Shown: piece after piece, positions 1 to 64,000 of the stretch
How the letters are laid out: each line of letters opens with the position of its first letter
Position numbering within the stretch: the stretch's first letter is position 1
Assembly: GCF_018873765.1 (NCBI RefSeq)
Contig: NC_057924.1
Location: 3,720,001-3,784,000, forward strand
From: Telopea speciosissima
Taxonomy: Eukaryota > Streptophyta > Magnoliopsida > Proteales > Proteaceae
Direction: 5' to 3'
Length of the DNA: 64,000 nucleotides
Notes under the pieces: model-generated
What the model was told of the DNA's origin: nothing
The model's database searches: none
What the model saw: the letters and a program-made list of their open reading frames with translations, nothing else
Made by a program: the position numbers and the translations under genes

Positions 1-427
1 GCACATCCTGCATCGCCATTTCGTACTTACCAAGACCCTCGAAAGCCCTGGCACGACGGAGGAGGGCTCGGCCGAATCGGGGCTGGACCTGCAGAGCAAG
101 AGAGCAATCGGCGATGACAGTTTCGTAATCGATGGGCTTCATTTGCATCAGGCAAGCAGCACGGTTGCTGAGGAAGACGGCACGGTCCGGGTGGGACTTG
201 GGAGTGAGGCGAATAGCGTTGTCGTACTGTTCGAAAGCACCCGCATAGTCTTTGGCCTGGAATCGTTTGTTCCCTATTTCTTTGAGCTCGTGGGCTCGTT
301 TCAAGAAGATTGAGGAATCCAAATCAACCACTCCATTAGCAGCTGATACAGGGGGATCACCCGTGACTGTGTTACCATTCCCACCACCGTTACCACCCTT
401 CTTCTTCCTCCCTCCCGACTTCCCCAT
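1..427 (-). CDS. CLMP1: CLMP1-like TPR protein, 5' end (partial)
   Basis: The minus strand from the ATG at 427-425 reads to the left window edge without a stop (about 142 codons). It starts MGKSGGRKKK, followed by a Gly/Asn-rich linker and then TPR-type helices: SIFLKRAHELKEIGNKRFQ (about residues 38-56), a run ending NRAACLMQMKPIDYE, and ALLRRARAFEGLGKYEMAMQ at the edge. From memory this matches Arabidopsis CLMP1 (CLUMPED CHLOROPLASTS 1), a TPR-PB1 protein needed for chloroplast separation and positioning. The PB1 and C-terminal parts would lie outside the window. The N-terminal basic tract and KSHPDRAVFLSNRAACLMQM favour CLMP1 over the related Phox1/3/4 proteins. No intron is seen in this part. 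The family is near certain; the exact orthologue is likely. Confidence 0.9.
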   Translation of the reverse strand, partial: MGKSGGRKKKGGNGGGNGNTVTGDPPVSAANGVVDLDSSIFLKRAHELKEIGNKRFQAKDYAGAFEQYDNAIRLTPKSHPDRAVFLSNRAACLMQMKPIDYETVIADCSLALQVQPRFGRALLRRARAFEGLGKYEMAMQDV

Positions 428-949
428 CTCTCTCCTAAACAGAAAATAATTCCATAAACAATCGACGATAGATTCGTGGGAATTTACGAACCTATAGATT
501 ATGGATTGGTCTGGTTCCACAAGACTGGAATGGAGAAAAGATAGGTATTAATGCCCCGTTGAAGATAGAGAGGAGTGCGACTGTGCGAGGTACTAATGAG
601 GGAATTCTGGACAAAAATGGCGATGATATTATGGCGCCCCCAAATGTTCGTAACCCTACAAAGCAAACAGATCCAAGTGTTGTGTTCTTCCAGATACTTC
701 TCTTTCCCAACATAGTTATCAGATAGCAGCTTTCAGTTTTAGTCCAAACCCCTGGTAGATGTTTGGACTTGGGACTAGGTCTGCTGCTTCTCCGGTTCTC
801 CCCCACGGCCCCACCATCAAAACCCTAGAATCGGTGCTTCGGATTTTAAACTCGGAATCGGGGTCGAATCCATCTCCGAGATCGGTCTTAAAGCCCTAGA
901 AATGTTGCCTCAGATCTGAAAACGAACAACAATTCAACCAAATGACTCT
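428..949. other. 5' flank of the CLMP1-like gene
   Basis: This stretch upstream of the CLMP1-like start should hold its 5' UTR and promoter. A minus-strand open frame at 492-806 has no recognisable protein family and is probably chance. I see no clear TATA box. An AAACCCTAG-type telo-box-like motif occurs near 820-828 and again near 893. Confidence 0.4.
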
Positions 950-1204
950 TTTTTTTTTTGTGTATTTTAAAAAAGCAAAAATTAATAATTGACACGAAAA
1001 ATTGTAAAGCATAGCCTAACAGAGGGCTGGGCTGGGCTGGGCTTAGCCCGAGGCCTCAACCCTGGCCCCAACCTGACTCTACCACAAGGCTTGAAAATTT
1101 CAACCTTAACTTGCCCTCAGCGTTGAAAAAACCAGTCCAAGCCTTGTTCGGGTTCAAGGCAGGTCAAGACAGGCTCGGGCTGATAGGGCCAAACTTAAAA
1201 CCCT
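950..1204 (-). repeat. Fragment of the GGGCTGGGC-rich hAT-type MITE family
   Basis: The reverse complement begins CCTAGGGTTTTAAGTTTGGC and aligns along its length with the left part of the complete element at 40104-40732. Shared stretches include CCCGAACAAGG, the GGTTGAAATTTTCA block, TTGAGGCCT and TATGCTTTACAATTT. The left end in window coordinates runs into a T-rich tract near 951 with no terminal repeat, so this copy is truncated and no target duplication can be assigned. Confidence 0.7.
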
Positions 1205-2237
1205 AGGATCAAAGAGTCCTCCCCCGAAACCCATTATGGGGCACTCTCCCATTCTGCCCTTTAGTTCTATTGTGTGCAGGATTGGATCAGATCGTGGAAG
1301 GGAAATCTCAACAGCAACACTATAATTCTTGATTATAAAAATAACTAGCCAATCATAACCTTAGTTATAAACTCAATGAAAAAGGTTCTCTGAGCCGATG
1401 GCATACACTGTGCAGCTATGCCTCTTATTATTTTATGATATTAACTTGAATGATGGATGCAAGCTTAAATCAAGTCTGTAGTTCTATTCCTTTTGGGATT
1501 GGTGTGTGGTTTGTGTGATTACACTTTCATTAAAAAAAAAAAGAAGTCTATAGTTCTATTGTCGTGCGAGCAAGCCATCTAACTGAAAAGGTCATCCATG
1601 ACATTCACCCATAATACTTCAGAAGTTCTCACTTTACATTTCCAATCTCTATACACACATATTCGAAAACTTTCATCCAAGGTTTTTTTTTATTTTTGTA
1701 TGTGTGTGTGTGTGTGTGTGTGTGTTGTGGGGGAGGGGGGAGGAATAAATTCAAGGATCTATTGGGGTATGAAAGTGTCGATTATAACATAGAGGGTATG
1801 AAAGTGTCGATTATAACATAGAGGGTTATCGTTGGGCTTTAGAGATTTATCTGTCCACAACTCCGATCTTCTTTCAAAAGTAGCATGGCGCTTATGGAGT
1901 CAACCTATCACGTTATGGGCTTTTTTTTACAGAAACCTCTAGTTGCCTCAATGGTCAAATCCAAAGTTCTAAAACTCGGGTTTCGACCAATCAGAAAACG
2001 AGTTCTTCTCAATTTCGACCATATCACGGTCAAAACTTGAGACTTTCTCCAAGCTGACTCCAACCTTGGTTTTGAGGCCCAGAAATTGTTTTTTTGCCCT
2101 GATTCTTGTTGTGCTGCCTATTTTTGACATTTTAAACTCAATCAATGCATTAGTTTTACATAAAGAACACTAAAAATATTACTTGTGGTTTTGATCCAAG
2201 TTTGATACTGTATGTTATTCTTGGACATGGTAGCAAA
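1205..2237. other. Intergenic sequence with two simple repeats
   Basis: No gene seen. It contains a TG dinucleotide run at 1701-1725 and a 29-bp unit, GGTATGAAAGTGTCGATTAT plus 9 bases, repeated twice head to tail at 1766-1823. The stretch 1960-2070 carries GGTTTCGAC/TTTCGACC motifs related to the palindromic repeat at 2740-2975. Confidence 0.5.
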
Positions 2238-2388
2238 TAAGGTTTGACCGAAACATAATTCTTCAATATAAATGAGATTTAAGCAATCTTGGATTTATTA
2301 GAAAGCTTTGTTTTGATAGCTTTCCAATAAATCCAAGATTGCTTAAATCTGATTTATATTGAAGGAGTTATGTACCGATCAAACTTAA
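2238..2388. repeat. Foldback (hairpin) repeat, arms about 70 bp
   Basis: Left arm 2238-2307 and right arm 2318-2388 are inverted copies around a 10-base loop (TTGTTTTGAT). The inner about 47 bases of each arm are nearly perfect complements, sharing AGATTTAAGCAATCTTGGAT and then TTATT. The outer parts (GTTTGACCG against CGATCAAAC) are more diverged. It could be a small MITE or a transcribed hairpin such as a young small-RNA locus. No target duplication was recognised. Confidence 0.75.
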
Positions 2389-4949
2389 TTTGGTGTGCAT
2401 GAATACTGTCAAAATCGATTTGAATGAAAAAAAAAAAATTGGACATCAAAACAAATGAATATTTTACTGCACTTTTGGTTTTTAGTAATATTTACCATAT
2501 TAAGATTTATGGAATTTTTAGATTTGAGAAAAACCCCAACATTAGAAAGTTGAAAATTGCACCTACTGTAGAAAATTCAGTTTTTGTTCTTGAACTAAGG
2601 GGTTGACTTTTTTTCTTTTGGAATTTGATTTTTTTAATTATTTTTATTGGATTCAAATAGGGGGTATTTGCTTATTTATGAATAATATCTTAAGTAAATG
2701 AAATACAAAAACATTTACTTAAATGATATTAGGCATAACTAAGTGTCTATCCTGGTTTCTAGCATAAATACCTGTCTGTCCTAGTTTCGAGCCAAGTTTC
2801 CCCTAATTTCGATAGGCATATGTGTCGAAACCACCAAAATATGATCGAAACTATCGAAACCTGATCGAATCTAGGGATTTTATAAAATCCTGCTTCAAGT
2901 CGTCTCGAAAACCTGGGAATCCGAGTTAACTCGGTGGTTTCGATAGGTTTCGATCGAGTTTTTGTTCCATGGTCAAATCTATGTTTTCCTTTGGGGACCA
3001 GGGATCAAGTATTGGTACCCAGGCCATGATAACCCTTTGTTGGGACACTTTTCTTCTCTTGGGCTAGTCAAAGCTCACTGGAAGGGAGGAAGGCTGGAAG
3101 GGAGGAAGGTGCATGCAGATTAAATAGTAACTTTAGAATTAATGAAAAAATATGGGGCGACAGATTGATTGCCACATTGTTTGGATTCTAACTTCATTAA
3201 CCTCATCGTTAATATTGTAACTTGAAAAGGTATCGGATTTCATAGCTAAATCAATAGGAAAATGGAACGTGGGTCTGAATGTCTGATAGATTCCTTTATT
3301 CATCCGAAAGAGGCAAAATCCGTGATGATGATTCTACGCCGGCTAATTCTTCACTAGCAATTATCAGAATGGTTAGCTATCCGTTAAATCAGCAATCCAT
3401 ATTCTCATTAACGGATGAAATTTTGGTGCTACACCTGTTGCTACAAGGCTGGCAGCAAGGGGAAATGGGATCTTAATGTAAAACTACGGCAAAAAATAGT
3501 GCAACAGTTTGGTTTGTGGTAAGCCTTACAACAAACAAAAATCCAATTGAACTGCCATTTTAATATCTTGTTGAAACTGTTTATCAAATTTTACTTGGAT
3601 ACCCATTTGCCTGCCCAGTATGGTTTGCAAGTTAGTTGTGTTTCATTTGTGGTCCCCATGTGAATGAACCAAATCTCCATATTTGGACCAAGAGCTGGGG
3701 GACTTCGCTTAATGTGGGCTCAAAAAATCCGTACCATTACATCACCGGAATATGCTTCATTATATGTTAACAGATCTGGGTAGCAAGAAATGGCATGATC
3801 TTTAATAGAAGGGGAAGCAATGGTCTAAGAGATGGGTAATTGACTAATGTGGATCAAATATACCTTCTTGATTAACTGTTGAGAGATCACTGTAACTTCA
3901 TTCATGAGTGAGATCATTAACTTTGTCTTATGTAATATTTTCATTGTCTATGAGAGCTTGTCCAGTATATCCCCGAACAATATCTGTCGCTCCTCCTGGT
4001 TAAGGTTGTCTTTGGTATGCTAAAAATGCACATTCTCCCTTCTTATAATATAGAATGCATTGTTAACTGAGAATGAGAACATTGTTCGGATAAATGTTAA
4101 TTTAAAATGCATTATTCTTGAATGTACAATACACAAACATTTCATCAAACACACGTCATTTATGAAATCCCTTCGGTTAAAATCATAGACATTAATACAT
4201 CACAAATAAAAATATAAAAATTTGAACGGTTGCATTGGCAATCTTATGCTATGACATGATCACTCTAGTAATTTTGTTCTGCAGATGTTCCAACCTTACT
4301 AGGAAACCAAGCTTGCTCCCTCCTTACATACCTACCATATGATCAAATGATTGCTCTTTTTAAAAATTGAAAACCGTCACAGCATGTAGAGTATAAGAGG
4401 GTGAGTAACCACCTTAAATATAAAATTAAACTGGGAAACATGCATTCCTCCATTAAGGGAACAACTGAACAAAGTACCTACTAACCAAAATAAAGATAGT
4501 TGTAGACTTGTAGTCATGAAATCAAAGCCAACTCCTTCAAAATCAGGTTTGATAAACACTCATCATCATTCAGGCTCAGTGGTAATATTATTTTATGGAT
4601 TAATAGCCATTACTACTAAGTGTTATATACATTCAATATGGTATATAAGATCGAGAAGGTACAAATTGCAAACAAAAGGCTAGTTAAACATTTTAACAAA
4701 CAACTTGTAGGCAAAAGTTTCACTACCCGATCTAATGTCGAACTTCTGTACTCCAATCAAAATTCAAATGATACATCTAACACCATATTGATATATACAG
4801 TTTGGGATGCAGTGACGAGAGAGAGAGAGACAGACCAGAAGAATCGCCAGTCACCATCACTGCCTTTCCGTCTAACCGACTCCATGGCTCTAGATACATC
4901 TAAGCCTCATCCGCCATTTCTTTGATTCTTCCTTTGTAAAAGTTTTACT
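2389..4949. other. Intergenic sequence with decayed repeats
   Basis: No supported gene. At 2740-2975 lies a GGTTTCGAT/ATCGAAACC palindromic repeat of the kind seen elsewhere in the window. At 4008-4135 there are TTTGGTATGC and GAATGCATT motifs resembling a decayed member of the Tourist-like family that is intact at 54928-55065. Short open frames at 3279-3476 and 4620-4925 match nothing I recognise. Confidence 0.45.
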
Positions 4950-5030
4950 TAGTGAAAGCTCGTTGCTACCAGGAGGTCTTGGGTTCAAGCCTCCTAGTTC
5001 ACATCTTCCCTCCCCTTTGGCTTTAAAAAA
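4950..5030 (+). repeat. Possible tRNA-derived SINE remnant
   Basis: The sequence GGGTTCAAGCCTCC resembles an RNA polymerase III B box (GGTTCRANNCC). It is followed about 35 bases later by an A-run (5023-5032). A recognisable A box is not clear upstream, so this is a weak call. Confidence 0.3.
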
Positions 5031-5599
5031 AAAATTTAATTAGAGAAGTAACTTTGCATCTTATTGCAGAAGTTGGCTTGTTGTAGATAAATAGGTTTGG
5101 GCTTGGATTATGTTTCCCTCTTAGACCTTGGTTTGGGCTTGACCACCTAGCCCGGTTGATGCCTAGATTTAGCCTTTGCCCTATATATAAAATTTCAAAG
5201 GGTTTATTTAATTTTAACTCGGGTTTTTTTTTTTTTGTAGAAATAATGATCAATTTTATTAAGATCATCGGATGAAGAATGTGTTGTAGTATTTATTCAT
5301 AATTACCACAATGCCCTTGTAGATATTCTCTTCCATTTTGGAAAGACCAAAATGCCCTCATCTTCCCCAAATCTCACCCAAAACTCTGCCTGACCTCTAA
5401 TGTCCTGAACCGTCACCCTCCCAACTCTCACCCATGACTCCAGACCAGCCCTCACTGTCAGCGTTATTCCACTAACATCGTGAAATGTAATGCCAATCTT
5501 CTGTGCTCTAGAATCGACTCGAAATCTCTGGTTCCCTTACAACTAAATTTACCTCTCTCCATGCTCAAATCTTAGTATTCAATATTTCAACTTTCGGCC

Positions 5600-5700
5600 A
5601 TGGTAAAAACCATTTTGGTCACCGATGGTACTGGATATATCGGCAGCCACACGGTTCTTTAGCTTTTGTTCATTTCGAGTTGTGGCTTCGAAACTATAAA
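5600..5700 (+). pseudogene. UDP-glucose 4-epimerase first-exon fragment
   Basis: From the ATG at 5600 the frame reads MVKTILVTDGTGYIGSHTVL and then hits a TAG at 5660-5662, after which similarity fades. UDP-glucose 4-epimerases (UGE/GALE, interconverting UDP-glucose and UDP-galactose in the cytosol) begin with the same NAD-binding segment, GxxGYIGSHTV followed by QLL. The stop sits exactly where the family has Gln, so a single CAG to TAG change would explain it. The second Gly of the usual GGAGYIG is also changed (DGTGYIG). Only this N-terminal stretch is present, so it is a relic and not a gene. Confidence 0.6.
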
Positions 5701-6132
5701 TTTGCAGCACTCTAGATGGCTCTAACAGTAGCCAATATGGATAGGATTTCGATCCGAGTAAAATCAAGGTCCATATGCACAAAATATGAGATCATTCGGA
5801 GAGGGAGGGTGGGGATCGGGCTCCTCAGGGCTTCCGTCCGACGCCCTGCTGCCCCAATACATCACCCGCAGAAAGAAAAAAAGAAATGCTCGCAAAGGTA
5901 ATTCCATGGCAATCAAAATCGATATGAGATCTATTAAAATTAATATAAGAAAACGAAGAACAAACTATTAACAACCAACTATTGAAACTAATGTAGGACA
6001 ACGAAGAATATAGAAGAAACCATTAACAACCACTCTGCAGAAAATACCTAATAAGATCAAACCCTTAAACTAAGAAGTAAGAACACAACAAAAACCCAAC
6101 TACCGAGATTAAACACCCAAATACCTAATCGG

Positions 6133-7205
6133 TTAATCCTTCTTGTTCAACATAAGATGGATTAAGCCCTCTCCCGATTTGGTTATTACGTGGAATTTGT
6201 TGTTGTTCACATTCACTTTACTGTAATTGTAGTTCACCAAATCCACATCAATCAGATTCTCGTCTTAAATATTGTAAGTATGTTCAAAACATGAGAACAT
6301 TTACAGTTTAAAATGTTAGAATATTAATATCACAAAAAATTACAAAAAGTAATGAGTATAACTTTAAAAGATTTTAATATTCTAACATTTTGAACTATAA
6401 ATGTTCTCACGTTTTGAACGTACTTACAATAATTTTTTAACGTATTTTTCATATGATATTAATATTCTAACGTTTTGAACTATAAATGTTCTTATGTTTT
6501 AAACATGCTTATAATATATTTTTTTTAAATTATTGTAAGGACGTTCAAAACGTGAGAATATTTATAGTTCAAAACGTTAAAAAATTATCTTTTAAGATTA
6601 TATTCATTACTTTTTTGTATTTTTCATATGATATTAATATTTTAACATTTTGAACTAGAAATGTTCTTATATTTTGAACGTACTTACAATATGATATTAA
6701 TATTCTAGCATTTTGAAATATATTATAAATACGTTCAAAACATAAGAGTATTTATAGTCTAAATGTTAGAATATTAATATTATATAAAAAAAATATAAAA
6801 AATAATGAATATAATCTTAAAAGATATTAATATTCTAACGTTTTGAACTATAAACGTTTATTAATATTCAATCAGGTTCTCATCTTCTCTAACTGTCATC
6901 GAAGTATTCTTCGTGATCTCATCATTTCAGATTTGTCTGGTAACTTCATTCTCGTCACTGGGACACTATCAAGTGGTTGTAATTCTTCCGATCATGCTTA
7001 GAGTAGCAGCTACAACTGGGATACCAATTGCAATAACAAACATTACACTTAAAACAAAAATAACAACAAATTGAAATAAGGTAAAAGTAGAATTACACTT
7101 ATGACTCCCAAACACTTTTTCGTTCGGAATATAGATTAATAGGGACTGTGGCTTCGGAGATCGAGTTCTGGAATATCAGAATCGACAACCGAGAGTAAAC
7201 GCACC
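6133..7205 (-). pseudogene. Unrecognised membrane-protein gene, copy 1 (interrupted by MITEs)
   Basis: Two minus-strand pieces of one gene lie at 6868-7205 and 6133-6266, separated by a 600-bp MITE cluster. The first piece corresponds to the membrane-segment region seen better in copies 2 and 3. The second gives the C-terminus: LIDVDLVNYNYSKVNVNNNK, then about 20 residues ending LMLNKKD and a stop at 6135-6133. The 17-bp sequence at the left MITE junction (AATCAGATTCTCGTCTT) recurs with two differences at the right junction. This copy carries in-frame stops (for example after the MQI motif seen in the other copies) and is not functional as it stands. I do not recognise the family. Confidence 0.55.
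6268..6866. repeat. AT-rich palindromic MITE cluster 1
   Basis: The cluster is made of a roughly 165-bp, almost fully self-complementary unit. It runs from TTGTAAGTACGTTCAAAACG inward through GTTAGAATATTAATATCATA to its inverted copy ending CGTACTTACAA. A nearly complete unit spans 6268-6432. Nested or partial units fill the rest, with outward arms also at 6525-6700 and 6715-6850. No transposase is encoded. The superfamily is uncertain. Confidence 0.85.
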
Positions 7206-7499
7206 AAAGCGTTAGAATATTAATATCATATGAAAAATAAAAAAAAATAATGAGTATAATCTTTAAAGATATTAATATTAATCTTTTAACATTTTGAACT
7301 ATAAATGTTCTCACTGAACGTACTTTTAATATTTAAATGTTTTGAATGTACTTGTAAAAAAATATTGTAAGTACGTTCAAAAAGTTAGAATATTAATATT
7401 TTTTAAGATTATAATCTTTACTTTTTGTAATTTTCATATAATATTATATTTTAATGTTTTGAACTATAAATGTTCTCACGTTTTGAACTTACTTACAAT
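7206..7499. repeat. AT-rich palindromic MITE cluster 2
   Basis: Same unit as at 6268-6866. It consists of partial palindromes joined together, with CGTTCAAAA and TTTTGAACG arms facing each other several times. It interrupts copy 1 of the membrane-protein gene at its right side. Confidence 0.8.
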
Positions 7500-8417
7500 A
7501 TTTTTGAAACTTTACATGTTTTCAAAGATAAATTCCTCATTTCTTTCATCTAGCTGCAACACCACCTTAATTTCTCTCCTAAATCTTACAGTCCGTCTAA
7601 AAATATGTTAGGAAGAATTTTAGTTTATATTTTCATATTTAAAAAAATAATTTAAATATTTAAAAACACATGACATACAATATATATCAAGTAGACATAA
7701 TGCTTTAACAATTTAGAATGATAAAGAATAAAAACATGACAAACAGAACACATAAAATGTAGCATCGTTATATAACACAGAAAAAGACACTGCATTTGGT
7801 ACTGATGTATACTTAGATAGTGTCAATCATGAAAAATGATACTAAAGATCATATGCAAAGAAAATAGGAAAAGAAGTTGCCTTGTACATGTGGTGAGAAT
7901 GAAAACCCACTGTTACAGGGATGGTAATGTCCCAGCGGATGCTCTTGCAAATCGAGCAGCTAACCTTAAAATTTTAGAGAAGTGGAACGACTCTCCAAAC
8001 TTCATTGCCCATGCGACTTCTTGGGAACCTCTAGGTAGACCATACTATCGATTCTTCTGATATGTAGTGAGGGTATCATGCCAGAACTTTTATGTTTGTA
8101 ATTGACTGATGACGCTTTTGAGTTTGAGCATCTGAATTTCTTTTCTTTTTGTACCTTTCTTAATACCATCAATACATACTTGCTAATCTTCTAGCAAAAA
8201 AAAAGAAAACAATAGTCCCACCAAGTATTTTATAGTATAGATTAATTCATGAATTTTAGAAACAAAAAAAAAGAAGAAAGAAAAGGCTTGGTAAAATAAA
8301 TAATAAGAGTAAAGTATGAATAATGGAATGGCTTATCATCCATCCTTGTCAGTTTGTCCTTTGTAAGGAAATACATAAAATCTTCATCAATCAATCAAGG
8401 ATGTTGGATCTATTAAA
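7500..8417. repeat. Left arm of a large inverted duplication
   Basis: This arm is the inverted counterpart of 8783-9384. Shared blocks include ACATGACATACAATATATAT, TGCTTTAACAATTTAGAATG, the TTGCCTTGTACATGTGGTGAG block and, innermost, GATTGATGAAGATTTTATG read in opposite senses. The left arm is longer by about 300 bp because a LINE end is inserted at 7907-8204. The two arms surround MITE cluster 3. I find no intact gene in the arm. Confidence 0.85.
7907..8204 (+). mobile_element. 5'-truncated L1-type LINE 3' end
   Basis: The plus strand reads HCYRDGNVPADALANRAANL, the end of a LINE RNase H domain. A TGA at 8058-8060 follows, then about 130 bases of 3' UTR and an A-run ending at 8204. GAAAAC occurs at 7901-7906 and 8205-8210 and probably marks a short target duplication. 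The opposite arm of the inverted duplication lacks this piece and so shows the empty site. The insertion is therefore younger than the inverted duplication. Confidence 0.85.
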
Positions 8418-8782
8418 TATTGTAAGTACGTTCAAAACCTGAGAACATTTATAATTCAAAACGTTAAAATATTAATATTAATATCTTTTAAGATTATACT
8501 CATTACGTTTTGTATTTTTCATATGAAATTAATATTCTAATATTTGAAACTATAAATGTTTTTACGTTTTAAATGTACTTACAATATAATATTAATATTT
8601 TAACATTTTGAATTATATTGTAAGTACGTTCAAAACGTAAAAACATTTGTAGTTTCAAACATTAGAATATTAATTTTATATGAAAAATACAAAACATAAT
8701 GAGTATAATCTTAAAAGATATTAATATAAATATTATAACATTTTAAATTATAAATTCTCACGTTTTGAACTTACTTACAATA
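8418..8782. repeat. AT-rich palindromic MITE cluster 3 (centre of inverted duplication)
   Basis: At least two palindromic units lie between the arms of the inverted duplication. The outermost ATATTGTAAGTACGTTC (8417 side) and its inverse ending ACTTACAATATTT (8782 side) meet the arms directly. Confidence 0.8.
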
Positions 8783-9384
8783 TTTAACAGACCCAACATC
8801 CTTGATTGATTGATGAAGATTTTATGTCATTTTCTTACAAAGGACAAACTGACAAGGATGGATGGTAAGCCCTTCCATTATTCATACTTCACTCTTACTG
8901 TTTGTTTTACTAAGCCTTTTTTTTCTTTTTCTAAAATTCATGAATTAATCTATACTATAAAATACTTGGTGAGGCTGTGATTTTCTTTCTCACCACATGT
9001 ACAAGGCAACTTCTTTTCCCATCTTCTTTGCATACGATCTTCAGTATCCTTCTTCATGATTAACACTATCTAAGTATACATCAGTTCCAAATGCAGTGTC
9101 TTTTTCTGTGATATATAACGATGCTATATTTTTTGTGTTCTGTTTGTCATATTTTTATTCTCTGCCATTCTAAATTGTTAAAGCATTATGTCTACTTGAT
9201 ATATATTGTATGTCATGTGTTTTTAAAGATTTAAATTATTCTTTTAAATATGAAAATCTAAACCAAAATTCTACCCAACATATCTTCAAACGGGTTGTAA
9301 AATTTAGGAGAGAAACTAAGGTAGTATTGTAGCTAGATGAAAGAAAAGAGGAATTTATTTTTGAAAACATGTAAAGTTTAAAAA
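8783..9384. repeat. Right arm of the large inverted duplication
   Basis: Inverted counterpart of 7500-8417 without the LINE insertion. Divergence between arms is visible (scattered substitutions and small indels), so the duplication is not recent. Adjacent MITE sequence starts at 9385. Confidence 0.85.
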
Positions 9385-9873
9385 AATATTGTAAGTATAT
9401 TCAAAACGTGAGAACATGTATAGTTCAAAATGTTAGAATATAATATCATATGAAAAATACAAAAAATAATGAGTATAATCTTACAAAATATTAATATTCT
9501 AACGTTTTAAACGTACTAACAACATTTTTTTACAAGTACGTTCAAAACGTTTAAATATTAAAAGTACTTACAAAACGTGGGAACATTTATAATTCAAAAT
9601 GTTAGAATATTAATATTAATATCTTTTAAGATTATACTCATTACTTTTGTATTGTTCATATGACAATAATATTCTAACGTTTGAACTATATATGTTCTCA
9701 CGTTTTGTAAGTATGTTTAAAATTTGAGAATATTTATAGTTCAAAACGTTATAATATTAATATTTTTTAAGATTATATTATTATTTTTTGTATTTTTCAT
9801 ATGATATTAATATTCTAACGTTTTGAACTATAAGTTTATAACTATTCTCACGTTTTGAACATACTAATAATAT
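9385..9873. repeat. AT-rich palindromic MITE cluster 4
   Basis: Several joined units of the same palindromic MITE, with arms at 9388-9530, 9535-9700 and 9710-9870. The right edge abuts copy 2 of the membrane-protein gene at TAGTTCACCAAATCCACATC. Confidence 0.8.
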
Positions 9874-10540
9874 TTAGTTCACCAAATCCACATCAATCAG
9901 ATTCTCGTCTTCTCAACCTGTCACCGAAGTATTTTTTGTGATCTCATCATTCTAGATTTGCATGGTAACTTCATTTTCATTACTGAGACAGTCCCAAGTG
10001 ACCGTAATTCTTTCGACCATACTTGGAGTAGCAGTTATAACTGGGATACCAACCGCAATAACAAACATTACACTTAAAACTAAAATAACAACATTTGGAA
10101 ATAAAGAAAAAGTAGAACTACACTTACGACTCCCAAACACTTTTTCGTTCTGAATATAGATTGGCAGGGACTGTGGCTTCGGGGATCGAGTTCTAGAATA
10201 CCAGAATCGACGATCAGGAGTAAACGCGCTGATGATCGAAAGACTTGCTTCAGACTCTAGTAGAACGTCATCATCACCATAGCTGCAGAGCTTTGAGCTT
10301 TGAGGAATTCTTTATAACAAAATGATTTGGGGGTTCTTTATAACAGAAAACTTTAGGAGCAGACGCAACATCTTATTTATAGGCAAAAGTACCTTCTAAA
10401 AAAATATCCTTAAAAAATTTGATTTTCTTTTGGGTAAAAGGTTTGTTGGTCTGATTTGACCACAATATGATAAACAAAATCCAATTTTCGACCGGACAAA
10501 TGAGAGAATGTATATCTAATCATAATTTCTGAGGTTAATA
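9874..10540 (-). pseudogene. Unrecognised membrane-protein gene, copy 2
   Basis: The minus strand reads an open stretch with DDDVLLESEASLS, AFTPDRRFWYSRTRSPKPQ and IQNEKVFGSRK. A hydrophobic helix follows (VVILVLSVMFVIAVGIPVI), then MVERITVTWDCLSNENEVTM, QI and a stop. The layout suggests a single-pass membrane protein with a basic cytosolic N-terminal part. Downstream the frame has further stops before a LIDVDLVN motif shared with copy 1. Upstream sequence to 10540 is shared with copy 3 and includes an ATTCTTTATAACA tract and a TTTATAGG box that may be an old promoter. I cannot name the family. Confidence 0.55.
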
Positions 10541-11401
10541 TCTTGTAAGATTATACTCACTATTTTTTATATTTTTCATATGATATTAATATTCTAACGT
10601 TTTGAACTATAAATGTTCTCACATTTTGAACGTAATTACAACATGATATTAATATTCTAACGTTTGAAACTATAAATGTTCTTACGTTTTGAACGTACTT
10701 ACAATATAGTTCAAAATATTAGAATATTAATAACATATGAAAAATATAAAAAATAATGAGTATAATCTTAAAATATATTAATATTCTAATGTTTTGAACT
10801 ATAAATGTTCTTACGTTTTGAACGTACTCATAATTATGAGTACGTTCAAAACGTAAGAACATTTATAATTCAAAACATTAGAATATTAATATCATATAAA
10901 AAATACAAAAAATAATGAGTATAATCTTAAAAGATATTAATATTATTATTCTAACGTTTTGAATTATAAATGTTCTCATGTTTTGAATGTACTTACAATA
11001 TTTAAAAATATATATATTGTAAGTACGTTCAAAACGTGAGAACATTTATAGTTCAAAACGTTAGAATATTAATATCATATAAAAAATACAAAAAATAATG
11101 AATATTTTATATTTTTTATATGATATTAATATTTGAACGTTTTGAACTATAAATGTTCTCACGTTTTGTAAGTACGTTCAAAATGTGAGAACATTTATAA
11201 TTTAAAATGTTAGAATAATAATATTAATACTCATTACTTTTTGTATTTTTCATATGATATTAATATTCTAACGTTTTGAACTATAAATGTTCTCACGTTC
11301 AAAACGTTAGAATATTAAAATCTTTTAAGATTATACTCATTATTTTTTGTATTTTTCATATGATATTAATATTCTAACGTTTTGAACGTACTTACAATAT
11401 C
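10541..11401. repeat. AT-rich palindromic MITE cluster 5 (largest)
   Basis: About 860 bp of concatenated palindromic MITE units, some very similar to each other (for example 11013-11100, 11120-11220 and 11240-11300). The right edge again ends CGTACTTACAATAT and abuts the TAGTTCACCAAATCCACATC sequence, here copy 3 of the gene. Confidence 0.85.
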
Positions 11402-12105
11402 TAGTTCACCAAATCCACATCAATCAGGTTCTCGTATTCTCTAACTGCCACCGAAGTGTTCTTCGTAATCTAATCATTCCAGATTTGCATGGTAACTTCA
11501 TTCTCGTTACTGGGACACTCCCAAGTGACCGTAATTCTTTCGACTATGCCCAAAATAGCAGCTATAACTGAGATACCAACTGTAATAACAAACATTACAC
11601 TTAAAACTAAAATAACACCATATTGAAATAAGGGAAAAGTAAAACTACGCTTACAACTCCCAAACACTTTTCCGTTCGAAACATAGATCGACGGGAATTG
11701 TGGTTTCGGGGATCGAGTTCTGGAATATCAGAACCGACGACCCAGAGTAAACACATCGATGATCGAAAGACTTGCTTCAGACTCTAGTGGAACGTCGTCA
11801 TCGCCATAACAGTAGAGCTTCAAGCTTTGAGCTTTGAGATTTGAGGAATTCTTTATAACATAGGGATTTGGGGGAATTCTTTATAACAGAGGGCTTTGAG
11901 AGCAGATGCAATATCTTATTTATAAGGCAAAAGTACCCTACAAAAAAGTACCCTCGAAACTTTTGGGCAAAAGGTTTACTGGTCTAATTTGACCACAATA
12001 TGATAAATGAGGTTTGCCGGTCTGATTTAGCCACAATATGATAAATGAAATCCAATTTTCGATCGGACAAATGAGAGAGCGTATATCTAAGCCTAATTCC
12101 TAAGG
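11402..12105 (-). pseudogene. Unrecognised membrane-protein gene, copy 3
   Basis: Direct repeat of 9874-10540 over about 700 bp. The minus strand keeps the hydrophobic segment (VILVLSVMFVITVGISVIAA) and VERITVTWECPSNENEVTMQ, then IWND and a stop. One codon-level stop present in copy 2 after MQI is absent here, so each copy decayed separately. The 5' side includes a duplicated GACCACAATATGATAAA tract (11990-12045). Its end at about 12105 is the junction with the L1 LINE. Confidence 0.55.
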
Positions 12106-14250
12106 ACATTGGTGCCAAGGCAAATTAAGGTGAGATATTCTTCTTTTTTTTTTTATGGGATCCACCATGAACAGGGAGATTCCTTTGAGCTTTCTACATA
12201 TCTTATTCAACTTATTTGTGGCACATCTCGTCTCCATCAAGAAGAAAATATCTGGATTATTCTGCTTGGAGAGATTTAGTAAAGATCGAATCGTCAAGGG
12301 TCTCCCCAACCCTTGACAATTCAAACTCAAGATTTTTATGATAACCCATGGGGTTGATTTCCCCCAGCCACCATGGGTCCATGTTCTAAAAAATGCAGAT
12401 CATCTTGGATGTTAACTTCCGCCTTCGTCTCTGCTACAACCTCGTTGTGGTTCCTTTTGGCTCTCTTCACTTTGTGCTTGGCCTTGCCTGATTGTTGGGG
12501 TAAAGGTTGTGTGTTGGGTTGTGAAAGGGTAAGGACCCTCAGAGTAACAGATGTGGGGATGTTTGCTCTGTGCTCAATGGTTTGAAGCTCAGTGGTTAAT
12601 CTTTTGGCGGGTAGTATATTATCTCTACACAATGTTTGAAAGTTTTGGATGGGGAATGTTGGTTGGACCGGTGATTGAGCGAGACCCAAGGCTGGGGGGA
12701 GGTCTGGTTGGGTTGGGAAAGGGAGCAGGCCGACAATTGTGGGAGTAAGGAACAGAGAGTATTGGTGAGCTTTGGTTGCTGGTTGCTGGTTGAGTTTGAA
12801 TTGCAAGTATTGTAGCATATGGTTTTACAGGTTTTCTTAGCTATGGTAGTGGGACTGGGTTTGGTGCTGGCCTGTGGTGGAGCACAGGTTTAATTGATGG
12901 TTAAGCACCGTTGTATGAGGGATATTAATGGGATATGGGAATTGATTGATGGGATGGACCGCTAGTGGGGATGTAGACATGGAGGGATTTTGATGAGGCC
13001 AATGATTGCCTAAAAAATAAATGGGATGGGGATTTGGGACTAGGGATTGCTGAAGGCCATTCTCACCAAAAGCAGTAGGCAGGACAAATGGGACAGTGCT
13101 CACAGGTGCAGGTAGACAGGCCTGGGCATTTGTTGTGGTATGCAAGACACTCATTTGCGTTGGTGTACGGTTGTCAAAGCACTGGCTGCCATCCTTACCA
13201 GTCCTCCCCAGCCTTGTGCCGCCAACTGGAATATTCGTTGAAGGGGAAGCCCTTGCCGCTGAAATGGAAGGAGCATGTTCAATCACTCTCGTTAAGGGAG
13301 ATATTCCCTGAATTGATAGCTTGGTAAAGCTTTTGGTCGTTGGGTGCAATGTACTTCTGCAACAGATCCTGGGTCTCCTTGTGACGCCGATCCTCTCAAA
13401 CATATTGTTGCTTCTACTTTCCTCATGGCCTAGTTTTGCGCAGAATAGGGGAAGTTTTTTGTATTTCACCACAACATTGGTTTGGGACCCGTTTCTTCGT
13501 TTCATAGCTATGTTTGTTTGGAGAGGCTTGAGGATGTTGATGGAGACACACATGCGAAGGAAACAGACCCTTTCTCCAAACTGACTACCATCGATCATCA
13601 TCGCCACTTTTGGCTCACCAATCTTTGTCCCCAATTGCAGCGCTAACTGAAGGTCTTGGAGCTCCACTGGGACCTCATGGAGTTGAACCCAGGATACCAC
13701 CCTATCGAACTTCCAATCTTTCGCATCCTTCCAACATTCGAGCATAAGCAGATTTTGGGCCACGGCCTAGGGGCCTTTTGCAAGAACATTCACTAAGTCT
13801 AGCTCATGTTGGAAGTGGAAGGTTTAACTTCTCTCCGAGTAAGGGCACACCTCCATAACTTCTTTGGTGTTCCTGACTTTTACCAGTGCCTCTGTAACGG
13901 CTTGAGGACGATACCTTTTCCCTTCCAAGATATACCCTATAAGTGTATTTTGCCATCCACGAGCAATTCTTTCCTCCACTTTGTCATCGAGCAGGAACTT
14001 GTCCTCATCATCTGATAACTATGCCGTGTTTGAGGGGGAACCAGGTGTTCTTTGCGGCACAGGTCTCGACAAATTGAGATTAGGAGGGTCCATCTCTCTA
14101 GGCAAGGGAAACGAGGGATCAGGCAAAAAGGGAAAAAGCTTTTTGGGGAAATGGGTACCGAGGAGGGCTGGGAGAAAAACAAGCACGAGAAGTGGGAGAA
14201 GACAAAACGGGAAACAAAAAGCTAGGAGATCGGAAGGAGAAGAATAAAGG
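12106..14250 (-). mobile_element. L1-type LINE: ORF1 and start of ORF2, 3' part missing
   Basis: Minus strand. ORF1 is spread over frames between about 14182 and 12336. It holds a DUF4283 nucleic-acid-binding region (WKFDRVVSWVQLHEVPVELQ at 13720-13660), a decayed zinc knuckle (FCAKLGHEES near 13440) and a basic tail (KHKVKRAKRNHNEVV). ORF2 starts near 12333 with KILSLNCQGLGRPLTIRSLL and NPDIFFLMETR, the beginning of the AP-type endonuclease. It stops being recognisable at about 12106. Reverse transcriptase, RNase H and poly(A) tail are absent. LINE insertions usually lose the 5' end, so loss of the 3' end here means later deletion or recombination. Frameshifts and stops show it is dead. Confidence 0.85.
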
Positions 14251-15357
14251 AGGTCATCGGAAACAGACTAGATGACAAGCACTACTATCAATAGGGCAAA
14301 TAGCACTAAACAGAAGTAGGCAAATATAAGAATGATTGGGAGCAAACTTATCACCAAAGGCCAGAGAAAATATAGAAGAAACTCTTCATTGAACGCCATC
14401 TCTATAGTCTCCAGGATCTAGGCCATTTCTCTTTACAGTTCAGGCTTAATGAATAACTAGTAATGGGAGTGAAGAAAGATAGACACGTCTAATGACGGAA
14501 TACGGCAAAAATAAATTAAGAAATTCACCAAGTGATTTGGCCATACAGCAGTCATAATAAAATATCCATAATAGTGTGAGGCTACTTGTGCACCAAATTT
14601 GGGTGTTATGGAAGGTGTCATATGACAATTATAAATGGATAGCTATCATAATAACTATTATTGTATCATAATTTTTTGTTTTTTCTACTTTTTTAGGGAG
14701 AGTTTTTCTTGTCTACGGGCAAGAAACACCCACTCACACCCCTACTTTGGTATAATTTGGGGGGGGGGGGGTAGCGAGGTCTTTTATAGGTAGGAGAAGA
14801 GAAATAGACACATATGTCCATGGTTGTAGGGTATGTTACCGGATGTATAATATTGTCCCAATTTTTAATTAGGGAAAAGGCAATACATACTTCTGGTGTA
14901 TACAACATTCTCATACACCCTCTTCTCCCGACACTCATTCTTAAAATGTGGACCTCTATATACAAATTGTGAGGTGCCTCTCTCATATTCCCATTAACCT
15001 AGTGTGGGAAATTCCATCCATACCAACAGTGTGTTGATGATCCCTATCCCTTTTATTATTAATGTGCAATGTAAAAAAAGTAAAGGTGAAATGGCATTTT
15101 TCTTGAATCCATAAACTTCTTGCAAAGCAAATTTATTTTCTTTTCCTCCTAAAGCTATTTCTCCAATTCTGGCCATGAGAATCATAGAACAGTATTATGC
15201 TTTTCAAATGCAATTATGGAACTTATAGAAGTGAACTATAATTCTTGAATATAAAAATAAATAGAGAATATGATCCCATCATAACCTTAGTTATAAGCTC
15301 AATGGAAAAGGCTCTCTGAACCGATGGTGGGCGCACTTATTCATATCTTATTTTTTA
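14251..15357. other. Intergenic sequence, no gene seen
   Basis: It contains a 12-13 base G-run at 14759-14771 and, around it, remnants of a foldback element sharing the AGAGAAATAGACACAT motif with the Mutator-type MITEs near 29.7 and 38.5 kb. Open frames at 14693-14986 and 14994-15185 match nothing known. Confidence 0.4.
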
Positions 15358-16457
15358 GGGTAAATTATAGATCACTCCCTGGTTTTCAATCGAAACTTAG
15401 ATTACCCCTGATTTTTGAAAAAACTCAAATCACCTCCTGATTTAGACCCCAAAATAACAAATTAATCCCTAACGTTAGTTTTATGCTGTTAAGTGATGAT
15501 ATCAGCAAGTTTAATATTTTTAAATCTCTAAACTACCCTTTGACCAGTGTTTAAATGCCCAATTTACCCCCTAATAAGGGTAAATTTACTGTTTTACCTT
15601 TTATAAAAAAACCCCAAAAATCAAGTGTGGTGAAGAACTGAAACGTTTCACCTTCCCCAACACTGGCACCGGAGCCGTGCCAATTGCAACTCTAAGCTTC
15701 ACCACCTCCAAGCCCTGCCCTTCATCTCTGGGATCCATGGCGCCGCCGCCGCCGTCGCCCAGCGGAGCTCGATTGGTACATTAAGGGCAATGAAGGTGGA
15801 GAAGCCACTGGAAGAACAAGCAATGGCTCTGGTTTTCGCCGGACGAAGATCAGTGGCAGGAACTTCTTCTTCCTGTAGGCTTCCCTCAAAGCCACTTTTT
15901 GCTTTTGCGAGATCACAGTCAAGACCTGCGCGATTGAGAGCCTAACCATCAACACAGATTTCGGCTCATCCACCTCATCTCTTCCTCCCGGACTCCATTG
16001 CATTCTCCAGTCTCAGGTTCGCTCTCTCTCTCTCTCTCTCTCCAATTCAGGGGAATCGATGCTTGTAGAGAAAACGAAAGAAATTAAAACGAAAATCTCT
16101 TCTACTTCAGAGGGATTCTCTATTTTTCAGAAAAAAGTTTCAAATACCAAAAGTGAAATCTTAGCAAAACTTCATGAATTCCCTTGATACACACTTGGAT
16201 TTGAAGACGCATTTGAGTGGTAAGTGAAATTAGAAGCTTTGTAAGAATGTCATCACTGCAACAAAACTCTGTGTCTTCGTCTTCGTCTTCGTCTCTACTT
16301 CTGCTACCCTCCTTGTTGCCTGTGCTGCCCATTACTCCTGCTCCATATGAGAGAGATGATAGATTGAAGATGGATATCGACAGCTAGCGATATATATAAC
16401 CCAACCAAAACCACCTCTCCTCTATTTATTTCTCTACAAGCATCGATTCCCTTGAAT

Positions 16458-16491
<34 letters not shown>

Positions 16492-17044
16492 CGAACCTGA
16501 GAATGGAGACTTCTTGTGTCCCAACACTCCCAGAACTATATCTAAAGATCCAAACATTTCTCTCCTAAAACTAGAATCTACCTGAGTTTGATCTTTGATT
16601 CCATCAGCATATCTTGAGCTTAAGAAAAGAAAGCAGAGTAGCTCCGACAACAGATTTGTTTTGAAACCCTAATATTCTTTGAGATATTTTAATCTCTTGA
16701 CAAATTGTTTGTCTTCTCCCCTAGTTTCGAGTAACTTATTTTCTGAGGCTGCAATTTTAGTTGTCATAGCTTCGATCGAAACTGCGGCGCTTGGACACCA
16801 TAGTTTGCCGATACCATTGTTAACAACTGTGGCTTATCTAAGATCTTGATAGAAATGGTTGGAGGTGGAAGCGGAAGGGACGCCCCATTGGGATAAATAG
16901 CACCAGGGTACAATAGTCTTTTCACATCAATAATTAACAGCAGACTAATACTGTTACTATACAGGGGGTCATTTGAGTTTTTTCAAAAATCAGAAGGTGA
17001 TATGAGTTTCGATTGAAAACCAAGGGGTGATGGATAATTTACCC
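15358..17044. mobile_element. Pack-MULE 1 (Mutator-like, 1687 bp) carrying an RPL35 fragment
   Basis: The ends are long inverted repeats beginning GGGTAAATTAT. The left end continues with CCTGGTTTTCAATCGAAACT and CTGATTTTTGAAAAAACTCA. The right end, read inward on the minus strand, gives the same blocks with few changes. The flanks are a perfect 9-bp target duplication, TATTTTTTA, at 15349-15357 and 17045-17053, the size expected for Mutator-like elements. No transposase is present. The interior holds a ribosomal protein L35 fragment, CT/GA microsatellites and an internal inverted repeat (16010-16077 against 16431-16510). Confidence 0.9.
15850..15970 (-). pseudogene. Captured ribosomal protein L35 (uL29) fragment
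   Basis: The minus strand reads [20 protein letters not shown] followed by [17 protein letters not shown]. This is the central part of plant RPL35, a large-subunit protein near the exit tunnel, which has [17 protein letters not shown] followed by a similar basic helix. It sits in an open frame spanning 16003-15722, but the sequence on both sides is unrelated to L35. Only about 37 of roughly 123 residues are present. It lies inside Pack-MULE 1, so it was most likely captured from a host gene. Confidence 0.85.
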
Positions 17045-17840
17045 TATTTTTTATTACTTTTTCTCTCTCTTTTATGTGAAAAGGTAAAGAATGCCCTCCT
17101 TGCTCAGATAACCCTCTCCCTATGCTCAATAAGTATTTTTTATTTTACCTAATAAAAAGTATTTATTTTTGGAGAAAGGAAAAATATATTAACATAGGAA
17201 AAAAATGGAATGTATGTTCTAAAAATTTATTCCCATTGGCTGTCTCGTATCAAATCGGTAAGACGCTCTAGGAGACTGTCTATAGTCTATACACAAGTTT
17301 CCATTAGATCAATAAGTATTTATTTTAAGCTTAGTCAATCAAGCTTTTAATATGAAATCAGACGAAATCAAACTAGATTGGCCCATGACTCAAACGATCC
17401 ACTTCATCGGATCACCTTTATAATCGGCCCTTAAAATTAATAAGGGAAAATTACATTATTACCACCTAAGGTTTGTACTAAATACAGTGTAACTTCCTGT
17501 GTTTTCAAAATATATATTCCAAACCCCTGAGTTCAAGGTTCTTGTTACATTCAGTCCCACTCCTTTAAAGCATTCCCGTTAGTTGCTAATGTGTTGACCA
17601 TTGATACCTCAAAATGACAAATATACCTTTAATATAGTGTGAGTTTACCATTTAACCCATAGGGCAGCCCAAACTTCACAACCCCCTTCCCTTGGGACCC
17701 TTGCTACTCGAATCCGACGCCGGCGTTCCCCATGTCGGGTGGAGGAGCCCGTCATTCCGGCAAGCCTCGCAGAGTGTGCTCAGGCCAAAATCGGGGCGCG
17801 CTCTTGAAATATTGGTCTGGTGGTCTTCGGTCTTCCACCC

Positions 17841-18127
17841 ATGGAAGGAGCTGAAGAAAATGATTATTCTGTTTTTGCATTGCCGCCCGAAGACATGACC
17901 AGAGATTGAAGGCGGTGATGAAAGGTCTGAGATCGGATTTCAGAGGTCCCGAGATCGAGCCACACATCACCGTAGTCGGAATGATTCGCCTTACCAAGGC
18001 CGAGGCCCTTCAAAAGTTCAAATCCGCCTGGGAAGGTCTGAAATCGTATACAGCACAAGTAGATTCGGTGGCTACGGGTACTTTCTTCTATCAGTGCGTC
18101 TTCCTTCTCTTCAACTCCACTCCTGAG
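17841..18127 (+). pseudogene. Captured cyclic phosphodiesterase first exon
   Basis: The ATG at 17841 opens MEGAEENDYSVFALPPEDMT, which runs into a stop at 17907-17909. From 17903 a shifted frame continues RLKAVMKGLRSDFRGPEIEP, HITVVG, then SAWEGLKSYTAQVDSVATGT and FFYQCVFLLFNSTPEV. This matches plant CPDase (2H phosphoesterase family, hydrolyses ADP-ribose 1'',2''-cyclic phosphate) up to its first intron. The exon ends at 18127 with GAG followed by GTAATATG, a normal donor site. The first His motif (HIT) is present; the second, in the next exon of the family, is absent. One frameshift and the missing exon make it non-functional. Confidence 0.88.
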
Positions 18128-18619
18128 GTAATATGAAATGATTAATCTCAAAAACAAATTAAAATCATGAATTTTAGATATTCGTCATCAATAGGTTCAA
18201 TGATTTGTTCAGTTTCGAAAAATGGATGCATGTGATGGTTCTTCGTCGTTCTGATATGCTTTTGATGTAATTGATGTCAACTACCGAGCATTGCACTGCC
18301 TGCTTCAGATACAAGAGTTCAACCCGTGAGTCACACTCTACACTCTTGCTTCATCTACATAATTTCCCAAAAACCTTTTTTTTAGGAAGTATTGATTTAT
18401 AAACTGCGGAAGTAAATTTCTATTTCATATGCTACTATCTGTGATAGTAAGTTATCTCTTATATTCATTACGATTGTAGTACGATGAATCCTCTGTTTCA
18501 GTATTTCTTACTGAAAAAATTATAGGATCTCTGAAAATAGGACCCCTATTTCTTGATCCTTAATAACACCCAAAAACTATGGTCTAATCAAGATAACATA
18601 GGCCCTTGAAAATTTTATA

Positions 18620-18845
18620 GGAAGTCACCGAGGTTGCCGTTCTCATCGAGGAGGAGATTTTCCGGCTTGAGATCACGGTGGTAGACCCCTCGGCTATGGA
18701 AGAAATTGACGGCACCGATCAATTGATGGAAGTATTTGCGTGCTTCTTTAAGCCTCCCTTTTGCAACCTTGTTGAAGAGCTTCCCACCTTTAACATATTC
18801 CATGGTGAAATAGATCTTCGCCTTGCTTTGATTCATAAAATTGGA
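18620..18845 (-). pseudogene. Captured CBL-interacting protein kinase (CIPK) fragment
   Basis: The minus strand reads [60 protein letters not shown] and GNL. This is subdomains V-VIb of a CIPK/SnRK3 kinase, with catalytic-loop residues HRD, K and N intact. Relative to the family, about two residues are missing after GRLKE, and the frame ends just before the DFG region. The ATP-binding lobe, activation segment and NAF domain are absent. It lies in antisense orientation to the cyclic phosphodiesterase piece in the same element. Confidence 0.88.
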
Positions 18846-19403
18846 ACCACTATAAGAAGATAAACAATGACGACAACATCTCTTCAAACTAAAGGTGAAC
18901 GAAAGATAGAAACAGAAAAATGTAAAAACTAAAGTTGATCCATATGTTTCCATTTCAGGTAAAAGCAGTGGAAATACGTAATGATTGAGATTGATAAGGC
19001 TTTTCTCCCTTCATGTACAACATCAACACCTACAGTGATGCTTTGATGAGTTTGATCGTAAGGAGTGGGATCAAAGTTGCAGCGGTGGTTGAAGAAGAAG
19101 AAAGAAGAAGAGAAAGAAATAGTGGTGGGTCCCACTTTTTTATGTTTGAAAATAAAAAATTAGAATAGGTTATTTTAATTGAAGGGTAAAATTGTCATTT
19201 AAAATTTATATTTTAACACCGTCCACTTGAAGGTGTTGGGTGTATAATTTGAAAGCACAGATGGTTGTACTGTATTTAGTACAAACTTCAGCGGGTGACA
19301 GTGTAATTTTCCCTAAACCTTTTTAAAAAAAAAATAATCAGAATACTTACTTTCTCTCTCAAATCTCGCTCCCTATCCATCCTCTCTGTTGGGGGGTTGT
19401 ACG

Positions 19404-19575
19404 CAATTTGGATCCTCTGCTGTCGAGTTGCTCGGTAGGACCGTGTTGCCTAGACACTGCAAGGCATGCAATGATCGTCTTACCCCTATTCGAGTGCCTT
19501 GCTCAAGTGGGGTAAGGTGGTCATTGCATGCCTCACCGTGTTTGGGCAGCACAGTCCTGCCGAGGATCTGAATCT
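19404..19575. repeat. Foldback MITE, about 172 bp
   Basis: The arms are inverted copies: GGCATGCAATGATCGTCTTA pairs with TAAGGTGGTCATTGCATGCC, and GATCCTC at the left pairs with GAGGATC at the right. Near-matching flanks GGTTGTACG (19395-19403) and GGTTTGTACG (19576-19585) look like a Mutator-size target duplication with one difference. Confidence 0.65.
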
Positions 19576-20578
19576 GGTTTGTACGATATCTTGTATTCCG
19601 TTGCTTGGTTTGTGGTTTGATTTTGAATGACCGTTTGACTAGTGGTTGTAATTCTATTCTCCATTGATAGTGAAACAGATTTCATCTTACTGTGGATGTA
19701 AGCAATCTTGTTGAACCAAGTAAATCCTTGTATTTGTGATTGTTGTTTGCTATTTTTATTCTTTTATGCATCATATTAGGATTTGTTTTCAACATCCTCT
19801 CCCTTTCCAACCATGGTTTTAGCCACTGATACTGATTCTTAACCAATACGAGACTGAACTAGGTTGTGTTTTTTTTTTTAAGTTTAATTTAGGGGTATAT
19901 GTGTTCAATTTGGATCAGTATTGTATCAGTATCGACCGAGATCGAAATCACTCCTAATACCAATTACCAATAAAATCATGTCCCCAACTCGATTCTTTTG
20001 AAAGTTTACATGCAGCTTACACATACTGTAATGAAATTTTTTCAAAAAAGTAAAATTTCAAACGCACACACAGTTATACACACGGTCTTCACTGGTTTTT
20101 TTGTTTTTTCTAATGAAAATGACACACCAATCCCAAAAGGTTGACTTTTATGAGTTAGATCTATGAAATGACGAATATACACAACATACTCACACGCCCA
20201 CACAAGGCACACAACACAAGATCTTCTCTTGGAGAGGAAGGCTGAGATAAAACAAAGAGAGAAGCGGTACGAATCTGAATCAGATTGGTGGAATCAATCG
20301 ATTCAGATCAGAATCGGCTAGCCCGTTCCCGATTCCAACCGATTCAAAATGATACAAATACCACTTTTAAGGTGATTTATGGCTAATACTTAGATTTTTT
20401 AACCCATTCTGGCTGATCCAAAATAGAATCAGATCGGATCGGAGGTGAGTCAGGTTACCGACTCCGTTCCCCCCGGAAGTCCCGTCCCTATTTTGTCTCA
20501 CCATTTATGTCCAGTGACTGGAGAGGAGTCGAGTCGTCGAGGGATGTTTCGTAATAGGGTTACTTGTCATCGATATGC
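19576..20578. other. Intergenic sequence with GATTCAGATCGG-type repeat remnants
   Basis: No gene seen. From about 20265 to 20460 there are inverted and direct copies of AATCGGATC/GATTCAGATC motifs typical of a decayed palindromic repeat. Confidence 0.4.
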
Positions 20579-20588
20579 TTATAAATAG
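20579..20588 (+). promoter_or_regulatory. Possible TATA box of a non-coding transcription unit
   Basis: TTATAAATAG is followed by about 40 bases and then GGCTAGGGTTTGA and GGCTAGGGTTAGA (20628-20692), which resemble telo-box motifs (AAACCCTA) read on the other strand. The TATA-plus-telo-box combination is common at plant ribosomal-protein and snoRNA genes. The combination is seen in the sequence; promoter function is inference. Confidence 0.35.
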
Positions 20589-21175
20589 TAATCGGCATGA
20601 ACAATCAGAGAGTCGGAGGTCCATGGAGGCTAGGGTTTGAAACTCTTTCATTTCTCTGTCTTCTCGTAGCTTGATGGGAGGCTAGGGTTAGATTGATTCG
20701 ATTGTTCTGTAGTCTGTTAGGGTTATTGTGGTTTAACGAGCTGTTTTTATCGATTGTTTCTGCTATTTTCTAGTGTTTTAGAAGGGAAATCAAAATAGAG
20801 TCCTCTGAATCGATAAATAGAATGAGAGGCTTTAACATATGTGTCTCTCGTTTATGGGAATCAGAGGAATATCGAATGGTAGGCGAGATATCGTTTCAGT
20901 CGCCCTTTCCTTGATTGGTGATTCGATTGTTGCTCGTCAACATTTTTTTTTCTTGTTAATTGCGTCCATCTTTTTTCTTTTTCTCCTTTCTCTCTCTCCC
21001 TCCTTCCGATTTTGATGGGTTTTTTCAAGTGATCATCAAGGATTTGTTATGCCTGTTTCTGGGGTTTCTTCCCCCTTCCCTTTACTGTGTTTTTAATGGA
21101 ATTTACTATTTTTAATTGGTTTGAATCTGGTGAAGCTAACGGTGAACAGTGTATGCATCTGTTCCTTCACTTTGA

Positions 21176-21275
21176 ATCGATGGAAGTGATAATTCTTTCC
21201 CCAACTGATCGATTCTGATGAGACTAAGCTATTTTTTTCTCTTCGGAGAATCTAAGCCAGGAATCTGATCCATCC
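21176..21275 (+). ncRNA. Candidate C/D-box-like RNA, unit 1
   Basis: GATGG at 21179 can pair with CCATC at 21271, closing a terminal stem. Just inside are GTGATAA (box C-like, one mismatch to RTGATGA) and CTGA at the 3' side (box D). Internal CTGA and TGATGAG could serve as D' and C'. The unit is related to 21383-21505: both have CTTTCCCCA, TGATCGA, AAGCCAG and TCTGATCC in the same order. The recurring boxes fit a duplicated C/D snoRNA, but I recognise no named family. Confidence 0.35.
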
Positions 21276-21382
21276 TTCTAAGCGATTTGAAATTTACGCC
21301 CATAAATGTCTTTTCAATTATTATTTTTTAAAACTTTTCTTCTCTATTTCCTTATCTTATTAGGTCAAGTAATCGGAAACGA

Positions 21383-21505
21383 ATGGATGGGAGATGAGGA
21401 CACTTTCCCCATATGATCGACGCTGATTCAAACTGTGCTGTTTTATCATCTCCAAATTTCTGGAGATTTAAAAGCCAGATGTCTGATCCTTTCCAATCCA
21501 GAATT
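21383..21505 (+). ncRNA. Candidate C/D-box-like RNA, unit 2
   Basis: Paralogue of unit 1, about 200 bp downstream on the same strand. The box C position reads AGATGAG (poorer match), with CTTTCCCCA, TGATCGA, AAGCCAG and TCTGATCC conserved. An inner stem, ATCTCCAAATTTCTGGAGAT, is a strong short hairpin (21448-21467). The terminal stem is weaker than in unit 1. Confidence 0.3.
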
Positions 21506-21654
21506 GTGAAAATTAAATGACCCTCTCCTGTACTCTGGCATAATTCAAACTCTATTGGGTTCTATGTCACCTTATGATTAGGGTTTAGAAACAGGTGAAA
21601 TTACCGAATAATAGAAAGAATAAATTATTCTTTAATGGGATTTGAATAGGTGGG

Positions 21655-21790
21655 ACTAGGATCTTTATCACCTCCAGTTTGTTGACCGGCCCAGTTCCCA
21701 GTTCCTCTAACAAAGGGGGGCTGAAATGACCTCTCTACCCATGCCCAAACACCTTGCCCGGGTGGGATCCACCATCCATAGGGACTATGG
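21655..21790. repeat. Partial copy of the Mutator-type MITE seen at 38637
   Basis: It shares CCCAGTTCC and AAGTTCCTCTAACA-like sequence and the GGGGG-containing centre with one half of the 38637-38811 element. The matching second arm is missing. Confidence 0.45.
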
Positions 21791-21816
21791 GAGTAAATAG
21801 AGACACTCGCTTAAAC

Positions 21817-22004
21817 AATGCAGATAGTCTACGCCCAGCTGCCCGTAGCGGCCTGTGCGGCGCAGATTGGGCTGTACGCACAATGATTGCATTATCTTTC
21901 CTTGGCCTTGGCGTTTGGGCAGGGTAAGGTGGTTTTTGTGCGTGCTGCTCTGTCTATGCCGTTCAGCCCTCTGCGGGCAGCTTGCCGTAGAGGATCAGGA
22001 TTAT
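21817..22004. repeat. Foldback MITE, about 188 bp
   Basis: The outer arms CTGCCCGTAGCGGC and its inverse near 21972-21995 (GGGCAGCTTGCCGTAGAGG) face each other, as do GTACGCACAATGATTGC and GTGCGTGCTG parts. Near-identical flanks CGCTTAAAC (21808-21816) and CGCTTAAAAC (22005-22014) suggest a 9-10 bp target duplication. Related to the element at 19404-19575 (both contain GTTTGGGCAG and GGGTAAGGTGG). Confidence 0.65.
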
Positions 22005-22309
22005 CGCTTAAAACATCATATAGATCTGACCAGTTTGGAAAGTAAAAGAGGCACTTTCAGATGGACCAACAATGCACATACTGAGTTCTAGCTTTTAATA
22101 ATTTCAATATGTGTCATCAGTTTCTTTTAACCCATGGTGCAGAAAGAATCTCCTCATACATATATCTGATCCTCTAAAATGGTGAAAGATATTTTAAACC
22201 CTCAACAACAAGGGTTGGAGTGTCGCACTTCTCTTTTCACCTTAAGGTGAAGAAGAACCATATACCATAATATATACAACACAGTCATTTGGCCATTTTT
22301 AAGTTCATT

Positions 22310-23350
22310 TTTTCAAAGAGCATGGGTCACCAATACCTTCTCTCTCACGAAGGAGACGAAGCCAGATGGTGCATGGAGGTTACATTGTCGAACATGCTAT
22401 CGACAGGGTCTTCTGGGCCAAGGAATCAGCTCAAGTGTTGATAGTAGTAGTCCTTGGAATACAATAGAAAGAGCAATGCTTAAACGAAAAAAGATAACTT
22501 TGATAATTAATATCCTAATAACCGAAACTGCTTCTAGTGGGGGACATTAGTTTGAGTCTTCGAGACGCATTATAACTTTCTGGTTATCAGATTCAATTTG
22601 AATACTTCTATAGCCAGCTGAGACTGCTTGAGATTGTCCACTACGGATGCCGGTAGCTTCCTCTATATGAAGGGGATGTTGAAGAAGCTCTTTTCAGAAA
22701 TTGCTAACAGAGGGGACCCAAAGTGGTCGCGTATAATAACCTCCAATATCGTCACTAGAATTGTTCTTTTGAAGGGAACCATCAACTTTCACAAAACCAC
22801 TTGGAGAGCTGATTTGAATTGGGCATCGTAACTCAAGAAGATATAGGTTGAAAAGCATTTTCAACAGCTTTACTAGCTTCATATGGAGATCTGTTCCTTC
22901 TCTTGAATATCATATTATTTCTTGCCTTCCATAGATACCTGCAGAATAAAGATGGCCAAGAAGAGAGATTCCCGATCAAGCTTTTTTATCCTTGTAGAAG
23001 ATATCATCTCAACCTTCGAGACATTGAGAGAGCTTCGGATCATGATTGCTTGGAGGAGAATATGTAAGAGAGCTTCCGAACCAAACAATAATCTTTAACC
23101 TGATGCAACTCCTTGAGCGCAACTTCTCCAAAGTTGGGATTTTATTTTTGGAAAAGATTTAGCCGACCAGATACGTTTCCATACAGAGTCGAGAAGTTGA
23201 AACCGCAGCTACTTCTTCAGCTTGCTTCTGATTTGTTAAGAGATTATAAGCTGAGGGAACCGAAAAGAATATACCATTAGGAGAGCCGCCTCAGACTTGG
23301 CAATCTTATGTAAGGAATAAACCCAAGCTGACCTGAAGAATTGCTTCTTT
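22310..23350 (-). mobile_element. L1-type LINE ORF2 remnant (zf-RVT and RNase H regions)
   Basis: The minus strand reads DSVWKRIWSAKSFPKIKSQL and WRSCAQG (zinc-binding RVT region). Further down come LWKARNNMIFKRRNRSPYEA, then QISSPSGFVKVDGSLQ, the start of the RNase H domain, where LINEs have a Pro-Pro-x-Gly-x-x-Lys-hydrophobic-Asn-x-Asp-Gly motif. Several frameshifts and stops are present. Neither the reverse transcriptase core nor a poly(A) end is visible. It lies just downstream of the phosphatase 3' UTR. Confidence 0.75.
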
Positions 23351-23459
23351 ATAAATTGGGTGAAAAAATTCTTCAAGCAAGTCAATGTGCCAAATTTTCG
23401 AAATTCAATCAATTGGCTCGTTACATACTAACTCATCATTGTGAACTATTTACACATTA

Positions 23460-23733
23460 CAAAGTCTGGAACTTAAAACAAATGATTGATTACAAGTGAA
23501 GTTGATTAAACCTACATAAATCCAGCCGAAAACAACATATAAAAAGAGAATACCCTACAACAATATCCTTATAGATCGTTAACAAACAGCAAATAAAAGA
23601 ACCACCACCCTAAAAGGGGGTACAGATGAGGAAAAAGCATCTGCAACAATGCTTCTAACTATCCGCATATAAAAAAAACGGATTGTCTTATTCATTCACT
23701 GCCAAACCCCATCTTCGAGGTCACCATTATCCA
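23460..23733 (-). other. Probable 3' UTR of the phosphatase gene
   Basis: An A/T-rich stretch follows the phosphatase stop codon on the minus strand, before LINE sequence begins. No coding potential seen. The exact polyadenylation site is not identifiable. Confidence 0.4.
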
Positions 23734-31984
<8,251 letters not shown>

Positions 31985-32337
31985 CTACTTGGTAATAGAG
32001 AATAATAGAAGCTAAACAAATAGCGTATCTAGAATCTCACAGGATCTTCTCTTCCCTCTCCTTTCTCCTTTTCACCTTTTTAATTTTATTTATTTACGCG
32101 TTTAATTTATTGTCACCGTGTGGGTGACATTTGCTTTTTGTAACCACTTATCATTCATATCATGTGGTTCTGGGTGCAAGGTTTAGGAATCGGATCAGAT
32201 CGGTCGATACGATATGGATGTGGGTTTCCAATAAAAAAATTAGTGTTTTGATTAAGTGAATCCATAATGGTATCAATATCGAGTTCGATGGTGATCGATA
32301 TCGGTCTCTCAATTTGACCATGGTCCCTTGTTCACAT

Positions 32338-32743
32338 TAGGGTTGCAATAGGGTACGGTTGGGTCGGGCCTTTTAAAATCACAGCCCAATTCCTTAGCTG
32401 GTCCTAGGCTCGGTCCGATCCTGACTTAGCGCTAGAAAAATCCAACCTTGATTGACCCTAAACATGGTGGGGGGGGGGGGATGAATGGGCTGGTCAGGTT
32501 GGGAAGAAGAAGAAAGAAAGAAAGAACAGGAAGAAGGAAAAGAAAAATAGAAGACAAGGTTGGGTTGGGCCGGGTCAGGCTCAGCCCGAGGCCTCAACCC
32601 TAGCCCAATCCAACCTTGACTCAGGGTCAGAAATTCCCAACCCTTACCCGTTCTCAGGGCTAGGATATTTTAACCCAAGTCCTATTCGGGCTCAGGGCGG
32701 GCTAGGACCAGCTTAGGCTGTCAAGGCCAAACTTGCATCCCTA
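32338..32743 (-). mobile_element. hAT-type MITE, 406 bp, perfect 8-bp target duplication
   Basis: Ends TAGGGTTGCAA and TTGCATCCCTA are imperfect inverted repeats. The flanks GTTCACAT at 32330-32337 and 32744-32751 are identical 8-bp duplications, the hAT hallmark. The interior is rich in GGTTGGGC/GCCCAACC and TTGAGGCCT blocks shared with 40104-40732, 950-1204 and 56967-57080. It contains a G-run near 32468-32480 and an AGAAAGA simple repeat. No coding capacity. Confidence 0.9.
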
Positions 32744-32805
32744 GTTCACATGTAAAGTTTCGGCCTAATTGGAATTAGTCACACAGCAAAACAAATAGTT
32801 ATTTG

Positions 32806-32940
32806 GTTGTGTTTGGTATGCGTTCTCGGAATAGATTATAGGTATTGAATGCATTATGAAACTTGATTCTTCACTATTTTCTTGCTTCAGAATGCATTCT
32901 TAGACCTAGAATATATTCAAGAATGTATACCTAACCCAAA
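32806..32940. repeat. Decayed Tourist-like MITE
   Basis: TGTGTTTGGTATGCGTTCTC at the left and GAATGTATACCTAACCC at the right form inverted ends like those of 54928-55065. Internal GAATGCATT is also shared. The target duplication is not clear. Confidence 0.6.
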
Positions 32941-33337
32941 AACGTTTAAATTTAATTACCATAAGAAAGCATGGTTCAAATAAGTGGAATCTATAATGGG
33001 ATCGGTACCTGTTGATTCTGAATTTCTTATTCTAATTCAGTTAGATCCGCCAAGATTCGACTTAAACCCTAGAAATTCAATACAAATTTGAAATTGGGAT
33101 CAATTGATTCTATCGATTTCTATCCATTTCCTCAAACCATGACAAAGGGAGTGCACCAAACTATAGAGGGTGCATGAACATAGATGGCACACTATCCCAT
33201 TATATAAATATAGAAATGTATTTGATGTTGAAATTGAACATGTGACTAATCATGGCCATTCTCTAAAAATATCCAATGATCAGAATTAATCACATCATTT
33301 TTTTTTTCGTGACACTAATCATCAATATTTTTATTTT

Positions 33338-33655
33338 TTTTTGATAAAAAGTAATTCTATTGCAAAGGGAGTTAGAACATAAGGGATCAAAATTACAAAC
33401 ATTTATCAACCAAAGAATCGAAATAGACCAATTTGTCGTACTACCCATAGATAGAACCTTCCAGACTAGAGTGTGAGCAATAACATTTGCTTCCCTACAT
33501 AAGTGAAAACAGGAAAAGAAGAATAAATGACAAGCCAACTGACGAATATCTAAAATTAGATTTGAGATGCAACTTGAAAGTGAGTATGGGACTTCTTTGA
33601 TGATCTTGACGAACTCATCACCAATATCGGTGACAATAAGATTTTCCATATTATT
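33338..33655 (-). mobile_element. 5'-truncated L1-type LINE 3' end
   Basis: The minus strand reads LILDIRQLACHLFFFSCFHL, CREANVIAHTLVWKV and then a short tail, matching the end of a LINE RNase H domain (C/H-x-N-R-x-x-N-x-x-A-H). The 3' UTR ends TTTTTATC plus an A-run next to 33338. Flanks ATATTTTTAT on the A-run side and ATATTATTAT at about 33646-33655 may be an imperfect target duplication. Confidence 0.8.
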
Positions 33656-34188
33656 ATAACGGCAAAACTAGAAAAAACCTAAAGAGCACTCACAAAAACT
33701 GGTTGCGCAACATGTTAAAATGCGCTGTGGGTTAGTCAAGTCTGGTGACTCATGACCGTGACGGCACACACGACACGAGAAAGAGAGACGGCGAGAAACA
33801 GGGCGTTTGGTTAAAAAGACGGAAAAAGATAGATTGGAAAGGGGGAAGGAACGTTACACATAGGCCTCGGCCGCCTCTGTTAGTATGTTACGTTTCAGCC
33901 ACGTTGAGAGAGAGAGATAAACTTGAGGTGTTCCACGAGGCATAGAGATTAGCGTGCTCAGGTCAGTGATCTCAGATGTGCGTTTGTATGGTGGAAGAGT
34001 GGAAGACAAACATCAGAACCGTTAAAATGTAGTGGTCCCACCTAAATGATGATAGTCGGTTTTATGATAGAAGGTGGCCCACAGTATTCGAAACCTGGGG
34101 TCGAAGAAGAGAGATGGGAATGGGACCAACTAACCTTAGATCAGAGAGCCGTGGAAACGGGAGTATCCGTATCTCGTCTAATTAATAA
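33656..34188. other. Intergenic sequence, no gene seen
   Basis: Purine-rich, relatively GC-rich at 33745-33930 (with a GGCCTCGGCCGCC box). This might be an old promoter or gene edge, but no coding frame is recognisable. Confidence 0.3.
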
Positions 34189-34382
34189 GGAATAGAGAAC
34201 GTCACTCAGTCGCACAGTGCAGGCTGTCCTGCGTCTAGGGATATTTAAAAAGACCGTCGCATCCCATGAAACTCTAAAAATGACCAGAAGTGTGTGGCTG
34301 CCAAGGGGTATGGTAATCATTTCACACACCTTGTGTTAGGGAAGGGGTGCGTGTCTGGCGCAACTAGTGACGTTCTTTTTCC
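34189..34382. repeat. Mutator-type MITE, 194 bp, perfect 9-bp target duplication
   Basis: Inverted ends GGAATAGAGAACGTCACT and AGTGACGTTCTTTTTCC. Flanked by AATTAATAA at 34180-34188 and 34383-34391. A related copy lies at 54179-54355 (shared GAGAACGTCACTC, GACCGTCGCA, GTGTCTGGC). Confidence 0.9.
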
Positions 34383-34743
34383 AATTAATAAATTTGAATT
34401 ATTTAAAGACAGGAAGTAAGTCATAATCGCAAAATCTTATGGGGAGGGGAACCAAAAGAAACCACAATTATTTGTTAAAATTATATTCATTTTTTAATGG
34501 TTGTTTCATTTATGGATGCAACTTTGTATGGGTATATGAGGTGGGTGGTGTCTATCATCTATGGGAGGATGAAGTAAAGTAAGGGTGTCAAATGGGATGG
34601 TTTTGACTCCCTCAAAGAGGCAGCAGCCGCAGCACCAAGGAATCCCCTAACAACCCAAGCGTGAACGAACTTTTTTAGGGTTTTTTCCCCCTTTTTTCAC
34701 CGCTGTTACTCTTTCACCGCCGTGTATATCTCTGTCTCTGTCC

Positions 34744-35313
34744 TTGTGGCGTGTATTGATCTCCGCCTTTGTGCGTGCATTTGAACCTATGCTCTTCCTC
34801 CTCCATATCCTCCACAGTTCTTCCACCATGACCATCGGCCTCGCAAACTATGAAGATACAGATGACGATGCCGACGCCATCATCGACATGATATGGTCTT
34901 GCGTACATCAGCTGCTGCGTTTGCTCATCCACCTGAGCTTCACCTCCGGCAACACCGACCAAAAGCACTTGATCTCCACCCAGGTTCTATCGGATAGCAG
35001 ATCTGATCCTTGGGCACGTTGCTACCTTTCTCTTTTGATCACCCCCGAGAAGAACAGTTACTTGGTGTCTCTCAGGAACCTTTTCAAAGTGGAGGGCTTC
35101 TTGTTGCAAGATGGCGTTAGAGCACCTGGCATGTGGCATCTGGAGATTTTAATCGCTCGTCTCAGTTTCGGTACTCCTCTCTCTGAGCTCTTCATGGATG
35201 TTTCGAGTACTTCTGTGATTGTTCCACTTGATTGGAGCTTCGCCGAGGATACTCCTTCCGCTGCCGATATGAGCTACATCGGAGCCCATGGGAAGAATGG
35301 AGTTTCGCCATGA
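34744..35313 (+). CDS. Orphan reading frame A of the retroposon (189 aa)
   Basis: Reads from ATG at 34744 (a later in-frame ATG at 34828 begins MTIGLANYEDTDDDADAIID, which looks more like a protein start) to a TGA at 35311. No known domain. It contains LSFGTPLSELFMDVSSTS, a segment repeated in diverged form in frame B (FISFGVPLSEPFMDVSSIP). The reading frame is the same as frame B, so a single stop separates them. Whether it is or was translated is unknown. Confidence 0.35.
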   Translation: MWRVLISAFVRAFEPMLFLLHILHSSSTMTIGLANYEDTDDDADAIIDMIWSCVHQLLRLLIHLSFTSGNTDQKHLISTQVLSDSRSDPWARCYLSLLITPEKNSYLVSLRNLFKVEGFLLQDGVRAPGMWHLEILIARLSFGTPLSELFMDVSSTSVIVPLDWSFAEDTPSAADMSYIGAHGKNGVSP

Positions 35314-36222
35314 ATGCTCCACCTAGTTTTTATCAGTTTCGGCGTTCCTCTATCTGAGCCATTCATGGATGTTTCGAGCATTCCGCTTCGTACTCATTCG
35401 GTGGGCTGCCATCTGGTCCTACTGCAAGCGATCTCTCGCTTCCTCTGTTTTCTCCGGTATCTCTCTTGCTCTTTGGTGGTGACTATTTTGGAGATGAGGA
35501 TCTCGGGTATGAGAGCTTCCAATTGGACGATTATTCTAGTCCCTCCGCCCCGAAAAGGTGCAAAGGAGCCATCTGTTGGCCTGCAATACAAGGATATTGA
35601 GGGTGGGAAAGAAGGACCTAAACTCTCCATCGATGTCTTGAGGAGCTCTGTTGACGGTCCACTTGGATGGAATATCGTCGTGGTTGATCCACCCACTGCC
35701 GAACTGAGCGACACCGATAATCAAAATTGGGAGGAATACGATCTTAGGCCGGTCCAGCATTTAGTTTCCATGCTCTCCACCACCGTCACTGTCGCCAATT
35801 GCTATTGGTTTCGCGAGGTGCCCTGTCGGCCAATCTGGCTTTTGGGATTGTGGGGACCTGACAGGCTGTCGGTCACCTTGGTGGGAAAGCACATGGTGCT
35901 ATTAGTCATGGCCATCCATCCTGATCCCTACAGCATCATGGACAATTATCATGTATCCAGCTGTTTTGGTAGTTGTTTTGATAGCTTTTCCTTTTTTGGG
36001 CTTGCCCATAACCTTGTTGATGTTTTCGTCTGCTCCGACATCCCAGCCGCAGTTCTACTCAGCACATGTGGGGACCCTTTTATTGGCATGTATGTGCATG
36101 GGCTTAAACAAAGCTGCGTTTACAGCATGTTTACTAGGGAAGTGGTTCTGAACCAACCCCTGGCCTGGATGATCCTGTCAACGGCATGTGAGACCAGATC
36201 AATTTCCACTCCTTGGTTCTGA
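35314..36222 (+). CDS. Orphan reading frame B of the retroposon (302 aa)
   Basis: Begins at the ATG immediately after the TGA that ends frame A and runs 302 codons to a TGA at 36220-36222. Mixed composition: hydrophobic stretches, and a hydrophilic middle with VPPPRKGAKEPSVGLQYKDI and TAELSDTDNQNWEEYDLRPV. The C-terminal part is Cys/Phe-rich. No recognised family. An open stretch of about 490 codons with one stop is longer than expected by chance, which argues it derives from a real coding sequence. Confidence 0.35.
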   Translation: MLHLVFISFGVPLSEPFMDVSSIPLRTHSVGCHLVLLQAISRFLCFLRYLSCSLVVTILEMRISGMRASNWTIILVPPPRKGAKEPSVGLQYKDIEGGKEGPKLSIDVLRSSVDGPLGWNIVVVDPPTAELSDTDNQNWEEYDLRPVQHLVSMLSTTVTVANCYWFREVPCRPIWLLGLWGPDRLSVTLVGKHMVLLVMAIHPDPYSIMDNYHVSSCFGSCFDSFSFFGLAHNLVDVFVCSDIPAAVLLSTCGDPFIGMYVHGLKQSCVYSMFTREVVLNQPLAWMILSTACETRSISTPWF

Positions 36223-36346
36223 ATATTGTATATCCAAACCTTGTGTTTATTATGTTATCTATCAGTGTTATGTTTCCTGTTTTCCCTTGTTTGGCGTTGG
36301 ATTCGCATGAATGAATAGCCTTGCTTTCTACCAAAAAAAAAAAAAA

Positions 36347-37130
36347 GGGATGGTTTTGAGTAATTGGAGCGGTTGTTTATCAGTTTTGTTGTTGGGGTTA
36401 ATTCCAAAATCGCTCTAAACGGTCTCAAAATTAGGATTTGATCCCGCTTAATAATGGGACAGTTCAATTCCGATCTCTTAACAGTTTCAAAAACTCAAAA
36501 TCCTAAAGTATCAGATATATACAAAATTTACTAAGTATACAAAAAATTTCCTAAGCATACAAATAATTGAATATATCTTAAAAATATAAAATAATCAAAC
36601 ATCAATTCTTAATACAAACAGTCAATTAATGAAACCCTAATCCAAAATGAGTTGTGAACTTGAGGTCTTCATGATAACTTAATGGTTTAATCCTCATTAG
36701 TATTTTTAATAATGACAATTAAAAAAAAAAAAACTAATAAACCTTAATTTTCTTTGTGATTGCAATATAACTCTTATAAAATTATAACTATTAGGGTGAG
36801 GGCTGGGCACGCTGCCCGCTTTTCCACAATTAAGCAGTTATGCCAAATGGGAGAGAGATGGCAAAGGCAAGGAGGCCATTTCCTCAGGGTTTTTCTATAG
36901 GGTTGAATAAAAATCTGATTAACCATTTGATATAATTGCTATGTTTAGTGTGTGACTCGTTACACAGGTTGGGGTGTTAGGCACAGTGTCGGTATGCCTA
37001 GCCTTTAACCTATTAATATTATTTTAATCGATTTCTATTTGGGCTTTTGATTTTGGGTCTATTGGGAAACCCGTCTCAGAACCGGCTTATCCCATTTAAT
37101 TATTGGTCTCCAAATCAGCTCCAAGAAACC
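36347..37130. other. Intergenic sequence between the retroposon and the RTE tail
   Basis: AT-rich with repeat debris; no gene. TAAGGGTGTCAA at 34580 and its inverse TTGACACCCTTA at 37467-37478 look like hAT ends, but their 8-bp flanks do not match. Confidence 0.35.
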
Positions 37131-37448
37131 ATCTCATTTAGTAATGGGATGGGTTGGTTTCGGGTTTTAAGAAAGAATATGCATGCGGTAGGGTTCGATC
37201 CGAGTATAACCGCAGATAGAATTGTTTGAAAGACAAAGACCCGTGTAGCCGACCCCTTGTATGAGATTGTTCCTGAGATGCTGCTTTAACTACTGCTTGG
37301 ACTTCTTCTTTTACTCATTCTATTTTTTAACTTCCTTTTACTCCTTTTATTTTTCTTATTTCTATTATTGTTATAGCCTCTATCAGATCCATGGAACCGA
37401 TCCCATCTAGTTGGGATAAGATTATGATCATTGTTGTTGTTGTTGATT
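37130..37448 (+). mobile_element. RTE-type LINE 3' end fragment
   Basis: It contains TGTAGCCGACCCC, a T/C-rich stretch, then CCCATCTAGTTGGGATAAG and a TTG-repeat tail (37430-37443). This is the typical 3' terminus of plant RTE LINEs, seen with reverse transcriptase at 47328-48021. Coding sequence is not recognisable here. Confidence 0.7.
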
Positions 37449-38447
37449 CCTAGTTCTAGACCCAAATTGACACCCTTAAGCCAGAACCCCATACGATGAG
37501 GGAATAGGATGATAGAGGAGTACATTTGGAGAATATGCTTAGCACCTTTTTGGACTTGTATATGTATTGCCATTATAAGCCAATGGGAGTGTCTTATTCC
37601 TATTATGATTTTTCCTGCAAGGGCCATGTCATGATACCAATGGGAGAATACTTTGGCATTCCGGTCGTCGCTTGACTCACCTCGTGCATCCCCTCCAGGC
37701 TCTAGTAGTGAAAGTGCATAAAAAGGGGAAGAATGTGATTTTTATTTTTGGGGGTTCAAAGGGAAGAATGTGAGATTACATTGTCCCATACGTGGGGCAC
37801 ATTTTAAATAATTGGTTCCCACCCCAAACACACATTGGGACCCCTGCCCAAGGAGTAGTGAATTCCATATGGTGGCATTCAGCATACCAGAACATAAGGT
37901 CACATGAGAAGGATCAGATTACGAAGTGTTAAATAAGGGGTTTATATCATTTCGAAACCCTATGGTGAGACAGGGGTGGTACGATCGTGCACGAAACCTT
38001 TTGCCATAAAACAATAAGCAAAAAAAATAAAGTTACAAATCTACTTACGCCTTATGTCATTTGGATGGATATTTAATATTCATATCATCATCTTTATATG
38101 GCTAATGTTTCATATCTTTTTATTTTTTATTTTTTATTTTTTTTTTTTATAGAAGCTAATGTTTCTAATGTTTCATATCAACTCAATACTTATGTGTCAT
38201 TTCATGAAAGGGAAAAGGCTGGACATGTTGCCAGTGCGCCAGCATATGTCTTTCTCTTTCCTCCCTCCCCTTTGATAAAAGACCCCCCTTGCCCTCCTGT
38301 GTCTAGCCATATAATTGGTGTATGTTATTAGTTTATCAAAAGCTGGCGATATCCGGAACCCTCTCCCTTAATATATTTACAAGAAGTTTGAAAAGTCGCA
38401 ATCAAGAAAAAAACAAACATTATACTTCTATTTGGTAATAGAAAAAT
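37449..38447. other. Intergenic sequence, no gene seen
   Basis: No coding frame or repeat boundary recognised. A T-rich stretch lies at 38118-38150. Confidence 0.4.
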
Positions 38448-38616
38448 AGGAGAAAGTTCTCTGTCCGGGAGTGTGGCCTACGTCAACACTCTCATGAGTC
38501 TATCTCTCTTCTCCCCATATGAAAAGACACATCTGCCCCCTTATTTTGAGTAGGAGAGAGATAGACACATGGGAGTGCTGGCGTAGGCCACACTCCTAGA
38601 CAAAGAACTGCTTCCC
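38448..38616. repeat. Mutator-type MITE, 169 bp
   Basis: Inverted arms GGAGTGTGGCCTACG at the left and CGTAGGCCACACTCC at the right, with TCTATCTCTCTTCTC facing GAGAGAGATAGA inside. Flanks TAGAAAAAT (38439-38447) and TAAAAAAAT (38617-38625) match at 8 of 9 positions. Confidence 0.85.
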
Positions 38617-38636
38617 TAAAAAAATACTTATACTAC

Positions 38637-38811
38637 GGAAAATTATCTGCTCCATTTTCTGCCCAGTCCATTTTCCCAAGTTCCTCTAACAGGGGGGAGT
38701 GGACTCTACTTGGGTAGTGTGTTCAGGTAGGGGATAGGATAGTCATTTCTATCCCTTATTAGAGGAACTTGAAAAAATGGACCAGACAGGAAAATGGAGC
38801 AGATAATGATC
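38637..38811. repeat. Mutator-type MITE, 175 bp, perfect 10-bp target duplication
   Basis: Arms ATTATCTGCTCCATTTTC and GAAAATGGAGCAGATAAT are inverted copies, with AAGTTCCTCTAA and TTAGAGGAACTT further in. Flanked by CTTATACTAC at 38627-38636 and 38812-38821. It lies 20 bp from the previous MITE, from which it differs in sequence. Confidence 0.9.
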
Positions 38812-40103
38812 CTTATACTACATAGTTGAGATGGACCATGAAACTCAGTAAGTAGATTATTAAAAGGGTTTTAATTTTATTTTTTTTCCAATGGTTGGAT
38901 GCCAAATTGCAATCCACGTAATGGGAAATGGTAAACATGCATGAAATCATACTAGTACAAGTGCCAAGGAAACAGTTTTTTATTAATAAAATAAAGAGAA
39001 AAGGTTATACAAATTGAGAGTGTGTATGCCCCTTTCACATCCATTCTCTTCCTTGACATTTAAGATTCTCTTGTATACAAATCATGAAGCGTGCTTTCCA
39101 TGCTCTCATCAGCTTGAGGTGAAAAATTCTATTCCAATGAACTTGCTCTTACTAGAATTATAAATGGATATTCTAATGAAGAGCAGTCAACCGCCCCCCC
39201 CCCCCCTTTTGTTTATTTCTTTTCCTTTTCAAAGAGGAAGTCATTCTATTATTACGTAGATACATACTTTCTACGGGAAGCAACATAGATATAGTGGTTG
39301 TCCAATAAGGTTCTACTTTATCGTTTATCGACTCATCTCATATCTCATATCATGCTTCAAGCCTTAAAAATTAAAAATGGATGGTCTCTACTACTCCCTT
39401 TCCAAATCCGAAGAAGCTCCCCTAGAACTCCTTGGATCATCTGTGAACGGTTCAACCAATTACTTCTTCAAAATACTATAAAAGATGCCGAAGTCTTGAA
39501 AATCTAAGAACTAAGTTTTCAATCCTTCACGGGTAGAGAAGGAACAATTCCTTCTCCATTGGTGATGTGACCTATTATTAGACTTTTTTATCTTTAACTC
39601 CCACTTCTTATTGTTTGGTCACTAATCTTTCAAATTTTAGATTGAAGTAAAGATATAAAATTTTTAGTTGAGTAAAGATTTAAACACACACACACATCAT
39701 AAACAATTTGAGAAGTATTTTTTTCAATTAAGGTGACATAAAGTTTTTTAATATTAAAGGTATCAAATATGCAAATTATTTATTTTTTATAATTCAAAAT
39801 TCAACAACTATAAGAATTTTTTTCATTTAAAAAAAATATTGTAAGAGTTATTGTGAGTCAAACAAATGTCAAGTACCATTTAGTATTGGTCGGCCAATTT
39901 TGTTTGAAAATAAATATTTTCAAATCTTTTTTAGATTTTTATTTTGTCACATAGAACTTACAAAATTAATGAAGAGTGAAATAGACTAGGTGTCCACAAA
40001 ATTTCAAAACCGCCTAAAGTTACCAAAATGGTACAAAATAGATCATGCAACTATGCTCTACTGCACGTTCCATGTGGATCCATATTTTGGCACCCAACCC
40101 AAC
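38812..40103. other. Intergenic sequence, no gene seen
   Basis: Includes a C-run at about 39194-39207 and AT-rich low-complexity stretches. The open frame at 39298-39507 matches nothing known. Confidence 0.4.
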
Positions 40104-40732
40104 TAGGGGTGTAAGTTTGGAACTGTCGGCTCGAGTCCGTCCTAAGCCCGAACAAGGTTTGAGCTGGATTTTTCAACCCTAAGGGTGGGTTAGGGTTGAA
40201 ATTTTCAGGCCGTAGGTCAAGGTCGAGTTGGGCCAGGATTGAGGCCTAGGGCTAAATTCAACCCGGCCCGGCCCTATGTTAGGTTATGCTTTACAATTTA
40301 TTGTTCACATTTTGCAATTTTTGTTTAGTATCTAATTATCTATTGACTTACCAAAATAAAGGTTAATTATCTATTGAACGAAAATATTTACAATTTTAAG
40401 ATTAGATTAAATTTTTTAATCCAAAGAAAAGTCTAATAGTCAGTTAAGTATGAAACAAACCAATACCCAATCATGTGTCTCTCATCATTTTAATGCATAG
40501 GATGAAGTAAATGGCAAAAATCCTAGCTCAATCAGGGCCAACCCGGCCCAACCTGACCCGATTAGGGTCAATTAAGGCCGGGCTGCGTTGGGTTGAGGTA
40601 GGCAGGGTTGGGCCTGGTTGAGATATCCCAGTCCGATCTAGAGTCGGGTTGGACTTGAGTTGAACTAAGAGGACTCAGGGTTGAGCTAAGATTTAAAAAA
40701 ACCCGACCCAACCCAGCCCTGTTTCACCCCTA
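40104..40732 (+). mobile_element. hAT-type MITE, 629 bp, perfect 8-bp target duplication
   Basis: Ends TAGGGGTGTAAG and GTTTCACCCCTA are imperfect inverted repeats typical of hAT. The identical 8-mers AACCCAAC at 40096-40103 and 40733-40740 are its target duplication. The GC-rich outer thirds (GGCCCGGCC, GGTTGGGCC) enclose an AT-rich middle. Its left third is shared with the fragment at 950-1204. No coding capacity. Confidence 0.92.
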
Positions 40733-40935
40733 AACCCAACCATGGGAATATTGAAAAAAGCCAAATCCTGGTCATGTGTGGAATGGACGACTGATCTATG
40801 GTTCTCGTGGCACTAATATTTATGATTTTTCTCAATATATTGGAATTACAAATAACTTTGCAGCTGAATTTTAGACCTTCGGACAAGAGTCCGGATACTC
40901 TACCCACATGGGGTGCCACCCCACATGGTCAAAAC

Positions 40936-41022
40936 AACCAAATAGAATCTCCATCTCATCTGACATAGGGGTCAGAGGGCATCAAAGGTGTGGAGATTCT
41001 ATTTGAGTGGTTCTCAGTTCCC
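40936..41022. repeat. Short foldback repeat
   Basis: AACCAAATAGAATCTCCA and TGGAGATTCTATTTGAGTGG are inverted about 35 bases apart, enclosing GGGGTCAGAGGG. Probably a small MITE remnant. Confidence 0.5.
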
Positions 41023-42216
41023 ACTATGTGAATTACTGATCCAGACCCGACAGACACACTTGTTGGCTTGTTGCTATTCAAACTCTACAGGATTGTCACC
41101 AACCTCTTCCATAGGGTACATGGCGTTTTTGAAGGGCTATTGAATGCTTTTGACGCAACTGAGATGGGTTCACCTTCAACTGTGATTATAAAAGGTGTCT
41201 AAAGGCTATATTTACTAACTCATCGAGACTGACCGAGTACAATGAAAAAGAAAACATAAAATAAAAATGCTTCTAAAGATGTTTTCAAAATCAATTATTA
41301 GAGAATGAACAAGACCTCTCTTTATATAGAAGAGGAGGAAACACCACTATAAAGAGAGGAGGAGACACCACTAAGGGATGTCTCCAAGAGATATGCCTCA
41401 AAACATGTGTCTTTTTCCATAAGACTTGTTTGTTAACTATTCAAACAAATCTTCCAATAAACACTCATTGACTATTTAGGTGTCTATTAAGAAAGGACAT
41501 AACCCTCTAACACATCCAACAAAAACATGTTTTAAATCTTTAATTTAAATATAATTAAAAATCCAACAGTAGAGACACCGCATATCAAATTTAAGAGCAA
41601 TCAAATACCTTTCTGGCGGTTTAGCATGTTTTTCAAAGCGTGCTCGGGGTTTTCGTCACTTGATCAAGTCCTTTGATCGCACTTATGGTGGCATGCACTA
41701 ACCCTCCTCTCCTCCTCCACCCCCCCCCCCCAAATAACATTAAAAAAAAAAAACACTTCAGGCTGCCCCCACCCTCCTGTTTATTGGCACCTTTCCTCAT
41801 TAGTTCCTATGACCCCTATCTTGGTATACAACCTCATAGTAGTCCTTAACTCTTAAAAATTTTACTTTGCTACGTGCCCAACTCTGTTTGGGATGAAATT
41901 TTACATGTGAAGAGGGGATATTGAGGCCTACCTAACCATAAAATTTGAGCCGCACACAACCTGCAGAAAATATTTGGGCAATGCATGACGTCCTTCCTAG
42001 GTGGGCTGTGCAAGGAAAATATATTCACACAGTAGAACCACCTTAATAGCCTCAAAATCATCAGCAACTATGAGCCTATAATATTAATTACACTACCAAA
42101 GAAATGCCATCAAGAGTAAAGTGCTGGCTATGAGGTTTGAACTGTCAGATTCAGACTCAATTCATTTCCCACATATATTCAAGGTGCCTTGTACTGTAAT
42201 CTAACAAATATAATGG
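41023..42216. other. Intergenic sequence, possible LTR-like debris
   Basis: No gene. The stretch 41062-41521 begins TGTTGG and ends CCAACA and has a TTTATATAG box, as an LTR might, but flanking duplications do not match. A C-run lies at 41720-41731. Confidence 0.3.
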
Positions 42217-42234
42217 TCAAGAGCATATGCCCAT

Positions 42235-42404
42235 AAAAAGGGCATACCCAGTGCACAAGGCTCCCGCCACTGCGAGGTCTGGGAAAAAGTCATAATGTAT
42301 GCAACCTTACCCCGCTTCGCGGAGAGGCTGTTTCCCAACTCGAACTTGCAACCACTTGATTGCAATGGAGCAACCTTACCATTGTGCTGAGATCGGCCTC
42401 TAAA
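42235..42404 (-). mobile_element. tRNA-derived SINE (Au-like) with perfect 18-bp target duplication
   Basis: The minus strand has a tRNA-like head (A box near TGGTAAGGTTGC, B box near AAGTTCGAGTTGGG), then GGTAAGGTTGCATAC, CCCAGACCTCGCAGTGGCGG, and the 3' end GAGCCTTGTGCACTGGGTAT plus GCCC and a T-run. This ending is typical of the widespread angiosperm Au SINE. Flanks TCAAGAGCATATGCCCAT at 42217-42234 and 42405-42422 are identical, so the insertion is relatively young. It lies about 430 bp downstream of the zinc-finger gene stop. Confidence 0.92.
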
Positions 42405-42837
42405 TCAAGAGCATATGCCCATTGACTTGCTAATAATTGCCCCACTAATTAGAAGGGAATGTTGTTCTTGTGAAAAATATATAAATAAAAGGTGGCACCA
42501 CTAAACATGCCAAACTTCCTCATCTTTCGGCATTCCATTACAAACAGTTACAGATTCTCGTCAAGACAAATAAACATCATCTGTAGAAAACAGAAAATTT
42601 AAAAATGAAGGAAAAAATAAAGCACATACAAATTTCACCTGCTTTTTATTTCACCACCCAAAAAAGAGCCATCCATGCCTCCTGCCAACACCCACCACTT
42701 ATATATCCAAATAGCCTAACCCACTCCACAGAATCGCAGGTGAAAGTGGGGGAGAGGAGACACATGTGCGAAAATTTTCCTTCAGAGGAACAAAACACCC
42801 AACAAAAGGGGAGAAGGGGGGGGGGGGGGAGAGAGGT

Positions 42838-45800
42838 TTAATCAGATTGCTCATGTCGAATTTCTGAAGAAGATGAAGAATTGTGTACCGGAGAGGTTCC
42901 TTCTTGTGGTGGATCTTCAGAAGCTTTCACATCTAGATTCTGGTGTTTGGTGCTTGTAGCCTCAGATTTTATGATCCGATCTGGCAACCTTGATGACTTG
43001 GTCGGAGAAGTTTCAGATGAAAGGACCATGGGTGAGTTTCTCGGGTAAGGAAAGAGAGGTTGATCTGGTAAGGACAAAGCAGGCAGGTTCATGCTGTAGT
43101 TATAATATCCTGCCACAGGGTGATCAAATTTGCAAGTTGGACCAAACTTGCAGATTCCATACAGACTGTAGAATGTGCAAATAGCCTGGCCCTACAAGTA
43201 AAAGAACATAAAGTTAGCTATAGAGCAGAAGAGGAACAATAATGTGATTGAAGGGGAGGAACTTACAGGTCTAAGGGGAAGGCCAAAGGGACCCAGCGTA
43301 TTTGTAGCCAATGGAGCAATTCTCTCTTTTGGATGATGGTATTTGCAAGTGGGTCCAAATTTACAGCTTCCAGTCTTCATGTAATACTGGCATTCTGGCT
43401 GGTCAGGTCTCTCAGGGAAATGTGAGGCGGATGTCGATAAAAAGTGCACCTGCCCACTAGAACCTGACTCGCCCTGAGTCCTAGAGTTATAAACCAGATT
43501 GGATCCAAGAACATTCGTAGATGGTACAGGGCTCATGGTTCCCTGATTGGCAAACGAAAACATGAATTAGATAGTAATTCACATCAATAGAGCCCGTGAA
43601 TGGTTTTGAACATCAAACCAGTTCACATAATATACAAGGAGTTGGAGTTGGACCCAACTGATGGTTCACAACAAGCACCCATGAGTGATGCAGTTAGAGC
43701 ACCTACATAGGCTTATTTTGATGGAAATAAGCCTTGGGTTGGGTAATATACGTTGGGCCTTTAGTCCAATGGGTTTTCATTGTAATGGGCCACTTTAATG
43801 GACCTATAATATAGGCATAGGCTAGGCATACGGGAGTAGTTAGTTAAGTGTCTTAATTTCTTTATTTTTTTATTGTTTCCTTTATTTCAGTATCCTAGTT
43901 GGTTTTCTTCATTATTTCAGTTTCCTAGTTAGTTTATGTTACCTAATTAGTAAAAGATTAGGTTAGACCTTTCCTTTTTAGTGTTTTAAGTCTGTTTTTG
44001 AGTTTTCTATATAAGTTAGTAAGGGGGTTCAACATTGTACACAAACTTTCATTAATGAAAAGGCTATTGATGCTCTCCTTCTCCATAGATGAAGAAACCT
44101 TGTTTGGTTGGTGTTCGATCCTTCCAAACCACCTTGCGGTGTGAAGCCCAGGTGTTTCTCTATCTCTTTACTATTCTTCCATCTTCTTCCTAACCATTAA
44201 TGAGTAAGTATTGTTCTAGTTATTTCTGAAATTGATGTTCTAGTTCTGCAACTCAAGATCTGAATCTGGGATTTGTATGCAAGGGTTTTTTGACACGAAT
44301 TAAAATTAAGAAGATCCAGCCATTACAATCCTCTCAATTGTTTAGGAGTTGTTCTAAACCCTAACAGAGGAACTCAACCAGAATTCCTCCATGATCTGAC
44401 CTGCAGATCTGGTTTTATTACAGATTTCCTATTTTTCCCTCGTGTTCTCAGATTTAATATTACCTTATGTAATTCCTGCTTGATTCATTGTTTCTACTGA
44501 TCTGCTATCGTCAAGTTTTATCTCATTTGATCATTTTCGGTCGATCATCAATTTTCTATTATCAGAATTTAGATCTGATCTGTGAAATTACTGATATGCC
44601 CTTGTCCTAGTGCTAGTAGGACTGATTCATACTGTCAGATCCAGCCCTTGGATTGAGTTGGAATTTTCAGAAAATATTCTACCCCCTGGTTTACTGAACT
44701 CGATTTGAGTTTTAGTCTAATCTGACCTACTGATTTTGAGTTATAGCAATTCTTCTAAATCTAGATTTTATTATCTGAGAAAAGACTCTGTTTTTGGTAC
44801 TGTTTTTATTATTCAATTACAGTTCTACACTTCTACATCAAGGAGATCTGCAATATCTTTGGACAACTCAAGAAAAGGACATGATAGATCAGATTGTTTG
44901 TCAATGGACCAAATTAATTCCAGGTTGTAGCAGATTATGTAGGAATCATCATATGATGGGACCTAAAAACCATGCACCGGCGTTACAAGCAATGGTATAT
45001 AGTTGACAACTCCTTTTTTAGCTTTAAAACCTCATATTATGTCATAATTCAATTCTAAACCTTCCATCGAATGAAATTGGAAGACAAGCTTGACTATTCA
45101 AGATGCTCAGACACTCTGACAAGGAACCGATGTATTGTAAATTAGTGAGCATGTTTTAGAGATTCATGCGCCATTGTGTAAGAGAGACGAGAAAAACTAC
45201 CTTGTGTGAGAAACATCACAACTTATTCACAAAGAGACAATAAAATTAATTGGTCGACTCAACCCAATGTTGATGCACTTATTACTTGTTTCTTTGAACT
45301 CTATCATGTGAACAATCTCTATCAACAGTGAACACCAAAAACACCCCCCGCATGACAATCTCATGAAGCTGTGTAGTGAATGTAACATCTGAAAATCACT
45401 CAGATGTATTTTAGAAGGAAAAAAAATAAATAAATAACATTGGGACCACAGGTTTAACCATATATTATTTTCCCATGGTATAAAACCAACCATCAGAATT
45501 TTCTGCTTTAAAGGATAAGTGCAATGTTGCCAAATGTTCTATTATTTTATAAGTGTTGGACATATTAGAGCAAAGTGGCTTTAAACAAATGCTGCATTGA
45601 CTGCATGTGAGAGCTTGGTTGTAGGATCAACTCTCTTCTTTTTCTCCCCCCACCCCTTTCCCCTTTCCCCTTCCCCTTCAATGTTGATGATTAGGGCATC
45701 AGATAATTATTTGGACAGATATGGAGTTTATTATTCATTTATTTCCCATTTCAGGTGTTAACATGGATTCCAAGGAGTATTTTCCTTCCATCTGACACCA

Positions 45801-48800
45801 ATTCTACATTCCCCATAACAAACAACACCACTACAAACATTATCCGACACAGATGAATAGCAAAGGACCACTTTCCATCATTTCAACATATAAACTCTTT
45901 CAGAAAGGGATCTAAAAGGCAGATTTGACAAGATTAGTTTGTCTAGTACATTCAATAGCTCATGGATAAACATATCATGATATACTACGATACAAAATGC
46001 TCACGATGCTAGAAAAAAAGGATTTTTGCATTTTGAGGAGGCGGTTTGGAGGAATCTCTCAGTGTACGGAAAAGAAAATGTAAGACTCATCACAAAAAGA
46101 AAAAATGTGAAGGAATAAAATGAAGCACTTCTTATGGTGATGGGAGGAGTTGGACAACATGAACAGCAATGTAATAGCCAATGCGAAAAACAGGCACTTC
46201 TCATGTAAAGAAAAGAGATCAGCAACATATTGTTAACAGCTAGAAGCCCTAGTATAAGACGCCTACCATAATTGGTCTTCACACAGAAAGATAGAAGCCA
46301 ATTTTTTACCACAAGGTGGGGAAAAAATTGTGAAGCAAGGAAAAAGAGGGTAATTAAGGGATATACAAACAACAAAAAGACTATGATGCTTTTTTAAATT
46401 AAGGGCATATACAGACAGCAATAAATTCCATAAGTATGCAATTAATTATGTCATATGAGACATTAAACGTTATCACAAATGAATGGAATATTAGTGTATC
46501 GAGGTAGTGCATGCCCAAAGAAAAAGTGAATAATAACAATCATGTTTTGGTGGTTGAATGTATGGATGTGTGGGTCTAAGCTAGTACAAACCTGAAGATG
46601 TCAAATAGTTATGCCTGGGTGGTCCCTGACTTGTTGGTAGTGCCAATTCATGCATTTTAGTTGGTCAGTGCCGAAACACTAAAAGTAAAAGTGACTACTG
46701 CCTAGGTAACACTTTGATAACCCTAACAAAGAGACCATTTTCTTTTCCCAGCTCAATCATAAATAAAGAGGAAGAAATAAAAGAGCAAATTGTTCATAGA
46801 ATTAAAGCAAGGTAAATAAAGTGAAGAGGAGCCTCTGAAGCATAATGATGTCATATCAACAAATTCCATTAAATTGAGGGCGATTTGATAAGACAATTAC
46901 ATGACCAACAATGCCTTGTGGAGCTAAACCTGAAATCTTGTGTGTAGCCAAGTGTAGAGAAGTAAAGAAATGTACATACAAAATGAGTATGGCTAAGATG
47001 GTGATCTTCAAGATGGATCGGGATGCACCGATCCTGATCCAAATCGGGCTAATCCAACCAGATCATGCTCAATCTCTGGCTGATACTGTGATGCATTGGC
47101 AAGTATCAGATGGATCAGTCTCAGCCAATCCTGTTACTTGCAACCTTGATTGAGATGGCTAAGTGACAAAATTAAGAAAATGTCATAAATGGATGAACTG
47201 AATGGAACTTTAAGCTAGAAGTAAAGATGTCCTAATTAGGGGAAGTTAATTGAGACTGATCAAGCATGCGCAAGAAAAACTGAACTACCAATAAGAAAGT
47301 TTGTGTTTGATATCATGCAAATTGGAGATCAACCTTGGAATCAAAAGGTTTTAAGATAAGTAGAACGAAAAACGGAGTACATGGTAAAATTGATGAGAGG
47401 GAGATTCCACAAAGTGATTATTTTAGGTATTTGGGATCAATCATAAGTAAAGAAGGTGATATAGAGGATGATGTTTCACAAAGAATTAAAATAGGATGGA
47501 TGAAGTGGAGACGTGTGTCCGGAGTATTGTGTGATTGGCGTATTCCTTTAAAGCTTAAAGAAAAATTTTATAGGACAGTGATACGACCGGCTATGATGTA
47601 TGGTGCGGAATGTTGGGCAGTTAAGAAGAATCATATTGATAAACTCCGTGTAGCAGAGATGAGGATGAGTGGCAAAACTACGAAGAATAAAGTAAGGAAT
47701 GATCATATTAGAGCTGGTTTGGGAGTAGCTCCGATACATGATAAGCTATGAGAAAGTTGTTTGAGGTGGCATGGCCCATGTTCAATGGAGGCCTTGATTG
47801 AGATGGCCCATGTACATGTACGGAAGAGTGATTTGATTCAGATTGAAGGAACTAAAAGAGCAAGGGGCAGACCTAAAATGAACTTAGGAGAAGTAGTGAG
47901 GAAAGACATGCATAGCTTAGGTCTTGTATCAAGTATGATCTCGAATAGAGCCTGATTGGAGGGCAAGGATCCATGTAGCCGACCCCATTTAGTTGGGACA
48001 AGGCTGAGTTGTTGCTACTGTATATCATGCAAATTGGAGGTGACAAAAAAACAAGGAGAAACAGACAAGGTGAGTAAAGATGAGGGTTTATTAGCTAACA
48101 AAAGATACTGCAGAGAGGAATAGCAGGATAAGGTTCCTGTAACTTATCCAAATAATCTTGGATTAGGTTTACTAAGGTATTGAAATGTTGAGTTGTCACT
48201 TCTTATCTAATATTTCACTTAGGAAATAATATTTTTTTCATTGCTATTTTCCTACTTCATACAGTATGAAGTACTACATTCATTTGAAAACATAAATAAA
48301 TTCTGAAATAAGTTTTAGTTTATTGTTCAATGAGAATTTAACCAACTTAAAACTTCAGACAATTTCTTTCTGGTCCAGAATGAAATACGAAATTTTAAAA
48401 GCTAAATTTCACCATACTATTTAAAATACTGGTGTTTGTTCACATAAGCAATAATTTCTATGTTACCTAGACATGGCAAGGGTTTGAATTTTTTTTAAAG
48501 GTTTGACTTGGTTAACTATTAGTAATTAAAAGTGTTGGACAAGGTACACCTCCTAGGCTCCTACCTCAAGTGTCCAGGATGACAGCCATGTTGCATAAAG
48601 CTTAGCGATTCAAGTAAACTCAACTCACTAACGACCAACTACTTGGGGTCAGAAAACCGAGACTTATCCCATCATTATATCTATAAAACACTGTGAACAT
48701 TAAATAATGAGAAGCAGACATTATGGAAAAGAACCATTACAAAAACTTGTGTACATCCACCACCCCAAACAAAAAGATAAGGCAATATAACTAATGTAAC

Positions 48801-51507
48801 TGACTTATTATGAAATTAAAAACAATAAGAAAATGCAAAACAGCACATAAAATCAGACATAGGTTGGAGGAGGCAAGGGGTAGAGAGACACGGTTCTATG
48901 ATGAACGTAGGAGCAAAGATGCATTTCAGAGGAACCATTTTCATCAGAATATGGAGTTTATATTGGGAATCCAAGTTAAAAACCAACTAGTTAAGTTGAA
49001 GAGACTGGCCACTGACCGTATATGTGTTCCATCCTTGCTGAGTAGACATGATGCCTTGGGAAGGAGAAAGAACAACAGGCATGTAGGCATGAGGACCTTG
49101 TACACGTGGACCAGATAAATATGGTGATCGTGGTAAAGACCATGCTGGAAGTCCACTTACATAAGGTAAGCCTGATGGAGGAGCTCCTGATGAACCTGTA
49201 GATCCATATGTAGCTGGCCCAGTTAGAGGTAACACAGCCCCAAGTGCTGTAGGCTGGGGATGATGAAACTTGCAAGCTGTTCCGAATTTACAAGACCCAG
49301 TTCGCATGTAATATGGACAAGATTTCTCCTCCTACAAAAGAATAATTAACAAAGACCATTATGAAACAATATAAACCAATCAATAAGAGAAATTTGGATG
49401 ATAAGAAAATGCAAGCACTAGCAAGTCCAGTGCTGACAAACAAATACTGGGATATTGAATAAAAATAGGTACCTGACGCATAGGTAGACCTAAAACATTC
49501 AATGGGACCTGTCCTGCATCCTGTCTCTCACGTGGGTGGTGATACTTACATGTCGCTCCAAATTTGCATGTTCCTGTCTTCAGGAAATACTGCAAAACAC
49601 ATGTGAAAAGCAAAGAGCCACAGATTACAGTTATTGTATTTCCTAAAGCATAATTTCTGATACATTAAAACCAATATGCAACAAATGATAGTGCAGGACT
49701 TCAAACATTTAATCCATAAATTATGAGGTTACTTAGCTGAACTCCTTTTCTTAAAGAGGAAAATTTTAGGAGGACAAACAAGCCAGCTCACCATCTCCCC
49801 CTTTTGTGATATATTTCTTAGATCTTGCAGAAAGGGTTTCTAATCTTCCCTTGGAAGATTAGATATAAGGAAAAGAGCTAAGGAATATGATACAAACATA
49901 TCCAGATCCTTGATGAGTAAGTTCTTAAAATATGCATCCGATTGAGGTCATCTATCAAACCATTTGAAAGAAGATCATTATACCATTGTATCTATCCACA
50001 TTCTCCAAGTGCACAACATTTGGAATTACCCTATGATGAAATTCAGAGTCTTTGTATTTTGGGTTGAGAGTTGGCAGCCCAAGAAAGGGACAAAGACACA
50101 GACCAGGGGTTCAACTGTCCAGGACAACCTGCTGGCTAATGACATAAGCAAAACCCACTTTTTTCAAAGACATGAGAATAACTTCTTAAATAAAAATAGA
50201 AACAGAGGCAATTTTTTATAGGAAAAATAAAATAAAAATTTAGGAAGTAGTTCCACAAAAAATAAGCCAACAACTTCCCAACACAACAATCACCTTCCAA
50301 ACACAACTCATACACCCTCAGTCAACAATTCAACACAAATACAACGACAACAACAACAGCAACAAACTCAGCCTTATCCCAACTTAATGGGGTCAGCTAC
50401 ATGGATCCAAACAAAACAAATTAAGGGAAAACTGAGTTGAACATAATTAAACACATATGTAGCACATAATTGAACAAAAACAATAAAAACATTTCATTAT
50501 TTTCTTCAAATGCACGAGGGGTTATGCTCCTTGCCCAATGAAGGAAAATTTTGTTTAAGTAGAAAAAATGAAAGAGGACAAATAAGGTAGGCAAATGACA
50601 GACCCTGCTCCTCTTCATCAGATTTCATCTATGTTACCTGGACATTTCAGACAATGAGCCATACCCATGTTCGCAAGTTCATGCAAGCCAATGAGAACGC
50701 AGGAAATAATCTTTACCATACCAAAGTTTTATACTTTGCCTTGTCCAGGTAACACAGAATTCACCAAAGTGAGTCAAATTATAGTTTCTTCTTCTAAACT
50801 TCAGCTTTCTTCAGAAAAAATAAACCGTGACATTGTTCTGATAATATATTATGACAGGGAGAGGAATATATTATAAGTGCTTTTCAGTGTTCTATTTCAG
50901 TGCAGTTGAATATTTTAAGCTTACAAGTTTCACCAAGGATGGTAACCATTTTCTACATCGACCAAGGCAGTTCGACCTTGAACCAACCGATTAGTGGTTT
51001 ATTCCTGCCCAGTAACAGGATCAGTTCAACCATCTAGTCTGCTCCAGATTCAGAGACACGTTTATTATTCTATTATGACTTCAGGTTACATTAATGGCTC
51101 ATCTTAAAAGCATAAGTCAACAGCCATATATGTTTACAAACAAAATATCACCCGGGGGGGGGGGATGCACACAATCAAAAGAAACAAAACACTCAATAAC
51201 ATAGCAACCACTTGGAAATCTAGTAGGAAGTGAACACCCTCAATTGGTGAAAATAACATACCTGGCAATCAGGTTGTCCAACTCGTTCAGGGAGTTCACC
51301 TCTGTATTGAGCATCCTGCAGGAACAGAATGGCTATAACAGGTTGGAAAATTTAAATTACTGTTAGAAAGCACTAAGGAGTTTAAGCAAGTTCAAAGTGG
51401 GTACTCACTTGAACATCTTACAACATTAAACAGCATAACATAAATGATAGTAATCTAATGCAAGTAATTCCTCACCAGCTTTGATTCAAAAGTGAGTCAG
51501 TACACAC

Positions 51508-51563
<56 letters not shown>

Positions 51564-52268
51564 CAGACAGACAGACAGAGAACTGCAATATTTTAGACTG
51601 ACAATAGAGAAACCGTCTTCTTTACCTGCCCAGGATAAACAGGATGGTTGAAACGGCAATTGTTTCCATATCCACATAACCCTGTCCTCAAGTAATATAT
51701 GCAGTCAGGTTCACCAGGACGATCCGGATAAGGAGTTGAGTATGCAGCAGCTCCCTCGTGATTATCATTGGTCTGAATTTTCAAGCGCCACATGGCCTCT
51801 GCAGATGACAATAATGTAGAATCACCATGTGTTGTAGTAGCAGTATCAGATGCAATGCATCAATTAACAAAACTGTTAAGGAGTAAAGAGATAAAATACC
51901 ATAAAAAGCAGAAAAAGGACACAAAATCAACCCAAATCAAACGAAACATGCAACTGCACTCAAAAATTTGCCGCATTTGAAGCTTTAATAATAAATGCAT
52001 AGCAGCTCTAAGCAGTAATTCGGAACAGATTAAAGTACAACCAAGACGATCAAAGCAATCAAAATTGCAATGCAATCATAGATCAACCCAAAGAAAAGCG
52101 ACATACAGGTTTCATATAATGAACAGCACTATAATTCATCAACGTTGTAATCAGATTTCCACAAACGAATAAAAAGGAAATTGAGATCAAATTACCTTCC
52201 AGGTTATCAGCAGAGGCATTAGAAGAAGTGGATACACCATTGTTCTGAACCTGCCAATTATCCGGCAT
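42838..52268 (-). CDS. ZFN-type CCCH zinc-finger protein (C3H3-like), seven exons
   Basis: Exons by eye: 52268-52196, 51798-51626, 51315-51262, 49589-49473, 49331-49017, 43542-43267 and 43191-42838, with GT-AG junctions and consistent phase. Product 453 residues. Five CX8CX5CX3H fingers: [40 protein letters not shown] (split by an intron after CQ), [40 protein letters not shown] and [20 protein letters not shown]. The N-terminus [20 protein letters not shown] and AMWRLKI resemble Arabidopsis At1g04990 (C3H3), about 404 residues. Fingers 2 and 4 are each preceded by an LPER or FPER box (P-x-R-P/V-x-Q-P). Such proteins bind RNA or DNA in nucleus or cytoplasm; targets are unknown here. The 5474-bp intron 5 hosts RTE and other repeats. 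The C-terminal tail is Ser/Pro-rich. Confidence 0.93.
43690..45005 (+). other. LTR-retroelement-like fossil in intron 5 of the zinc-finger gene
   Basis: The stretch 43690-44110 looks like an LTR: a TATATAAG box near 44008, then a start-region-like TTGTACACAAACTTTCATTA, followed by a polypyrimidine leader. Sequence to about 45005 could be its adjoining internal region. No gag or pol motif is recognisable. Broken and old. Family uncertain. Confidence 0.3.
45006..47309. other. Intron 5 sequence of the zinc-finger gene without recognised features
   Basis: No gene, no clear transposon. The minus-strand frame at 46001-46375 is hydrophobic and matches nothing known. Confidence 0.4.
47328..48021 (+). 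mobile_element. 5'-truncated RTE-type LINE with perfect 18-bp target duplication
   Basis: The plus strand reads [60 protein letters not shown] and [20 protein letters not shown], the C-terminal end of the RTE reverse transcriptase protein. The 3' end is GTAGCCGACCCCATTTAGTT plus GGGACAAGGCTGAGTTGTTG. Flanks ATATCATGCAAATTGGAG at 47310-47327 and 48022-48039 are identical. Frame breaks occur after PIHDKL and elsewhere. It lies in intron 5 of the zinc-finger gene, antisense to it. Confidence 0.92.
48040..49016. other. Intron 5 remainder of the zinc-finger gene
   Basis: It contains an ACTACTTGGGGTCAG motif at about 48639, possibly another RTE end, and otherwise no recognisable feature. Confidence 0.35.
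50340..50412 (-). repeat. Isolated RTE 3' tail
   Basis: The minus strand reads ATGTAGCTGACCCCATTAAG, TTGGGATAAGGCTGAG and a TTG-type repeat. Only the terminal about 70 bases of an RTE element are recognisable. It sits in intron 3 of the zinc-finger gene. Confidence 0.7.
51512..51557. repeat. GA microsatellite in intron 2 of the zinc-finger gene
   Basis: About 45 bases of GA repeats followed by CAGACA/GACA repeats to 51580, about 45 bases downstream (gene sense) of the exon 2 donor. Confidence 0.9.
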
Positions 52269-54178
52269 CGATAAAGTGCTAATCCTAAACTAAAACCCTC
52301 TTCCCTCGATCGCCAATCACAGAGATTACCCGCCAAGTTCCCTTTCGGAAGAAGATCGTACAAATCCCTCACCAACAGCAACAGTGACGATTAAAAGGAA
52401 TATAAATTCGATCAAAAATCTTCCTTTTAAAACAGCATTCAAACAGTTCTACCAGAGAGAACGTCACATCACCTTGATCGATTCTTCACTTCATCAACAT
52501 TCCATAAACAATATCAGAAAAACTTGATTTCAACCAAAGAACTACCAAATCAAGCCCAAAAACGATTGAATAAAAACGGTGAAAAATCGTGGAATAAGAA
52601 AACTTGATTTCTCGAATCATGAGTAAGTGAAATTAAATTAAAATGTCGACAAAATAATTGATTTGCTTTTCTCTATTTTCACTTTAGTTCGGATTCAAAG
52701 TTGAGAAAATTGGGATTTTTCTTTTTCTTCTTCTCTCCTTTATTAATTTAGAGAGAAATCGATGGGCAAAAATATGAATGAAAAATAGTTCCTTTTTTAT
52801 TTCTCTTTCTTTGCTTTTGTATTTCTATTTTTGTCCTTTGATGGAACTGTACGTACCAAATAATTAAGGGTTTTGCTAAGGTGAAAAAAATAATTTTTTA
52901 GTTTTATAACCACAAGATAGGAATATCATAATTTATATAGTTGGCCATCTTAAAACTAAAAAAATTTAGAAAACAAACTCTTCCTACTATTTAGGAAATT
53001 ATTTCTTTTTTAAAATAGATTTGGATATGAAATTTAACACATTCCCTCACTATGGAGAGAAAAAAAAATTTGGGATTTCAGGTGGACAAACGAGGTTCTA
53101 TAATGGCAAATCTGGTTTTTTTTTTTTGTTTTTTTCTTCTGTCTATTGGGATTTGGGCCTGGTTTAGTGGTCCATTCAAGCGGTTGGACTTGATATTTGA
53201 CATGTGGTAGATCACTTTGGCCTAAATTCTATATATAAATAGGTTGATCTCATGGTAGTAGTTTTAATTTTATTGTGAAGTTTTAAGTCAATTAACTTAT
53301 ATATCGGTATCATAGCGGCCGATATGTATCAGTATCATTGATATTTGATTGATATCGGTTAATGATTGACTATATTGATCATAGTATTGGGTGTTTCGAT
53401 CCGATTAACTATTACAATTGTATGATTGTATCGGTCACAATATTAGTCAATACATAATTTGTGATCTGCTGCTGAACTTATTCCAATTCCAACAGTTCGA
53501 ATTCAGATCGTGGGGATCGGTGGAATATTTCGTATCGACAGATACTCAGTATATCAATATCGATTTGATCCGAGATCTCTTATTGAATTGCTCATTCAAT
53601 GAGCATTCTCAATATTATGCCTTGAAGAGGACTCTAACCTCCAGGCTCTTTAGCACGAGATTTTGAGTCTCACGTGTCTACCATTTCACCATGCTTATGA
53701 ACGAGTGGAGTTGCACGGAACAAAGGCATGAACACAGATTCAAAAAAGGGGGAAGGAGGAATTAGACACTCTTTCCTTATCGGCCGATATGACAGACATG
53801 TGATAATTGATAATCGATTTTTTTTTTTCATTATTTTTCAATCAATGCAATAACCGATATAATGGCCAATGTCAAAAAGGGGTTCTCATAGCCCACATCG
53901 GATCGATACAGGTCAATCGATATATATGGTATCGATATCGGCGATGATTGATACTATTGCCAGACAATAAAGACGGGAAATGATTGACCTTTCCTATAAT
54001 ATATATATATATATATTTTGGGGTGGTCCTATGAAATTTGACATTTCGCCAATTTAAATCATGTCTTGCATATTCAACTAATAGGCATACCAAATAACCA
54101 CATAAGATTACATAGCTGGATAACCACATGAACTTTTACCTTTTCCCATGAGGTGAGCTTTTTTACTCCAATACAAAC
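52269..54178. other. 5' UTR/promoter of the zinc-finger gene, then intergenic repeats
   Basis: The stretch 52269-52760 should hold the zinc-finger gene 5' UTR and promoter (CT/GA-rich near 52730 on the gene side). From 53290 to 53960 lie GATATCGG-rich palindromic repeat remnants. No other gene seen. Confidence 0.4.
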
Positions 54179-54355
54179 GGGGGAAGAGAACGTCACTCGA
54201 TCGCATAGCACACACCGACCTTGTGCCTTGACACAAGGGTGCATGAATGACCGTCGCACCCCATAAATGACCAAGGGGTGGTGGTCATTTTACGTGCCCT
54301 TATGTTAACGCATAGGGGCGGCGTGTCTGGCATGACTAGGTGTCGTCCTTTATCC
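54179..54355. repeat. MITE related to 34189-34382
   Basis: It shares AAGAGAACGTCACTCGATCG, GACCGTCGCACCCC and GGCGTGTCTGGC with the element at 34189-34382 in the same order. The ends are inverted (GAGAACGTCACTCG and TAGGTGTCGTCCTTT). A target duplication is not clear. Confidence 0.65.
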
Positions 54356-54927
54356 CCACAAGTAGGTAATACATTGTAGATTATATAATGTTGAAATTTT
54401 ATAGACAGATAGAACTCGAGATCTCTTACTCATAAGTCATATGTCAGATAAAATTTGCCAAGTGGTAAAATCAAACATTACAAAAACATGGTACATTAAT
54501 CATTATTGGATCACTTAGTTAGAAAATCCCTTGGACTGTACCTAATCCATCATCAAATTCCTTGTCACACTTTGAACGGATCAACCTCAGTTCTAATTCC
54601 ATAACTGCCATTGACATTCTTCGAAAATGGACCACCAAGCTGCAACACACTTGTTTCCAATCTTTTTACACCAAATCTCGCTATGTTTGTTCATCAATTT
54701 GGTGGGTCCCCCCCACCCCCTTTTTCAATTATTTTTACCTAATGTAGTGCAAATAACCATGCCTTTTTACACCAAATCTCTATATGTTTCACTCATTTTA
54801 TTACAAGTTCACAACGGTTTCAGGCCTTTAAAAATAACTTTAAAGTTTCCAAAATGTTGGTAATATAATTTTAGCCTAAGAATTGTAATGACATTTTTTA
54901 AATTCTCAATTCAAAAATCTAGATTTA

Positions 54928-55065
54928 GGTACCGTTTGGTATGTATTCTTGGAATGAATTCTATGTCGATGTCACATTCTCAGATGATAAAAATAGTTGT
55001 TTTTATCGTCCGAGAATGCAAAATCGACCTAGAATACATTACGAGAATGCATACCAAACACATCC
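54928..55065. repeat. Tourist-like (PIF/Harbinger) MITE, 138 bp, TTA target duplication
   Basis: Ends GGTACCGTTTGGTATG and CATACCAAACACATCC are inverted repeats. TTA is duplicated at 54925-54927 and 55066-55068. Internal AGAATGCAAAATCGACCTAG faces TCTATGTCGATGTCACATTC. No coding capacity. Confidence 0.85.
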
Positions 55066-56807
55066 TTAGTATTTAACAGCTTAATATACTTCATTTTAAC
55101 TAATATTTGAACATTTAGATATGTTTAGGCTCCCTTATAGCATGGACCACTCACTCATACCCCAACTAAGTATATCACATGGCAAGTAGTCAAAGATACA
55201 CAGACCTGTTAATATAAGATTATCTATAATCTGAATCCAACCTAATTATTTATCCAAAAAAAAAAAATCCAATCTAATTAGGGATATCCAGTTTCTAAAC
55301 TGATCTAAAAGAAGATCAAGGTTGTGGGCCAACCCACCAATCAAGGTTTTAGTATACAGTATCGGTGGTGTATCGGTCTCGGCTGATACCATTATACGAT
55401 ATCCTCAATTTTTAGACAAATTCTACCCTTTGACAATATCATGATACTCCGCCAATACTGATATTTATCGATAGATATGATACCAATACCTAAATCCATG
55501 CCAACCCATAGGCCTTAATCCTTGGAAAACTATCAAGATTTTGGGTATATAGAAGTCTACAAAAAGAGAAAGTAACCCAAATCATGAAATCATTAGTAAT
55601 TTGATAATGGGACCCAACTCAAATTTTTTTTTTTTAAACTTCTGAAAATTTGTACACTAGTATGATGTTAAAAAACAGAATCATGATTAATAATCATGGA
55701 CCAATCAAGCTTTGTAATAATCAGATCAAGTCTAAGTGAGACAAATATTCAATATTCTTACCGGAATTAGATTTAAATCAATGTTTTTAATGGATCCAAA
55801 AGACCATCCTTGGGAGCTGGACTAGATGGGCTGGCCAGTGGCTTGGGCTACAATTTGATTGGTTTTGTTTGGTTCACTTTGGTTCAACAGTTTGATCTTC
55901 CATGGTTTGATTTACAAGTCACTTCTCTCAAGTAAATATTTCATCTTATTGAACAGCAAATTTGAAAATGAAGTTACTTACTTAACCCTACATTTCTTTT
56001 TTATTCTTTTAGGACAAATGACTATCCATTTAACTTTTGGAGGTGTATAGGTGAACCCCAAGGTCAGCTGGTCATATGTTAAATTTTTAGTCCAATTTTT
56101 GTTTGCCAAATGGCCAAATAATATATTAAAAAAATAGGAACTATAGTAGAATGTGTGAACATATACGAGATAACATGTTTACATATGAGATCATTGATAC
56201 AAAAAATGGTATCAAATATTGTACCGGTCATTTTCGATACTGATATTGATATTGGTACGGGCGAACCATATCAAACCGATTCGAGATAAAAGAAAATTAT
56301 TTTTTAATCTCGTGCACCTCCTTAGAACCTCAAAAATTATCAGTGGTGCAGTTGTCATTTCTCATACCCCTGTCTCAGGGTGCAGAGACGATGTGTGTTA
56401 GGGCTTAGGGGTGGTTTTTTTTTAAAATAATTATTTATTTAATGTATGGAGAAAAGTTTTTCAATAATAAATAGGAGATACGGAAAGAGAAAGTGGGAGA
56501 GAGAGAGAGAGATATTTAGTTAAAAAAATTAAAAAAACAATAAAAAAGCGCTAATCGTAAATGCGCACGAAACCGCTCGTGGTCGCGTAAGCGGTTGCGA
56601 ACTGTGTTAGATTTGAATGAGGTGGGACCCACATAATAAAAGTCACCTAAACCACACATGGTCGACGAGCCGCTCTCCCATTCGCAATTTCGAACCCGTC
56701 AGGGAAAGTGGGTCCTACTCATCACCACTGTCTTCCCAAGCACGACCCCCGCCCTACCGGTCACGCCAATAAAAGACGAAACGACCCCTGCGTCGTCTAA
56801 ATTACTT
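55066..56807. other. Intergenic sequence, no gene seen
   Basis: Repeat remnants with TATCGGTCTCGGCTGATACC (55372-55391) and CGATACTGATATTGATATTG (56235-56254). A GA run lies at 56498-56511. The short frames here match nothing known. Confidence 0.4.
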
Positions 56808-56900
56808 TTTTTAGTAAAATGGAATCTTATTGCAAAGGGAAGCCAGATAAACAGGAACCAGGGAGAGGATATATGCCATTTTGTCTGCACTCTTGCCACA
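56808..56900 (-). repeat. LINE 3'-end scrap
   Basis: The minus strand has CCCTTTGCAATAAGATTCCA and TTTTACT plus an A-run, like the 3' UTR of the LINE at 33338-33655 (CCCTTTGCAATAGAATTACT). Very short. Confidence 0.55.
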
Positions 56901-56966
56901 ATTGTGGCTTGCGTCACCTAAATTACGAAATCACCCAAAACCGACCAACCAAATCATCTTGGCATT

Positions 56967-57085
56967 GGTACAATTAGGGATGCAACTGGGCCGGATTTTT
57001 TAACCCAACCCCTAGGTCCTTTTAACTCAAGTTGGCCCTGCTCAGTGGAACTTAGCCTAGCCTGGCCCTGTTTAACTCTGGAAAC
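56967..57085 (+). repeat. Fragment of the hAT-type GGGTTGGGC-rich MITE family
   Basis: Starts TTAGGGATGCAACTGGGCC, like the right end of 32338-32743 read outward, and continues with AACCCAACCCC and GCCTGGCCCTG. The opposite terminus is missing. Confidence 0.55.
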
Positions 57086-58839
57086 CCTATTTTTGCTCTA
57101 GGTAGCGCGATATTGGTGCAACTGACCTACCATAAGAGCATTGAGACTTTCCCAGGTCAACCTCTAGAAGTTCAACTTCCGACTCCTTACCCTTGGTTGA
57201 TGTGCCTACTTTGTGTGCTTTGGTCCTCTCAACATTGCCACCCTCAGATCTAATGGATGGTAAGCGTATGGTTTTCCTAAAGTAGGGCCAGCCCATTTAA
57301 GCGCAAGTAGTTATAGATGCAGATAGAAAATCTTTAATCATACTTGAAGCTAATCAATTACAAATACCTATTGCATTCTTAAAATCATTGTGATGAAGGA
57401 CATTACAGAAGAAGAAAGACCCATAGACCAAAATTACTAAAAAGCACATATAGATAAATAAGGATTAACTAACAAAAGAAAAATGGAACTTGTTCCCCAC
57501 CCAGGAAGAAAACTACATTTACTTGTTACAAATCCATTAAAAACCCCCTTTGGCCAGAGTGGTTATTGTATAAGGAGCTAGGTGTTGTAATGTTGCAGGT
57601 CAGTCTACCGTTCTGATTACGTGTATTCCATCTCATCCCAATACACGGAATTATATATGAACCTTTTGTAATCAAGATTCATATTTTAATTTTTTTTTCA
57701 TCAAAATTCATATTTCAATCAATGTAGACCATCCATTTTGTGAGGCCCACCATACACATGGAGTATATACAGCAGCCTTGATTCATAGTGTGTACATGTG
57801 TGAGGGAGAGAAACAGAGACCTTATAATAGTATAATACTAGACTAATATAATAGTATACCATAATACCAAACACAATAAGCATGATATAAAAGCATATAA
57901 ATATGGAAGTAACCCATGAAGTAGATCGTATGGGATGACGCTAAGTTGCTAACCATAAGAATCTCTACACTATTTTTTTTCTAAATCTTGGTCGGTCAGA
58001 CGGTCACGCTTCCTAAATAATGAAACAACGTGATTAACGAGTGATTTAGTTGTCTCCTGCGTGATTAACGAATGATTTAATTGTCTACTGTCCTAACTCA
58101 ATAGGGGGAGCTCCTTCGTTTCGTTTAAGTATTTGCTCAATTATTTATTGATAAAGTTTTCCATTCACCCATGTTAACCACCTACCCATTTTAGGGTTGG
58201 TATCATTCCTCTCCATTTTGTTGAGGACCAAAATGCCTTCCACTGCTCTTCAGCACCCCATCTAAAGTCAGTAAGGATCCAAGTTTGCTCTGGCTCATTA
58301 AAAGAAATGTGTTATCCCCATTAGTGTCGCCAGCTAGATACATTATTCATAAGAGTCAAACAGGCCATGGACTGAGATATCCCAATCCGACCTCAATTGT
58401 TAAAAGGGGGCAAAATGTAGATATATAATCCAAAAGAGAGTTGTGTAAGCTTAGCAATCAATTCCACCAAAGGACATTTTATTTATTTAACAAGTAAATC
58501 AGCCTTCATCACCAGTAATAACAAGAACGGGCTTTCCTAATCTCACAGAATCTGTGAGGGACATCAATCACAAGCCAAACACTTTGACAAAATTTCAATC
58601 TCAATATCTGTGCTTAAGGGGTATTATCTCCTAGTATTCAAAATTTCAAGAAAGAAAGATCTCAATATCTGTGCTTAAGGGGTATTATCTCCTAGTAAAT
58701 CATTTGACCCCACCCAAAATTTTAGAAGCCAAAAAATAAAAATAAAACAAAGGGGTCAACCATTCTCCTATACTGTCTAAGTATCTACACCTCTAAGTAT
58801 TACTATCTCGACAATAACAAGCTCCGGCTACTCGTTACT
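57086..58839. other. 3' flank of the ARGONAUTE gene with two short tandem duplications
   Basis: No gene. A 31-bp unit starting CGTGATTAACGA is repeated twice at about 58028-58090. A 38-bp unit, TCTCAATATCTGTGCTTAAG plus 18 bases, occurs at about 58599-58636 and 58661-58698. The ARGONAUTE 3' UTR should begin at 58839 and extend leftward for an unknown distance. Confidence 0.55.
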
Positions 58840-61800
58840 TCAACAAAAGAACATAGAACTTTGGACGCCTTTGTGCAACCTAGGGAGCTCAGGAACAGAG
58901 ATACTCCCTGCTGATGTGACTCCGCCATGTCCTGAGGAAGTATCTGAGAAATCCTCAAACTTAATAAACTGGCCCATCTGTTGAGCAGCAAGATGAGCAT
59001 AGCAGACTGGAGCCACTGGAGAAACAAACAAAGGCCAGATAAAGAATCAAATACTATAATAATTACACAACAGACATAGGGGAAGAAAATTTTTACATTA
59101 AACCTGCTTATCAGATTTGTTTTCAAGTCCAATTTTTAGTCATCAACAAGGTTTACAGTGCCTCACATCACATAATAAAACTTGATGATGACTAGAAAGA
59201 ATCACAGGACCATAAATGAAGAACTTACCAACTGAAATAGCAGTTGTGCTCCTCTGGTACCTGAATTAAACCGCAAGAACAATAATTACACCATGTGGAT
59301 GGCTCATTAACAAAGTCATAAATAACGAAGGATACTAAAACTAAAACAACTGTAAGCTTACACATAGGAGAGTGAATGAACAAGGCTTTGCAGATCGTCG
59401 GCAGTGAAACCAATCTCATCAAGCAGGACATGGTAGTGTGCTGGACGTGATGTTCCCTTTTATTTAAAAAAAAAAAATAGAACTTGGGTTATGGAATACA
59501 AAACCAGAGAATATGTAGGATGAAACATAAAGAATGGAGGTTGATATCCGATTCATCTCAAGGGATTAGTAACATTTCCACGATAGGATGAATGCCACCC
59601 ACCTGTGTCAGAGGTGAATCCCTTTTCCCTTGGCTCAATTTGTTATAAATTTTAAAATGGTCACTTGTGTTTAAGAAAAAGGGTAATGACCATAGTTGTC
59701 AAGGCATTGCCTAGATGCCCTTACAGCAAAGGGCATGTTGTTGGTGTCTCCTTCCAACACCACCATGATAACTAGGATAATGAATGTATGAGTCGCAGAA
59801 AAGAAACAATATGTACACTCAGGACTCTATACATGACAAGGAAGCATATTTGGCAATATTTTGTCTTCAAACAATCTAACCCTTGTATACTTAGTAGAAA
59901 TAGACAAAGAAAAACTTACTATCATTCCAGCTTGAGCACACATGTAAAAGTCATAGTTCCTCGGATGTACAACTTTTGTATCCACAACTGTCCCTGTACA
60001 GAAAGAACACAAAGAGGTGAAAGGTGAACTAACTTCAGCACAGCTCACACTCTTCTACACTGTAACCCCCATTATCTTTTGCATATAACATAATTATATT
60101 AAGAGCCTAACCGGGTGGCACATTTTCAGGGGCACCAGCTTGGAAGATCTTTGTGTGATGGTTTTTCTGAGCCACAATCACAGTGAATTTGGGAAGCCAA
60201 GTCTCACCTAAATGTTGAAATGCCTGCAACAAACTTGATAGTCAAAAATCCAAATCATATAGAAACAAAATAATTTAACTCTTGTTTAAAGAACCAGAAC
60301 CATGGCCTACAGGCACATGGTTTCATAGGTCTCTCATAGTAGATTGACTATATTCTTCATATGCCACTTGAATGGCAACAAAAAATCTCCTCAGGATGAG
60401 GATTTGGCAGGATATAACCTTTGTTTGCTATACTACGAATATTAGAGAAAGAAACATTTAGTTTGATAGGAAAAACCTTTATGACTTGCTCCAGCTCAAT
60501 GTTCAAAACTTGGTTAAATTGGGATTCACTGACCCCATCCCTAAAATCAAGAGCAAATTGTCAATTCACTACAAAAGGGAAAGGAAAGAAAAAAAAAAAA
60601 GGCAAGGGAAAAACAGCACCAACCTTGATGGAGAAAGCAAAGAAACAACAAAATTTTGTTAACAGTTTGTTTGGTCCCACAAGAAAAACCACGATGCAAA
60701 GCATCATATAGGATTAAAAAACTATTTATAAAAGAGGACAAAAATAGAAATCTGAGATTTAAACATCAAGATTACATTTCAAACACATAGGAAATAACTC
60801 CCTGTACAAAATGTTTGTTGGACACAATTTGCTAGATAAAAAACCTTTTGAGCAGATGGTTTTTTGTAACAGCACACAATCAAACCAGTAGCTCAAACCA
60901 TAAAATCATATTCAACCTAAGCGCACAATCAATCCAGTAGCTCAAACCATAAAATCATATTCAACCATTATTAATAGAAAAAAAATCCAAATGAAGAAGA
61001 AGAGGCAACCTCAACTATTAGCCCAGAAGCCCATACACACTAAATTTTGTGTTATTTTTGGACAACCAAACTGTCCTGCCGGCACCCAAAGGGCTCTGGT
61101 CTTGGCTCGTTTTAACAAACCCAGGTATCAAGTGATGGTGATTAGTTTAGGTATTAGCTAAATCATGGCAAAAATGCTTTCAAGATCTGCTCCTGTACTG
61201 AGTGATGTTGTGCAAGTTGGAAGGCATCAAAAAGGACAAGGAGAAGGTCAAAATGGCATGGCTTATAGTGAGACAAGATGAGTTCTGACTAAATAGAACT
61301 AATCACCCTATATTAATATAACACATTATTGACACAACTGAATCAAGTTGTTGGAATACGACATTGTTGCATGAATTTGTTTTGCAACCTGATATAATGT
61401 ACGTTTGAGGATCAATCGGAGGGGAAAGAGAAAAAACAAGAGTACAGAGAGTAAACGAGGATCTAATGACTTGTGATTCACTAGAGTAAATTCTGAGATA
61501 GTGAGTGGAATGACAGAACAGAATTTGTGATGCAACCTGAAATAGCTGATAATTTGTGCAATAGCCCAGCTATTTGCACTTGGGTATCCATCATCAGTGA
61601 TGTTCTGATTCTTTCAACATGACGTGTCTTGCTTATTCACTTTACGGATCAACTCCAAAGAACATTAGTTAGTATGCAGTCTCTAGTAAAGGACACTTCA
61701 TACCAACTTCACTTACATATCAAAGTGGTAAACTATAATTATTTTTCAATGGAGTGTCTGCGAGGTATTTGAGCATTTTGACAGAAGTAGAAAGTGAGGT

Positions 61801-64000
61801 TCTACAGAAAAATGAATTGAGTGACTAAATCACCACATAAATAAGGGTCTTATTGAAATTAAATAAATGACGGATACGGTAATATTAAACAGTTTCAGAG
61901 CAACTTTAGAGTAAACTGGCCTAGTGATACCAGGTTAAATAAAATGTAGTACACACTTCAACAATAAAAAAAATCTAATCACAGAAACAGGGCGAACCAA
62001 AGCGGTGACCAGTGCCTTGGTGTGCATAGTGCATATGACGTAGGTTTTTAGTGTTTTATCATTTTAGAACCTAATGAGATGGAAAGATGAGAGGAACAAA
62101 AACCGAACCTAGGCGATGAACGTAACCAAGGGAACACCTAGGAGACCAAGGTGGGCACCTTTTGTGCAAAAACAAGGCAAGAGCATGCCTAGCCTTTGGA
62201 AAGCAACTTGTCGCCCAGGCGGGCGCCTTGACAACTATGGTCTTCTCCATTTTTTTCAATGTTTACTTCCTAATCTAGTGTCACGTTTGTTGCTTGGAGC
62301 CATTCTGGCTTTCGTCCTTTGTTCCTTCTCATTCTAGCAAAAGTATTTCTCATTGAAAAATAAAGAATTAGATCTTTCATAGAAATTGTTAAGGAATACA
62401 TAGGCAACATAGGGTATGACATATGTTAGTAGCTTTAACATCATTTGGGTTTTCAGGTGACCTAAGAAGTAGAGAAGAGTGGGGATATAGTTATGGAATT
62501 AGTTGGGTTAGTAAGAGACCAAAGTAGGGAAGAGTGGGGATTTAGTTATTGCATACGTGGGTTTTGTTGGAGTAGTGTATTTAAACATCTATTATCTAAT
62601 GAATAGAGAAGGATATGAGTGATCACCCAAAATTTCACTCTTTAACAATTTTTTGGTTTTAGCCTAATTTTGTGCTAATTTATGGGTCATAGCCCAACAT
62701 AGGTGGTGACTCCCTGATTCAATCAAATTAAGCTGTCGTGGTCTGAGCCCAAAGGTGTGTGAACCACGTTAAATCTCCGTGTCATCCTGCTCTGTTTTTT
62801 GTTTCTGTTTTGTGTTTTGTTTGGTGTTCATTCTAACAACTATTAATTTCCCGACTACCACTACCTCTGTTGCAAGAGACCGTCACATGCTGCTGCCTTA
62901 GTTTCTGAAAAGGAGGGGAGGGAACAAGGGTTTGGGGCTGTTTGGGAATCAGGCAAGAGATTTGGGACTGCGCTGCATCAGTTGCAAAAGACCATTGCAC
63001 GCCGCTGCCTCACTTGCAGAATGAAGGAGGGAGAGGGAACTAGAAGAGATTTAGGGCCTTTATTATGTCCATTTTTTTCATTAAAAAAAAACGAGAACAC
63101 ATATAATACAAGTTCTAAAAATTTGCATAGAAGACTGCCATTTTCTAAGTCCTGTTTTCTGTTCTAGATTTTCAAGTTGCAAGTTTTGAACCCTAAACAA
63201 CATAAATAGGTTACAACAAACTCAATAGGCTACAAGCCCATTTAATTTTTTCATATGATGTACAATGTATATTACTGCTTTTCTCTTATTTATTGATTAT
63301 TGATTGATGACCCTCACTATTTTGACAGAAGATAGTAGAACCACTGGCACACTATGCCTTCAGCCAAGACGGCCCAACTTTAGTCTTCTCTTCAAAATCA
63401 CATTTCAACATCGTGTAGGGAAGAAATAAAACTAAATTTTTAAACATTCGACTTATCTAATTTACAGAGCTTTACTGTAGATATTATTTTGCAGAAATTT
63501 ACAGATATCAACAAAAATCCATGAAAGTCAATTTATTCAGTCCAATTAAAGAAGTCAATCAATTTTGAGATTAAATAGAAATGATTTGGCAAGAAAAAAA
63601 CAGGTAATATTGAAATTCTCCAGCACAATAGACATACCTAAAAATAATGATTTGCTCCGGCTTGCGTGATTGGCTCGACTGATAGAAGTCCGTCAGTAAC
63701 TCCCTGCAATCCAAGAGACAACACATCTTTCAACACTAACTAAAATTAAAGTATCCCAATATCTAGTCAACAGTCCTTATGAACCTATAACAGTCTTCAA
63801 GGATATTTGAGGGGATAAATAGAACATTTATTTCTTGCAAGGAATAAAACTACTAAAATAATACTTTGTTGGCTATTAATAATACGAATATTGTTACAGA
63901 AAGAATCACCTCATAATGCCATCATCATCTCCATTCGCTAGTGGTTTGTATAGAGAGTCAATCATCTCCACCTTTGGAGACTGAGTTCTTACTGCTGCCC
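58840..64000 (-). CDS. AGO6: ARGONAUTE of the AGO4/6/9 clade, C-terminal PIWI part (partial), AGO6-like
   Basis: Exons by eye: 64000-63910 (continues off-window), 63703-63638, 60540-60477, 60223-60112, 59993-59920, 59456-59362, 59260-59229 and 59015-58840, all GT-AG with consistent phase, giving about 235 C-terminal residues. Read in order: [146 protein letters not shown] and the end SSMFFC. Of the catalytic tetrad, the second Asp (RDGVSE) and the His (AHYHV) are in view and intact. TVVDTK-x-VHP and NYDFYMCA resemble AGO6 more than AGO4 (ICHPRNNDFYLCAH). Family proteins load 24-nt siRNAs and guide DNA methylation in the nucleus. The 3.1-kb intron at 63637-60541 holds a lone LTR. Confidence 0.93.
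62025..62243. repeat. Remnant of a repeat ending in GCCTTGACAACTATGGTC
   Basis: GCGCCTTGACAACTATGGTC at 62224-62243 is the inverse of GACCATAGTTGTCAAGGC at 59690-59707. Both are typical ends of a dispersed plant repeat with CCTAGGCG-type interior motifs. The two ends are 2.5 kb apart and probably belong to separate remnants within the ARGONAUTE introns. Confidence 0.4.
62387..62839 (+). mobile_element. Lone LTR fossil (Copia-type appearance) in an ARGONAUTE intron
   Basis: Begins TGTTAAGG and ends TTCTAACA, giving the TGTTA/TAACA inverted tips of an LTR. Internal features look like a Copia LTR: TGAGCCCAAAGGTGTGTGAA, CCACGTTAAATCTCCGTGTC and a TGTTTTGTGTTTTG tail. No internal region or second LTR is seen. 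The 5-bp flanks do not match, so the insertion is old or rearranged. Confidence 0.65.
62868..63048. repeat. Diverged direct repeat of about 60 bp
   Basis: TTGCAAGAGACCGTCACATG at 62870 and TTGCAAAAGACCATTGCACG at 62982, each continuing through CTGCTGCCT/CGCTGCCTC to a GGAGGGAGGGAAC-type stretch, are related copies about 110 bp apart. Confidence 0.5.

Follow-up and report, generated by a model that had tools for sequence, protein, structure and literature searches.

The locus considered here raises the question of whether a short palindromic repeat has driven the duplication of the DNA around it, or was simply inserted where duplications arose. It lies in a window of 64,000 nucleotides (the whole stretch of Telopea speciosissima DNA that was analysed), for which a reading made from the sequence alone had described, over 5.1 kb, five clusters of one self-complementary unit that make up about 2.6 kb and surround an inverted duplication and a triplicated gene fragment. 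This inventory was borne out: unit matches cover 2562 of the 5134 bases from 6268 to 11401, and the five clusters (Table 1), a palindrome (7207-9682) and three broken gene copies are all present. Self-comparison of 6268-11401 gives at best 1023 bits for an inverted match and 461 bits for a direct one, against maxima of 48 and 34 bits in 20 first-order Markov shuffles.

Palindrome and gene copies in the window

Table 1. Positions, in the window, of the unit clusters and of the arms and gene copies between them
Feature	Position	Strand	Remarks
Gene copy 1, 3' part beside cluster 1	6230..6266	-	C-terminal frame runs on below 6230
Imperfect direct repeat, 18 bp (16/18), flanking cluster 1 within gene copy 1	6249..6266		partner 6869-6886
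Unit cluster 1	6268..6867		interrupts gene copy 1; intact unit end on the left, internal edge on the right (31 nt into unit)
Gene copy 1, rest	6868..7203	-	with stops
Unit cluster 2	7205..7500		palindrome outer left end; left edge internal (44 nt into unit), right edge at unit end
Palindrome left arm	7501..8412	+	split by LINE-like fragment
LINE-like insertion in left arm, 5'-truncated	about 7905..8205	+	RNase H-like tail HCYRDGNVPADALANRA by eye; A-rich 3' end
Unit cluster 3	8413..8787		two mirror-image units, 21-nt spacer at palindrome axis; outer edges both at unit ends
Palindrome right arm	8788..9385	-	relatives C11:48.066 Mb and C3:63.662 Mb
Unit cluster 4	9386..9876		9386-9682 mirrors cluster 2; unit ends at both edges
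Gene copy 2	9877..10534	-	cut after residues DLVN at unit edge; with stops
Unit cluster 5	10535..11401		left edge internal (59 nt into unit); right edge unit end by second-best match
Gene copy 3	11402..12105	-	cut at copy 2's site; with stops

The order of gene copies, units and inverted arms given by the sequence-only reading is right as to its elements; cluster 1, however, does not follow gene copy 1 but interrupts it, and the two arms, though present, are less simple than described, since the left one carries a LINE-like insertion and the palindrome takes in the outer clusters. The axis (about 8601) falls within cluster 3, and the arms are 91% complementary over 7501-7905 and 8981-9385, with more arm parts closer to the centre. 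The LINE-like fragment (7905-8205) has no Pfam match at E <= 0.01. The arm is a roughly 600-bp piece, now bounded by units, from a longer dispersed repeat of which loci L061 and L062 share about 3 kb, and the two relatives of the right arm, about 87% identical to it, have no unit at the corresponding sites. The source repeat contains short frames only.

The three gene-fragment copies all have stops in the frame of their family, and neither the fragments (two frames) nor a relative from C9:37.59 Mb gave a Pfam match above cut-off. The family forms tandem arrays at C9:3.91 and C9:37.59 Mb, and searches found no unit at either; for this reason the unit is not established as the cause of the triplication.

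The unit and its other loci

The consensus of the unit, read by eye, is 159 nt long, AT-rich and non-coding, with 60-nt arms that are fully complementary; one real unit (10834-10998), folded as DNA, gives a strong hairpin (z = -10.7). Few copies of the unit occur in the 823-Mb genome, with matches at at least 11 loci plus one at C1:68.78 Mb from another search; these counts are lower bounds, the weaker 3-mismatch places being mostly left unfetched, and in the search at up to three mismatches the reversed control pattern gave 129 and 86 matches versus 37 and 33 for the unit pattern. C11:34.2 Mb, which was excluded from the cluster comparison, carries two units of a related family whose ends are different. 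An Rfam scan of 5000-13000 gave no family at gathering score, and a literature search of partial coverage (titles and abstract starts) returned no earlier description of the palindromic unit.

MITEs are short, AT-rich, non-coding elements with long terminal inverted repeats, and in these respects the unit resembles them. It differs in its few copies (by lower-bound counts, short of the high and dispersed copy number expected of a MITE), in its much partial and concatenated material and in having no clear target-site duplication; with no transposase seen either, the MITE label used by the sequence-only reading is not established. The flanks of 55 unit-like ends were listed and four loci inspected by eye; single units with short flanking duplications, which that reading had proposed to look for, were not clearly seen at the loci inspected. 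No duplication beyond A/T runs was seen by eye at L053, L056 and L059, and around the structure at C7:28.31 Mb there is none of 8-10 bp, its outer flanks differing beyond A/T runs. Beyond TTGTAAG, unit-like ends have in common an A-rich stretch that finishes with TA; TA precedes TTG at most of the 55 (T at 48, A at 46), and a TA or short A/T duplication is therefore possible. The joined-flank search found no empty site for C7:22.05 Mb; for C2:496 kb it returned relatives that lack the unit, copia-like by eye, and of the four fetched (71-77% identical) two carry at the site 12 nt absent from the filled copy and two do not, so that neither loss nor duplication can be claimed.

Four other multi-unit clusters were found in the genome, and three of them (C7:28.31 Mb, C7:36.6 Mb and contig C683) connect large duplications, inverted or tandem, of unrelated DNA, in agreement with the earlier placing of clusters at repeat junctions. 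That reading's idea of recombination would have fallen had the clusters elsewhere been plain satellites lacking adjoining duplications; these three do not conform to that case, and a plain satellite is disfavoured for them because their spacers are low-copy DNA. The fourth, at C8:4.53 Mb, has only a tandem repeat of flank and unit end (59-bp spacing, 53/58 identical). Wherever an inverted duplication was found (the window, C7:28.31 Mb and C7:36.6 Mb), a unit lies at its centre or inner edge. At C7:36.6 Mb the inner ends are in units or 8 bp away; C683 has four tandem copies of about 800 bp with unit halves between them. The two share sequence and may belong to one event family.

At C7:28.31 Mb the clusters, one of which holds tandem sub-repeats of about 54 bp, enclose organelle-plasmid-like polymerase DNA, with unit ends forming the outermost edges. 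The inverted duplication has a 934-bp spacer with a scrap of a unit at its end; inverted homology there is not established. A direct repeat of 93 bp (78%) is located 46-92 bp farther out. The same plasmid-like DNA is present on C109 as two inverted copies, and no unit was found there; we considered whether its inverted order had been inherited, and rejected this, since on C109 it is the other ends of the two copies that meet, and the C7:28.31 Mb structure was therefore not simply copied. Such an arrangement, partly repeated in the window, would also suit a foldback-type transposon family, in which a composite with long, sub-repeated inverted ends and a variable captured middle moves as one. 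This is a serious rival to the copying model favoured below; however, the 8-10-bp target-site duplication of Tetris copies is lacking here, none of the composite structures turned up a second time as one and the same insertion and the loci are few, and we judge it unlikely.

Duplication joints and their possible origin

The anatomy, the positions of the joints and the joint duplication of unit and flank can be read directly. In the window the units are 89.4 and 93.2% identical and the arms 91.4 and 92.6%; at C7:28.31 Mb the values are 90.8% for units and 91.6% for captured DNA, and at C7:36.6 Mb 94.7 and 93.9%. This equal divergence indicates that unit and captured DNA were duplicated together in all three inverted cases. 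Duplication end points lie in a unit or within 15 bp of one in 17 of 23 cases, and within 5 bp in 16 (null mean 5.5; none of 20000 shifts as high), the points (15 from the window, 4 from L053 and 4 from C7:36.6 Mb, two of these last close to the ends of the fetched stretch) being hand-chosen from BLAST blocks and not independent, with C683 and C8:4.53 Mb left out; the window alone gives 0.02. The association of clusters with duplications is partly by construction, because clusters were defined by multiple copies.

These results bear on another account, namely that ordinary MITE insertions coincide at the junctions only incidentally with tandem duplication that a duplication-prone gene family underwent independently. 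The arrays on C9 at which no unit was found fit it, as do six fetched single or half-unit loci where no duplication brackets the unit; the equal divergence and the end-point excess do not, nor do the identical unit-gene joint in copies 2 and 3 and the recurrence of the pattern with unrelated DNA at other loci. It is disfavoured, and we consider it very improbable.

The edges of the clusters are less one-sided. Of the ten in the window, seven coincide with intact unit ends, among them all four arm-unit edges of the palindrome, and three are internal (at the right edge of cluster 5 the best match stops 13 nt earlier, within the unit); the tandem joints 7203/7205 and 10534/10535 lie 44 and 59 nt within the unit. 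The role of the unit as a recombination or duplication point, proposed in the sequence-only reading, accords with the joint duplication and the end points; the intact edges fit insertion or transposition as well as they fit breakage. Alternative transposition, in which a transposase pairs the ends of two neighbouring copies to give composite insertions and duplications whose joints carry element termini, would explain these edges, and also an arm cut from a longer dispersed repeat and bounded by units. Against it stand the three internal edges, several joints at C683 and C7:36.6 Mb on the core side of half units, no clear target-site duplication by eye at loci with both ends (a short A/T or TA one being possible), no transposase source seen without systematic search and no footprint identified at the joints; we regard it as a serious rival, if a somewhat unlikely one.

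The explanation we favour, and to which we give an even chance, is that this rare AT-rich palindromic repeat is a breakable, self-annealing seed of local duplication. Units would extrude as hairpins or cruciforms and then break; a resected end would anneal to a nearby inverted unit, fold back and be copied, leaving an inverted duplication with units at the axis and ends, as in the 7207-9682 palindrome and at C7:28.31 Mb. A break within a unit, followed by joining to the distal end of an adjacent segment, would give a tandem duplication with units at the joints, and unequal exchange between units is an alternative route to the tandem duplications of the window gene copies and C683. We infer the hairpin breakage, the fold-back priming and the order of events from the anatomy. 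The tandem joints internal to units, the tandem repeats at C683 and C8:4.53 Mb, the strong hairpin, the end-point excess and the equal divergence argue for breakage and fold-back copying; against it count the four intact arm-unit edges, better explained by insertion or transposition, the gene arrays at C9:3.91 and 37.59 Mb and the inverted pair on C109, at none of which a unit was found. More tentatively, it is possible that one endogenous palindromic family is a recurrent amplifier, whose clusters capture unrelated DNA (a dispersed repeat, organelle-plasmid-like polymerase DNA, small genes), yielding inverted and tandem duplications, new gene copies and loci that could produce hairpin RNA, which the sequence-only reading predicted for the present locus if it is transcribed.

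Comparison with known systems

In maize, alternative transposition of Ac/Ds is reported to give composite insertions and tandem direct duplications and to leave element ends where segmental duplications are joined (PMC4270019, PMC3744419). Element ends are likewise found at duplication joints here; unlike Ac/Ds, no transposase and no clear target-site duplication were seen, and several joints are inside the element. Foldback elements such as Tetris of Drosophila virilis are described as having terminal inverted repeats with internal tandem repeats and variable middles, and 8-10-bp target-site duplications (PMC4079207). The C7:28.31 Mb structure shares the long inverted ends, internal tandem sub-repeats and variable middle, whereas no such target-site duplication was seen around it and unrelated host or plasmid-like DNA makes up the middles here.

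For fold-back inverted duplications, the reported signature is a spacer that has inverted homology at the edge, and 3 of 21 sequenced human junctions were seeded by opposed LINE or SINE copies (PMC3907307); spaced and diverged inverted repeats are reported to be able to fold back in single-stranded DNA (PMC10164571). The window, with its 21-nt spacer within mirrored units, resembles these human germline and yeast cases. The loci described here differ from them in that neither a terminal deletion nor a dicentric is implied, the mechanism is deduced from the anatomy, and the arms are about 1-2.4 kb. Fold-back duplication has already been described in yeast and human rearrangements, whereas here one rare palindromic family is found at several loci of a single genome; a rare family with copies at the joints of several inverted and tandem duplications would make palindromes as seeds of gene duplication and of hairpin-RNA loci directly testable by comparing individuals or related species.

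Composition of the locus

As the sequence-only reading had proposed, about half of the stretch from 6268 to 11401 (2562 of 5134 bases) is built from one palindromic unit in five clusters. The unit consensus, drawn by eye from the window copies, measures 159 nt, its 60-nt arms being fully complementary in the consensus and flanking a roughly 39-nt asymmetric core; a real copy (10834-10998) has a DNA fold of -37.6 kcal/mol (z = -10.7). Outside TTGTAAG, 55 unit-like ends from the window stretch and fetched loci have in common an A-rich run that closes with TA. The units at the loci inspected showed no clear target-site duplication, although a TA or short A/T one may exist, and at one unit site (contig C2, 496 kb) four relatives disagree on the original sequence. 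The palindromic shape agrees with the earlier label “MITE,” but since target-site duplication was not clearly seen, the term serves to describe its shape only. At C11:34.198 Mb (locus L052) lie two units of another, related palindromic family whose ends differ (TATTCTAGGTATAG) but whose interior is partly common to both families.

The clusters, inverted arms and broken gene copies are present as described, but in the order originally given cluster 1 was not recognized as splitting gene copy 1, which it interrupts; an 18-bp imperfect direct repeat (16/18) lies on both sides of this cluster. The stretch 7207-9682 is a single palindrome (cluster, arm, unit, 21-nt spacer, unit, arm, cluster) with a LINE-like fragment within its left arm. 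A hypothetical RNA of 8212-8988 would fold almost wholly on itself (predicted -464.8 kcal/mol, against a mean of -119.8 for 20 shuffles). Because a unit edge cuts gene copies 2 and 3 at the same residue, this joint is probably older than their duplication; assuming similar rates, the triplication itself seems to predate the palindrome, because the gene copies differ pairwise by 14-16% and the arms by 7-9%. A short frame at 5600-5659 (MVKTILVTDGTGYIGSHTVL, then a stop) seems to resemble the start of a UDP-glucose 4-epimerase.

Tandem arrays of a family of small, putatively membrane-anchored proteins, to which the gene copies are related, occupy C9:3.909-3.919 and 37.586-37.599 Mb (L065-L068); the one array member tested gave no Pfam match. 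Genome searches found no unit in these arrays, which counts against unit-seeded duplication.

Duplications at units across the genome

Of the 23 duplication end points, which are not independent of one another, 17 fall inside a unit or no more than 15 bp from one, and 16 no more than 5 bp; when the units were shifted at random, 5.5 end points did so on average, and 17 was reached in 0 of 20000 trials. By locus, the fraction of shifts reaching the observed count was 0.023 (window), 0.0045 (C7:28.31 Mb) and 0.0054 (C7:36.6 Mb).

The genome spans 823 Mb in 1287 contigs, the window corresponding to C9:3720001-3784000; that size, together with LTR-retrotransposon and LINE-type remnants, suggests a plant. 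Searches of this genome located multi-unit clusters of the family outside the window at C7:28.31 Mb, C7:36.6 Mb, C683 and C8:4.53 Mb. The expectation that clusters elsewhere adjoin duplications held at the first three; at C8:4.53 Mb no large duplication was found, the flank and unit end being repeated there just in a short tandem (53/58 identical). No duplication bracketing the unit was found at six single- or half-unit loci (L051, L056, L057, L059, L060, L069), a contrast that is partly circular, as clusters hold several copies by definition; minor repeats of 37-111 bp occur elsewhere in the fetched stretches of L059, L060 and L069. The interior of the C7:36.6 Mb structure, to which C683 is related, encodes LTR-retrotransposon domains (reverse transcriptase, RNase H, integrase).

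Features in the window and at related loci
Feature	Location	Strand	Description
LINE-type remains	window 12100-13766	minus	weak endonuclease and DUF4283 matches, both under curated cut-off
Inverted duplication	C7:28.31 Mb		arms ~2.2-2.4 kb; 934-bp spacer
Type B DNA polymerase fragment (PF03175)	L053 (C7:28311000-28320900) 4533-5054		in chromosome-size contig
Inverted arms	C7:36.6 Mb		~1.75 kb, 13 kb apart; units at both inner ends
Tandem copies	C683		four, ~800 bp; unit halves between copies

Within the spacer and arm DNA at C7:28.31 Mb, an open stretch matches the organellar and viral type B DNA polymerase (PF03175, E = 2.1e-36); we infer an organelle linear-plasmid origin. The surrounding 2.8 kb has relatives on C12, C109 and C749 (84% identity). 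On C109 the plasmid-like DNA also forms an inverted pair, but joined by opposite ends, and genome searches found no unit there, which again counts against unit-seeded duplication. A direct repeat (L053 1726-1818 and 8405-8489; 93 columns, 78% identical) closely flanks the entire C7:28.31 Mb structure.

Divergence and the route of duplication

The strongest test made here is the comparison of divergence between units and captured DNA. Identity across the window palindrome is 89.4% in the outer clusters, 91.4% in the outer and 92.6% in the inner arm parts, and 93.2% in the central units, the intervals for units and arms overlapping. Units and arms are 90.8 and 91.6% identical between the inverted copies at C7:28.31 Mb, and 94.7 and 93.9% at C7:36.6 Mb; at C683, two unit comparisons gave 91.9 and 93.7%, against 90.0-92.1% in six comparisons of the 800-bp part. 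Given this similar divergence, units and captured DNA were most likely duplicated together.

Seven window cluster edges coincide with intact unit ends (one by second-best match), which fits insertion or transposase action; three lie inside the unit, two of them new tandem joints, and fit instead breakage that may have occurred in or near the unit hairpin. We therefore rank fold-back copying and end-joining first, at roughly even chances, and alternative transposition second, as a rather unlikely route. Composite insertions in maize are described in PMC4270019. For fold-back copying, PMC10164571 reports that inverted repeats, even spaced and diverged, can still fold back in single-stranded DNA, and PMC3907307 describes fold-back junctions having spacers with inverted homology; LINE or SINE copies in opposed orientation occurred at 3 of its 21 junctions.
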